Below, piece after piece: positions 1 to 64,000 of a DNA stretch of 64,000 nucleotides. The notes under the pieces were generated by a model. That model was not told where the DNA came from and did no database searches. It worked only from the letters and a program-made list of their open reading frames with translations. How positions within the stretch are numbered: position 1 is the first letter of the stretch; each line of letters starts with the position of its first letter. The position numbers and the translations under genes were made by a program. Source of the DNA: Bolinopsis microptera (taxonomy: Eukaryota > Ctenophora > Tentaculata > Lobata > Bolinopsidae); NCBI RefSeq assembly GCF_026151205.1, contig NC_087076.1, positions 4,237,902 to 4,301,901 on the forward strand. Reading direction: 5' to 3'.

Positions 1-305
1 ACATTTAGTTGATAGTTTGGATATCGGATCAAGCTCGAAAAAATTAGCGTTCAGCATGTTCAAGAAAAACAATATAGGTGTTTTAATATTGAATGGGGCG
101 TGGGCAAAATATTCGAATTTTCAAATTTTGACGACGAATCCTCGAACCAGTAGGTTTGAGTACAGTAGCCATCTGCAAAGCACAGCTTCGGTCAAATATA
201 CAACACGGTGGAGCTATTAATCCAACGTAGGGTACTGACTTTTTGGCCCACCCTGTATTTCTATTATATTACATATAATTATTAATATATTATATTATTA
301 ATTAT
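1..305 (+). repeat. Partial left-end satellite unit (MITE 3' half + AT tract)
   Basis: The window opens inside the MITE part of a unit. Its right terminal inverted repeat ends at about 257, followed by the AT tract that precedes the first Penelope fragment. The rest of this unit lies outside the window, so the array is longer than 33 kb. Confidence 0.9.
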
Positions 306-2295
306 ATGGTGCAGGTTTCTTCTACAGCACTGAAAGGAAATTTGACCATGGATTTCCGATGTAAACAAATCCTTGAAAGAATATGGGCTACTATTGGACG
401 GAATCCCAATGGAAGGAAGTTGGCACGCCTGTGGCTTTTCTTAGATGATCGAGTTTTTTTCGAACTGGCGGAGGGGTACCCATACAAACTGACCTCCATA
501 TCAGGAAACGATTTCAAGGAGCTATCTACAATTTAGTCAGTTCGACATCCAAACCACAATTTATATGGCAATAGTTACAGCCAGTGTATCAGACTCAGGA
601 AATAATCAACTCGCAAGAACCGACTGGGAAACCAGATTGGAGTGATAAGGCCAAGCATTCAAGGCAGCTGCTTTCCCGCAAAAATGGTGAACAACATTAG
701 CAAAAAAGTTCGCAACACAGAAAGAAACCTTGAAACGAAGACCTTCCCCAAGGCAACACACGAAGCCAAGATCCTACCAAAAGGGTTGTCCTCAACCTAC
801 GGAAGTGACCTGACATTGTCACAGACAGTGAAAAAAGTATGTGGGAAACTTAAGAAGACAGAAGTTTTTGTAACCTATGACCTCAAAAACAACAGAGTAA
901 CACACCCTTGAAGAAATGAAGAATGGCAAAAAGTTCTTCCAATTTTCCAAGAAATACAGGAAGCATACCTCAAAAGCCGTTGGTTAAGGTGAAAGAATTA
1001 GCTCCTGGGGAATAATCATGGTCAAACAAGGCCGTGTAGAAAGAAGAACTACTGTGCAACGGAGAGTCTATTGATAGTGCTCAGCTAATCAGCATCAATG
1101 GGAAACGGAAAACCAGCACCAGTACATGCATCACTTACAACATCATTTATTTGACAGAGTAAACTCTGTGTGAGAAACCATAAACGTAGGCAAATCGCAA
1201 CCGAATCCTAGGGTAAGGGTTTGGCGAACACAGAAGAGCATTCCGACAAGTTCATCAGTGGGCAAAAGGTTGAACACGATATGATTCAAACTGCGGGTAG
1301 GACTCCCGACGCGTCCATTATAGAGCATGGGACTGACTCAGAAGGAAAATTTTACCAATAGTTGTTTCCAGGTGATCCTAGAAAAATTCAAGATTTCAAT
1401 AAACAGTACATTAGGATGAATATCATTAATTAAATACGATTGTTTGTCTTACTTAACAGTTATATAATCCTAGCTACTCAACTTGATTATTTTTCATGCC
1501 TAAGTACAGTTTATTGAAACCATTAATCAATATTTCCGCCATCAGACAACGAATAACTGTTACCGTAAAAATTCAAATAAAATAATTACAACATTGGTAA
1601 ATATTTCTTTCATCACAGTACCTTAATAAAGATATGATAAGTTAGTACATTCTCCATAAATCAAAATTAATCGAGAACAAACAGCTGAAGACGAATTTTA
1701 CAACATGTTTTGAAAGCTCCTGCTAAAAACACAAAAAAAACTTTTCCGTCACTTATATATGTTTTAAACAAATCCCCCCGCCAAGACAAACAATTTTATT
1801 TTATTGTATCAATTATAATACAGGTGGCCAAAAGTCAGTAACCCATACTTTTGTCTTTATAGCTCAGCAACTTGATGCCGCAATTTAATTACTTCGTTCT
1901 GGATGAATTAGTGACCACCACTGGTTCGAGAATTTGTCACTCGAAAAGATGTTTGCGTTCATGTTTTTCAAATGGAAGTTCAATTTTCCACATTTATTTG
2001 ATAGTTTGGGATAGCGGGATCAAGCTCTGAAAAAATTAGCGCTCAGGCATGTTCAGAGAAAACAATATAGGTGTTTTAATAATGTAATGGGCGTGTCTAA
2101 AATATTCGAATTTTCAAATTTTGACGACGGAATCCTCAACCAGAATACAGTATGCCACTGCAAAGCAACAAGCTCTCAAAATATACAACACGGTGAGCTA
2201 TTAAGGCCAAGTATGGGTACTTGACTGTTTGGCCCACCCTGTAATATTCTAATTTTATTACAATCATATTATTTATATATTATATTATTAATTAG
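306..2295 (+). repeat. Satellite unit 1
   Basis: Penelope-derived block 306-1392, non-coding block to about 1819, MITE 1820-2243, AT tract to 2295. The coding block is broken by many single-base indels. Confidence 0.9.
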
Positions 2296-4357
2296 ATGGA
2301 GAGCAGGTTTCATCTACAGCACTGAAGAGGAAATTGTGACACAGTGGATTTCCGATGTAAACAATCCTTAAAGAATAAGGGCCTACTCTTTGACGAATCC
2401 CAATGGAAGGAAGTTGGCGACGCCTGTGGCATTTCTAGATATCGAGTTTGTTTCGACCCTGAGGGAAACTATATACCAACTGACCTCCATATGCAAAGGA
2501 AACCGGATTTCAAGGAGCTATCTACATTTTAGCATTGCAAACATCCAAAACCACATTTATAGTGGAATAGTTTACCAGCCAGTGTATCAGACTCAGGAGA
2601 ATAATCTCAACTCGCAAGAACGACTGGAAACCAGATTGAGTGAATTAAGCCAAGCATTCCAAGGCAGCTGCTTATCCCTCAAAATGGTGGAACTGACATT
2701 AGCAAAAAAAGTCTCAACACAGAAAGAAAACCTTGAACGAAGACCATCCCACAGGACAACACTCGAAGCAGAGATCCTAACCAATAGAGGGTTTTGTCTC
2801 AACCTACGGAAGTGACCTGACATTGTCACCACAGTGAAAAAGTATGAGGAGAACTTAAAGAAGATCCAGAAGTTTTTGTAACCTGAGTGAACTCAAAACA
2901 ACAGAGTAAACACCCTTGAAAGAAAAGAAGAATGGCACAAAATTTCTTTCCAATTTGTCAAGAAAACAGGAAGCAACCTGGCAAAGCCGGTTGGGTTAAG
3001 GTGCAAGAAATAGCTCTTGGGAAATAAGCATGGGTCAAACAAGGCCGTGTAGAAGAAGAACTGTGCAACGTGTGAGTCTATTGATATGCTGACACAAAAT
3101 CAGCATCAAGGGGAAACGGGGTAAAACCCAGCACCGGTAACATGCAATCACGTACCACATCAGTATAATTTGATTCAGACTGTAAACTGTTGTGAGAAAC
3201 CATAACGTAGGCAAATCCACCAAATGCTACGGTAAGGTTTGCGAACACAAGAAAGCATCTAACAAGATCATCATTGGGCACAAGTTGACAACTGGCTTGA
3301 TGATTCAAACTGCGTAGAACTCCACCTCCATATAAGAGCATGGACTGTACTCAGGGAAGGAAAATTTTAACAATATGTTTCAGGTTTTTGGGGTGTAACC
3401 TAGATAATTCGAAGATTTCAATAAACTGGTACTTAGATGAATATCAGTAATTAAATTCCGAATTGTTGTCTACTTAACATTATATAATCCCTACTTTACT
3501 CAACGCTGATTATTTTTCATCTAAGGACAGTTTATTGAAATCAAGAATCATATTTCCGCAATCAGTCAACGAATACTGTTATCCCGTAAAATTCAAATAA
3601 AAGTTTTTACAACATTGTAGTATATTTTCTTTCATCATCATACCTCTAATAAAGATTTGAAAAGTTAGTAAAGAGTTCTCCAATAAATCCAAATTATTCG
3701 AGAACAAACAGCTGAAGACGAGTTACACATGATTTTGATGAGCTCCTGCTTAAAACAAAACTTTTCCGTGTAATCTCTTACACACTATGGTTTTTAAACA
3801 AATCCGTCCCGCCGCCAAGAACAAACATTTTATTTTATTGTACATTAATAATACAGGGTGGAGAGGCCAAAAGTGCAGTACCCATACGTTTGGTCATTTT
3901 AGCTCCGTCACAGCTGAGTGCGCCGAATTTAAATACTTCGTTCGGTAATGACTTAGTACCAACCACTGGTTCGAGGAATTTGTCAACTCGAAAAATGTTT
4001 GGCGTTCATTTATTCACATATGGAAGTTCATTTTCTCACATTTATTTGATAGTTTGGATAGTCGAATCAGCTACTGAAAAAAATAGGCGGTTCCAGCATG
4101 TTCAGAAAGAAAACAATATTGGTGTTTTAATAATTGAATGGGCTTGGTCTATAAAATATTCGAATTTATATCAAAATTTTGACGACGAATCCTCGAACCA
4201 GTAAGTACAGGTATGGCCATCTGCCAAAGCAACAGCTCTCAAATAATACAACAACTGTGGAGCTATTTAAGGCCAACGTATGGTACTGGACTTTTGGCCA
4301 CCCTGTATATTCCTATTATATTACAATATATTTATTAATATATATATTATTAATTAT
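2296..4357 (+). repeat. Satellite unit 2
   Basis: Penelope-derived block 2296-3414, non-coding block, MITE about 3853-4307, AT tract. This unit gives the longest chance open frame of the array (2390-2815), which crosses frames of the parent protein and is not a gene. Confidence 0.9.
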
Positions 4358-6417
4358 ATTGGTGCGGTTTCTTCTACAAGCACTGATAGGGAATCTTTCT
4401 GACCAGTGATTCCGATGTAAACAAAGCTTGAAGAATAGGGCTAATCATTGACCGAATCCAAATGGAGGTATTGCACGCCATTGGCTTTTTCTAGATATCC
4501 GAGTTCTTGGTTTCGAACCCCTGAGGAAACTTTACTAACTGACCTCCACGATCAAGGAAACCGCGATTCAAAGGAGCTATCTACATTTTAGCATGCACAT
4601 CCTAACCACATTTAAGTTGGGAATAGATTACAGCCATGTATCAGACTCAGAGAATAATACAACTCGGCAGAACGACTGAAACCAATTGCGTGAATTAAGC
4701 CAAGCATTCAAGGCAGCTGCTTATCCCTCAAAAATGGTGATCAACATTAGCAAAAAAGTTCTCAACTCAGAAGACAACCTTGAACGAAGACCTCCCCAAG
4801 TGACAACACTGCGATGCCAGAGATCCTACCAATAATGGTTGACTCAACCTACGGAAGTGACTCTGACATTGTCACCACAGTGAAAAAGTATGAGGAGAAC
4901 TTAAAAAGAAGACCCGAAGTTTTTTGTAACCTGAGTGACTCAAAACAACAGAGTAACACCCTTGAAGACAAAGAAGAATAGGCAAAAAATGTTTTCTTCC
5001 AATTTGTCAAGAAAACAGGAAGCAACCTCAAAAAGCAGGTTTGTAAGGTGAAAGAAATGAGCTGCTGGGGAAAAAGCATGGTGCAATACAATGCCGGGTG
5101 AAGAAAGAACAAACTGTGCAACGTGTGAGTCTATTGATAGTGCTAGCACAAATCAGTCAGCAATGGGAAACGGGTAAAACCATCAGCCAGGTACAAGCGA
5201 ATCAGCTTACAACGATCATATATTTGATCAGGATGTATACTGTGTGAGAAACCATACGTAGGCAAATCCAACCAGAATTGCTACGGTAAGGTTTGGCGAA
5301 CACCGAAAGCAGGTCTACAAGATCATCAGTGGGCAAAGTTGACACGGATGATGATTTCAAACTGCGTAGTGACTCCACCTCCATATAGAGCATGGACTGA
5401 CTCAGAATGGAAAATTTTAACAATATGTGTTTCAGTGTGTATCCTAGAAAATTCAAGATTTCAATAACCTGTACTTTAGATGAAATACCATTAATAAATA
5501 CGAATTGGTTGTCTTACTTAACATATATAATCCTACTTTGTACTACTCAACTTCTGATTATTTTTCATCTAAGTACAGTTTATTGAAATCAAGAATCAAT
5601 AGTTCCTGCAACAGACAACTCTAGTAATCTGTGTACCCTTAACCGTAAAATTCAAATAAAATATTTACACTTGGGTTAAATATTTTCACTTTCATCATCA
5701 TAACCTAATTAAGATAGAAAGTTAGTAAAAAAAAAAGTTCCCAATAAAATCAAAATTAATCGAGAACAAACAGCTGAGACGATTTACACATGTAATTTTG
5801 AAAGCTCCAGCTAAAACAGAAGCTTTTCGTATCTCTATATATGTTTTAAACAAATCCCCCCACGCCAAAACAAACAATTTATTTTATGTATCATTATAAT
5901 ACGATGGGGGCACAAAAGTCATGTACCCATACGGTTGGTCTTTTATAGCTCATCACTGAGTGCCCAATTTAAATACATTCGTTTCTGGTATGACTTTGTA
6001 CCACCACTGGTTCGAGAATTGTGTTCAACCTCGAAACAAAAAACAAAAAAATCGTTGTGCGTTCTTTTCTTCAAATGGATAGTTCGATTTTCACATTTAT
6101 TTGATAGTTTGATGATCGGATCAGCTCTTGAATAAATTAAGGCGGTTCAGCATGTTCAGGACAACAATAACTCTAAGGTGTTATAAATATGAATGGGCGT
6201 TGTCCCTAAACATATTCCGAATTTCAAAATACTTTTGACGAGCGAAGATTACCTTCGACCAGTAAGTACAGATGCAATCCTGCAAAGCAACAGCTCTCAA
6301 ATATACAACACGGTGAAGTCTCTTAAGGCCAACGTATGGTAGCTGGACTTTTGGCGCCACCCTGTAGTTTCTATTATATTATACAATATATTTATTAATA
6401 TATTTATATATTAATAT
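4358..6417 (+). repeat. Satellite unit 3
   Basis: Penelope-derived block 4358-5457, MITE about 5901-6366. Same junctions as the other units. Confidence 0.9.
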
Positions 6418-8476
6418 ATGGTGCAGTTTCTCTTCTACGGCATCGAAAGGGAAATTTGACCCACCAGTGGATTTCCGATGTAAACAAATCCTTGAAAGAA
6501 TATGGGCTACTCATTGACCGAATCCCAATGGAATGAAGTTTGTGCAGCCTGTGGCGTTTTTCATAGATATCGAGTTTTGTTTTCGACCCTGAGTGAAACT
6601 TACAAACTGAATCCCTCCATATCAAGGAAACCGAGTCAAGGAGCTATCTACATTTCTATAGAGTGCACATCCAAACCCTCATTTATGTGCGGAATTAGTG
6701 TTCAGCCAGTGTATCAGACTCAAGGAGAAATAATCAACTCGCAAGATAAAAACGGACTGGAAACCAGATTGAGTGAATTAAGCCAAGCATTTCAGAGGCA
6801 GCTGCTTATCCCTCAAAAATGTGAACAACATTAGCAAAAAAGAGTTCTCAACTCAGAAAGAAAACCTTGAACGAAGACCTCCCAAGGACATCACGACTGA
6901 AGCCCAGCAGATCCTACCATAAGGGGTTGTCTCAACCTACGGAGTGACTCTTGTCATTGTCATCCACAGTGAAGAAAGTAATGAGGAGAACCTTAAAGAA
7001 GACCAGAAAGTTTTTGTAACCAGAGGACTCAAAACAACAGAGGAACACCCTTGAAGATAAGATAAGAATGAGCATAAAGTTCTTCCCAATTTGTCAGAAA
7101 ACAAGGAAGCAACCTCAAAAGCCGGTTGTTAAGGTAAAGAAATGCTCTGGGGAATAAGCATGGCGTCAAACACGCAGGCCGTGTAGAAAGAAGAACTGTG
7201 CAACGTTTGAGGTCTATTGATAGTGCTACACAAATCAGCATCAATGGGAACGGGTAAAACCAGCACAGTACATGCATCACGCTCAACATCATTAAATTGA
7301 ACAGAGTGTAAACTGTTGAGAAACCAGTAACGTAGGCAAATCCTGGAACAGAATGCTACGGGTAAGGTTTGGCGAACACAGAAGAGCATTCTACAAAGAT
7401 CATGCAGTGGGCAAAAGGTTGACACGGATGATGTTTCAAACTGCGTAGGACTCCACCTCCATATAGACAATGGACGACAGCAGAAGAAAAATTTTAACAA
7501 TGAGTGTTTTCAGTGTTGTATCCTAGAAAATTCAAGATTTCAATAAACGTACTTAGATGAATATCATTAATTAAACTACGAATTGTTTGTCTTACTTATC
7601 ATTATATAAATCCACTTACGCAACCTTGATTATTTTTCATCTAAGTACAGTTATTGAAATCAAGAAGCATTAATTCCTGCAATCATACAACGAATAACTG
7701 GTAACCGTAAAATTCAAATAAAATATTTAACAACATTTGGTAGATTATCTTTCTTTCATCATCATACCCTAATAAAGCATATGATAAGATAGTAAAGTTT
7801 CTCCAATAAATACAAAATTATTTCGAGAACAAACAAGCTGAAGACATATAACAAACATGTACTTTTGAAAGCTCCGCTAAAAAACAAACTTTTCGTATCT
7901 CTTATATATGTGTTTTAAACAAATCCCCCGCCAAGAACAAACAATTTATTTTATGTATCATTAGTAAACAGGGTGGCCAAAAGATCAGTACCCATACGTT
8001 GTTCTTTATAAGCTCAGTCCTGGAGTGCCCAAATATAAATACTTCTTTCTGGGCTATGACTTGGGAGTACCACCACTGGTTTCGAGGAATTTGTGTCCGA
8101 ACTCGAAACAATTGTTTGCGCGTTCATTTTTTGTTCCAAACATGGAAGTTCATTTTCAACATTTATTTGATAGTTTGATTGTCGGATCAAGCCTCGGAAA
8201 AAATAGGCGTCAGCATGTTCCAGAGAAAACAATATAGGGTGTTTTTAAATATTGAATGGGCGTGGTCTAAAATATTCGAATTTTTCAAATCTCTGACGAC
8301 CGAGTGAATCCTCCGAACCAGTAAGTACAGTAATTGCCATCTTCAAAGCAACAGCTCTCAATTATACAACACGGTTGGAGCTATTAAGCCAACGTAGGGT
8401 ACTGACTTTTGGCCCACCCTGTATATTCTATGATATTAACAATATATTTATTAATATATTAATCATTATTAATTAT
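6418..8476 (+). repeat. Satellite unit 4
   Basis: Penelope-derived block 6418-7536, MITE about 7968-8423. Confidence 0.9.
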
Positions 8477-10576
8477 ATGGTGCAAGGTTTTCATGTCTAC
8501 AGCCCTGAAAGGAAAATTTTTGACGCAGTTGGATTTCCGATGTAAACAAATCCTTGGAAAGAATATGGGCTACTCATTGACGAAATCCCAATTGGAATGC
8601 AGTTTGAAACACGCCTGGGCGTTTCTAGAATATCGAAGTTTTGTTTTCCGACCCTGAGGGAAACTTACAACTGACCTCCATATCAAGGAAACCGATTCAA
8701 GGAGCTTATCTACTTTTTGCAGTGCAGCATCCAACACCACATTTATAGTGGAATAAGTTTACAGCAGTGTATCAGACTCGAGGAGAATAATCAACATCCG
8801 CCGAGAACGACTGGGAAACCAGATGACGTGAAGTATAGGCCAAGCATTCAAGTCAGGCTGCTTATCCCTCAAAAATGGTGAACAACTTAAGCAAAAAAAA
8901 GTTCTCTATCTCAGAAACGAAACCTTGCACTAAGACCTCCCAAGGACAACACACTGACAGCCATAGATCCTACCAATAAGGTTTCGTCTCAACCTACGGA
9001 AGTGACGGTCTGTCATTGTCACGCTATAGTGAAATAGTATAGGCGAGAACGTAAAGAATAAGCCAAAGTTTTTGTAACCTGATGATCTCAAAACAACAAG
9101 TAAAGACCCGTTGAAGAAAAGAAGAATGCAAAAAAGGTTCTTCCAATTCTGTCAACGAAACAGGAAGCAACCTCTAAAGCCGGTTGGTTAAGGGATAGAA
9201 ATAGCTCTGTGGGAATAATCATGGGTACAAACAAGGCCGTGGAGAAAGAAAACTGTGCAACGTGGGTAGTCTATTGATAGTGCTACCTCAATTCAAGCAT
9301 CAATGTGGAAATCGGGTATAACCGAGCACCAGGTACATGAGCACACTTACAACATACATATATGTGATCAAGTTAAACTGTGTGAGAATACCATACTAGG
9401 CAAATCCCACCAGAATGCTACGGGTAAGGTTTTCTGGCGGACACAGAAGAGCATTCTACAAGAGCATCAGTGGGGCAAAAGGTTTACAACGGATGATTGA
9501 TTCAAACTGGCGTTAGGACTTCCACCTCCATAATAGAGCATGGAACTGACTCAGAAGGCAAAATTTTTACAATAGTGTTCAGTTGTATCCTAAAATTCAA
9601 GATTTCAATATACTGTACTTAGATGAATACATTAATTAATACGAATTGTTGTCTTACTCTTAAACATTATATAATCCTACTTGTACGTCAACATGATTAT
9701 TTTTCATCTTAAGTACAGTTTTTATGAAATCAAGAATCAATATTTCCTTTACACTGCAATCTACAACGAATAACTGTTACCGTAAATATTCAAATAAAAT
9801 ATTTACAACATTGGTAGAATATTTTTTCTTTCATATCATCAGTACCTAATAAATATATGATAAGTAGTAAAGTTCTTCCAATAAATCAAGAATTAATCGG
9901 GAAACAACACCGGCTGTGAAGACGATTTACACATGTATTTTGAAAGCTCCTGCTAAAACAAACCTTTTCGTATCACTTATAGTATGTATTCTAAACAAAT
10001 CCCCAGCCAAGTAACAAACTATTTTAAATTATTGTATCATTATAATACAGGGGTTGGCCAAAAAGCATACCCATAGCGTTGGTCTTTATAGCTCAGTCAC
10101 TGAGTGCCCGCAATTTTAATACTTCGTTGTCTGGTATGACCTTAGTCTAACCGCACCGGTCTGTAAGTCGTTGACCACTGGTTCAGGAATTTGTCAACTA
10201 AACCGAGCAAAAATGTTTCGTTCATTTTTTTCAAATGGAAGAGTTCATTTCACCATTAATTTGATAGTTGTGGTGTAGTCGGATCTAAGCTCTGAAAGAA
10301 TTAGGCTTCAGCATGTTCAGGAGAAAACAATATAGGTTTTTGTAATATTGAATGGGCGTGGTCTAAAAGTATTCGAATTTTTCAAGATTTTTGACGACGG
10401 GAATCCTCGAACCAGTTAAGTACAGTAATGCCATCTGCCAAAGTCAACGCCTCTCTAATATACAACACGGTGGAGCTATAAGGCCACAACGTATGGGTTA
10501 CTGACTTGTGGGCCCACCTGTATATTCTATTATATGACAATATAGTTTAATTAATTTATTATAGGATTACTTATAT
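8477..10576 (+). repeat. Satellite unit 5
   Basis: Penelope-derived block 8477-9601, MITE about 10047-10522. The MITE has a roughly 20-bp non-repeat insertion near 10150, one of several local noise bursts in the array. Confidence 0.9.
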
Positions 10577-12634
10577 TTTGCAGGGTTTCTCTTCTACAAC
10601 ACTGAAAAGGAAATTTGAGACCAGTGGATTTCCGATGTAAACAAACTCCTTGAAAGAATATTCGTGTCTACTCATTGAGATGAATCCCAAATGAAGGTAG
10701 TTGGCACGCCTTTGGCTTTTCTCTAATATCGAGTTTTGGGTTTCGACCCTGAGGGAATCTTCCAAACTGACCTCCATATCCAAGGCAACCGATTCAAGGA
10801 GCTATTCTACAATTTTTAGCGCAGTGCACATCCAAACCGGACATTTATAGTGTGAATAGTTTACAGCCAGTGTATCAGACTCGGAGAATAATTCAACTCG
10901 CAAGAACGGACTGGAAACCAATTGAGTGAATTAATCCAAGCATTCAAGGCAGCTGCTTATCCCTCAAAAAAGGTGAACAGACATTATCAAAAAAGTTCTC
11001 AACACAGAATGAACCTGAACGAAGACCTCCCAAGGACAACACACTGAAGCAGAGATCCTACCAATAAGCGGTATGTCTCAACCTACGGAAGTGACTCTGA
11101 CATTGATCACCACAGTGAAAAATTTTGAGGAGAACTTAAAGAAGAACCAGAGTTTTTGTAACCGGAGTTACCTCACAAACAACAGAGGTAACAACCCTTG
11201 AAAAAAGAAGAATGGCAAAAAGTTCTTCCAATTTGTCAAGACAAACAGAGAAGCATCCTCAAACCGGTGGTTAAGTAAAGAAAATAGCTCTGGGGAATAA
11301 GCATGGTCAAACAGGCCGTGTAGAAGAAGAACTGTGCAACGTGTGAGTGCTATTGATAGTGATACTCAAATCAGCATCAATGGACACGGGTAAAACCACA
11401 CCAGGACCATGCATCGACTACAACATTCATATATTTGATCAGAATGTAAACTGTGTGAGAAACCATACTTTAGGCAAAATCCACCAGAATTGCCTACGGT
11501 AGGTTTGCGAACACAGACAGAGCTTTATCTACAAATCAATCAGTGGCTGCAAAAGGTGTGTACGACACGGATGATGATTCAATCTGCGTAGGACTTCCAC
11601 CTCCATATAGAGGCATGACTGACTCAGAAGGAAAATTTTATAACAATGTGGTTCAGTGTGTATCCTAGAAAATTCAAGATTTCAATAAACTGTACTTAGA
11701 TGAATATCATTAATTTATTACGACATTGTTGTCTTACTTAACATTATATACATCCTACTTACTCGCACTTGATATATTTTTCATCTAAGCGACAGTTTTA
11801 TTGAAATCAAGAATCAATAATTGTCCTGGGCAATCAGACAACGAATTAACTGTTACCGCGTAATATTCAAATAAAATATTTACAACATTGGTAGAATAGG
11901 TTCTTTCATCATCAGTACCTAATACAAAGGAGTATCTGATAGTTAGTAAAGTTCTCCAATAAATCAAATTAATCGAGAACAAACAGCTGAAGGACGATTT
12001 ACAACAACATGTATTTTGAAGTCTCCTGCTAAAACAAAACTTTTCGTTATCTCTTATATACTCGTTTCTTAAACAATCCCCCGCCTAGAACAGAACATTT
12101 TATTCGTTATTGTATCATTTAATACAAGGGGTGGGCCCAAAGTCATAGTACCCATACGTGGTCTTTATAGCTCAGTCACTGAGTGCCCAATATTAGAATG
12201 AGCTTCGTGTTCTGGTATGACTTAGTACCACCACTAGGTGTCGGGAATTGTCAACTCGAAAAAGTTTGCGTTCATTTTTTCAAAATGGAAGTTCATTTTC
12301 CCACATTTTACTTGATAGTTTGGCGATAGTCGTATCAAGCTCTGAAAAAAAATTAGGCGTTCAGCATGTTCAGAGAAAGACGATATATGTGATTTTAATA
12401 TTGAATGGGCGTGGTCTAAAAGTATTCGTATTACAAGATTTTGACGACGAATCCCGTGAATCACCAGTTTAGTACAGTATTCCATCTGCAAAGCAACGAG
12501 GCTCTCAATCATACGAACTACCGGTGGAGCCTATTATGACGCCAACGTGTTGGTACGACTGTTTGGTGCCCCGACCCTGTATATTCTATTATAATACATT
12601 TATTTATTAATATATTCTAATTATTGAATTAGAT
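10577..12634 (+). repeat. Satellite unit 6
   Basis: Penelope-derived block 10577-11678, MITE about 12124-12581. Confidence 0.9.
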
Positions 12635-14716
12635 ATGGTGCAGGTTTCTTCTACAACACTGAAAGGGAGAAATTTGACCAAGAGTGTGATTTCCGATGTA
12701 AACATATCCTTCTGAAAGAATATGGGCTAGGACTCATTGACGAATCCCGAATGGCGAAGGAAGTATGGCACGCCTGTGCTTTTTCTAGATCTCGAGATTT
12801 TGTTCGACCCCGAGGAAACTACAACTACCTCCATACAAGGAAACCGATTCAAGCTTAGGCTAATCTACATTTTAGCAGTGCACATCTCACTGACTTCCTT
12901 ATTTATTAGTGAATAGTTTACAGCCAGTGTATCAGACTCAGGAGAATAATCAACTCGCAAGAACGACTGGAGAAACCATATTGGAGTGAAAGTTAAGCCA
13001 AGCATTTCAGGCAGCTGCGTATCACTCAAAAAGGTGAACAACATTACAAAAAAGTTCCAACTCAGAAAGAAACCTTGGGACGAAGACCCGGATCCCGAAG
13101 GACCAACACAAGCGAAGCCAGAGATCCCACATCAAGAAGGTTGTCTCAACCTACGGAAGTGACTCTGACATTGTCACCACAGGTGAAAAAGTAGGAGGAT
13201 AACTTAAAGAAAACCAGAAAGTTTTTTGTAGACAAGTCTGAGTGACTCAAAACAACAGAGGAACACACTTGAAAGAAAAGAAGAATGCAAAAAGGTTCTT
13301 CCAATTGTCAAAAAACAGGAAAGCAACCTCAAGAGCCGTTGGTTAAGGTGAAAAAATAGCTCTGGGGAAATAAGCATGGTGTCAAAACAAGGCCGTGAGT
13401 AGAAAGAAGAACTGTGCAACCGTGGGTGAGTCTATTGATATGGCTACTCAAATCAGCATCAAGGGATACGGTAAAAAACCAGCACCAAGTACATGCATCA
13501 CTTACAACATCATAATAATTTGATCAATGTAAAACATGTGGTGAGTGAAAACCATAACTAGGCAAATCCACCAAGAATAGGCTACGAGGGTAAGGTTTGG
13601 CGAACACAGAAGAGCATTCTACAAGATCATACAGGGGGCAAAAGGTTGACACGGTTTATGATTCAAACTGCGTAGGAACTCCACCTCCATATAGAGCATG
13701 GGACTGTCTCAGAAGGAAATTTTAACAATAGTGTGTTCCAGTGGTGTAGATCCTTGAAAATGTCAAGATTTCAATAAACTGTAACTTAGATGAATATCAT
13801 TAATTAAGATGACGAATTTTTTGTCTTAAACTTACATTACATAATCCCTAGCTTTCTCCAACTTGTTTCTTTTCATCTAAGTACAGTTTATTATTGATAA
13901 TCAAAGCAATCTCATTTCCTGCAATCTGAGACCACGAAAGGTAACTGTTACCCGTAAAATGACAACATAAAAATTTACAACATTGGTCTATAATCGTTTT
14001 CTTTCATAACAGTACCTGTTAATAAAGATATGATAGTTAGGTAAAGGTCTCCAATAATTCAAAATTAATCGAGAGAACAAACAGCTTGAAGACTGATTTA
14101 CACATGAATGTTGAAAGCTCCTGCCTAAAAAACAAACTTTTCGTATCTCTTATATATGTTTGAAACAAATCCCCGCCAAGAACAAACCAATTTATTTTAT
14201 TGTACATTATAATACAGGGGTGGGCCAAAAGTCAGTACCCAAAGCGTTGGTCTTTATAGCTCAGGTCACTGAGTGCCAATATTTAAATACTTCGTTCCTG
14301 GTATACCTTAGGACCACCACTGGTTCGAGGAAGTTTGTCAACTCGAAAAATGTTGCGTCATCTTTTTTCAAATTGGAAGTTCCATGTTTCACAATTTGTA
14401 TTTGATAGTTTGATAGTCGGACCACCAAGCTCTGGAAAAAATTAGGGCGTTCCAGCATGTTCAAGAAAACAATATAGGAGTTTTAAATATTGAAAGGGGC
14501 GCTGGTCAAAAATATTCGAATTTTTCAAATTTTGGACGACGGAATCCTACGAACAGTAAAGTACAGTATGATGCCATCAGCAAAGCAACAGCTCCAAATA
14601 GACAAACACGGTGGAGCTATTAAAAGGCCTCCGTTGGTACTCTTGACTTTTTGGCCCACCCTGTAATTCTATTATATACAAGATGAATGTTATGTATATA
14701 TTATATTATTAATTAT
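12635..14716 (+). repeat. Satellite unit 7
   Basis: Penelope-derived block 12635-13767, MITE about 14214-14665. Confidence 0.9.
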
Positions 14717-16785
14717 ATGGTGCAGGTGTTTCTCTACAGCACTGAAAGGAAAAATTTACCAGTGGATTTTTCCGATTAAACATATCTTGAAAGAAATATG
14801 GGCTACTCATTGACGAATCCCCAGGAAGGGGAGTTGGCACGCCCTGTGGTCTTTTCTAGATTTCGAGTTTTGTTTTCCGACCCTGAGGTGAAACTTACAA
14901 ACTGACCTCCATATCCAAGGAACGAGTCAAGAGCTATCTACATGTTTAGCAGTGCACTATCCAAACCCATTTATAGTGGCAAATCAGATGACTCTTATCA
15001 CCAGTGTATCAGAAAACTCAGGAGAAATAGATCAATCTCGCAAGAACGACGGGAAACCAATTGAGTGAATTAAGCCAAGCATTTCCAAGGCAGCTGCTTA
15101 TCCCTCACAAACTGGTGAGAAGCCAACAATAGCAAAAAAGTTTCTCAACTCAGAAAGAAACCTTGACGAAGGACCTCCCAAGGACATCACAACTGAAGCC
15201 AGCTAGATCCTACCAATAAGGGTGGTCTCAACCTACGGAAGTGACTCTACATTGTCTACCACAGTGAAAATAGAGTAATGATGAGAACTTAAGAAGACCA
15301 AAGTTTTTTTGTAACCTGAGTGACTCAAACAACAGAGTAACGACCCTTGAAGAAAGAAGAATGGCAAAAAGTTTTTCCAAGTTTTCAAGAAAACAGGAAG
15401 GCAACCTCAAAAGAGCCGGTTTGGTTCAAAGGCGAAAGAAATAGCTTCAGGGGAATAAGCATGGTAAACAAGGGCCGCGTGGTAGAAAGGAGAACCTTCA
15501 ACGTGTGAGTCTATTGGATCACAGTGCTCACAAACTAACAGCCAACAATGGGAAAACGGTAAACCCGCACCAGGTACTATGCCGCCCTTCCAACATCATA
15601 TAATTTGATTCAGAAGTAAACTGTGTGAGAAACCATACGTAGGCAAATCCACCAAATGACTACTGGGAAGGTTATGGCGGAACACAGAAGAGCGCAATCT
15701 ACAAGATCTTCAGTGGCAAAAGGTTGACAGAGATGATTCAAAACGCGTAGGACTCCACCTCCATATAGATCATGGACTTGACTCAGTAGGAAAATATTTA
15801 TCCAATAGGTTTCAGGTGTGTTCCTAGGAAAGATTACAAGAAGTCAATAAAACTGTACTTAGAGTGATATCATTAATTAAATACGAATTGATGTCTTACT
15901 TAACATTATAAAATCCTACTTACTCAACTTGATTATTTTTCAACTCTAATACGTTTATTTTGAAATCAAGAATAATATTTCCTGCAAATCAGACAACAAT
16001 AACGTTACCGGTAAAGATCTCAAATAAAATATTTACAACATTAGGTAGAATATTTTCTTTCATCGACAGTAGCGACCTAATAAAGAGATATGTTAAGTTA
16101 GTAAAGTTCCACCCCAATAAATCAAAATTTTAATCGAGAACAACAGCTGAAAGACGATTTAAACACATGTATTTTGGAAAGCTCCTGACTAAAACAAACT
16201 TTTCTCGTATCTCTTATATATGTTTTAAACAAATCCCCCGCCAAGGAACAAACAATTTGACACTTATTGAATCATTATAATACGGGTGGGCCAACAAGTC
16301 AGTAACCCAGACGTTGGTCTTTATAGCTCAGTCACTGATGCCCAAATTAAATACCTTCGTTCTGGTATGACTTAGTAAACCACCATGGTTCGACACTGGA
16401 AATTTGTCTAACTTCGAAAAAATGTTTGCCGTTCATTTTTTCAAATGGAAGTTCATTGTTCACATTTAGTCTTGATAGTTTTTTGGAATAGGCGGGATCA
16501 AGCTCTGAAAAAAGTAGGCTCAGCATGTTCAGAGACAAAACGAATATCAGGTGTTTTATATTTGTATAGGAGCGTGGTCTAAAATATTCGAATTTTCAAA
16601 TTTTGACACGGAATCCGAATCCTCGAACCAGTAAGTACAGATGCCATCTGCAAAGCAACAGCTCTCAAATATACAACACGGTGGAGCTAATAAAGGCCAA
16701 CGTATGGGACTGACTTTTGGCCCTCCCCTGTAATTTTCTATTATATTACAATATATTTATTAGATTATTATATTAACTTAATTAA
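14717..16785 (+). repeat. Satellite unit 8
   Basis: Penelope-derived block 14717-15840, MITE about 16282-16732. Confidence 0.9.
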
Positions 16786-18908
16786 ATGGTGCAGCGTTCT
16801 TCCTACAGCACTGTAAAGGAAATTTGACCAGTGGATTTCCGCGAAGTAAACAAATCGCTTGAAAGAATATGGGCACTCATTGACGAATCCCCAATGGAAT
16901 GGAAGTTGGCACGCCTGTGGCTTTTCTAGATATCGAGTTTTGTTTCGAACCCTGAGGGAAACTTACAAACTGACCCTCCATATCAAGGAAACCGATTCAA
17001 GGACAATCGTACAATTTAGCCAGTGCTCATCCAAACCACTTTTTATAGTGGAATAAGTTTTACAGCCAGTGTATCAGACGCAGGAGCATAATCAAAACTC
17101 GCGCAAGAACGACGGGAAACGCGATTGAGGTGAATTAACCAAGCATTCAAGGCAGCTGCTTTATCCCTCAAAAAATGTGAACAACATTAGCAAAAAAGTT
17201 CTCAACTCAGAAAGAAACCTTGAACAAGACCGCTCCCAAGGACAAACCACCTTGAAGCCGAGAGATCCTACCAATAAGGGTTTTGCTCAACCTACGGAAC
17301 GTGACATCTTGACATTGTCCACCACAGTGAAAAAGTATGAGGAGAACTTAAAGAAGACCAGAAGTTTTTGTAACTGATGAACTCAAAGACAACAGAGTAA
17401 CAACGAACCCTTGACGAAAAGAATAATGGGGTCAAAAAGTTCTTCCATTTGTCCAAGAAAACAGGTAAGCAACCTTCAAAAGGCCGTCTCCTCTCACATG
17501 ATCCTAATATATGGCTAGGTAACATACTCGGACGGAGCAGAAGCTCACGGGCTCTGGGGGGGGGAATAAGCATGTCAAACAAGGCTGTTAGAAAGTAAGA
17601 ACTGTGGCAACGTGTGAGTCTATTGATAGTGCTACACAAATCACATCAATCGGGGAAACGGGTAAACCAGCACCGGTACATGCAATCACTTAACAACATC
17701 ATATAGTTTGATCAGATGTAAACTGTGTGAGAAACAATACGTAGGCAAATCCACCAGAAAGGCTACGGTAAGGTTCTTGGCGAACACACAGAAAGCATTC
17801 TACAAGATCATTCATTGGGCAAAAGAGGTGCCACGGAGGTTGGTGAATTACAAACTGCGTAGGACTCCACCCTCCATAGAGAGCATGGACTGACTCAGAA
17901 GGAAAATTTTACAATAGTGTTTCATGTGTATCCTAGAAAATTCAGATTGTCAGATAAACTGGTTCTTAGTTGTATATCATTAATTAAATACGAAATTGTT
18001 TGTCTTACTCAACATTATATAATCCTACTTACTCACTTGATTATTTTTCATACTAAGTACAGTTATGAAATCAGAATCAAATATGTTCCATGCAAATCAG
18101 ACAACGAATTAACCTGTTACCGTAAAAATTTCTCAAATAAAATATTTACAACATTGGTAGGTATTTTCTCATCATCCAGTACCTAATAAAGATTGATGAT
18201 AAGGTTAGTAAAGTTCTCCTAATAATCAGGCTGACTCGCAGTAATCGAGCAGAGCCGAAACAGCTGAAGAACGAATTTACACTGTATTGTTGTAAGCTCC
18301 TGCTAAAACCAAACTTTTTCGTATGCTCTGGATGATGATGTTTTAAACGAATCTCCCCTCCCGCCAAGAACAAACAATTTATTTTAATGTAAATAATTAT
18401 AAACAGGGGGTGGGCCCAAAAGTCAGTAACCCATACGTTGGTCTTTAATGAGCTTACAGTCACTTGAGGGCCCAACTTTAAGATACTTTCGTTCTGGTAG
18501 ACTTAGTACCACCACTGGTTCTCGAGGATTTGTCAACTCAGAAAAATTTTTGCGTTCATTTTTTCAATGGAAGTTCAGTTTACACATTTATTTGGATAGT
18601 TTGGATAGTCGGATTAAGCTCCTGAAAAAATTAGTACGTTCTCATGGTCAGAGAAAACAATATAGTTGTTTTAATATTGCAATGTGCACGTGGTCTAAAA
18701 TATTTCGATTTTTCCAAAATTTAGACGACGGAAATTCCTCGCACCAGCTAAGTCCAGGTATGGTGCCATCTGCAAGCAACAGCTCTCAAATATATACACG
18801 GTGGAGCTATTATTTCCACTATGGTACTACTGACGTTTTTGCCCACCCTGAGTATTCTATTATATTACAATATAGTTCTATTAATATAGCTAATATTATT
18901 AATCTTAT
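16786..18908 (+). repeat. Satellite unit 9
   Basis: Penelope-derived block 16786-17946, MITE about 18403-18853. At about 17487-17557 some 65 bp of unrelated sequence replaces roughly 26 bp of the block, and a second short burst lies near 18228-18260. These make it the longest unit. Confidence 0.9.
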
Positions 18909-20982
18909 ATGGTGCAGGTTTCTTCCTCAAGCACTTAGAAGGAAATTGACCAGTGGATTTCCGATGGTAAACAAATCCTTGAAAGAATATGGGCATACTC
19001 ATTGACGAATCCCAATGGCGAATGTAGTGTGGGCGACGCCTGTGGGCATTTCTAGAATCGAGTTTTGTTTCGACCCTGACGGGAAACTTAACATAACTGA
19101 CCTCCAGATCACGGGAGGAAACCGATTCAAGGAGCTATCTACATTTTTGCAGTGCACATCACAAACCATCATTTATTTGGGAATAGTTTACAGCCATGTA
19201 TCAGACTCAGGAGAATAATCTAAACTCGCAAAGAACGACTGGAAACCCTGGATTGAGTGAATTAAGCCAACATTCAAGGCAGCTGCCTTATCCCTCAAAA
19301 AGGTGGAACAACATTAGCAAAAAAGTTCTCAACTCAGAAAGAACCTTGACGAAGACCTCCCAAAGGACAATCATTCGTCGACGGCAGTCTAGGCACTTGA
19401 AAAGCAGGTCCTCGAGATCCTACCAATAAGGGTTGTGCTCAACCACGGAAGTGACTCTGACTATTTGTCACCACAGTGAAATAAGTAAGAGGAGAACTTA
19501 AAGAAGATCCAAAGTTTTTGTAACCTGAGTGACTCAAAACACAGAGTAACACCCTGAAGAAAAGAAGAATGGCAAAAAGTTCTTCCAATTTGTCAAGAAA
19601 ACAGGAAGCAACCCAAAGCCGGTTGTTTAAGTTTGAAAGAAATAGCTCTGGGGAATAAGCAGGTCAACCCAAGGCGCGTGTAGAAAGAAGAACTGTTGCA
19701 ACGTGTGAGGTCTATTGATAGTGCTAACACAAATCAGCATCATGGAAAAGGCGGGTAAAACCAGCACCAGGTAACATGCATCACTTCATACATCATATAT
19801 GTGATTCAGATAGGTAAGACTTGTGTGGAGAAACCATACCGTATGCATAAAGTCCACCAGAATGCTACCGGGTAAGGTTTGAGCGAACACAGAAGAGGCA
19901 TTACTACAAGATCATCAGTGGGCAAAAGGGTGACAACGGATGATGATTCAAACTGCGTATAAACCTCCTCCTTATAGAGCATGGGCACTGACGCCTCGAG
20001 AAGGAAAATTTTTAACAATAGTGTTTCAGTGGGTATCCTAGAAAAATTCAAGATTTCAATTAAACTGTTACTTAGATAATATCATTAATTAAATACGAAT
20101 TGTTGTCTTACGTACATTATAGTAATCCTACTTACCCAACTTGGATATTTTTCAATCTAAGTACAGTTTATGGGAAACAAAGAATCAATATTTCCTGCAA
20201 TCAACCACGAATAACTGTTTACCGTAGCATTCAAATAAAATAGTTTACAACATTGGTAGAATATTTTCTTTCATCATCAGTACCTGAATAAATGAATATG
20301 ATTAGTTAGTAAAGTTCTCCAATAAATCAAAATTAATCCGAGAACAAACAGCTGAAGACGATTTACACTTGTATATTGAAAGCTCCTGCTAAAACAAACT
20401 TTTCCGTATTCTCTATAATATGTTTTAAAAACAAAATCCCCCGCCAAGAAGCGAAACAGATTTATTTAATTGTATCATTATAATACAGGGTGGGCAAAAG
20501 TCAGTAACCCATACTTGGTCTTTATAGCTCATACCACTGAGTGCCCCAATTTAAATACTTCGTTCAGGTATGACTTAGTACCAACCACTGGTTCGAGGAA
20601 TTAGACAACTCCGAAAAAATGATTGCGTTCATTTTTTTTTCAAAGGAAGAGTCTTATCCTTTTCCACATTTATTGAAGTTTGATAGTCCCGGATCAGAGC
20701 TCTGAAAAAATTAGGGTCGTTCCAGCATTTCAGAGAAAACAATAATATGTGATTTTATATTGAATGGGCCGTGGGCTAAAATATTCCGAATTTTTTCAAT
20801 TTTGACGACGAATCCTCGAACCAGTAAGTACAGTATGCCATATCTGCAAGAGCAGCAGCCTCAAATATACAACACGAGTGGAGCTATTAAGGCCAACGTA
20901 TGGGTACAGTCATTGGCACACCCTGTATATGTCTCCATTATATTACAATATATTTAGTAATATATTAAAATTATTAAATTTA
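18909..20982 (+). repeat. Satellite unit 10
   Basis: Penelope-derived block 18909-20052, MITE about 20485-20927. A non-repeat insertion of about 30 bp sits near 19377-19410. Confidence 0.9.
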
Positions 20983-23083
20983 TATGTGCAGGTTTCTTCT
21001 ACAGCACCGATAGGATAATTTGGACCATATGGATTTCCGATGTAAACAAATCCTGAAAGAATATGGGCTAACTCATTGACGAATCCCAATGGAAGGTAAG
21101 TTGGCACGTGCCTGTGGCTTTTCTAGATACTCGAGTTTTGTTTTCGACCCTGAGGGAAAACCTTACAAACTAGACCTCCATAACACAAAGAAACCGATTC
21201 AAGAGCTATCTACATTCTTTAGCAGTGCACATCCAAACCAACATTTTATAGTGGGGAAAAGTTTTTTACAGCCAGTGTAATCAGACTCAGGAGAATAATC
21301 CAAAAACTCGCAAGAACGACTGTAATACCATATTGATTGAATTAATCCCAAAGCATTCAAAGTTCAGCTGCTTATTACCAGCAAAAATGGTGAACAACAA
21401 TAGCAAAAAGGTGTCTCAACTCAAGCAAGAAAACCCTTGAACGAAGTCACCTCCAAGGACAACACATCTGAAGCCCAGAGAACCCTAGCCAATAAGGGTG
21501 TCTGCAACTACGGGAAGTGAACTCGACATTGTCACCACAGTGAAAAAGTATGATAGAACTGTAAAGAAGACCAGAAGTTTTTGTAACCTGTGACTCAAAA
21601 CAGACAGAGTAACACCCTTGAAAGAAAAGAAGGAATGGCAAGAAAGTTCTTCCAAGTTTGATCAAGAAAACAGAAGCAACCTCAAAACCGGATTGTTTAA
21701 GTGAAAGAAATAGCCTCTGGGGAATAAGCTATGTCAAACAAGGCCGTGTAGAAAGAAGAACAGTGCATACGTGGTGAGTCTACTTGAATATGCTACCACA
21801 AGATCAGCATCAATTTGGAAACGGGGTAATACCCAGCACCAGGTACATTGCATCACTTACAACATCATATATTTGATCAGAATGTAAACCTGTGTGAGAA
21901 ACCATACTAGCAAATCCACCAGAATGCTGACGAGTAAGGTTATGGCGAACACAGAAGAGAGGAGATATGTCATTCACCAAGATCATCAGTGGCAAAAGCG
22001 TTGACATACTGTTGAAGATTCACACACTGCGTAGGACCTCCACCTCCATTATAGAGCATGGGACTGGACTCAGAAGGGAAAATTATTACAACCACAATAG
22101 TGTTTCAGTTGGAAACCTAGTAATTCAAGGATTTCAATATACTGTACATAAGATGAATATCATTAATTAAATTACGAATGGTTTGTATCTTACATAACAT
22201 TATATAATCCTACTTACTCAACTTTGATTATTTTTCATCTAAGTTACAGTTTTATTTAAATCAAGAATCAATAATCCTTCCTGCAATCAGACAACGAATA
22301 ATGTTACCGGTAAATATTCAAATAAAATATTTACGAACATTTGGCTGAGAATATTTTCTTTCATCAATCAGTACACTATAGGTGCAAGATATGATAAGTT
22401 TAGAGTAAAGTTCTCCAATAAATCAAAATTAATCGAGAACACAGTCTGACGACGATTTTACACATGTATTTTGAAAGCTCCTGCTAAAAAAACAAACGTT
22501 TTCGTATCTCTTATATGATGTTTAAACAAAATCCCCCGCCTAAGAACAAACCAATTATTTATTTTGATTGGTATCATTATAATACAGGGGTGGGCCAAAA
22601 GTCAGTACCCATAACGTTGGTTCTTTATTAGCTCAGTCCAACTGATTGCTCCAATTAAATACTTTTTCGCGTTCTGGTATACTTAGATCCTGACACACTG
22701 GTTCGAGGGAATTTGTCAACTCGAAAAAATGTTTGCGTTCATTTTTCAAATGGAAGTTCATTTTCACATTTATATGATAGCTTTGGATAGTCGGATCAAG
22801 CTCTGAATAAAATTAGTAGGGCGTTCAGCATGTTTCAGATAAACAAATATGCAGGGGTTTTAATATTGAATGGGCGGGTCTAAAATAATTACGAATTTTC
22901 AAATTTTGACGACGGAATCCTCGAACCTTGTAGAGTACAGTATGCCATCTGTCAAAGCAACAGCTCTCAAATATACAACACGTGGAGCTATTAAGCCAAC
23001 GTAATGGGTACTGACTTTTGGCCCACCCTGTAATATTCTATTATATTACAATATATTTATGTAATATATTAAATTATTAATTA
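20983..23083 (+). repeat. Satellite unit 11
   Basis: Penelope-derived block 20983-22129, MITE about 22584-23032. This MITE copy is one of the cleaner ones and shows both inverted ends well. Confidence 0.9.
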
Positions 23084-25120
23084 TTTGGTGCTGGTTTCTC
23101 TAACAGGCACTGAATAGGAAATTTGACCAGTGATTTTCCGATGTAAACAACTCCTGAAAAATAATGGGCCACCTCATTGACGAATCCCAATGGAAGGAAA
23201 GTTGGCACGCCGGTGGCTTTTCTAGATATCGAGTTGTTTCGACCCTGAGGAAACTGTACAAACGACCTCCAATTTCAAGGAAACCGATTCAAGGAGCTAT
23301 CTACATTTAGCAGTGCACATCCAAATCCACAATTATAGTGGAATGTTTTACAGCCAGTGTATCAGACTCAGAGAAATAATCAACTCGCAAGAAAACGGAC
23401 CTGGAAACCCAGATTGAGTGAATTAAGCCAAGCATTCAAGGCAGCTGCTTATCCTCAAAAATGTGAACAACATTTAGCCAAAAAAGTGTCTCAACTCAGA
23501 AAGAAAACCTTTGAACGAAGACCCTCCCAAGGACGAACACACTGGAAGCAAGATCCTACCAATAAGGTTGAGTCTCAACCTTACGGAGAAGTGCGACGGT
23601 CCTGCATTGTCAACCACAGTGGAAAAAGTATGAGGAAACTTAAAGAAAACCAGAATTTTTTGTAACCTGAGGCGACTCAAAACAACAGAGTATCACCCTG
23701 AAGAAAGAAGAATGGCAAAAAAGTTCTTCCATTTGTCAAGAAAAAAGAAGTCAACCTCAAAGCCGGTTGGTCGTAAGGGTGAAAGAGAATAGCTCTGGGG
23801 AATAAGCATGGTCCAAACAAGGCGTGTAGAAAGAAGAACTGTGCAAGTGTGAGTCTATTGAATGCTACACAAATCAGCATCAATGGGAAACGGGTTAAAA
23901 CGCAGCACCAGGGTGACATGCTTCACTTACAAACATCAAATTTTTTGATCAATGTAACACTGTTTGAGAAACCATACGTAGGCCAAATCCACCAAGAATG
24001 CATACGGGTATGGTTTAGCGAGACACAGACGACATTCTAACCAAAGATCTCAGTGGGCCAAAAGGTTGCACGGAGGAATGATTCAAACTGCGTAGGGAAC
24101 TCCACCTCCATATAGACATTGACTGACTCTGAAGGAAAATTTTAACAATTAGTGTTTCAGAGTGTATCCTAGAAAATTCAAGATTTCAACTAAACAGTAC
24201 ATAGATGAATATCATTAAATTTAAATTACGAATTGTTGTCTTACTGTAACATTATATAATCCTACTTTACTCAACTTGATTAATTTTCATCCTAATTACA
24301 AGTTTAATTGAAATTCAAGAAAATCAATATTTCCTGCAATTCCAACCACCGAAATAACTGTTACCGGTAAAATTCTAATACAAAATATTTACAACATTGT
24401 AGAACATTTCTTTCATCATCAGTACCTAATAAAGATATTGATAAGTTAGTAAAGTCTCCCAGATAAATCAAAATAATCGAGAACAAACAGCTGAAGACGG
24501 ATTTAGCACATGATTTGAAAGCTCCTGCCTAAAACAAACTTTTCAGTATCTCTTATATATGTTTTAGAACAAATTCCCCCGCCAAGAACAAACAATTTTA
24601 ATTTTATTTTATCCATTTATAATACAGGGTGGGCCGAAAAGTCAGTACCCATTGCGGTTGTCTTTAATAGCTCAGTCCCAACGTGAGTGCCCAATTTAAA
24701 TACTTCAGTTCTGGTATGACTAGTACCACCACGTTCGAGGAAATTTGACAACTCGAAAAATTGTTTGCGTCATTTTTTTTCAAAGGAAGTTCATGTTTCC
24801 ACATTTATTTGATAGTTTGGATAGTCGGCGATCGAAGCTCTGAGAAAAAATTAGGCGTTCAGCATTTCTGAGAAAACGAATATAGGTGTTTTAATAGTGA
24901 ATGGGCGAGGTCTAAAATAATGAATTTTCAATTTTGACGACGGAATCCTCGAACCAGTAAGCGTAAAGTTATAGCCCATCTTGCAAAGCAACACTCTACA
25001 AATATACAACACGGTGGAAGCTATTAAGGTCCAACTTATGGGTCTGACTTTTTTGTGGAGCCCACCCGTATCTTCTATTATATTACAATATATTTATTAG
25101 ATAATTATATTATTAATTAT
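23084..25120 (+). repeat. Satellite unit 12
   Basis: Penelope-derived block 23084-24182, MITE about 24624-25070. Confidence 0.9.
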
Positions 25121-27164
25121 ATGGTGCAGGTTTCGTCTACAGCACTGAAAGGAAATTTGACCATGATTTCCGATGTAAACAAATCTGAATGAGAATATGG
25201 GCTACCTCATTGAACCGAATCCCACATGGAAGGAAGTTGGCACGCCTTGGTCATTTTCTAATATGAGTTTTGTTTTCGACCCTGAGGAAACTTACAATCT
25301 GACCTCTCATATCAGACAGGAAACCGATTCAGGAGCTATCTACATTTTAAGCAGTCAGTGCACGATTCCAAACCACATTTATAGTGGAATATTACGCCAG
25401 TGTATCCTAGATCACGAGAATTATCAACTCGCAAGAACGCACTGGACAAACCAGATTTGAGTGAATTAAGCCAAGCACTTCAAGGCAGCTCTTACATCCC
25501 TCAAAAATGGTGAACAACAATAGCAAAAAAAGTTTCTCAACTCAGAAAGAAACCTTGAACGAAGACCTCCCAAGGACAACACACTGAAGCAAGATTCCTA
25601 CCAATAAGGGTTTTCTCAACCTAGCGAGGTGACTCTGACATTGTCATCCACAGTGAAAAAGTATGGAGAGAACTTTAAAGATAGACCAAATTTTTGTAAC
25701 CTGAGTGACTCAAAACAACAGAGTAAACACCCGTTGAAGAAAAGAAGAATTGCAAAAAAAGTTTCTTCCAATTATTTGTCAAGAAAACTGGAACAAACCT
25801 CAAAACGCCGGTTGGTTAAGGTAAAGAAATAGTCTGGGGTAGTAAGCATGGTCAAACAAGGCCGTGTGTAGAAAGAAGAACCTGGCAACGTGTGAGTCAT
25901 TGATTGATGCTACACAAATCAGCATCAATGGAAACGGGTAAAACGACAGCACCAGGTACATGCATCACTTAAAAATCATTATTTGATTCAAGAATGGTAA
26001 ACTTTGTGTGAGAGAACCATACTAGGAAAATCCACCAGAATGCCAACGGTATGTTGGCGAACACTGAAGAGCATTCTACAAGATCATCAGTGGGCACGAA
26101 GGTTGACACGATGATGCTTCCAACTCGTAGGCCTTCCACCGTCCATATAGAGCATGGACTGCACTCAGAAGGTAAAATTGTTAAAATGAGTGTTCTGTGG
26201 TGTACAATCCTTAGAAAATCAAGATTTCAATAAACTGTACTTAGATGAATATCATTAATTAAGATCGAAATTGTAGTCTTACTTAACATTGTATAAGTCC
26301 TACTTACTCAACTTGATTATTTTCATCTAAGTACAGTTTATTGAAATCAAGAATCAATATTTTCCTGCCAAATCAGACAACGAATAATAACTGGTACCCC
26401 GTCGTAAAAATACAAAATAAAATTATTACAACATGTAGAATATTTTCTTTATCATCAATACCGTAATAAAGATATGGATCAGTTATTAAAGTTCTGCCCA
26501 TAAATCAAATTAAATCGAGATCGTAAACAGCTGAAGACGCAATTACACATGTATTTATGAAAGCTCCTGCGTAAAACAACTTTTCGTTCTCTTAAAATAT
26601 GTTTTTTAAACAAATCACCCGCAAAGAACAAACAATTTATTTTATTGTATCATTATAATACAGGGTGGGCCAAAAGTCAGTACCCTACGTTGGTCTTTAT
26701 AGCTCAGCTCACTGAGTGAGCCCCATTTAAACATACGTCGGTTCTCTGGTATAATTAGTACCGACCACTGGTTCGAGGAATCTGTCAACTCGAAAAAATG
26801 TTTGCGTTCATTTTTTCATATGGAAGTTCAGTTTTCCACACTTTTATTTGATAGTTGGGATAGTCGGATCAAGCTCTGAATAAATTCTGCGTATTCAGCA
26901 AATTCAGAGAAAACAAAAATAACAAAAAATATAGGTGTTTTAATATGAAATGGGCTCAGTCTACAAATTCGAATTCTTCAAATTTTGACGACGGAATCCT
27001 CGAACCAGTAAGTAAAGTAGCCTTCTGCAAGAGCAACGGCACCAAATATACAACACGTGGAGCTATAAGGCCAACGGATGGGGTACTGCTGACTTTTGGC
27101 CCACCACTGTATATACTGATTCTATAATTTTCCAGATATATTATTAATATTATATTTTTAATGT
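25121..27164 (+). repeat. Satellite unit 13
   Basis: Penelope-derived block 25121-26223, MITE about 26660-27111. Confidence 0.9.
26660..27111. mobile_element. Mariner-type MITE (representative of one per unit)
   Basis: A ~450-bp non-coding element bounded by inverted repeats. The left end begins CAGGGTGGGCCAAAAGTCAG after a TA. The right end is its complement, finishing in CCCACCCTG before a TA. The inverted identity reaches about 45 bp, into the GTACCCATACGTTGG and TATAGCTC stretch. TA flanks and CAGGG/CCCTG ends fit the Tc1/mariner superfamily. No transposase is encoded, so it would have depended on one supplied elsewhere. One copy lies at the same place in every satellite unit, so it inserted once before amplification. 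Confidence 0.85.
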
Positions 27165-29216
27165 ATAGGGTGCGAGGTTTCTTCTACAGCACTGAAAGGG
27201 AAATTATACCAGTGGATTTCCGATGTAAACAAATCCTTGAAAGAATATGGGCTTACTCATTGAACGAATTCCCACATGGAGGAAGTTGGCAACGACCTGT
27301 GGCTTTTCTAGATATCGAGTTTTGTTTTCGACCCGGGAGGGGAAACTTACACACTGACCTCCATATCAAAGGAAACCGATTCAAGGAGCTATCTACATTT
27401 AAGCAGTTGCAACATGCCAAAACCACATGTAAGTGGAATAGTTTTACAGCCAGTGTATCGGACTCAGAGAATAATCAACTCGCAAGAAAGACTGGAAACC
27501 AGATTGAGTGATTTAAGCCAACATTCAAGGCAGCTGCTTAAGTCCCTCAATAAATGTGGAACAACATTAGCAAAAAAGTTCTCAACTCAGAAAAAGAAAC
27601 CTTGAACGAAGACCCTCCCAAGGACTACACACTAAGCCAGAGATGCCTACCAATAAAGGTTGTCTCAACCTACGGAAGTGACTCTGACATTGTCACCTAC
27701 AGTGAGTAAAAAAGTATGAGGGAGAACTTAAAGAAAGAACCAGAAGTTTTTTTGTAACCTGAGTACTCAAACAACAGAGTACTCCCTTGAAAGAAAGAAC
27801 AAGAATGGCAAAAAGTTCTTTCCAATTGGTCAAGAAACAGGAAAGCAACCTCAAAACCGGTTTGGTTAAGTGAAAGAAATAGCTCTGGGGAATAACCCAT
27901 GGCCAACAAGGCCTGTGTAAAAGAAGAGACTGTGCAACGTGTAGAGTCTATTTGAAAGTGTCTACACAAATCAGCATCAATGGGAAACGGGTAAAACCAC
28001 ACCAGTACATGCATCACTTACAACATCATATATTTGATCAGATGTAAACTGTGTGAGAAACCCATACGTAGGCAAATCCGACAACCAAATGCTACGGGTA
28101 AGGTTTGCGAAACAGAAAGAGGCTTTCTACCAAGATCCATCATGGGCAAAGACGGTTGACACGGATGATGATTCAAACTTCGTCAGGACTCCACCTCCAT
28201 TTAGAGCATGGTCGAGACTCAGAAGTAAATTTTAACAATAGTTGTTTTACAGTGAGTATCCAGAAAATTTCAAAGATTTCATTAAACTGTACTTAGATGA
28301 TATCATTAATAAAATGGACGAATTGTTGTCTCTTACTTAACTTATATAAACCAACTACTCAACTTGATATTTTTCATCTACGTAGCAGTTTTTTTGAAAT
28401 CAAGATCATTTCGCGCGCAAATCAGACATGAGGCGAATAACCGATACGGTAAAATCAAAATAAAATATAATCTTACACATTGGTACATCATATTTTCTTT
28501 CATCAACAGTACCGAATAGATCTAAAGAAATGATAAGTCGTAAAGTTTCTCCAAGTAAATCATAATTAATCGAGAAACAAACAGCTGAAGGGACGATTTA
28601 CACATGTATTTTGAAAGCTCCTGCTAAAACAAACTTTTTCCGTATCTCTTATATATGTTCTTAATACAAATCCCCCGCCAGAAACTAACAATTTATTTTT
28701 CATTGTATCATTTAATACAGGGTGGCCAGAAAAGTCAGTACCCATACGTTGGTCTTTATAGCTCTCCGCTCACTGAGTGCCCAATTTTAAATACTTCGTT
28801 CTGTATGACTCTAGTACCCCACACACTGGGTTCGAGAATTTGTCAACTCGAAAAATGTTTTGCGTTCATTTTTTTCAAAAGTGGAAGTCATTTTCACATT
28901 TATTGGATTTGGATAGTCGGAATCAAGCTCTTAAAAAAAGTAGAGGCTTCCAGCCATTGTTCAGAAAAACAATAATAGGCTGTCTTTAATATTGGAATGG
29001 GCGTGGGTCTAAAATAATTCGAATTTTCAAATTGTGACGACGGAATCCTCGAACCAGTATGTACATTATGGCCACTGGCAAGCAACAGCTCTCAATATAC
29101 AAACCACCGGTGGAGGCTATTTAAGGCCAAAGTATGGTACTGCGACTTTTGCCCACATGTATATTCTACTTATATTACAATATTATTTATTAATCATATT
29201 TGATATTATTAATTAT
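27165..29216 (+). repeat. Satellite unit 14
   Basis: Penelope-derived block 27165-28274, MITE about 28717-29161. Confidence 0.9.
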
Positions 29217-31291
29217 ATGGTGGCAGTTTCTTTCTACAGCATACGCACGAAAGGAAATTTGAACCAGTGGATATTTTCCGCGATGGTAAACAAATCCCTT
29301 GAAAGAATATGGGCTACTCATGGACGAATCCCAATGGAAAGGAAGTTGGCACGTCCTGTGGCTTTTCTAGATATCGAGTTTTTGTTTCGACCCTGAGGGA
29401 ACTATACAACTGACCTACATATCAAGGAAACCGATTCAAGGAGCTATCTACATTTTAGCATGCACATCCAAACCACATTTATAGTGGAAATAGTTTACAG
29501 CACAGTGTACTCAGACTCAGGAGAATAAAATCAACATCGCAAGAAGGGCGCTGGAAACCAGATTGAGTGAATTATAGCCAAGCAATCTAGTGCACTGCTG
29601 TAATCCCTCAAAAATGGTGAACAACGATTAGCAAAAAAGATCTCAACTCAGAAGAAACCTTGAACGAAGACCGTCCCTGGCAAGGACAGACACACTGAAG
29701 CCAGAGATCCTACCAATAAGGGTTGTCTCAACCTACGACGTGCCTCGGACATTGTCCACCACAGTGAAAAAGTATGAGGATAACCTTAAAGGAAGACCAG
29801 AAGGTTTTTTAACCTTAGTGACCACAACAACAGATAACCACCCTGTGAAAAAGAAGAATGGCAATAAAGTTCGTTCCAATTTGTCAAGAAAACAGGAAGC
29901 AAACCTCAAAAGCCGTTGGTTAAGGTGAAAAGAAATAGCTCTGGGAATAAGCATGGTCAAACAAGGCCGTGTAAAGAAGAACCTGTGCAAACGTGTGAGT
30001 CTATTGATAGTGCTACAGCATATCAGCATCATGCAATGGGCAACGGGTAATAAACCACACCAGTACATGCATCACTTACAACATCATATATTTGATTCTG
30101 ATGCGTAAACTCTGTTTGAGAAACCATACGTTAGGCAAATCCACCAGGAATCTACGGGTACGGTTTTGGCGAACACCAGAAGAGCATTCTACAAATCATC
30201 AGTGGGCAAAAGGGTTGACACGGATGATGTATTCAAACCTGCGTAAGGCCTCCACCTCCATATAGAGCATGGGACTGACTCAGAAAGGAAAATTTTAACA
30301 ATGAGAGTTTTTCAGTGTGCTATCCTAGAAAATTCAAGATTTCAATAAACTGTACTTTAGATGAATATCATTAATTAAAACGAATTGAGTTGTTCTGCAC
30401 TTAACATTATATAATCCTACATCTCAACTTGATTATTTTTCATCTAATTACAGTTTATTGAAATCAAGAATCAAATACTTTCCTGCAAGTCAACATCGAA
30501 TAACTGTTTTTACCGTAAAATTTTCAAATAAAATGATTTACAACATTGGTAGATATATTTTTCTTTCGACATCAGTACCTACTAAAGATTTATAAAGTTG
30601 AGTAAAGTTCCTCCAATAAATCAAAAATTAAGCGAGAACAAACACTGAAGAACTAATTAGTTACACATGTGATTTTTGAAAGGCACCTGCTAAAACAAAC
30701 TTTTCGTATCTCTATATATGTTTTTAAATCAATCCGCTAAAATCCCCCGCCAAGAACAAACAATTTATTTTATTATCGCATTATAATACAGGGTGGCCAA
30801 AAGTCAGTACCCATTACGTTGGTCTTTATAGCCTCAGTCACTGAGTCGCCAATTAAATACTACGTACTGGTAGACTTATTACAACCACTGTTCGAGGAAT
30901 TTGTCAACTCGAAAAAGGTTTTGCCGTTCATTTTTTTCAAATGGGAAGTTCATTTTCATTCATTCCACATTTATTGGATAGTTTTGGGGGATAGTCGGAT
31001 TCAAGCTCGGAGAAAAAATGAGCGTTCAGCATGTTCAGAGAAAACAATATAGGCTGTTTTAATATTGTAATGGGCGTGGTCTAAAATATTCGAATGTTTC
31101 GGAATTGTTGACGACCGGAATCCGCGAACAGTAAGTAACAGTATGCCATCTGCATAGCAACAGCGTCTCGAATCATACAACACGGGGGAGCTAGTCACAG
31201 GCCAACGTAGGGTAGCTGCCTTTTGGGCCAACGCCTGATATTCTATTATATTACAATATATTTATTAATATATTAAATTCTTTAATGATAT
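29217..31291 (+). repeat. Satellite unit 15
   Basis: Penelope-derived block 29217-30338, MITE about 30788-31240. Confidence 0.9.
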
Positions 31292-33275
31292 ATGGTGCAG
31301 GTTTCTTCTAACAGCACTGAGATGGAAAATTTTGACCAGTGATGTCCGATGAAACAAAATCCTTGAAAAATATGGGCTACTCATTGACGAATCCCCAATG
31401 AAGGGAAGTGGTGGCACGGCTCTGGTGGCTTTCTAGTGATCGAGTTTTGTTTCTCGACCCTGAGGGAAACTTACAAAACCAGACGCTCCATAATCAAGGA
31501 ACCGGATTCAAGGAGCTATCTACATTTTAGCAGTGCACATCAGTCCAAACGCACAATTTATAGTGGAATATTTTACAGCCAGTGTATCAGACTCCAGGAT
31601 AATAATCAACTCGCAAGAACAACTGGAACCCTGATTGCGAGTGAATTAAGCCAAGCATTCAAGGGAGCTGCTTATCCTCAAAATTGGTCGAACAACATTA
31701 GCAAAAAAGTTACTCACAGCCAGAAATGGAAACCATTGAACGAGAGATGACCTCCCAAGACAAAACACTGAAGCCCTGAGATCCTACCAATAAGGGTTTG
31801 TCTCAACCTTACGGAAGTGGACTCTGACATTGTCACGCGACAGTGAAGAAGAGTGGATGAGGGAAGAACGTAAAAGAAGACCAGGAATTTTTGTTAACCT
31901 GAGTGACTCAAAACAACAAGTAACACCCTTGAAGAAAAGAAGAATGGGGCAAAAAAAAAAAAGTTTCTCCAATTTGTCAAGAATACAGGAAGCAACCTCA
32001 AAAGGCCGGTTGGTTAAGGGGAAAGAAATAGGCTCTGGGGATTTAATAAGCGACTGGTGCAATCAAGGCCGTGTAGAAAGAAGAACTGTGCAACGGTTTG
32101 AGTCTATTGAATAGTGCTACACATATCAGCATCAATGGGAAACGGGATAAAACCACACCAGGTACATGCATCACTTACAACCATCATCTATAAGTTGTGA
32201 TCAGATTGAAACTGTGTGGGGAGAAACCATACGTAGGCAAAACCACCAGAATGCTAACGGTAATGTTTTGTGGCGAACACAGAAGAGCATTCGAACCAAT
32301 ATCATCAAGAGGGCAAAAGGTTGACACGATGAGATTCAAATGCGTAGGAACTCCACCGGCCATATAGAGCAATGGACGACTCAGAAGGAAAATTTAACAA
32401 TAGTGTTTCTCCAGTGTGTATCCAGGAAAATTCCAAGATTTCAAACAACTGTACTTAGGATGAATATCATTAATCTTAAATGACGAATTGTTGTTCTTAC
32501 TTAACCATATATAATCCAACTACTCAACATGAGTTATTTTTCCTCTTAATACAGTTTAATTGAAATCAGAGAATCAATATTTCCCTGCAATCAACAACGA
32601 ATTAACTGTTTGCCGGGTAAAAATTCAAATAAAGATATTTACAACATTGTGTAGAATATTTCTTTCATCATCAACCTAAAAAGGATATGGAAAAGTTAGT
32701 AAAGTTCTCCAATAAAGTAACAATTAATCGAGAACAAACTAGCTTGAAGACGATTTCCACATGTAGTTTGAAGCTCCTGCTAAAAACAACGTTTTCGTAT
32801 TCTCTTATATAGGTTTTAAACAAATCCGCCCGCCAAGAACAAACATTTTATTTTATTGTATCATTAAAATACAGGGTGGGCCAAAAGTCAGTACCCCATA
32901 CCGTTGGTCTTTATAGTCTCAGTCACTGATGCCCAATTTAAATTCTTCGTATCTGGTTGGACTTAGTACACCACCTACTGGTGTCGAGGAATTTGTCACT
33001 ACGTCGAAAAATGGTTTGCGTTCATTTTTTTCAATGGAATTCATTTTTCCACATTTATTTGATAGTTTGGATAGCAGGATCAAGCTCTGAAAAATTAGGC
33101 GTTTCAGCATTTTCAAGAAAACTATAGAGGTGTTTTTATTTTAATATTGAGATGGGCGGTGGTCTAAAATTTTCGACATTTCATATATTGACGACGGAAA
33201 CCTCGAACCAGTAAGTACAGATATGCCATCTGCAAAGCAACAGCCTCTCCAAATATACAACACGGTGGAGCTATG
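31292..33275 (+). repeat. Satellite unit 16, truncated in its MITE
   Basis: Penelope-derived block 31292-32437. The MITE starts at about 32871 and is cut at about 33275, just before its right inverted repeat, where single-copy sequence begins. This is the right edge of the array and also the point where base-level noise stops. Confidence 0.9.
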
Positions 33276-33368
33276 TTAACTAAGTCTGTGTTATGTAAGT
33301 GTCTTATTCTTTAGAAGGTCTGTTCACTGTTACACTGGGTCGATCTTAAGATATCTTGGTGGATTTAC

Positions 33369-34172
33369 TCACTGAGCACTGTAGGGAGGCGGCGCTTCAT
33401 CCTCAATATATATTGGGGGAGATTGGTTTGAGGGTGCCGTTTGGCCGGGGAAAGATGCCAGATGACCTGAAGGTAGAGGATTCCCACTATCGGATACTCT
33501 ACTTCGGAACATCCCGTCCTCCTGATCTGCCTGACCTTTACAACTATCACAACATCGTCTAAAACACGTTCTAACCACGTGACAGCACCTCCTCGTAACC
33601 ACGTCACAGCATGTGTCACAAAGCCCACGAAATTTCTTCGAAGATCCCATTAGAAAGATTATCCCGATAATGAAGAATAACAGGGGGAGAAACAGTGCCA
33701 AACTTGCTCTCTTCGAGGAATAGTCATTGGCCGTGAGGAAGTTGTCCCCCAGCGCCCAACAGTGAAATTGTATTCTTGAGGTCCAGTAAAACTCTCTGAC
33801 ATGTTCTGCCACTGCTATCTGATTTAAAGCAGGTTCAGACTTACAGTTTGGAATGACAAAACAGTCTTTCCTTAGCGCATCATAGTCAGTGTGAAATGTA
33901 CCACTGCGTGTGGGGTCTAAGTGTTTACCAAAAGGAGAGTAGGTTCCTGACAGTGTTACACAGGGGAACTGTGAAGTGCAGGTCACGCCACAAGAGCACT
34001 CCTTCCACGGTACCTCATTCAAATTAACTCTCTTTGTTGTTAGCTGGCATCTGCCTATATTGAATCGTGATCCGTGGTAGTTGGGAATCACTACTTGTAC
34101 TAGTAAAGTGATCAGAATGATCAAGGGAATCAGAGTGAATAGAACCGCGCACGTCACTTTTATCTCACCCAT
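33369..34172 (-). CDS. KCNMB-like BK-channel beta subunit family protein
   Basis: A single-exon frame of 267 residues, starting at the ATG at 34172; the frame extends a few codons further but without an ATG. It has two membrane segments, about residues 6-28 and 166-190, separated by a ~135-residue cysteine-containing loop, with both ends cytosolic. That is the topology of KCNMB subunits, which modulate large-conductance calcium-activated potassium channels. Loop landmarks fit the family: a CxCxxxC cluster followed by SQFPCV, a Cx5C pair (CFVIPNC), and YWTSRIQFHC before TM2. After TM2 comes a dense cysteine stretch (CDTCC, RRCCHV, FRRCCDSC), a plausible palmitoylation zone, and the tail ends in a PPPY WW-binding motif. 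The family call rests on topology and spaced motifs. A tipE-like or other two-TM family remains possible. Confidence 0.7.
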   Translation of the reverse strand: MGEIKVTCAVLFTLIPLIILITLLVQVVIPNYHGSRFNIGRCQLTTKRVNLNEVPWKECSCGVTCTSQFPCVTLSGTYSPFGKHLDPTRSGTFHTDYDALRKDCFVIPNCKSEPALNQIAVAEHVREFYWTSRIQFHCWALGDNFLTANDYSSKRASLALFLPLLFFIIGIIFLMGSSKKFRGLCDTCCDVVTRRCCHVVRTCFRRCCDSCKGQADQEDGMFRSRVSDSGNPLPSGHLASFPGQTAPSNQSPPIYIEDEAPPPYSAQ

Positions 34173-35451
34173 GATTTCCAGCACTCAAACAATGTCAGCA
34201 GAAAGTGGACAAAAATCAAAAAACTTATCGATCGTTAGCATGACTTATGAGCCAAACAAAAACTAAGAGCATAAGCAGAAAAGCAAGGACACACAGTCAC
34301 GTTCCAGCGTAAATAAGTGATTGTGACAATGTTGTGTACGTATGCTCATCATGAACATGCAAAGCACATGATGTTAAAACTTCAAGTGCTTGCTTAAACT
34401 TACTCTTACTAAAATAACTGATATAATCCTGGCCAGTTGACCGGCAAAGCGAGGAATAATCTGTACCGAATTAGAGTACTGATGCAAATTAAATTCGCTC
34501 ATGTATAATGTATATGGATTTATAAAATGTGCGATGAAGTTGACGGCAAATTTATCCCAAGTTATAATTATCATTTGTTCTGGGAGGAGTTCTATTTTAT
34601 TTGTTTCAGGTCACTTTTTTTTTCTTCGAGCTCTCAAGTCTCAACTTCTATATCATATTCTGGTATTCCATGAGCAAGAGTTATTCAGCAATAACAGTTT
34701 GCTTCATCAGAAAATTTTTCAACTCTGAACATAACAAAATTTTTAGTTTTGTTCGGAGGACAGTCCCAAGTACGACCCTGAATTCTGTCAAGTTTGGAAG
34801 GACACCACCCTTATGAAGCAATGTAGGGATCAACAGGGAGAAATCGTCAAATGTGGATTTATTTTCTCTGAAACAGGTATTTGAGTTTTCATATTTTTGT
34901 TTTTTCCTGATGCAATTTTATTGCTCACAGATTTTATGTAGGTCTTGTCACAAATTTTACACTTTTGAAGCATTTTTCAAAAATAATTGCACTCCATCAA
35001 ATACCAATATTCATTATTCAAAAGTAACCATTATCCGTTAAATCCACAAAAAAATAAGATTTAATAAAATAATTATTCAAATCGAATCGTCAAAATATTT
35101 GTTTATATCTCAATTATTTATGTCTGAAAAAATACTAATCAATTTAAATCAACGCCTAGTTAAAACTTCAAAAGTCACAGTTTTCAGCTCGGGGAGCCCG
35201 AGACGATTCTCTTGTTGTCTTCAGATCATTGCCTACTGCATATGAAGTTAAGCCAATCCCTCCTTCTGCGGAAGTTAATGTGATAATTTACTGATATAAA
35301 TTGTAATATAATCCACTGTGATAAGTTGAGTAGAAGTGGGACAATGTACATGGACATTGGACAATGTACATGGATTGACTGCTGACTTAAGGAGTACCCA
35401 AAGGAGCCACCTTTATTAATAATAATATAAGAATAATAATATTAACAATAA
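34173..35451. other. Intergenic, no gene recognised
   Basis: AT-rich unique DNA between two minus-strand genes. It should contain the promoter of the KCNMB-like gene and the 3' flank of the receptor gene. I see no repeat structure and no convincing reading frame; the short frames present lack any recognisable motif. Confidence 0.6.
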
Positions 35452-36450
35452 TTAGTAACAATACTTAATACTAAGCTTACGTCTACGCGAAGAAGAGTAG
35501 GTCACTCTTCTGTCTGGGAAGAGACATAACAGCATCAGACGTATCCTTGATCGGAGAAAGGCCCGGTAGCTGGCTATGGTGTAAGTGTAGATGTAGGAGT
35601 TTGCCATCAGGTTAAACAGCGAGAGGAAAGCTGAATATCTTTTATAATGAATCTTCAATATCCCCGGCGGGTTCTCCTCTACGAAGGGAGAAATGATGAG
35701 AGTATACGCTGTGTAGGGAAGAGTTGAGACACAGAAGACTATAGCGGTCAGGAGAACCGCCGTCACTCCCTGCCATCGCACAGACCCCCCACTTTTCTTT
35801 GACACATTCCTCGACTTGACGATCATCCCTAAGGTAGCTGCAGTGGACACTATGACCAATAGATTTGGAACTATTGATAAGATGGTGAGTCCTGCTGGCT
35901 TCAGCTTATCCCAGGGCTTGTCTGTGATATTGTAGAGAGGCGAGTATATCTTGTAGTCAAAGTATATATTGTCCTTATCAACGACTAAGAATGCCACTGG
36001 AAAATAGAGAGATATAGTCCAAATAGCACCTACTATGTAGATCTTACTCTTTTTTAAGAAGACCATGGTGCTGGCTGGCCACCAGAGAATGAAGACCTTA
36101 CTGGTGGTTAAACCAGCAACAAAAAGTACCCCTGCCGGGTAGAAAATGTATTGCAAATACACTGCGATGTAGCTCAGCGCATCACCAAGAACCCACTTAT
36201 TGGCGACGAGGGACACTGCCATTGGGAGTGCGTAGACGAGTGAGGTGATCAGATCGCAGACTGCTATCTGCTCCATGAGGGTCACTAAGAAGTGGTTGAG
36301 TCTGAGGGCGTTGTGTCTGATAGAGGCCACCAGAATGATAGCGTTTCCTACAATACTGGATATCAGAACGAAGGTGCAGTAACAAGCCCACACTACTCGC
36401 TCCGCTGTGCTCTCTATCCCGAATATTGACGCATTGTTCGATTCCATCAT
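35452..36450 (-). CDS. Divergent rhodopsin-class G-protein-coupled receptor
   Basis: A single-exon frame of 332 residues from the ATG at 36450. The frame continues seven codons upstream but with TTG, so two adjacent ATGs (36450, 36447) are the likely start. Seven hydrophobic segments are visible. TM1 carries the class A GN pair (IVGNAIILVAS), and the N-terminal tail has one N-glycosylation sequon (NAS). Several landmarks are altered. The TM2 LAxAD equivalent reads AVCDL. No cysteine is seen at the TM3 start or in the second extracellular loop, so the usual disulfide is absent. The DRY site reads roughly TSK. The TM7 NPxxY equivalent is NSYIY. A basic C-tail with a serine cluster follows. It is probably a plasma-membrane orphan receptor of a lineage-specific expansion; the ligand cannot be inferred. 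Confidence 0.85.
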   Translation of the reverse strand: MMESNNASIFGIESTAERVVWACYCTFVLISSIVGNAIILVASIRHNALRLNHFLVTLMEQIAVCDLITSLVYALPMAVSLVANKWVLGDALSYIAVYLQYIFYPAGVLFVAGLTTSKVFILWWPASTMVFLKKSKIYIVGAIWTISLYFPVAFLVVDKDNIYFDYKIYSPLYNITDKPWDKLKPAGLTILSIVPNLLVIVSTAATLGMIVKSRNVSKKSGGSVRWQGVTAVLLTAIVFCVSTLPYTAYTLIISPFVEENPPGILKIHYKRYSAFLSLFNLMANSYIYTYTIASYRAFLRSRIRLMLLCLFPDRRVTYSSSRRRKLSIKYCY

Positions 36451-36519
36451 GGTTAATTCAACAGTTTTCAAACTTCTCTTGTCAACAAAGCTTAAAGGAG
36501 AAATATGAGTACGGAGTTA

Positions 36520-36990
36520 GATGGCAGGAACTGTGACTAGAAATCTGGTCCACTGGTTGAGAGACCTAAAACCAGAATCGTAAGTTAAAAGTAGTAAGTG
36601 CACGTCTAATATGTATTAAGTAAATTATAACAATGAACGATGAAGATCCGTAAAGTCGCAAAACAAAAGAAATGCTCCAAATTTGATCAAGAGTAGACTA
36701 AGCCCTGCTGAAAGGGAAAATAGAAATGCGGAATTAGAATTTAGATGGAAGGAACTGTGACTAGAAATCTGGTCCACTGGTTGAGAATAGAGATACCTAA
36801 AAACAGAATCGTAAGTTGAAAGTAGTAATACTTGTAGTGTATAATAATTATAAGTGTACGTCTAATATGTATTGTGAAATCTGGTCCACTGGTTGAGAAA
36901 TCTAAAATGTATAAACAGGATGTGATGTTAAAAATATTAGGTGTACGTCTAATATGTATTATGTAAAGTATAACAATAAAGATCGGTAAA
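36520..36990. repeat. Three diverged copies of a ~110-bp repeat upstream of the GPCR
   Basis: The phrase AATCTGGTCCACTGGTTGAG recurs at about 36541, 36767 and 36878, followed each time by an AGAATCGTAAGTT-like segment and GTCTAATATGTATTA. Spacing is about 226 and 111 bp. The copies lie just 5' of the receptor gene, so they may sit in its 5' region. Confidence 0.7.
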
Positions 36991-38210
36991 GTCGTAAACA
37001 ATTGGTCCGAAATTTGACCAAGAGTAGACAGGGCATTAGGATTTGTAGCATTGAGCCCCAGCCCGGCGCCCTAACGACCATAATGAGCATAATGAACGTT
37101 TTACAGAGTTTAGAAGTGTGTATCCACATGGTCATCACACCATCTCCGGACCACCTATATTGTGACAATTAGTCTTAATAAAGGAACAGAGAGGCCTAGA
37201 ATAGAACAATGATGTAACGTTACGCTTTGAAAACGTAGGAGATACAAATATTTATCATTTAAAATATTAAGAATATATTGAATTTGCACTATACTTTTAC
37301 AAAAGTAAAAGTATAGTGCACTCTGAGTACCTACGATATAGAACATAATGCAAATGCCTCGCTTTAAAGCCTACGATAATATAATCTAAGAATAAGAAGC
37401 CGCACCGGCAGCCGGTGGCTTCTTATTCTGCCGAATGATCTGACTATGGTTTACAAGTTACTACTCACGCGTAATCTATAAGTTACCAGAGTTTAATTAC
37501 GATAGGTAATTTCTACAAAGCAACAGCTTACAAAGTAATTGTTGTTATCAAGTTAAGTCTCATCTGTAAGAAAAAGAGATCAATAAGAGTTAGAATCTAA
37601 GAAAGGATTCCCTGTAGTTCGAGCTCAAAATGAAGGCAAGAATTGGGGAGTACTCTTATAGAGCTATGTTATAATCTGTTCAGGAAATTGGTCGTTTTAA
37701 ACACGCTACTGGAGGGAGACCAATCACAAACTCAGTACTCAATACCGCGTGACTCATTACCTTTCGCTAGTTCGCTAATTCGGAACTTACATAATTACAT
37801 AATATGAGAGGGCTGTTTTCCGTGAACCGAGTGTCGTGCCACCAAACAAAGATATTTTCAATCTTGTTAGACGAATTCATAATTTTACATTTGGTATTGC
37901 GACAGCTTACTTGTGAGGTGGTGGGAGTCTAGTTTTCTTAGGAGGTAACACAAAATACCCTGGAATTGGACTAATACATCGATTTCCGTTCGTCTAAACA
38001 TATTAATGTCAATCAAAATGATAGATTTTAGTATAAATATAACCGATACTTTTATTTTCTGAACATAGACAAAGAAATCAACAGATAATGTGCTCTGTGG
38101 AGGTTATATTTACTACCTTACAACTACGAAATAGGTACTAATTAACCCGAAACTAATCGTATTACTATTAAAATCCAAGCAAAGAAGTTTGAAAGGATAA
38201 GAAACTGTAA
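36991..38210. other. Intergenic with two short hairpins
   Basis: Unique AT-rich DNA. A hairpin at 37285-37320 has 16-bp perfect arms and a 4-base loop. A second at 37389-37429 pairs AGAATAAGAAGCC with GGCTTCTTATTCT around a GC-rich centre. No gene recognised. Confidence 0.6.
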
Positions 38211-38237
38211 AGTCCTCTCATTGTGCATTATGCTGAT

Positions 38238-38741
38238 ATGCAGGCCAAGTTTAAGTTAGCAAGACTAGTAATATATGCAAGAGATGAGGCCGAGCTAGTT
38301 GGATCTTTAAAAGCAATTATCCTTAGATTGGACATGCGTTTAACAACGAACAGGATCCTTCAGTCTTCAAATCAGTCACTTAACAGCAATGACCAGTTTG
38401 AAACCCCGAACCTGCCCCAAATACCACCAAAACTCTACCAAAAATCATACTATTCATCACAGTCATCAGATGACAGTAGTGTTAATGATATTGTGAAGAG
38501 TATGGAGGCGGACCTTGACCAGAGATTGACCATTCAGAAAACTGCAAGAGGCGACACAAAGAAGAACTTGTCAAAGGAAGAGACTGAGGGCCTAAAATGG
38601 CTTGAGTGCATGAACAATGAGGGAAAACTATCCGTTGTTCAAGCTGATAAAGGAGGTGCAGTGATCATTATCAACCCAGAGACACTAAGGAAGAAGACAC
38701 TTGAGAAGCTCCAAAACCCGAATATCTATAGTCTATACTGA
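38238..38741 (+). CDS. Penelope-like ORF, N-terminal part (before frameshift)
   Basis: About 167 residues from the ATG at 38238; the open frame itself begins just after a stop at 38210, with no earlier ATG. It holds the N-terminal region and the first RT block (VVQADKGGAVIIINPE), the basic and acidic KGG motif typical of the start of Penelope reverse transcriptases. The frame closes at 38741, a few codons after NPNIYSLY, where the next frame already carries the continuation. A one-base change near 38736 explains the break. This could be a true mutation, an error, or less likely a programmed shift. Confidence 0.85.
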   Translation: MQAKFKLARLVIYARDEAELVGSLKAIILRLDMRLTTNRILQSSNQSLNSNDQFETPNLPQIPPKLYQKSYYSSQSSDDSSVNDIVKSMEADLDQRLTIQKTARGDTKKNLSKEETEGLKWLECMNNEGKLSVVQADKGGAVIIINPETLRKKTLEKLQNPNIYSLY

Positions 38742-40686
38742 ACTGAAGGAAGATCTCACCCAAACATTACACCATGAGTTATTCCTCAAATGGGTTGAAG
38801 GTAAAGAGAAAGGTTTTATCCATCCGATGACTGCAAAAAGTGTCATGGGTGTTTCTGATAATGATAGCACAAAAGAGGGGAAAGATACGACCAATGCAAA
38901 GAGCACTTCTTCATATTTCAAGCCAGGAAAAGCCTACTTTTACCCGAGTTTGAAGATCCACAAATTGAAGAGAAAAGACCTTGTGCCAGGCATAGAGCCC
39001 CCTGTGAGACTAGTCACTGCACTACAGGAAGGAATAGCAAAAAGGAGTGATGTCTTCTTGGCCAGTGAGTACTTCAAAAATCTTGAAAAGGACTATTGCG
39101 AAGACTTACTGACTGACTCAACGGAGGCACTGAGATGGCTTGAAGTATGCAATGAAGTTGAAACAGACAAACGAGCCCTCCGAGCTTTCACTTTCGACTT
39201 CAAAGCTCTCTACGACTCATTAAACCCTGAACTTGTCAAGGAAGCCGTTCATCATGCAATGAATACCACCAGACCAGACTGGACACCAGCACTCTGTGAT
39301 TGGCTGGTCGACCTCGTTGATATCAGTCTAAGATCCTCTATTGGATGCTTCGAAGACAAGTGGTACGTCCAAAAGAACGGAGTGCCTACAGGTGGAAGTC
39401 TGTGTGTGCAGTTGGCCAACATAACTGTATTTTATGTAATGAACAAATGCGTTTACAGTAACACTGACATGATGAAGAGAGTCAGGACTGTAAGACGGTA
39501 CATTGACGATGGTGCAGGTTTCTTCTACAGCACTGAAAGGAAATTTGACCAGTGGATTTCCGATGTAAACAAATCCTTGAAAGAATATGGGCTACTCATT
39601 GACGAATCCCAATGGAAGGAAGTTGGCACGCCTGTGGCTTTTCTAGATATCGAGTTTTGTTTCGACCCTGAGGGAAACTTACAAACTGACCTCCATATCA
39701 AGGAAACAGATTCAAGGAGCTATCTACATTTTAGCAGTGCACATCCAAACCACATTTATAGTGGAATAGTTTACAGCCAGTGTATCAGACTCAAGAGAAT
39801 AATCAACTCACAAGAACGACTGGAAACCAGATTGAGTGAATTAAGCCAAGCATTCAAGGCAGCTGCTTATCCCTCAAAAATGGTGAACAACATTAGCAAA
39901 AAAGTTCTCAACTCAGAAAGAAACCTTGAACGAAGACCTCCCAAGGACAACACACTGAAGCCAGAGATCCTACCAATAAGGGTTGTCTCAACCTACGGAA
40001 GTGACTCTGACATTGTCACCACAGTGAAAAAGTATGAGGAGAACTTAAAGAAGACCAGAAGTTTTTGTAACCTGAGTGACTCAAAACAACAGAGTAACAC
40101 CCTTGAAGAAAAGAAGAATGGCAAAAAGTTCTTCCAATTTGTCAAGAAAACAGGAAGCAACCTCAAAAGCCGGTTGGTTAAGGTGAAAGAAATAGCTCTG
40201 GGGAATAAGCACGGTCAAACAAGGCCGTGTAGAAAGAAGAACTGTGCAACGTGTGAGTCTATTGATAGTGCTACACAAATCAGCATCAATGGGAAACGGG
40301 TAAAAACAGCACCAGGTACATGCATCACTTACAACATCATATATTTGATCAGATGTAAACTGTGTGAGAAACCATACGTAGGCAAATCCACCAGAATGCT
40401 ACGGGTAAGGTTTGGCGAACACAGAAGAGCATTCTACAAGATCATCAGTGGGCAAAAGGTTGACACGGATGATGACTCAAACTGCGTAGGACTCCACCTC
40501 CATATAGAGCATGGACTGACTCAGAAGGAAAATTTTAACAATAGTGTTTCAGTGTGTATCCTAGAAAATTCAAGTCCTAGTAGTTTAGATGTTAAGGAGC
40601 ACCGATATATACATGCCTTAAATTCCCTCCGCCCCTCAGGAATGAATAGTACAAACCCTTTTAAGATTCCTTTATTGCATAATTGA
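38701..40686 (+). CDS. Penelope-like reverse transcriptase / GIY-YIG endonuclease
   Basis: About 650 residues that continue the preceding frame. There is no ATG at the frame start, as expected for the 3' side of a frameshift. RT motifs appear in order: FDFKALYDSL (motif A, near residue 165), NGVPTGGSLCVQLANI (motif B), YIDD catalytic motif C near residue 267, and PVAFLDIEF (motif D/E). A linker with a CRKKNCATC cysteine pair precedes the GIY-YIG nuclease: NIIYLIRCKLCEKPYVGKST (about residue 544 on), then LRVRFGEHR with the catalytic arginine, and HLHIEHG. The linked cysteines resemble the zinc-knuckle that Penelope endonucleases carry. The protein copies element RNA into DNA at a nicked target. 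All core catalytic residues look intact. Confidence 0.93.
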   Translation: MRSSKTRISIVYTELKEDLTQTLHHELFLKWVEGKEKGFIHPMTAKSVMGVSDNDSTKEGKDTTNAKSTSSYFKPGKAYFYPSLKIHKLKRKDLVPGIEPPVRLVTALQEGIAKRSDVFLASEYFKNLEKDYCEDLLTDSTEALRWLEVCNEVETDKRALRAFTFDFKALYDSLNPELVKEAVHHAMNTTRPDWTPALCDWLVDLVDISLRSSIGCFEDKWYVQKNGVPTGGSLCVQLANITVFYVMNKCVYSNTDMMKRVRTVRRYIDDGAGFFYSTERKFDQWISDVNKSLKEYGLLIDESQWKEVGTPVAFLDIEFCFDPEGNLQTDLHIKETDSRSYLHFSSAHPNHIYSGIVYSQCIRLKRIINSQERLETRLSELSQAFKAAAYPSKMVNNISKKVLNSERNLERRPPKDNTLKPEILPIRVVSTYGSDSDIVTTVKKYEENLKKTRSFCNLSDSKQQSNTLEEKKNGKKFFQFVKKTGSNLKSRLVKVKEIALGNKHGQTRPCRKKNCATCESIDSATQISINGKRVKTAPGTCITYNIIYLIRCKLCEKPYVGKSTRMLRVRFGEHRRAFYKIISGQKVDTDDDSNCVGLHLHIEHGLTQKENFNNSVSVCILENSSPSSLDVKEHRYIHALNSLRPSGMNSTNPFKIPLLHN

Positions 40687-40690
40687 TTTT

Positions 40691-41386
40691 TATTTTGCCT
40701 GAGGGGCTTTCCATAAATTATTTTTTTAAATAATTGGTCCTTTTATTGATGTTTCATATTTCATGGCAGTTTCCTTTTCAGAGTTTGAGTTTATATTTAG
40801 AAACTAACCATACTATCTTTTAGATTTATGTCACTTATGATGGCTCCGGCTGAAAGTACTATGACTCATTTTATCTAGAAGATTGTAGTTTCATTGCTTC
40901 TGAAGTAGCTATCAGTTCGCCGGTCAATGTTGGGTATAATACTCTTGCAATTATCCTTACTTGTATCCTCATGAATCGAATGAACAATTAGACGGTATTG
41001 CTGGAAGAGGTCTCGTGTAATAGGTATAAGTAAGCGAACGGGGTGGTTTTCGGGAATGGTTAGTATAATATAACCATCTATTCGGTCCGTCCATCTAAAA
41101 ACGCCGCACAGATGATCAAATTATGCAAACCAATTAGCGGTCAGCTCGCCCACTATTGCATGTATAAGGTTATATGTGTAGCAATCCCGGAGCCTTAATT
41201 TAAATCACTCTCATGATTTATTGTTCATTGTCAATGAGAGTGACCTTCCTCCTGCCAAATGATCTAGTTCCCTCTCATTGTGGAAATTGGAAGTCACGGT
41301 TAGGACTGGTAGTAATTCATATGCAGCATTCAGAACCAAGAAATACGGACAATAGTCGGCTTACAATACTAGTCAGCTAACTTTTA
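40691..41386. other. Element 3' flank and unique DNA
   Basis: No gene seen. A TGATGGCTCCGGCTGAAAG block at about 40838-40857 sits in the presumed 3' UTR of the Penelope-like element. An imperfect hairpin near 41206-41245 pairs TCACTCTCAT with ATGAGAGTGA. Confidence 0.5.
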
Positions 41387-41445
41387 AAAAGCAAAAGCAA
41401 CAAGTTACTCCTCTGACTCAGGAGTAACTTGTTGCTTTTGCTTTT
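41387..41445. repeat. Perfect hairpin, 26-bp arms
   Basis: Arms 41387-41412 and 41420-41445 are perfect reverse complements around the 7-base loop CTGACTC. This may be a small fold-back element; no coding content. Confidence 0.85.
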
Positions 41446-41946
41446 CAAAGAGTCTGAGAAAATAACATGACAAGTTGCAAAATGTGATGTTATAAAATAG
41501 TAGTACAAGTATCAAATGTGACGCTGAGTTGGTTGGTTAAACTTGACACTTGAAATACAGCCCCACTTTAACAAGTACTAGTAGGTGGAATAGTCGGTAT
41601 TGCAGCTTCTTACTCTAGTTTGTAAGGTAACACTAGTATAGTAGAAACAGAAACACAATGGAAACAACTACACAATAGGTGTTTGCATGTATTATTCATA
41701 TACATTCTACAAACTCTTAGGTGATTAGTGATTACCGTTGACCGTGATTATGTGATTATAATAATGTACCTAAATTACCGGTTCTACACCGCCTAATGAA
41801 CTCCTCTGGCCATTGTGGGTTAATGAGAATCCTCCCATTGCAGATTACAGAATGAAGAACTGAGATTAAATCTTGATAAACTTGAAAAGGTGCTTTATTC
41901 TAAAAAGTTATGATGGAAAAGTAAGAGAGTAAGAACAAATAAACAA
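41446..41946. other. Unique AT-rich DNA, nothing recognised
   Basis: No reading frame, repeat or motif that I can support. Confidence 0.5.
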
Positions 41947-41971
41947 CTGTTGCTATTTATAGCTCTGTCAT

Positions 41972-42041
41972 TGTTGCTATCTTATGCTCACTATTTTATT
42001 TACTTATAAGTAAATAAAATAGTGAGTATAAGATAGCAACA
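41972..42041. repeat. Hairpin, 35-bp arms
   Basis: A 70-bp palindrome with one mismatch and almost no loop, centred near TTATAA at 42006. Its arms contain TAAGATAGCAAC, the same words as in the 33-bp minisatellite at 42966-43388. Confidence 0.85.
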
Positions 42042-42055
42042 TTAACAGGGGTGGG

Positions 42056-42130
42056 CGACAATTGACCCCCCGACAATTAACCCCCCGACAATTGACCCCC
42101 GACAATTGACCCCCCGACAATTGACCCCCG
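42056..42130. repeat. GACAATTGACCCCCC short tandem repeat, 5 copies
   Basis: Five units of 15-16 bp. The same unit recurs in opposite orientation at 42571-42956. Confidence 0.9.
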
Positions 42131-42147
42131 AAAATATAATTGAATAC

Positions 42148-42288
42148 CCCTGACCCTGACCCTGACCCTGACCCTGACCCTGACCCTGACCCTGACCCTG
42201 ACCCTGACCCTGACCCTGACCCAGGACCCCGACCCTGACCCTGACCCTGACCCTGACCCAGGACCCTGACCCAGGAACAGCTGTCCCT
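42148..42288. repeat. CCCTGA (TCAGGG) variant telomere-like array
   Basis: About 20 hexamers of CCCTGA, interrupted by a few CCCAGGA and CCCCGA variants. TCAGGG is a single-transition variant of the metazoan telomere repeat and is common in proximal telomere sequence. Confidence 0.92.
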
Positions 42289-42545
42289 GACCCTAACCCC
42301 AACCCTAACCCTAACCCTAACCCTAACCCTAACCCTAACCCTAACCCTAACCCTAACCCTAACCCTAACCCTAACCCTAACCCTAACCCTAACCCTAACC
42401 CTAACCCTAACCCTAACCCTAACCCTAACCCTAACCCTAACCCTAACCCTAACCCTAACCCTAACCCTAACCCTAACCCTAACCCTAACCCTAACCCTAA
42501 CCCTAACCCTAACCCTAACCCTAACCCTAACCCTAACCCTAACCC
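42289..42545. repeat. Interstitial telomere repeat (CCCTAA)n, ~42 copies
   Basis: About 255 bp of nearly perfect CCCTAA. It lies more than 20 kb from either window edge with unique genes on both sides, so it is interstitial. The variant CCCTGA block is on its left. At a left chromosome end the pure repeat would be outermost, so the order is opposite to that of a native end in this orientation. Confidence 0.95.
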
Positions 42546-42570
42546 GATTAATTTACCCCAGTTTAATTAC

Positions 42571-42956
42571 AATTGTCGGGGGTCAATTGTCGGGGGGTCA
42601 ATTGTCGTACTAAGCCCTAGATTTCGCGACAATTGACCCCAGTGTAATTACATAGAGGGTCAATTGTCGGGGGGTCAATTGTTGGGGGTTAATTGTCGGG
42701 GGGTCAATTGTCGGGGGGTCAATTGTCGTACTAAACCCTAGGTTTCGCGACAATTGACCCCAGTGTAATTACATAGGGGGTCAATTGTCGGGGGGTTAAT
42801 TGTCAGGGGGTCAATTGTCGGGGGGTCAATTGTCGTACTAAACCCTAGATTTCGTGACAATTGACCCCAGTGTAATTACATAGGGGGTCAATTGTCGGGG
42901 GGTCAATTGTCGGGGGGTCAATTGTCGGGGGGTCAATTTTCGGGGGGTCAATTGTC
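42571..42956. repeat. GGGGGGTCAATTGTC repeats with ~105-121-bp higher-order unit
   Basis: Around 20 copies of a 15-16-bp G-run unit. Three times the series is punctuated by GTCGTACTAAACCCTAG plus TTTCGCGACAATTGACC and an AGTGTAATTACATAG segment (starts near 42604, 42725 and 42830). Regular G5-G6 runs could form G-quadruplexes on the plus strand. Confidence 0.9.
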
Positions 42957-42965
42957 GCGGTACCC

Positions 42966-43388
42966 ATTAACAGAGCTCAGGAAACTTAAGACAGCAAAAA
43001 TAACAGAGCTCAGGGAACGTAAGATAGCAAAAATAACAGAGCTCAGGGAACGTAAGATAGCAACAATAACAGAGTTCAGGGAACGTAAGATAGCAAAAAT
43101 AACAGAGTTCAGGGAACGTAAGATATCAACAATAACAGAGTTCAGGGAAAGTAAGATATCAACAATAACAGAGTTCAGGGAACGTAAGATAGCAACAATA
43201 ACAGAGCTCAGGGAACGTAAGATAGCAAAAATAACAGAGCTCAGGGAACGTAAGATATCAACAATAACAGAGCTCAGGGAACGTAAGATAGCAAAAATAA
43301 CAGAGTTCAGGGAACGTAAGATAGCAACAATAACAGAGTTCAGGGAACGTAAGATAGCAACAATAACAGAGCTCAGGGAACGTAAGAA
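42966..43388. repeat. 33-bp minisatellite, ~13 copies
   Basis: Units of the type AACAGAGCTCAGGGAACGTA + AGATAGCAACAAT, alternating AGCTC/AGTTC and ATAGCAAC/ATAGCAAA/ATATCAAC variants. The period is a multiple of three and both strands stay open throughout (166 and 157 codons), giving an 11-residue repeat on each strand. I treat these frames as by-products of the period, not as genes. Confidence 0.92.
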
Positions 43389-43392
43389 ATGA

Positions 43393-44845
43393 AAACGTCT
43401 CCTCGAGTTATTGTGTTTCAAACGTTTAATTTCAAATTTCAGATCAAATGTCTGGATTAAATGATAAAAGGGGTACTGAGGTAGAGGGACCTCACGTGTA
43501 ACTTGATCTATTACTAGTTGGTAACTCTTTATACCTCAGCGCTTTTACCGTGCAAATTAGTGGCTCTTACTATTTAATTTGGCTGATACTATTCAATTAA
43601 TTGTATTCCCTATTGAGACATACGTGGTTCTTCACAGAGCACCGTTCATTATGGAAAGGGACCCTTCCTTTATGATTATGTGGCTACTTGTTGGGGACCA
43701 TTGGTTTATGGTTATGTAAAATGGCCTGGCTTCAGAGTTCAGAGCATTAACAAAGTAGATGAATTTGTATGTTTGCTGTTCAATAAACTGATATTAATGC
43801 CATAATGTCAATTGTCAGGTCACCCATATCGTTTATCCATGCTGCCCTATGATTAACCGACAAGTGTCTAGTATCTCCGTATGTATAGCACTGCAGCGTA
43901 TATCGTATAATAAGGTAATAGAGAACGCTAACGGTTAAAGTGTAAAGGTCACCTAAATTATGACTGGAAAATATTATATATCTCGTGAATAAGCGATTAA
44001 GAGCGGATGCTGATTCACAAATCTGGTTAAACGAACATTGAACACCCCCTCCTCAACTTCCTAGACAGATGTCCATCTTTAAAGAAGATCAAGATATGAG
44101 TCAACTCTCCATAATTATTATCATTATTATAAGTGTGATTATAGTAGTACATTTATATATGGTCAATGTCAGATCTCTTCTTTATCTTATTTCTAGCAGC
44201 TATATACGAAGTTATATATAACTATATATTGTTTAACTTTAACCTACCACTTTTTCTCTCTTTCTATTAAATTATATATTTTTGATTTGTACGAAGGTGT
44301 CAGAGTAAACTACCTTAGAAGTGGGTTGCAATGAAATTGAAATATGTAAAATGTAAATGTAAAATGTAAATAGCTTATAACTTTATAAGTAAGTTGATTA
44401 TCCTATGGATGACACGTGTCTTGCATTGTTCTGTTAAATATTTAATATTCAACGTGAATATCGGATTAATAGACTATGAGTCTGTACTTTGTATTGTTAT
44501 CAAGGGCCCCTTGAGCGTTAATTAAAATAAACGTTCAAGAGGTCATATACTTGGGACGTCCACCAAAATTTTAACGACCATTAAACGCAAGGGCCTCAAG
44601 CGTCCAATTAATGTCCCTTCAAATAAAGTCCGATAAGGTAAACTGTACTGTGGAAATGTTGAAAATAAATATCCAATTAGTAGTAGTCTATTAGTCTATT
44701 TAAGAGCAAAGTCGAATAAGCTTAGAGGAATAAGGAGATACATGCCTTACATAGTAAGTGTTCCATTTTATTGATAAAATATCCGTCCAAATATAAACCA
44801 TCGTATTGCAATAGAAAATTCAGTGATTAAGAATTTAAAAGAGAA
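43393..44845. other. Intergenic, no gene recognised
   Basis: AT-rich. A small AAATGTAAATGT tract lies near 44345. Complementary AAGGGCCCCTTGAGCG- and AAGGGCCTCAAGCG-like words at about 44503 and 44590 hint at a decayed small transposon. Confidence 0.5.
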
Positions 44846-45535
44846 AGGTCTTTGCTGATGACACAAAGCTTATAAACAAGATTGCTGAATTAGAAGCAAG
44901 GTTTTTGCTTCATATCAAGAAAACTTATTCAATGTCATCCAATGGGCCCTGGAAAATAACATGCAGCTTAGCAAAAGCAAGTTTGAAGTAATCAACTACA
45001 AGCTTAACAAAGGGAACTGCTCTTGAGGGAAGACTACAGCTACAGCTTGACAAACGGGGAAACTATCGAACCATCGCAAACAGTCAGCGACCTTGAAGTA
45101 CTCCTTTCAAATGACTGCTCACACACCCCATAATCCACATCCATCAGATGCTGAACACTGCTAGGGAGATGTCATTGTGGGTCTTCAGTGTCTTCAGTGA
45201 CAGATCACCCTTTTCAAAACAATGGTGAGAAGTATGTTAGAATACTGTTGCCCGGTCTGGAACCCTAGCAAGATCGCCGACATAAAACCAATTGAACGTG
45301 TTCAGATCATCATACGATTATTGGGATCGTGTTACGAAGCTGAACTTGCTGTCCTTGCAGAGACGGAGAGAGCGCTACATCCTGATCTACACATGGAAGA
45401 TGGCAATCACCAAAAACTCACTCTTGGAATCTACAAAAAGATTTGGACCAAGAATGATTGGAGGACGTACTAGATACTGTTGTCCAGATTCCCTGAAGCA
45501 ATCACTACCAACAGTCAAACTAACCTAAAGTAATC
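44846..45535 (+). pseudogene. Decayed non-LTR retrotransposon (LINE) RT fragment
   Basis: Conceptual translation across several frames gives FADDTKLI (the RT catalytic block, A/G-DD), then NNMQLSKSKFEVI and, after stops and frameshifts, MVRSMLEYCCPVWNPSKIADIKPIERVQ-like text (45222 on). This order (FADD block, NMQ-K-K, then LEYC-VWNP-IE-VQ) is the usual end of jockey/CR1/Rex-type LINE reverse transcriptases. Several stops and shifts mean it is dead. Family assignment below LINE level is not possible by eye. Confidence 0.85.
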
Positions 45536-47083
45536 TAGAAAGATGAAGAACTATTTCGTATCCTAGCCAGATGTGTATAGTAGGGTGTATCTACAATAGA
45601 AAACCTGTCGTTCTAAATTCTCTGAGGTTACAGAACATGTGAACCAGTGCAAACGTCTGTCAACTCTAACTTGGACACTATACTGTGATATAAAACCATT
45701 CTCTCGCTATGTTTTATTCAAATATAACTCCGTAGACTGTAGTATCAGATTACTGCAGCGATGCGTTTAAAAACACAAATAAGACGACAGAATAAAAGGG
45801 GCCGCCGAAAAACTGCAACCAAGTTTTAGCGAAATTTAGGAATACGATCGGAAATGTTATAGACTTTTGAGAAGTGAGAGTATTTCTGTTACAAAAACTA
45901 AAATACAATTAACCAAACAACCTGCAACATATTTGAGTATAAAAACTATGCAATTTTAGCTTTTATCAATGATCAGATTCTCAAAATTAAACAAAGACTA
46001 GCGTTAGCTAAAAGAAATTGTGATTATATTATGACGAACTAAACTACCTCTTTAAATCTTAAAACGGTCCGAGCTGTAAGCTTCTGCCCGAAATTATGCG
46101 GTAATATCCAGTAAAATAGCTGCAACTGTCTACCACGTGACTTTAAATGGTACACTTAGTGTTACCGCGATGCGGTCATATATTAAGCTAATATTTCACG
46201 AGGGAACGAGATCATTGTGTACAAAATGGCTTCTGTACCTATTTAGTACAGTGCTGCATAGAATAAGACCATAATAGTCATTAATTATTTAATTGTATTG
46301 TTACCAGACTTAATGAGGGACAAGTATAATAATAATATTCAATTTAACTACAGCCGTCTTATAGCTTTAAAGATGCCGTCGTGGGAAAATATTTAAAAGC
46401 GCAAGTCTTGAAACAAGCCAACGACCAGCGATATTGAAGTGGTAGAATTATTGCCTATATTGAGGATAAGATCGCTCATAATTCCATAATCTACATCGAT
46501 TTTTATACCTTATTTTTCTAACATAGTACTTAACAAATTGGAAGTAACTGCTGTATGATTATCCCACACTTAGAGTATGCTGAAGATGTTGAGGTTTGCA
46601 GCAGATGGTATAACTTATACCATAGCCATACTAATGTTTTCAGAAGCGATGTTAATTCGCACACATGGACCGATTCATAATATTCTACAGTCTGTCTCAT
46701 ATTTATAACATTGAAATAAACGACAAAAGTTCAATCGGAGCAATTATGTCCTGCTATGAATGGATTAGTTGGCTCTTATCATTCAGTTCGCGGAGGTGTT
46801 AAGGTTTGTGAGCACGAGATCCTCCTTGTGATAAGTAGTTTATCAGTGTTAAGTATCACCACATTAATTAAATCTTTAAGAGAAACTTATGACTGGTTAG
46901 GTTTCAATCACCAGAGCAAGCATTTTGTGGGCTCATATTACCGGATATTATGTGTTTGGTTATACTAATTTAATGTTTACAAATCCTGGAGAAGAGCCCT
47001 TAGTCCACCCATCGATTGATAACTAATTAATTACCAACATAATAAACCGATTAGTTCATAATTAACCAGCGCACTCTCTGCAG
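45536..47083. other. Unique DNA upstream of SLC34 exons, nothing firm
   Basis: AT-rich with no supported exon. The N-terminal half expected for SLC34, including the first QSSS motif, is not visible here or in the preceding ~10 kb, so the upstream exons are missing, lost, or beyond recognition. Confidence 0.5.
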
Positions 47084-47258
47084 GTATGAGTGACACCTGG
47101 ACAGGTCTGATACTAATGATACTGAGTCTGCTGATGCTGTGTCTCTGTCTAGCTGGCCTTGTTAAGACACTGCAGTCCATCCTGCTGGGTCCAGTAGCTG
47201 GGGCACTCAAGAAACACATTAACAGTGATCTTCCTTACCCTTTTAAGTGGCTTACTGG
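47084..47258 (+). CDS. SLC34: SLC34 exon (membrane segment before second QSSS)
   Basis: Acceptor CTCTCTGCAG, donor GTAAGT. The exon starts with two bases completing a codon and ends with GG of a split codon. It encodes a leucine-rich membrane helix and [19 protein letters not shown], ending PYPFKWLTG, matching the family just before the second inverted repeat. The in-frame ATG at its start is internal, not an initiator. Confidence 0.9.
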
Positions 47259-50200
47259 GTAAGTGACTGGATTATTGGGTTACAACTTGTTCAGTTGAAC
47301 AAACGAACACTGAGCAATAACTTATTCCTTTACTTCAAGTACCTGAAATAACTAGTTCCTTTACTTCAAGTACCTGAAATAACTAGTTCCTTTACTTCAA
47401 GTACCTGAAATAACTGGTTCCTTTACTTCAAGTACATGAAATAAAGTAGTTCCTCTACTTCAGGTACTTGTTCATGGGGATAGGAGTGGTGTTCACCTTC
47501 CTGCTTCAGAGCAGCAGCGTGTTCACCTCCACTCTAACCCCCCTTGTAGGACTAGGTGTGATCAGTATTGACAGAATGTACCCGCTAACTCTAGGGAGCA
47601 ACATTGGCACCACCACTACAGCCATGTTAGCGGCGCTGGCTTCAGATAGTGATGCTCGTACTACTACCATTCAGATCGCGGTTTGTTCGTCTTACATTAT
47701 CAATTAAGGCATATAAATTGACTCAAATGTATTTCAGAGGCATTCTCTAGCCTGTTCTAAATGCCGCTAATAGTCAGTTACAAGTTATAAATTTAAGTTA
47801 AATAAACGGAACATCAAAGATCGATTTATCTCAGCTAATAGGTCACAATTTACTTGTAGGTTAATAACCTACCAAGACGAGCGCCGAGTTGGAACAAATA
47901 TTTACCCGTTAACAATTTACGTCTGTGTGATATTGTCTGTAGATCAATAATATACGACCCTATTGATACAAGATATATAGATTGAAAGGGTTATTGAAAT
48001 ATGCCTCTATATGATCAATATATATTCACTTCAATATTAATAACCTACACATCAGATATGTAGTTTTCCTGACAGGAGTCTTGCTCAGGTGTGTCACCTT
48101 CTGTTTAACATCTTCGGAATCGTCCTCTTCTACCCAGTACCTTTCATGAGACGTATACCTATAGCTGGTGCTAAGATCCTCGGTAACACTACTGCTAAAT
48201 ACAGGTCCGTGTTATCCACTGTTTCCTTATGTCAAGACTCAAGAGTCGCATTTAAAATTAATTTTCTGATTTTTTTAGTAGTCACTGATTCCATAGTTCG
48301 ACGCATAAACATTTAAGTTTTAACACTTGTAGCCTTTTGTGAAATGTCCCATATGTAACCCTCACTCCCATCAGATGGTTTGCTATCGTGTACCTCCTAA
48401 TTGTGTTATGTAACCCTCACTCCCATCAGATGATTTGCTATCGTGTACCTCCTAATTGTGTTATGTAACCCTCACTCCCATCAGATGATTTGCTATCGTG
48501 TACCTCCTAATTGTGTTATGTAACCCTCACTCCCATCAGATGATTTGCTATCGTGTACCTCCTAATTGTGTTATGTAACCCTCACTCCCATCAGATGGTT
48601 TGATATCGTGTACCTCCTAATTGTGTTATGTAACCCTCACTCCCATCAGATGGTTTGCTATCGTGTACCTCCTAATTGTGTTATGTAACCCTCACTCCCA
48701 TCAGATGGTTTGCTATCGTGTACCTCCTAATTGTGTTATGTAACCCTCACTCCCATCAGATGGTTTGATATCGTGTACCTCCTAATTGTGTTATGTAACC
48801 CTCACTCCCATCAGATGGTTTACTATCGTGTACCTCCTAATTGTGTTATGTAACCCTCACTCCCATCAGATGGTTTACTATCGTGTACCTCTTAATTGTG
48901 TTATGTAACCCTCACTCCCATCAGATGGTTTGCTATCGTGTACCTCCTAATTGTGTTATGTAACCCTCACTCCCATCAGATGGTTTGCTATCGTGTACCT
49001 CCTAATTGTGTTATGTAACCCTCACTCCCATCAGATGGTTTGCTATCGTGTACCTCCTAATTGTGTTATGTAACCCTCACTCCCATCAGATGGTTTGCTA
49101 TCGTGTACCTCCTAATTGTGTTATTTAACCCTCACTCCCATCAGATGGTTTGATATCGTGTACCTCCTAATTGTGTTATGTAACCCTCACTCCCATCAGA
49201 TGGTTTACTATCGTGTACCTCCTAATTGTGTTATGTAACCCTCACTCCCATCAGATGGTTTGCTATCGTGTACCTCCTAATTGTGTTATGTAACCCTCAC
49301 TCCCATCAGATGGTTTGCTATCGTGTACCTCCTAATTGTGTTATGTAACCCTCACTCCCATCAGATGGTTTGCTATCGTGTACCTCCTAATTGTGTTATG
49401 TAACCCTCACTCCCATCAGATGGTTTGCTATCGTGTACCTCCTAATTGTGTTATGTAACCCTCACTCCCATCAGATGGTTTGCTATCGTGTACCTCCTAA
49501 TTGTGTTATGTAACCCTCACTCCCATCAGATGGTTTGCTATCGTGTACCTCCTAATTGTGTTATGTAACCCTCACTCCCATCAGATGGTTTGCTATCGTG
49601 TACCTCCTAATTGTGTTATGTAACCCTCACTCCCATCAGATGGTTTGCTATCGTGTACCTCCTAATAGTGTTATGTAACCCTCACTCCCATCAGATGGTT
49701 TGCTATCGTGTACCTCCTAATAGTGTTATGTAACCCTCACTCCCATCAGATGGTTTGATATCGTGTACCTCCTAATTGTGTTATGTAACCCTCACTCCCA
49801 TCAGATGGTTTGCTATCGTGTACCTCCTAATAGTGTTATGTAACCCTCACTCCCATCAGATGGTTTGATATCGTGTACCTCCTAATTGTGTTATGTAACC
49901 CTCACTCCCATCAGATGGTTTGCTATCGTGTACCTCCTAATAGTGTTATGTAACCCTCACTCCCATCAGATGGTTTGCTATCGTGTACCTCCTAATAGTG
50001 TTATGTAACCCTCACTCCCATCAGATGGTTTGCTATCGTGTACGTCCTAATTGTGTTATGTAACCCTCACTCCCATCAGATGGTTTGCTATCGTGTACCT
50101 CCTAATTGTGTTATTTAACCCTCACTCCCATCAGATGGTTTGCTATCGTGTACCTCCTAATTGTGTTATGTAACCCTCACTCCCATCAGATGGTTTGATA

Positions 50201-53200
50201 TCGTGTACCTCCTAATTGTGTTATGTAACCCTCACTCCCATCAGATGGTTTGCTATCGTGTACCTCCTAATAGTGTTATGTAACCCTCACTCCCATCAGA
50301 TGGTTTGCTATCGTGTACATCCTAATTGTGTTATTTAACCCTCACTCCCATCAGATGGTTTGATATCGTGTACCTCCTAATTGTGTTATGTAACCCTCAC
50401 TCCCATCAGATGGTTTGCTATCGTGGACCTCCTAATTGTGTTATGTAACCCTCACTCCCATCAGATGGTTTTCTATCGTGTACCTCCTAATTGTGTTATG
50501 TAACCCTCACTCCCATCAGATGGTTTGCTATCGTGTACCTCCTAATTGTGTTATGTAACCCTCACTCCCATCAGATGGTTTGCTATCGTGTACCTCCTAA
50601 TTGTGTTATGTAACCCTCACTCCCATCAGATGGTTTGCTATCGTGTACCTCCTAATTGTGCTATTTAACCCTCACTCCCATCAGATGGTTTGCTATCGTG
50701 TACCTCCTAATTGTGCTATTTAACCCTCACTCCCATCAGATGGTTTGATATCGTGTACCTCCTAATTGTGTTATGTAACCCTCACTCCCATCAGATGGTT
50801 TGCTATCGTGTACCTCCTAATTGTGTTATGTAACCCTCACTCCCATCAGATGGTTTGCTATCGTGTACCTCCTAATTGTGTTATGTAACCCTCACTCCCA
50901 TCAGATGGTTTGCTATCGTGTACCTCCTAATTGTGTTATGTAACCCTCACTCCCATCAGATGGTTTGCTATCGTGTACCTCCTAATTGTGTTATGTAACC
51001 CTCACTCCCATCAGATGGTTTGCTATCGTGTACCTCCTAATTGTGTTATGTAACCCTCACTCCCATCAGATGGTTTGCTATCGTGTACCTCCTAATTGTG
51101 TTATGTAACCCTCACTCCCATCAGATGGTTTGCTATCGTGTACCTCCTAATTGTGTTATGTAACCCTCACTCCCATCAGATGGTTTGCTATCGTGTACCT
51201 CCTAATTGTGTTATGTAACCCTCACTCCCATCAGATGGTTTGCTATAGTGTACCTCCTAATTGTGTTATGTAACCCTCACTCCCATCAGATGGTTTGCTA
51301 TCGTGTACCTCCTAATTGTGTTATGTAACCCTCACTCCCATCAGATGGTTTGCTATCGTGTACCTCCTAATTGTGTTATGTAACCCTCACTCCCATCAGA
51401 TGGTTTGCTATCGTGTACCTCCTAATTGTGTTATGTAACCCTCACTCCCATCAGATGGTTTGCTATAGTGTACCTCCTAATTGTGTTATGTAACCCTCAC
51501 TCCCATCAGATGGTTTGCTATCGTGTACCTCCTAATTGTGTTATGTAACCCTCACTCCCATCAGATGGTTTGCTATCGTGTACCTCCTAATTGTGTTATG
51601 TAACCCTCACTCCCATCAGATGGTTTGCTATCGTGTACCTCCTAATTGTGCTATTTAACCCTCACTCCCATCAGATGGTTTGCTATCGTGTACCTCCTAA
51701 TTGTGCTATGTAACCCTCACTCCCATCAGATGGTTTGATATCGTGTACCTCCTAATTGTGTTATGTAACCCTCACTCCCATCAGATGGTTTGCTATCGTG
51801 TACCTCCTAATTGTGTTATGTAACCCTCACTCCCATCAGATGGTTTGCTATCGTGTACCTCCTAATTGTGTTATGTAACCCTCACTCCCATCAGATGGTT
51901 TGCTATCGTGTACCTCCTAATTGTGTTATGTAACCCTCACTCCCATCAGATGGTTTGCTATCGTGTACCTCCTAATTGTGTTATGTAACCCTCACTCCCA
52001 TCAGATGGTTTGCTATCGTGTACCTCCTAATTGTGTTATGTAACCCTCACTCCCATCAGATGGTTTGCTATCGTGTACCTCCTAATTGTGTTATGTAACC
52101 CTCACTCCCATCAGATGGTTTGCTATCGTGTACCTCCTAATTGTGTTATGTAACCCTCACTCCCATCAGATGGTTTGCTATCGTGTACCTCCTAATTGTG
52201 TTATGTAACCCTCACTCCCATCAGATGGTTTGCTATCGTGTACCTCCTAATTGTGTTATGTAACCCTCACTCCCATCAGATGGTTTGCTATCGTGTACCT
52301 CCTAATTGTGTTATGTAACCCTCACTCCCATCAGATGGTTTGCTATCGTGTACCTCCTAATTGTGTTATGTAACCCTCACTCCCATCAGATGGTTTGCTA
52401 TCGTGTACCTCCTAATTGTGTTATGTAACCCTCACTCCCATCAGATGGTTTGCTATCGTGTACCTCCTAATTGTGTTATGTAACCCTCACTCCCATCAGA
52501 TGGTTTGCTATCGTGTACCTCCTAATTGTGTTATGTAACCCTCACTCCCATCAGATGGTTTGCTATCGTGTACCTCCTAATTGTGTTATGTAACCCTCAC
52601 TCCCATCAGATGGTTTGCTATCGTGTACCTCCTAATTGTGTTATGTAACCCTCACTCCCATCAGATGGTTTGCTATCGTGTACCTCCTAATTGTGTTATG
52701 TAACCCTCACTCCCATCAGATGGTTTGCTATCGTGTACCTCCTAATTGTGTTATGTAACCCTCACTCCCATCAGATGGTTTGCTATAGTGTACCTCCTAA
52801 TTGTGTTATGTAACCCTCACTCCCATCAGATGGTTTGCTATCGTGTACCTCCTAATTGTGTTATGTAACCCTCACTCCCATCAGATGGTTTGCTATCGTG
52901 TACCTCCTAATTGTGTTATGTAACCCTCACTCCCATCAGATGGTTTGCTATCGTGTACCTCCTAATTGTGTTATGTAACCCTCACTCCCATCAGATGGTT
53001 TGCTATCGTGTACCTCCTAATAGTGTTATGTAACCCTCACTCCCATCAGATGGTTTGCTATCGTGTACCTCCTAATAGTGTTATGTAACCCTCACTCCCA
53101 TCAGATGGTTTGATATCGTGTACCTCCTAATTGTGTTATGTAACCCTCACTCCCATCAGATGGTTTGCTATCGTGTACCTCCTAATAGTGTTATGTAACC

Positions 53201-54075
53201 CTCACTCCCATCAGATGGTTTGCTATCGTGTACCTCCTAATAGTGTTATGTAACCCTCACTCCCATCAGATGGTTTGATATCGTGTACCTCCTAATTGTG
53301 TTATGTAACCCTCACTCCCATCAGATGGTTTGCTATCGTGTACCTCCTTATAGTGTTATGTAACCCTCACTCCCATCAGATGGTTTGCTATCGTGTACCT
53401 CCTAATAGTGTTATGTAACCCTCACTCCCATCAGATGGTTTGCTATCGTGTACCTCCTAATTGTGTTATGTAACCCTCACTCCCATCAGATGGTTTGCTA
53501 TCGTGTACCTCCTAATTGTGTTATTTAACCGTCACTCCCATCAGATGGTTTGCTATCGTGTACCTCCTAATTGTGTTCCTTCTCATCCCCACCCTACTAC
53601 TAGGCTTCTCCCTAATTAGCAACATTGTCTTCTACACTTTTATTGGAATAGTGCTTCTACTCATACTATCAGTTATATCTATAACTTTGATGCAGAAATA
53701 CGCTAAAGACAGGTGAACTTTGAGAGCATATTATTTGATTTATGGGTACTGTATAGTGTATACTGTATAGTGTATACACTATACAGATAATGATATGAAG
53801 CTTAAACTTATTAATCCTGGTTATAAATCAAATAAAACAATTAATAAATATTTAATGATTCTATTTGTTTTTTTCTATCAGAATTCATTCACTTTAAAGT
53901 TCACATTATTTTCAGATTACCCTTGAAACTACAAACTTGGGATTTCCTTCCCGAACCTCTCCACTCACTGAAACCCTACGACCGCCTCATAACCTCGTTA
54001 TTCTCAAACTGCACGTGCTGTAAATGCGGCACGCAGCCCCTTGATGACCTGACTGTGTCCTATGGGTACAAGTGA
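47084..54075 (+). CDS. SLC34: SLC34 sodium/phosphate cotransporter, 3' half (5 exons)
   Basis: Joined exons 47084-47258, 47464-47680, 48089-48204, 53545-53712 and 53916-54075. Phases fit at every junction and all introns are GT-AG. The product is the C-terminal half of a type II Na+-dependent phosphate cotransporter, a plasma-membrane carrier that drives phosphate uptake with sodium. Landmarks in order: membrane segment with [40 protein letters not shown] (the second QSSS transport motif) and [33 protein letters not shown] and [25 protein letters not shown]; and [20 protein letters not shown] followed by a cysteine-rich end (CTCCKC). The N-terminal half is not seen. The third intron contains 95 copies of the exon 4 acceptor, which makes correct splicing remarkable. 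The frame itself is intact. Confidence 0.92.
47325..47463 (+). repeat. 31-bp minisatellite derived from a 3' splice junction
   Basis: Four units start at 47325, 47356, 47387 and 47418, of the type TTCCTTTACTTCAAGTACCTG plus AAATAACTAG. The fifth, at 47450, is the real exon junction TTCCTCTACTTCAG then GTACTTG. The polypyrimidine tract and the first bases of the exon are thus the parent of the repeat. Confidence 0.88.
47464..47680 (+). CDS. SLC34: SLC34 exon with second QSSS motif
   Basis: 217 nt, beginning with one base that completes the split glycine codon and ending in phase 0 at GCG before GTTTGT. It encodes [19 protein letters not shown] and then [16 protein letters not shown], the Na+/phosphate-coordinating repeat of SLC34. 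Confidence 0.93.
48089..48204 (+). CDS. SLC34: SLC34 exon (VCHLLFN..TAKYR)
   Basis: 116 nt starting in phase 0 after TTGCTCAG and ending with AG of a split arginine codon before GTCCGT. The adjacent upstream AG (GACAG at 48075) would break the frame, so the 48088 acceptor is chosen. It encodes a membrane helix and a cytoplasmic loop ending in AKYR. Confidence 0.9.
48353..53577 (+). repeat. 55-bp minisatellite of a 3' splice junction, 95 copies
   Basis: The first acceptor (exon base at 48375) and the last (53545) are exactly 94 x 55 bp apart, so 95 units have no net length change. Each unit is 22 bp of intron end (ATGTAACCCTCACTCCCATC+AG) plus the first 33 bp of SLC34 exon 4 (ATGGTTTGCTATCGTGTACC and onward). 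Each carries a possible branch-site-like CTAAT, a pyrimidine stretch and AG. Recurrent variants (TTTGATATC, TTTACTATC, TAATAGTG, TTATTTAACC) recur in similar orders around 49665-49930 and 53010-53280, which points to segmental duplication within the array. Only the final unit continues into the rest of the exon. Confidence 0.97.
53545..53712 (+). CDS. SLC34: SLC34 exon after the acceptor array
   Basis: Starts at the last CAG of the 55-bp array and ends before GTGAAC. It encodes [16 protein letters not shown], a long hydrophobic stretch and [11 protein letters not shown], corresponding to the late membrane segment of SLC34 proteins. The first 33 nt are the exonic part of the satellite unit. 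Any earlier acceptor shifts frame by one base per unit and meets the TAA in ATGTAACC within two units. Confidence 0.9.
53763..53786. repeat. Perfect 24-bp palindrome in the last SLC34 intron
   Basis: CTGTATAGTGTA followed by its reverse complement, preceded by a second GTATAGTGTA copy. No function assigned. Confidence 0.7.
53916..54075 (+). CDS. SLC34: SLC34 terminal coding exon
   Basis: Acceptor TTATTTTCAG; the stop TGA is at 54073-54075. It encodes [20 protein letters not shown], then [18 protein letters not shown] and a short tail. The QTWDFLP and LHSLKP words are typical of the cytoplasmic C-terminus of SLC34. Confidence 0.92.
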
Positions 54076-54629
54076 GCGGACCCCTGCAGCCCAAGAAGGG
54101 TCGTTGAAAGCATATGGAAATCATAACGATAATGAACTGAGATCAGCTTGAAGTTGAGAGTTTAGGTCGGGATAATCAACAGACTTATGCTGGGAAACAA
54201 ACAGACATCTGGTTCAGCATAAAATCTAAAACTAAGAGTAGCCGGGGCAAGTCGGGAGGTGAACTATTGGATGTCAGACTAGCCTAGTAAATAGGTTGTA
54301 CCATTAAGAAATTTATATAAGGGATCTCGATTGCATCCGCCGGGCTCCAAATCACACAATGAAGATCCCCTTTCCAATTAACATCCCCTTCCCAAATGTA
54401 TAACTATTTTAATTTCTAGTTCAACACTGAAAATTAGCAATATTTTATTTTTACCAGTGATCCTACAGGTACAAATGTAATCCTGGCCATACGGTCTGTT
54501 CTCCAATCTCCAGCCCTCATCTCACGTCAACAACAAATTAAATAATTACAGTAGATCTGCTTCCAGATTTGTCCCATTTTGGTGATCTTTATTGCCAGTG
54601 CTTTCTGTGGAATTTTAGTTTCTACTATT
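54076..54629. other. SLC34 3' flank, nothing further recognised
   Basis: Presumed 3' UTR and flanking AT-rich DNA. No obvious gene or repeat. Confidence 0.5.
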
Positions 54630-55660
54630 AAATCAGTAAGTCAACTATAGATGGTAAATGATACGATGGAGGTGCTGGAAGTTTGATTTGGGTCGGAGGA
54701 AGCTCACAGCAGAAAGTTTAACAAAACGAAAAGTTGGATTTTCAAAAGTCTGTCCCATTTTCAGATATAATATGAAACTTTCTGAACACACATTTGACAG
54801 ATTTTGCCCAGAAACCAATTAGTCACTTAATTGATGATGGTATGAAACCAAATTGTAGCAGTAGCACTGGAAGTCAAAATCTGGAAAATCATACTCTCCG
54901 ATCCCATACTCTGTCCCATTTTCAGTTTTTGAAGCTGAAATTTTACAGTTTTGACCGAATTTCTGACCCGCAACCATTTAGTCAGTCAGGATTTTCAAAA
55001 GTCTGTCCCATTTTCAGATATGAAAATTTCTGAACACAAATTTGACAGATTGGATGACATTTTTGCCCAGAAATCAATTAGTCAGTTAATTGATGATGGT
55101 ATGAAACCAAATTGGGGTACTGGAAGTCAAAATCTCAAAACAAATTGGAAAATCATATTGTCCCAATCTCTGTCCCATTTTCAGTTTTTGAAGCTGAAAT
55201 TTTACAGTTTTGACCGAATTTCTAACCCGCAACCAATTAGTCAGTCAACTATAGATGGCAAATGACACGATTGAGGTGCCGGAAGTTTAATTTCGGTCGG
55301 AGGAAGCCCACAGCAGAAAGCTTAACAAATCGAAAAGTCGTATTTTCAAAATTCTGTCCCATTTTTAAAATTAAGAAATTTTCTGAACACAAATTTGACA
55401 GATTGGATGAAAGTTTTGTCGAGAAACCAATTAGTTAGTTAATTGATGATGGTATGAAATCAAATTAAGGTACTGGGAGTCAAAATCCCGAATAAAATTG
55501 CAAAATAATTTTGTCCCAATCTCTGTCCCATTTTCAGTTTTTGAAGATAGATTTTCCAGGACCGACATTTTACACTTTCGACTGATTGTTTCACCCGCAA
55601 CCAATTAGTAAGTCAACTATATGTGGCATATGACACGATTGAGGTGCTGGAAGTTAATTT
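54630..55660. repeat. Diverged tandem repeat, ~250-350-bp units, three copies
   Basis: The words CTGTCCCATTTTCAG, GATGATGGTATGAAACCAAA and GACCGAATTTCTGACCCGCA recur in fixed order. Full units include a GTCAACTATAGATGG segment (near 54643, 55244 and 55614); the middle unit lacks about 90 bp of it. The small open frames here are incidental. Confidence 0.85.
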
Positions 55661-55666
55661 CTACAA

Positions 55667-55972
55667 GGGGCCATCTACTTAGGACGTCCGGCAAATACGG
55701 GAAATAGGGAGGGGTGGTTTCTGAAAATCCGGAATTTTTGGCAGAATTAACAAAAAAGTCTCACTTATTTCAACTCTTTGAATTCTATTTCAACTCTTTG
55801 AATTTTATAAACAATGAATTTGAGTTGGTTTTATTTGTACTATAAAAAGTAGCTGGAAATCCGGACGTCCGGGGGAGAGGGGTGGTTTTGAAAATTCGGA
55901 CACACCCGGACAGGGGGAGGGGGTTGGTCTGGAAATCTGCGATTTTGGCGGACGTCCTAAGTAGATGGCCCC
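55667..55972. mobile_element. MITE with perfect 24-bp terminal inverted repeats
   Basis: The left end, starting GGGGCCATCTACTTAGGACG, at 55667-55690 is the exact reverse complement of 55949-55972. CAA at 55664-55666 and again at 55973-55975 is a plausible 3-bp target duplication. The 306-bp element is non-coding with GGAGGGG-rich segments inside. A 3-bp duplication suggests a PIF/Harbinger-type mobiliser, but this is inference. Confidence 0.82.
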
Positions 55973-55975
55973 CAA

Positions 55976-56400
55976 GTGTTTTTAATATTTCATTTCCGCG
56001 TAGTATAGGGAAAAGTTTGTGAGAAATAAAACTGTTGTTTCTTATCAAAAATATAACTTACAAAATGATTCATCACCAAATAATAAGTAATTATTTCATT
56101 TTCATATTCACATCCATATGGTTATTAATGTACGTTAAACTTAAAGTAAGGGAACTTCCGTTATTAACCAAATAAAACTCAAAGTAAAATACTTAACATC
56201 CTCCAAAATGAAATTCTTTTGAAGAATAGTACTCCAACTCGCCAAATCAGTATAATTATAAATAGCGTAAAAATTGACAGCAATATGGCTACGGTACACT
56301 ATAGACCGTAACACACCACCTAATTCTATCTTTCTAAGAGCCTTTTTTGAGTTGCAGAACTCTTATAAGGTGCATTTGAACATAAAAATATCAAAAAGTT
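55976..56400. other. Unique AT-rich DNA
   Basis: No gene or repeat that I can support. Confidence 0.5.
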
Positions 56401-56627
56401 CATCAACGTAACCATGGTAACCATGGAAAAGGTGCTAAACATGTCCCCAATATGCAATGCAGTGTGCACAGTGGTAACGGTGACAAATGTTGAGTTTTCA
56501 AAGTGGTTACCATGGCAACTGCAAAGTGCGCGAGGAGCCATGGCAACTGTACCGTGTGCTATGTTAGCCGTAGCAACTTTAAGGTTTGCAAAGTTGTTAC
56601 CAATACCATGTCAAGTGCGCGTGCGAT

Positions 56628-56790
56628 AATAGCCATAGCAACCATGAAGTATGCACTGGTAACCATAGCAACCATGAAGTATGCAGTGGTAACCATAGCA
56701 ACTGTACAGTGTGCACTGGTTACCATAGCAACTGTACAGTGTGCACTGGTTACCATAGCAACTGTACAGTGTGCACTGGTAACGATGGCA
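56628..56790. repeat. 30-bp minisatellite carrying X-box-like palindromes
   Basis: Five to six units of 30 bp such as CCATAGCAACTGTACAGTGT plus GCACTGGTTA. Both strands are open because the period is a multiple of three; I do not read these as proteins. More diverged copies of the same words extend back to about 56400. Confidence 0.85.
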
Positions 56791-57565
56791 TAGATCTTGA
56801 GGGACATGTTTAGTACGGTCATGATTAAAATATGTGTAGTTATATTTAAAAAGGTGACTCGAAAATAAGCGGCTCACCTTAACGTTATTGTTTAAAGATT
56901 TCTCGATAGCAATAAACTTCATATATAAAGATGTAAAACCCACTAAAAGCGCGTACCGGAAACAAGAAAGTAGCTACTATTTCTACAAAAACAGAGTAGC
57001 CACGGTGGTAACCATGGAAACAATCATGGTACACAGAGCACGAGTTCAAAACCCCACAACAACCTTCACGTAACCGACCAACAGAGATTTAAATTTTAAA
57101 GGGAAGAATTAATGTTTACCTACACTCCAATTGTTAACACTCCTAGCTATTCCTCCCACTACTGGCCACTAAACTATCAGCCACTAAGTTACTTTAGTGT
57201 ACTTACAGACAATTCTTAACGCTAACATTTTTAGGGACTATCAAGGTAACCAGCAATGCTCTGAGGTAGGATTGAGCAAACTAACTATCTATTCGATCTC
57301 TGATAGGTCGTCATACAGACTTACACAATCTCCGATTTGTAAAGGCAATTACGAAATGACCAGCTATACATTTTCAAATATCAACGGCTGGTTCACATAA
57401 CACATCAGCACTCTTGGCCATCTTAGACCCCATTTTCAGCACTTTTGTACAAAACTACCCTCTCTCAGGATGTGCTCCTTTTTTTAATCTGGTATTTTGT
57501 AAGTGTAACTTTAATCGTGTAGAACTCACGTGAGTAACTTACTTATTTTCATGATCACTTTCAAT

Positions 57566-57622
57566 CAACACTTTTCAGATACCCCTCATTTTCAGATACC
57601 CCTCATTTTCAGATACCCCTCA
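57566..57622. repeat. 17-bp tandem repeat, 3 copies
   Basis: TTTTCAGATACCCCTCA three times in a row. Confidence 0.85.
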
Positions 57623-58269
57623 CGGCTCGGCTTTGCCTCGATATTTTTACAATTCCTTCTTTCACCTACACAGCTTGAAACTGACCATAAATTAACATCA
57701 TTCAAGTTGTATCATTATATACTATCCTTTAGGAAACACATAAATTCTCTTAAATTCATTAATAATATATTATACAATTTGAAAAACAGCTAGTCCATGT
57801 CGAAGAGGTTAAATGCGACCGTACAACCCCCACTATTTTCTATTGTCATATTCTTAGTTGGTAACCATGGTAACACATGCCCAGTACAGCAACTAACTAT
57901 AAGAAGTAATTACATAAAGTGCTTGGTTTTAAACGATAAATAATAAATATATTTATGAAGGAGCAGTAGTTTGCCAGTAATAAATATATTTAAGTTTTAG
58001 CTGACAACTTTCTCGTTGATAATGGCGGGGACGTCAGCGCTGCAAATAATTAACTATATGTATGATCGTTATCAGTCATTTACATAATTAATTACATGAT
58101 AAGTAATGATTAATTACATCTACAACGTAACCATGGTAACAACGCTCAACAACACATGCTGACGATATCTGAGTTCAGCAGATTTGCGGCTCATTTCACA
58201 ACCTCGTATCTAAGACAAGTGTAACCATGGCAACTAACACCTCACAAGATAGCCTTGGCAACTAACACC
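57623..58269. other. 3' flank of the PPP1R12 gene
   Basis: AT-rich non-coding DNA holding three of the X-box-like sites. On the minus strand it is the presumed 3' UTR and downstream flank of PPP1R12. Confidence 0.5.
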
Positions 58270-58365
58270 TCATAAAGGGTTGCGGGACAGCTTCCCTATC
58301 ACGCGTATTAGAGCGGCGTTCTCGTCTCTCAGGCGCTGGTTATCGCTGTTAACTTGCTGCAGGCG
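58270..58365 (-). CDS. PPP1R12: PPP1R12 terminal coding exon (leucine-zipper tail)
   Basis: Begins after TTTCAG in phase 0 and ends TGA at 58272-58270. It encodes RLQQVNSDNQRLRDENAALI and RVIGKLSRNPL, the most conserved C-terminal block of MYPT proteins. Confidence 0.95.
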   Translation of the reverse strand, partial: RLQQVNSDNQRLRDENAALIRVIGKLSRNPL

Positions 58366-61300
58366 CTGAAATAAAACGTAACGTTACTAAGTTTTCAACA
58401 TTGGGGGATTTATCGAAATACCTGCAGGTTTTCAAGAAATTGTTAATTATTTTGCTGTTTTAGCAATCTTAGATTACCATGGTAACAGAAGTACTGTAAT
58501 AGTTTCGATTGCAAAGCAATCTGTACTCCTGTATTTCTCTGTAGATTATAGCTTACTCGCAATGGGGTCACATTAACATTATATACTATTATAATTATAC
58601 GAGTGCCTGAATATTAAGTAATGTGTTATTACGTAATACAGCAATCTATTTAGAGTTTCAGCTCAGGGTTCATTGTGATCAGAGTATTTTTAATTAGTAT
58701 ACTTTGTACTTGAATTTCTACAACGCATCCTATTTATAAAGTTTATTTATGTGATGATATTATTTTTGATATGAATTGATAGTTGCACAATTACAATTTC
58801 GTTTAAATATGTACTATATGTATAATATCTTTTATTTAACCACTTAAACTGATAAAAATCACAAACAGTATCTTTCTAGATTAGCAGGGACTATTCCTCA
58901 CAGTTTTACGATTGATCAATGAGAAACAACATGTCTAGTGTCTACTGGAACACGAACTGGTAGAATCTAAACACGAACCATAACATAAATTAACATTTGC
59001 TCCGAGAGTAACTTCTTTCACAACGTTTAGGAGTAATTCCAAACACGAAATTCACTCAAGGACTCACTTCTACCCATTTCAAGAAGGTCTAAGGGGCTCC
59101 CAATGTTTTAATCGTCGGAGCATTATATCTTTTACCTAATTTTAATAACTTTTAATTTAATTACACTGGACCATTTGAATAAGATAGGGGTATTGCGGAT
59201 GGTTTGCGATCCCAACAAATTGTTCCCTAACAGTACATCCCATGACAAACACAAAACAATGATTTGAAAACAAAACATTTTCTTACTCTTAAATCCTCCT
59301 CGAGGTCCGCTATTTTCTTCTTCATCGTCTCGTTTTCCTTTTCAAGAGAAGTAATCTTCACTTCCCGTTTCCTCAAGTCTTCCTGGTTTCTAGTGAGCGC
59401 CTCAGCACTTTCATTGTATCTCTTCCTTTCCAATTCTAATTCCTGGAAAATGGTGAATGGTAAAGAACACCGGTGTGATAATATACGAATAACATTCCAT
59501 GGTAAGAATCCCCCGATTGTTAGGCGTTGTGTCTTGTCCTGTCGAGGGTACGCCAGCAGCCCCCCTCCCCCTCTCTCCCAGGACTATCTCTTTTCTTCTA
59601 CTCTGGTCCTTTCAGCCAGGCAGCATTCAGGTTATTACTCTTGACAAGACTATACGTATTTCAATTGACAGTAATGTCAACACAGCTTTATTCATTTAAC
59701 GTAATGTAAAGTGTAAACTGTCTGACAAGGTCACACAAGCCTCCCAAGAGAGAGAGAGAGAGAGCTACGTAGCAGAACCCTGGTAACCCTGGTAGCCATG
59801 GGTCTCTGATAATTTGTGGAGGTGCTATTTTTATCAAGTCTACTTGCCTTCATTCTTGAAAACTAGCCTGCGGAACCAAGGCAAGTTCTGGACCAGCCGC
59901 TAATTATTTTCCATTGGCAAGCCAGAAAATATCATGTGATGGCTCCAATCTTCCTCTTTGAGATGACACATTTGACAACAGTATGACAGCCCGGTTTACA
60001 AGCTCAATATCTCTTAACGCTCAAATCGCTTGAGAAACTTCACTATGGGATATAGACTCCATATAGTTCAGAGTGTTATCAGTGTTCTCATAAGTCACAT
60101 ATGTCAGCATTAGTTTAAAGTGAAAAAGGCTACAGCTCATTTTGCAGATTAATCACATCTTAACTCTCAAGATAAATGATATGTTGAGGCTTCATGTACT
60201 TAGCATCCCCTTAATTTCTACAAGGAGAGTTTCTGACTGTGTCTTAGCCACAAGTTCTCTAATAATTGTACATTCCTCCTTTATTTTCAATTAGAACTCC
60301 GGTACGTTATATCTCCGACCGGTAGCGCTAACTTTCAACAAATTTAACATTAATTTTTAACAAGCTGACTCAATCCCTCAAATTTTTCCAGGAGGGGGGG
60401 TCATGAGTATTTTTGAGAATTTTTGAATCTGAGAATTTGATCATTTTCGCCGGGAATACTAAAAAAATTTCTCAAAAATTATTTTTGAATCTGAGAAAAT
60501 TCTCAAAAATTTATTTTTGAATCTGAGAAAATTCTCAAAAATTTTCCACTCAAAAATAGTAATTATATACCAAATCATTCTTCATATCAGTGTTCAAAAT
60601 AGTCAAAAGCAATTTTCGAGAATGAGTTTTTCGCCTGTCCTGGAAAATTTTATCAACAATACTCAATAATAATTTTTGAGAATGAGAATTTGGCAATTGC
60701 AGCAGGGTAAAACAGTTCAAATATTTTGAAGGGAGAATTATCTATTTATCGTTATTGTCCAATCGACAATTGCAACACCTATAACCACGTGTTCAGACTT
60801 TGAATAATCCACCCGGCCCCATCCTCAGTTTTAACGGATGCTTGCTCGATTTAAAGTCAGTTTGGGAGGGTGAGAATACAACATATTATTATTTTAGAGT
60901 TTTAACCTGAATTTCAGATTCACGTATGAGATAAAACTGGTCATGTCGCTGTATTTTGTGTGGTCTGGTGTAATGTTTGTCGGTTTTTCTGTCGTTACTG
61001 TTGTCGTCACCCAATTCTGTAAGTCTCCAATTTCTGCTCACCTACATTGCAACCGATGAGTTTTAAAACTCGTGCTAACGCTTTTAAATCATCAATCAAT
61101 ATCAATTGACGCATTTTCTTTATCGTTAACGATAGTCGTAACAATGATTTTATTTCCAACCAAGACCAGCCTGGCGAGTTGATGTAATACAATAACTGTA
61201 ATGTTGGATGAACTGTAAGAATACCTTTGCTAAGTGGTCCTCCTTTTCCTTGTTGCCAGTAGCACTAGTCTCAGGAGCAGGCTGCTGTTCAGGTTGTTGT

Positions 61301-63881
61301 TTCTCAGGTGCTGCAGGCAAGTCATCCTTGCTGACGTGTTGCGTCGAGCGACGCTCGTCTCGCTTCCTACGTGCCACTTTTTTCCGCACTATTTCTGGTT
61401 TGTCGGATGCGTTGTCGTTGCTCACGGGCGATGGACTCTCATTTTCAGGACTCTTCTTAGTGCTGTCCCAAACCACTGCGCCGGAGTCTGATATTGAAAC
61501 CGTGACTGGAACATGTCGTGGTTTTTTGTCGTCCCCAACTGGTGCTGTAGGGCCGTTAGGCAGGGTCGGCACAACCAACGTGGGGGGCACAAGTTGTTTT
61601 GGCGGTGCCTCTTCCGCCTTCTTTTCTGCCTTCTTTTCTGCCTTCTTTTCCACCTCTTTTGGAGGTGGTGCGGGAATATCATCCGCAGTAACCGCTTGAG
61701 TGGGACGTCTCTCTTCGCGCTTCCTACGAGACACAGCTTTCCTTACTACCTCAGGCTTATCAGAGGTACCTGAAACAGAAGGAGTTTCAAGATCTGTTAA
61801 TTTACAGTAATCATACATATTCCTCCTGAACCTTGTAAACAGTGTAAAAATCCTAACATTTCATTTTTAATAAGAAAGTTTACTTACTGTCGTCTGTGTT
61901 GATCGTGGGGATTGACGGTCGTTTAGTAGGAATTTCTACTTCCAGCTTTTTCTGAAGATATTCAGAATAATACACATATTGCAAGGAATTCAGAAATCAA
62001 TTAATGAAAAAAATCAATCAACTGGATTTAATCGACCCTTTTGAGTATTAAAAACTCACGGATGATGGAACGGTGATAGTAACGTCAGTAGCAGGAGCGC
62101 GCTTTCTGACTGGGGTAACGTCATTGACAGGTTCCTTGTCAGGTTTACGTTGCTGCCAAGCTGGGATGGCTGGACCTGGCTTGCTTTCCACTGCGGCTGC
62201 GGGCTCTACTAGTCTATTCCTTGGTTTTGCCACCTAAAAGTTTACAATTTTATTTATAACCGAACTGTGATCATCAGTTCATAGGACTTTTATTGCCAGA
62301 AAAAAAAAAACTCACCAGATGCATCATGGATTATATTTATGATGAGCAAATTAATTTGCCTCAGTCAATTTTGACATGAGTCTATCGCTTCTAGCTCAGA
62401 ATATATAAATATTGGCAGAATGAGATTTCAAGGATATCTGATCTTTTGGAGCCCACAAGAGCAGACTACTTACAAAGAACGGTTTTGTGTATAAAGGGCT
62501 TTTGGCAGGGTCATTCGCAATTGGCATGTATGGTATGATTATCCAAAATCTTCAAATACAATCTCAACTTCAGAACCTAGGAGCTAACATGATATTCACA
62601 CAAGTGCCTCCAAATTCATATTGGAATCGTTCAATCACAACGAAATTTATGGCCATTTTCCACCGGAATAATACTATGGAATGCTAGGAATGTAACATGG
62701 AATTTCAGTCGAAAAGAGACGAGGGTATCTGCATTCGCTTCTTAACTCGTCAAGACTATCTTTTTATCATGCTGACAGATGAAGCCATGGAGTGTTTTAT
62801 GAAAAGACCACTAGTATGTGTCAGTCAGAAAACCGCAAGGGCTTTGGGGCAGTGCTATCTTAGTGAAAACACCATGTCAAAGATCGCGAACTTCATGACA
62901 CATATTAACAAGCTATGACCGCCTGATTAAAACAAACAGATTAACATAACCACTAATTAATGTAAAAGAAAGTGATGTAATTAATAAAACTGGTTACTGA
63001 AATGTGGGCCTGAAAATGAATAAATTCATAATTTAGTAAACACTTGGGGCCCCCATACTTACATCATTGACCGGTTCCTCTTTCTTCTTGAGGGGTTCCT
63101 CAGTCGGGACAGTTTCTCAGGTCGATTCTCTTTGTTATTTTCCCTGGCCCTCCTGCTTCCCTTAACGATGGGCTGCACTTCCGATCTGTCCGGTAGCTGT
63201 GGCCGGATAAACTTCTCTACTCCGGGAACCATGGGTTTAGAGCGCGCGGGAATCCTGTCGTAATATTCTTTCAGCATGTCCAGCACGTCCTCGTCAGCTA
63301 TGTCCAGTGGCGTCTCGGCCTGAAAAGATACCTTCGTTACACACCGCTGTGTGCTGAGTGAATCAACGTGTTTCCATATTAGCATATCAAGAGTTATTCA
63401 GCTGAATGTCACGTACGAAGGTATTGACGATGTGGATGTCGGCCCCGTTATCGATGAGAGCTTCTATTGCCTCAGGTTGAGCCCATCTAGCAGCAGCGTG
63501 TAGCGCCGTCCAACCGTCGTTGTCTTGTATATCCATACTAATTCCAGCTCGAGCTAGCACACTGAAGGGGCATTGTCTTAATTAGCAGAGTATTTTGATC
63601 CCAGTACCACGCTGGTGTCTGCCAATTTTTGTCACGTGATCTTGTAATCAAGAAGCGAACCAACTGCCGCGCACAACTTTCTCTACATACAAAGCAGGCG
63701 AAATCTCTGCTAGTACTTTAGCACAATTTGTGATTTTGTCCCGCGCGGGCAACGTGCGGTCCAAAATAAACCCTTAGCTGCGGCACACAATTGAGTCAGG
63801 CAATTAAAATGGGGTCAATTTGACTCACGTTATAACATCGGGGATACCCTTAGCTGCAGCACAGTGAAGTATCGTCGCACC
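58270..63881 (-). CDS. PPP1R12: Myosin phosphatase targeting subunit (PPP1R12/MYPT), 3' portion
   Basis: Exons, in transcript order: 63829-63881, 63417-63561, 63063-63319, 62060-62233, 61888-61951, 61225-61769, 59287-59442 and 58270-58365. MYPT anchors PP1c to myosin and is switched off by Rho-kinase phosphorylation. Seen here: ankyrin repeats (HCAAAKG, DNDGWTALHAAARWAQPEAI and AETPLDIADEDVLDMLKEYY), a disordered proline/basic middle, two RR-P/S-TQ motifs like the family's inhibitory site, a coiled coil, and the tail NQRLRDENAALIRVIGKLSR, nearly identical to the family end. The N-terminal PP1-binding region lies beyond the right edge. Phases of the last five exons agree. Two of the ankyrin-side exons each show a one-base discrepancy in a homopolymer (63113-63115 and 63840-63844). 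The protein is shorter than vertebrate MYPT1. Confidence 0.9.
58366..59286 (-). other. PPP1R12 intron
   Basis: AT-rich; it contains one X-box-like palindrome at 58473-58486. Nothing else recognised. Confidence 0.6.
59287..59442 (-). CDS. PPP1R12: PPP1R12 coiled-coil exon
   Basis: 156 nt, 52 codons, phase 0 to 0; acceptor TTTTCCAG and donor GTAAGA. It encodes ELELERKRYNESAEALTRNQ, then a charged heptad-rich helix through MKKKIADLEEDLR. It joins directly to the tail exon, mirroring the coiled coil of MYPT. Confidence 0.92.
59443..61224 (-). other. PPP1R12 intron with AG microsatellite and CTCAAAAATT repeats
   Basis: A (GA)n run lies at about 59750-59766. At 60400-60680, alternating TTTTTGAATCTGAGAAAATTCTCAAAAAT words form several overlapping inverted repeats. 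No exon is needed here, because the flanking exons are both in phase 0. Confidence 0.65.
61225..61769 (-). CDS. PPP1R12: PPP1R12 exon with two ROCK-site-like motifs
   Basis: 545 nt; the exon supplies two bases of a split serine codon and ends in phase 0 before GTATTC. It contains a duplicated segment of the type SDKPE(V/I)VRK plus RRKR(E/D)ERR. The first copy continues PTQAVTADDI (near 61696-61713) and the second STQHVSKDDL (near 61333-61355). Both resemble the vertebrate inhibitory phosphorylation site context RRSTQGV. Between them are alanine/lysine repeats (KKAEKKAEKKAEE) and a proline-rich stretch. Confidence 0.92.
61888..61951 (-). CDS. PPP1R12: PPP1R12 small exon
   Basis: 64 nt encoding KKLEVEIPTKRPSIPTINTD+D, between ATCTTCAG and GTAAGT. 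Its phase (0 in, 1 out) exactly matches both neighbours. Confidence 0.85.
62060..62233 (-). CDS. PPP1R12: PPP1R12 proline/basic linker exon
   Basis: 174 nt, 58 codons, phase 0 to 0, between AACTTTTAG and GTGAGT. It encodes VAKPRNRLVEPAAAVESKPG, then a disordered stretch that ends in TDVTITVPSS. Its PVNDV word is also found at the end of the preceding exon, a sign of exon-end similarity or duplication. Confidence 0.88.
62442..62918 (+). pseudogene. Unrecognised plus-strand frame with one in-frame stop
   Basis: The same frame stays open from 62442 to 62918 apart from a single TAG at 62685-62687, with an ATG only nine bases later (62697). The composition is protein-like (LTRQDYLFIMLTDEAMECF, SENTMSKIANFMTHINKL). 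It lies inside a PPP1R12 intron on the opposite strand. I do not recognise the family. It could be a remnant of an inserted gene or chance. Confidence 0.3.
63063..63319 (-). CDS. PPP1R12: PPP1R12 exon: end of ankyrin repeats
   Basis: Begins after TTTTCAG with AETPLDIADEDVLDMLKEYY and continues to KGSRRARENNKENRPEK. The ankyrin frame then ends just past the donor. The frame shifted by one base reads TEEPLKKKEEPVND up to the GTAAGT donor and fits the next exon's phase 0. A missing base in the A-run at 63113-63115 would explain both. Confidence 0.85.
63417..63561 (-). CDS. PPP1R12: PPP1R12 ankyrin exon
   Basis: 145 nt between CCCTTCAG and GTACGT. It encodes VLARAGISMDIQDNDGWTAL, then HAAARWAQPEAIEALIDNGA and DIHIVNTF, a complete ankyrin repeat with the GWTALHAAA core. 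Its alignment to MYPT continues without gap into the next exon. Confidence 0.92.
63829..63881 (-). CDS. PPP1R12: PPP1R12 ankyrin exon (5'-most in window)
   Basis: Acceptor TCGGCAG, donor GTGAGT. It encodes GATILHCAAAKG, an ankyrin helix. After a run of five C on the coding strand (63840-63844) the frame no longer matches the next exon. With one base fewer the text would continue the family pattern into VLARAG. This is probably a homopolymer error or a real lesion. Confidence 0.8.
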
Positions 63882-64000
63882 TGCCGAAAATATACATAAA
63901 ATCATCAACTTTCCAAGATGCAATTAATTTTGCAGTTCTTCGGTTGATCATGAATGATGTCCTGAAAAAGAAGAAAAAGAATAAATTTGATCAGAATAAC
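63882..64000 (-). other. PPP1R12 intron at the window edge
   Basis: No further exon seen before the edge; the 5' part of the gene lies outside. Confidence 0.6.

Follow-up and report, generated by a model that had tools for sequence, protein, structure and literature searches.

The SLC34 gene and its array

The window, the whole stretch of 64,000 nucleotides analysed here, carries exons 7 to 12 of an SLC34 gene (Na/Pi cotransporter, type II) of Bolinopsis microptera, located on contig C5. The identity of the host, proposed in a first-pass annotation of the sequence, is borne out by a Na_Pi_cotrans domain and by full-length homology to SLC34 proteins. The 625-aa B. microptera protein P0130 of NCBI aligns without a mismatch over 12 exons separated by 11 GT-AG introns (Table 1). 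A tunicate origin of the sequence, to which a Ciona match had pointed, is rejected in view of this protein. Exon 6 is placed outside the window, 58.1 kb upstream of exon 7, and exon 7 itself sits in a 70-kb gap where 120 proteins used as queries gave a single tblastn match (E 0.007). The inclusion of this poorly conserved exon in the P0130 model suggests that transcript evidence stands behind the model. The introns near the array are short (205, 408 and 203 nt).

Table 1. Features of the C5 SLC34 gene in the window (exons and intron as mapped with P0130)
Feature	Position	Strand	Description
Exon 7	34747..34876	+	130 nt; loop of low conservation; exon 8 follows after 12.2 kb
Exon 8	47084..47258	+	175 nt
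31-bp x 4.9 array	47316..47467	+	end of intron 8, 4 nt into exon 9
Exon 9	47464..47680	+	217 nt; Pfam Na_Pi_cotrans 2.2e-11
Exon 10	48089..48204	+	116 nt; precedes the array; its donor is gtccgt
Intron 10	48205..53544	+	GT..AG, 5340 nt with the last acceptor; the array forms its end
95 x 55-bp array	48352..53577	+	unit: last 23 nt of intron 10 (TATGTAACCCTCACTCCCATCAG) joined to the 32 nt that open exon 11 (ATGGTTTGCTATCGTGTACCTCCTAATTGTGT)
Exon 11	53545..53712	+	168 nt, sole full copy of the repeated exon start; then donor gtgaac
Exon 12	53916..54072	+	157 nt coding; stop codon 54073-54075

The array consists of gap-free tandem copies of a 3' splice site. The number of 95 copies, noted previously, is returned by TRF (period 55, 95.0 copies, 98% matches, 0% indels, score 10102) as well as by a unit-by-unit count. 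All 95 units are exactly 55 bp long and contain ATCAGATG[G/A]TTT; 53 are identical to the consensus, and 17 unit types are present. The acceptor AG occurs in 95/95 units, with the first at 48373-48374 and the last at 53543-53544, and the distance between them, 5170 nt or 94 x 55, matches the earlier observation that every copy keeps its full length. The description of the unit as the gene's own intron-exon junction is also confirmed by the exact exon map, since the last unit includes the 53544/53545 boundary. The division of the unit into 22 nt of intron and 33 nt of exon is a valid phase, but not a unique one: 23 + 32 nt is equally correct because the duplication joint has one T in common. 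The junction reads CAG/ATGG or CAG/ATGA (the slash marks the splice boundary). ATGTAACC, attributed to each unit by the first-pass annotation, is found in 88/95 units; in units 15, 33, 37, 43, 44, 61 and 95 it is replaced by ATTTAACC, with the TAA kept.

The mean divergence of the units is 1.8%. Unit 1 is the consensus, units 2-4 have an edge variant in common and unit 95 carries two changes, one of them private. This divergence is low compared with the difference of about 6% (over 2 kb) between C5 and contig C20, a probable haplotig that stops about 1 kb past its copy of the first half of the SLC34 gene, and is counted in favor of the interpretation given below. In a genome search with the 55-bp unit, the 46 matches among the best candidates scored all fall within the C5 array. 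A real array with a wrong copy number, or one misplaced by the assembly, is very improbable even though tandem arrays are hard to assemble and a 4.5-kb piece of C20 consists mostly of low-complexity runs. The 5.2-kb array lies inside a 23.6-Mb contig, the 264 kb read contain no N, the end of the array sits exactly on the junction of intron 10 with exon 11, its unit types are interspersed, and the same layout is present in a second gene.

Consequences of acceptor choice

When splicing is computed from each unit, the acceptor of unit 95, which the exact P0130 mapping employs, is the only one that restores the 625 aa. The other 94/94 lead to stops at 517-559 aa. Both results were anticipated by the first-pass annotation, which assigned the full exon to the last acceptor and an early stop to the upstream ones. 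Its suggestion of an impaired allele is, judging from the sequence, unlikely, given that 12/12 exons are intact and NCBI holds the full 625-aa protein. The YR/WFA junction is unbroken in 9/9 homologues and in 9/9 relatives aligned, nine being chosen each time among the 120 matches listed.

The acceptor sequence provides no clear advantage for the last C5 copy. Its matrix score is 8.80, compared with 8.38 for 88 of the upstream acceptors and 9.98 for the other 6. Elsewhere in the two SLC34 genes of this genome, 20 acceptors range from -4.3 to 12.6 (leave-one-out). In the three units inspected, a branch-like CTAAT motif is located 30 nt upstream in units 2 and 95 and is absent from unit 1. Skipping of exon 11 is predicted to preserve the frame and to yield 569 aa. 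These features would suit a gene in which the proportion of productive mRNA depends on the array length, either because upstream acceptors capture exon 10 in some transcripts and lead to early stops or because the array promotes exon 11 skipping. The dose of the phosphate transporter would then be tuned as the length of a VNTR tunes human ABCA7, where VNTR length is correlated with skipping of exon 19 and with reduced expression (PMC5954066). The large arrays in both SLC34 genes found are in line with such control. It is, on balance, unlikely: an array-derived tail is present in none of the 17 proteins matched by the mis-spliced C-terminus (50-63% of the 52-residue query covered), in a database clustered at 90% where an aberrant isoform could hide; the units of the two genes carry no consistent signal of selection; and amphioxus arrays of this type, with far fewer copies, are considered harmless to splicing (PMC3087553).

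The array of the second SLC34 gene

A single further SLC34 gene was found in the genome; it lies on contig C6 and has its own array of 37 x 68 bp in a different intron. Acceptors are present in 37/37 units and, by computation, only unit 37 is productive. The last acceptor ties the best matrix score (6.56, 18/37 units), and in this gene the sequence may contribute a little to its choice. The C6 paralogue also has one intron that is absent from C5, adjoined by a duplicated donor.

The C6 units bear on the possibility, raised in the first-pass annotation, that the copies act as recursive-splicing ratchets or microexons. They read CAG/GTATCT at the acceptor, thus AG/GTATCT, with GTATGT 26 nt later in 34/37 units, and the C6 gene could ratchet. 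On the other hand, the C5 units have no GT at the junction and lack the AG/GT juxtaposition that recursion calls for. The GTAACC present in 88/95 C5 units could serve as a microexon donor, but introns of 20 nt would be needed and the donor is lost in seven units, including the last. The array peptide is likewise missing from the 17 matched proteins, and the use of the copies as ratchets or microexons is hardly credible.

Tests for constraint, structure and enrichment

Of the distinct changes in the C5 units, 2 fall on the intron side of the splice boundary and 12 on the exon side. Without unit 95, the longest stretch free of changes (5-26) gives p = 0.030; the longest one with unit 95 included gives p = 0.146. 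C6 shows the opposite: the intron side varies at 8 positions, 3 of which are changed in unit 1 alone, and the exon side varies only by a 1-base insertion in 2/37 units. Constraint on the acceptor copies, being post hoc and inconsistent between C5 and C6, is not put forward here, and an RNA structure hiding the acceptors is rejected (monomer z = 0.90, dimer z = 0.59). The longest informative repeated block of the C5 array, 7 units, is equalled in 43/500 shuffles, which is not significant as a sign of higher-order blocks.

At the smaller array of intron 8, the four upstream units read CAAG/TACCTG or CAAG/TACATG against the real CAG/GTACTTG. The enrichment of splice-site duplications in the two SLC34 genes is not convincing, with 2/44 sites (both large arrays) against 5/600 positions in a control from which large arrays were left out; at the cut of 20/24 or better, this 31-bp array, whose splice-site similarity is weak (16/24), and the C6 donor copy (19/24) fall below. 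Rfam (gathering) gave 0 matches on the window, L017 and L018. Pfam on 140/151 ORFs flanking tandem arrays, from which 7 crossing locus ends and 4 in telomere-like repeats were left out, found 18 families, mostly with one member each and with four carnitine acyltransferases. The carnitine-acyltransferase array motif is absent from the C20 piece compared, which is itself mostly low-complexity.

Proposed explanation

The C5 array is read here as a homogenised minisatellite tolerated by splicing, of the type called a 'mirage', in which the last acceptor would be used for the working mRNA and the choice would be driven by context. A probability of about 0.7 is given to this explanation, and among the options of the first-pass annotation, a splicing machinery that passes over the upstream acceptors appears the best supported. 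The array would go back to a short tandem duplication that straddled the acceptor of intron 10 in the SLC34 gene, followed by amplification and homogenisation to 95 copies through slippage or unequal exchange. A duplication spanning an acceptor would leave one intact intron-acceptor-exon set at the downstream edge, and so could persist without destroying the gene.

The spliceosome would then make the working mRNA from the last acceptor. As the acceptors hardly differ in sequence, context would have to decide, most likely exon definition through pairing with the exon 11 donor, because a distance typical of exons separates this donor from just the last few acceptors (168, 223 and 278 nt). Mis-spliced products, carrying early stops, would decay, and the array would be close to neutral. 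Some observations count against this explanation. The short introns nearby suggest that intron definition could apply; it would favor the first acceptor, with an intron of 170 nt, and much aberrant splicing would be predicted. Moreover, neutral placement is no more than a proposal: arrays in both SLC34 genes would be odd if mirages are rare. A more far-reaching proposal, and quite a doubtful one, is that in both SLC34 genes the array length acts as an inherited, rapidly mutating control of productive splicing and so of phosphate uptake, with splice-boundary satellites recurrent in the genome and independent hits in different introns (95 and 37 acceptors).

The presence of 95 near-equal 3' splice sites in one intron constitutes a natural test of how the spliceosome selects acceptors: as sequence strength does not explain the choice, the roles of position and exon definition become measurable by varying the copy number. 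It is also possible that the array affects dosage in the manner of the VNTR in human ABCA7, or that such arrays are a habit of the whole genome.

Comparison with known systems

In recursive (ratchet) splice sites and tandem NAGNAG acceptors, several acceptors compete in one intron. Unlike these, the C5 array has no AG/GT, and each of its acceptors belongs to a complete copy of the junction, repeated every 55 bp.

The first-pass annotation knew of no described gene with this layout. Mirages, minisatellites at intron/exon boundaries, have nevertheless been published for amphioxus Adh3 and the globins BflGb6 and BflGb9, and in the available text RT-PCR results are taken to suggest regular splicing (PMC3087553). 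Of two BflGb6 haplotypes, one has 6 units and the other 3, each 150-160 bp long, and the Adh3 units measure 10-72 bp (PMC3087553). As far as that text describes it, BflGb6 resembles the present arrays in repeating the 3' intron end with the 5' part of the exon, many units having splice signals; the chordate host differs from the ctenophore one, whose arrays count 95 units of 55 bp and 37 units of 68 bp. The route from mirage to new intron proposed in the same report (PMC3087553) becomes testable with the C6 intron absent from C5 and the duplicated donor beside it.

In lancelet PGBD5, repeats of 60 and 108 bp coincide with or overlap splice sites and are likened to mirages; their copies are imperfect and, from one assembly to another, number 2-7 and 3-6 (PMC3902484). 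The C5 units are, in contrast, near-perfect and an order of magnitude more numerous. The VNTR of human ABCA7 intron 18 is also a kilobase array adjoining an exon. Its 25-bp unit begins with two bases that correspond to a splice donor rather than an acceptor, does not, as described in the available text, include an exon start, and shifts the frame when one unit is retained (PMC5954066). The effect of length on skipping was measured in ABCA7; in the C5 array such an effect is hypothetical. Relative to the mirages described in the available texts, the present arrays are new in scale (95 copies against at most 7 in PMC3087553 and PMC3902484), in phylum and in their recurrence, and they extend mirages from amphioxus to ctenophores.

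Structure of the SLC34 gene on C5 and its array

The 625-aa NCBI SLC34 protein P0130 maps exactly onto 12 exons and 11 GT-AG introns of contig C5. Eight of these introns measure 132-718 nt and the other three are listed in the table. The protein name carries no isoform label, and the 264 kb read contains no runs of N. The window corresponds to C5:4237902-4301901.

The splice-junction array of intron 10 is real. When it is cut into 55-bp units, an ATCAG acceptor is found in 95/95; 53 units are identical and 17 unit types exist in total. The first and last acceptors lie 94 x 55 bp apart, as the first-pass annotation had measured, and its statement that each unit contains ATGTAACC holds for 88 of the 95, with a minor correction for the remaining seven, which read ATTTAACC. 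A search of the genome (264.65 Mb, 232 contigs; only the best candidates scored) with the C5 unit gave 46 matches, all within this array. In a published table, the B. microptera genome measures 265 Mb and comprises 13 chromosomes; the scaffold count there, 346, differs from the 232 contigs used here (PMC11797021).

Positions of the SLC34 features and of arrays at donor or donor-like sites (unprefixed positions are those of the window; L019, L026 and L037 are sub-loci)
Feature	Position	Size	Strand	Basis or remark
Exons 1-6, C5	23-26 kb upstream of window start			exact P0130 map
Exon 7, C5	34747-34876			exact P0130 map
Exons 8-12, C5	47084-54072			exact P0130 map
Intron 6, C5		58,089 nt		exact P0130 map
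Intron 7, C5		12,207 nt		exact P0130 map
Intron 10, C5		5,340 nt		exact P0130 map; holds 55-bp array
55-bp tandem array, C5	48352-53577	95 copies		TRF: period 55, 98% matches, no indels
Acceptor array, C6 SLC34 intron 7	L037:4810-7326 = C6:15157810-15160326	68 bp x 37
Array beginning at donor AAAG|GTAAC of carnitine acyltransferase exon	L026:8243-8422	35 bp x 5.1		exon backed by Pfam
Array beginning at GTAAAT donor-like site	L019:2245-2496	31 bp x 8.1	minus	after ORF without Pfam match

The long introns host other elements. An ORF for CaKB, a potassium-channel beta subunit, lies within intron 6 on the opposite strand (33372-34184, minus). In the ctenophore Hormiphora, 2357 nested intronic genes are reported, and 56% of full-length reads carry spliced leaders (PMC8527503). 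Intron 7 contains a 665-aa open frame (38689-40683) with a reverse-transcriptase match just below the Pfam cut-off (28.5 bits, 1.5e-6), as well as an interstitial (CCCTAA)n array (42148-42545) with CAATTGTCGGGGGGT repeats on either side (42056-42957). Separately, a tandem array with a 405-bp unit in 20.4 copies (99% matches) runs from L017:7066 to L018:5334 and has no match in Rfam.

A second SLC34 gene with its own array

Two SLC34 genes were found in the genome, on C5 and C6, together with a further copy on C20 that comprises the first half only and two very weak matches on C3. The unit of the C6 array consists of ~36 nt of intron end and ~31 nt of exon start. CACCAG|GTATCTGTTT is present in 37/37 units, the full frame is obtained from unit 37 only, and a genome search with the 68-bp repeat unit gave 16 matches, only at that array. 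The C6 acceptors double as AG|GT sites, which makes recursive splicing conceivable in that gene. This second array lifts the finding above a curiosity.

In C6, the counterpart of C5 intron 10 is an ordinary intron of 148 nt, and the C5 counterpart of the C6 array intron has a small 31-bp x 4.9 array (47316-47467). A 682-nt C6 intron absent from C5 (L037:7439-8120) interrupts a single C5 exon (143 + 74 = 217 nt). It adjoins a 50-bp tandem copy of the donor region (L037:7408-7490), a possible mirage (a tandem repeat whose unit spans an intron-exon boundary), and possibly reflects intron gain or loss.

Mean pairwise unit divergence is 1.8% on C5 and 3.0% on C6, where a 1-base insertion in two units raises the value slightly; both arrays appear to have been recently homogenised. 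C20, a probable alternative haplotype, matches C5 at 94.2% over 2,043 alignment columns (~6% difference, gaps counted) and stops before reaching the array. The C20:73000-77500 stretch is full of homopolymer-like low-complexity runs and is probably poor assembly.

Choice of the acceptor

Only the last acceptor leads to the full protein, as previously proposed: exon 10 joined to unit 95 encodes 625 aa, and joined to any of the other 94 units it meets an early stop (517-559 aa). Skipping of exon 11 (168 nt) would preserve the frame (569 aa). In a weight matrix built from 20 other acceptors of both SLC34 genes, which themselves score -4.3 to 12.6 leave-one-out, the C5 acceptors score 8.38 (88 units), 9.98 (6 units) and 8.80 (unit 95). 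Those of C6 score 6.56 (18 units, first and last included), 4.05 (16) and 3.75 (3). The near equality of the C5 scores leaves the used copy with no meaningful sequence advantage. Among units 1, 2 and 95, a branch-like CTAAT motif stands 30 nt upstream in the latter two, contributed by the exon part of the preceding unit, and is absent from unit 1. Exon definition from the downstream donor probably selects the last acceptor; with acceptors 92-95 the exon would measure 333, 278, 223 and 168 nt, respectively. The paradox of acceptor choice is genuine yet testable.

As 94 nearly equal acceptors compete with the last one, some mis-splicing at the C5 array is likely. The main rival explanation is that the array affects the dosage of the SLC34 product, and in human ABCA7 the length of a VNTR beside an exon can alter splicing (PMC5954066). 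On the protein side, the YR|WFA junction is intact in 9/9 aligned relatives (P0121-P0129, chosen from 120 matches listed), the C6 gene itself among them, and likewise in 9/9 aligned homologues picked from a separate list of 120. P0122 (582 aa) and P0129 (602 aa) come with longest contigs of only 2,186 and 2,114 bases, which implies spliced cDNA. A hypothetical mis-spliced C-terminus used as query matched 17 proteins, none past the normal part, in a database clustered at 90%, where a rare mis-spliced isoform could hide. Most likely, the array is tolerated by splicing.

Other arrays and known systems

The 264 kb contains 49 tandem arrays (period at least 15, score at least 60). The DNA was read at four further arrays picked for neighbouring ORFs: two begin at a donor or donor-like site (table), the third (33 bp x 1.9) ends before it reaches an acceptor, and no splice junction was recognisable at the fourth (30 bp x 17.5). 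Given this choice, they cannot prove enrichment at splice sites. A splice-site-centred test gave 2/44 sites, the two large arrays themselves, versus 5/600 control positions, and no convincing enrichment.

In searches of an open-licence library, no ctenophore mirage or array of this size was found, the founding Adh3 copy numbers lying outside the comparison. The layout itself, initially thought undescribed, has precedents: the term mirage was coined for such boundary repeats in amphioxus Adh3, and two globin genes carry them too (PMC3087553). The BflGb6 mirage comprises 6 units in one haplotype and 3 in another, and regular splicing was suggested by RT-PCR (PMC3087553). Lancelet PGBD5 carries 2-7 and 3-6 repeat copies, depending on the assembly (PMC3902484). 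The C5 array, very large for its kind, belongs to a known, little-studied class of repeats.
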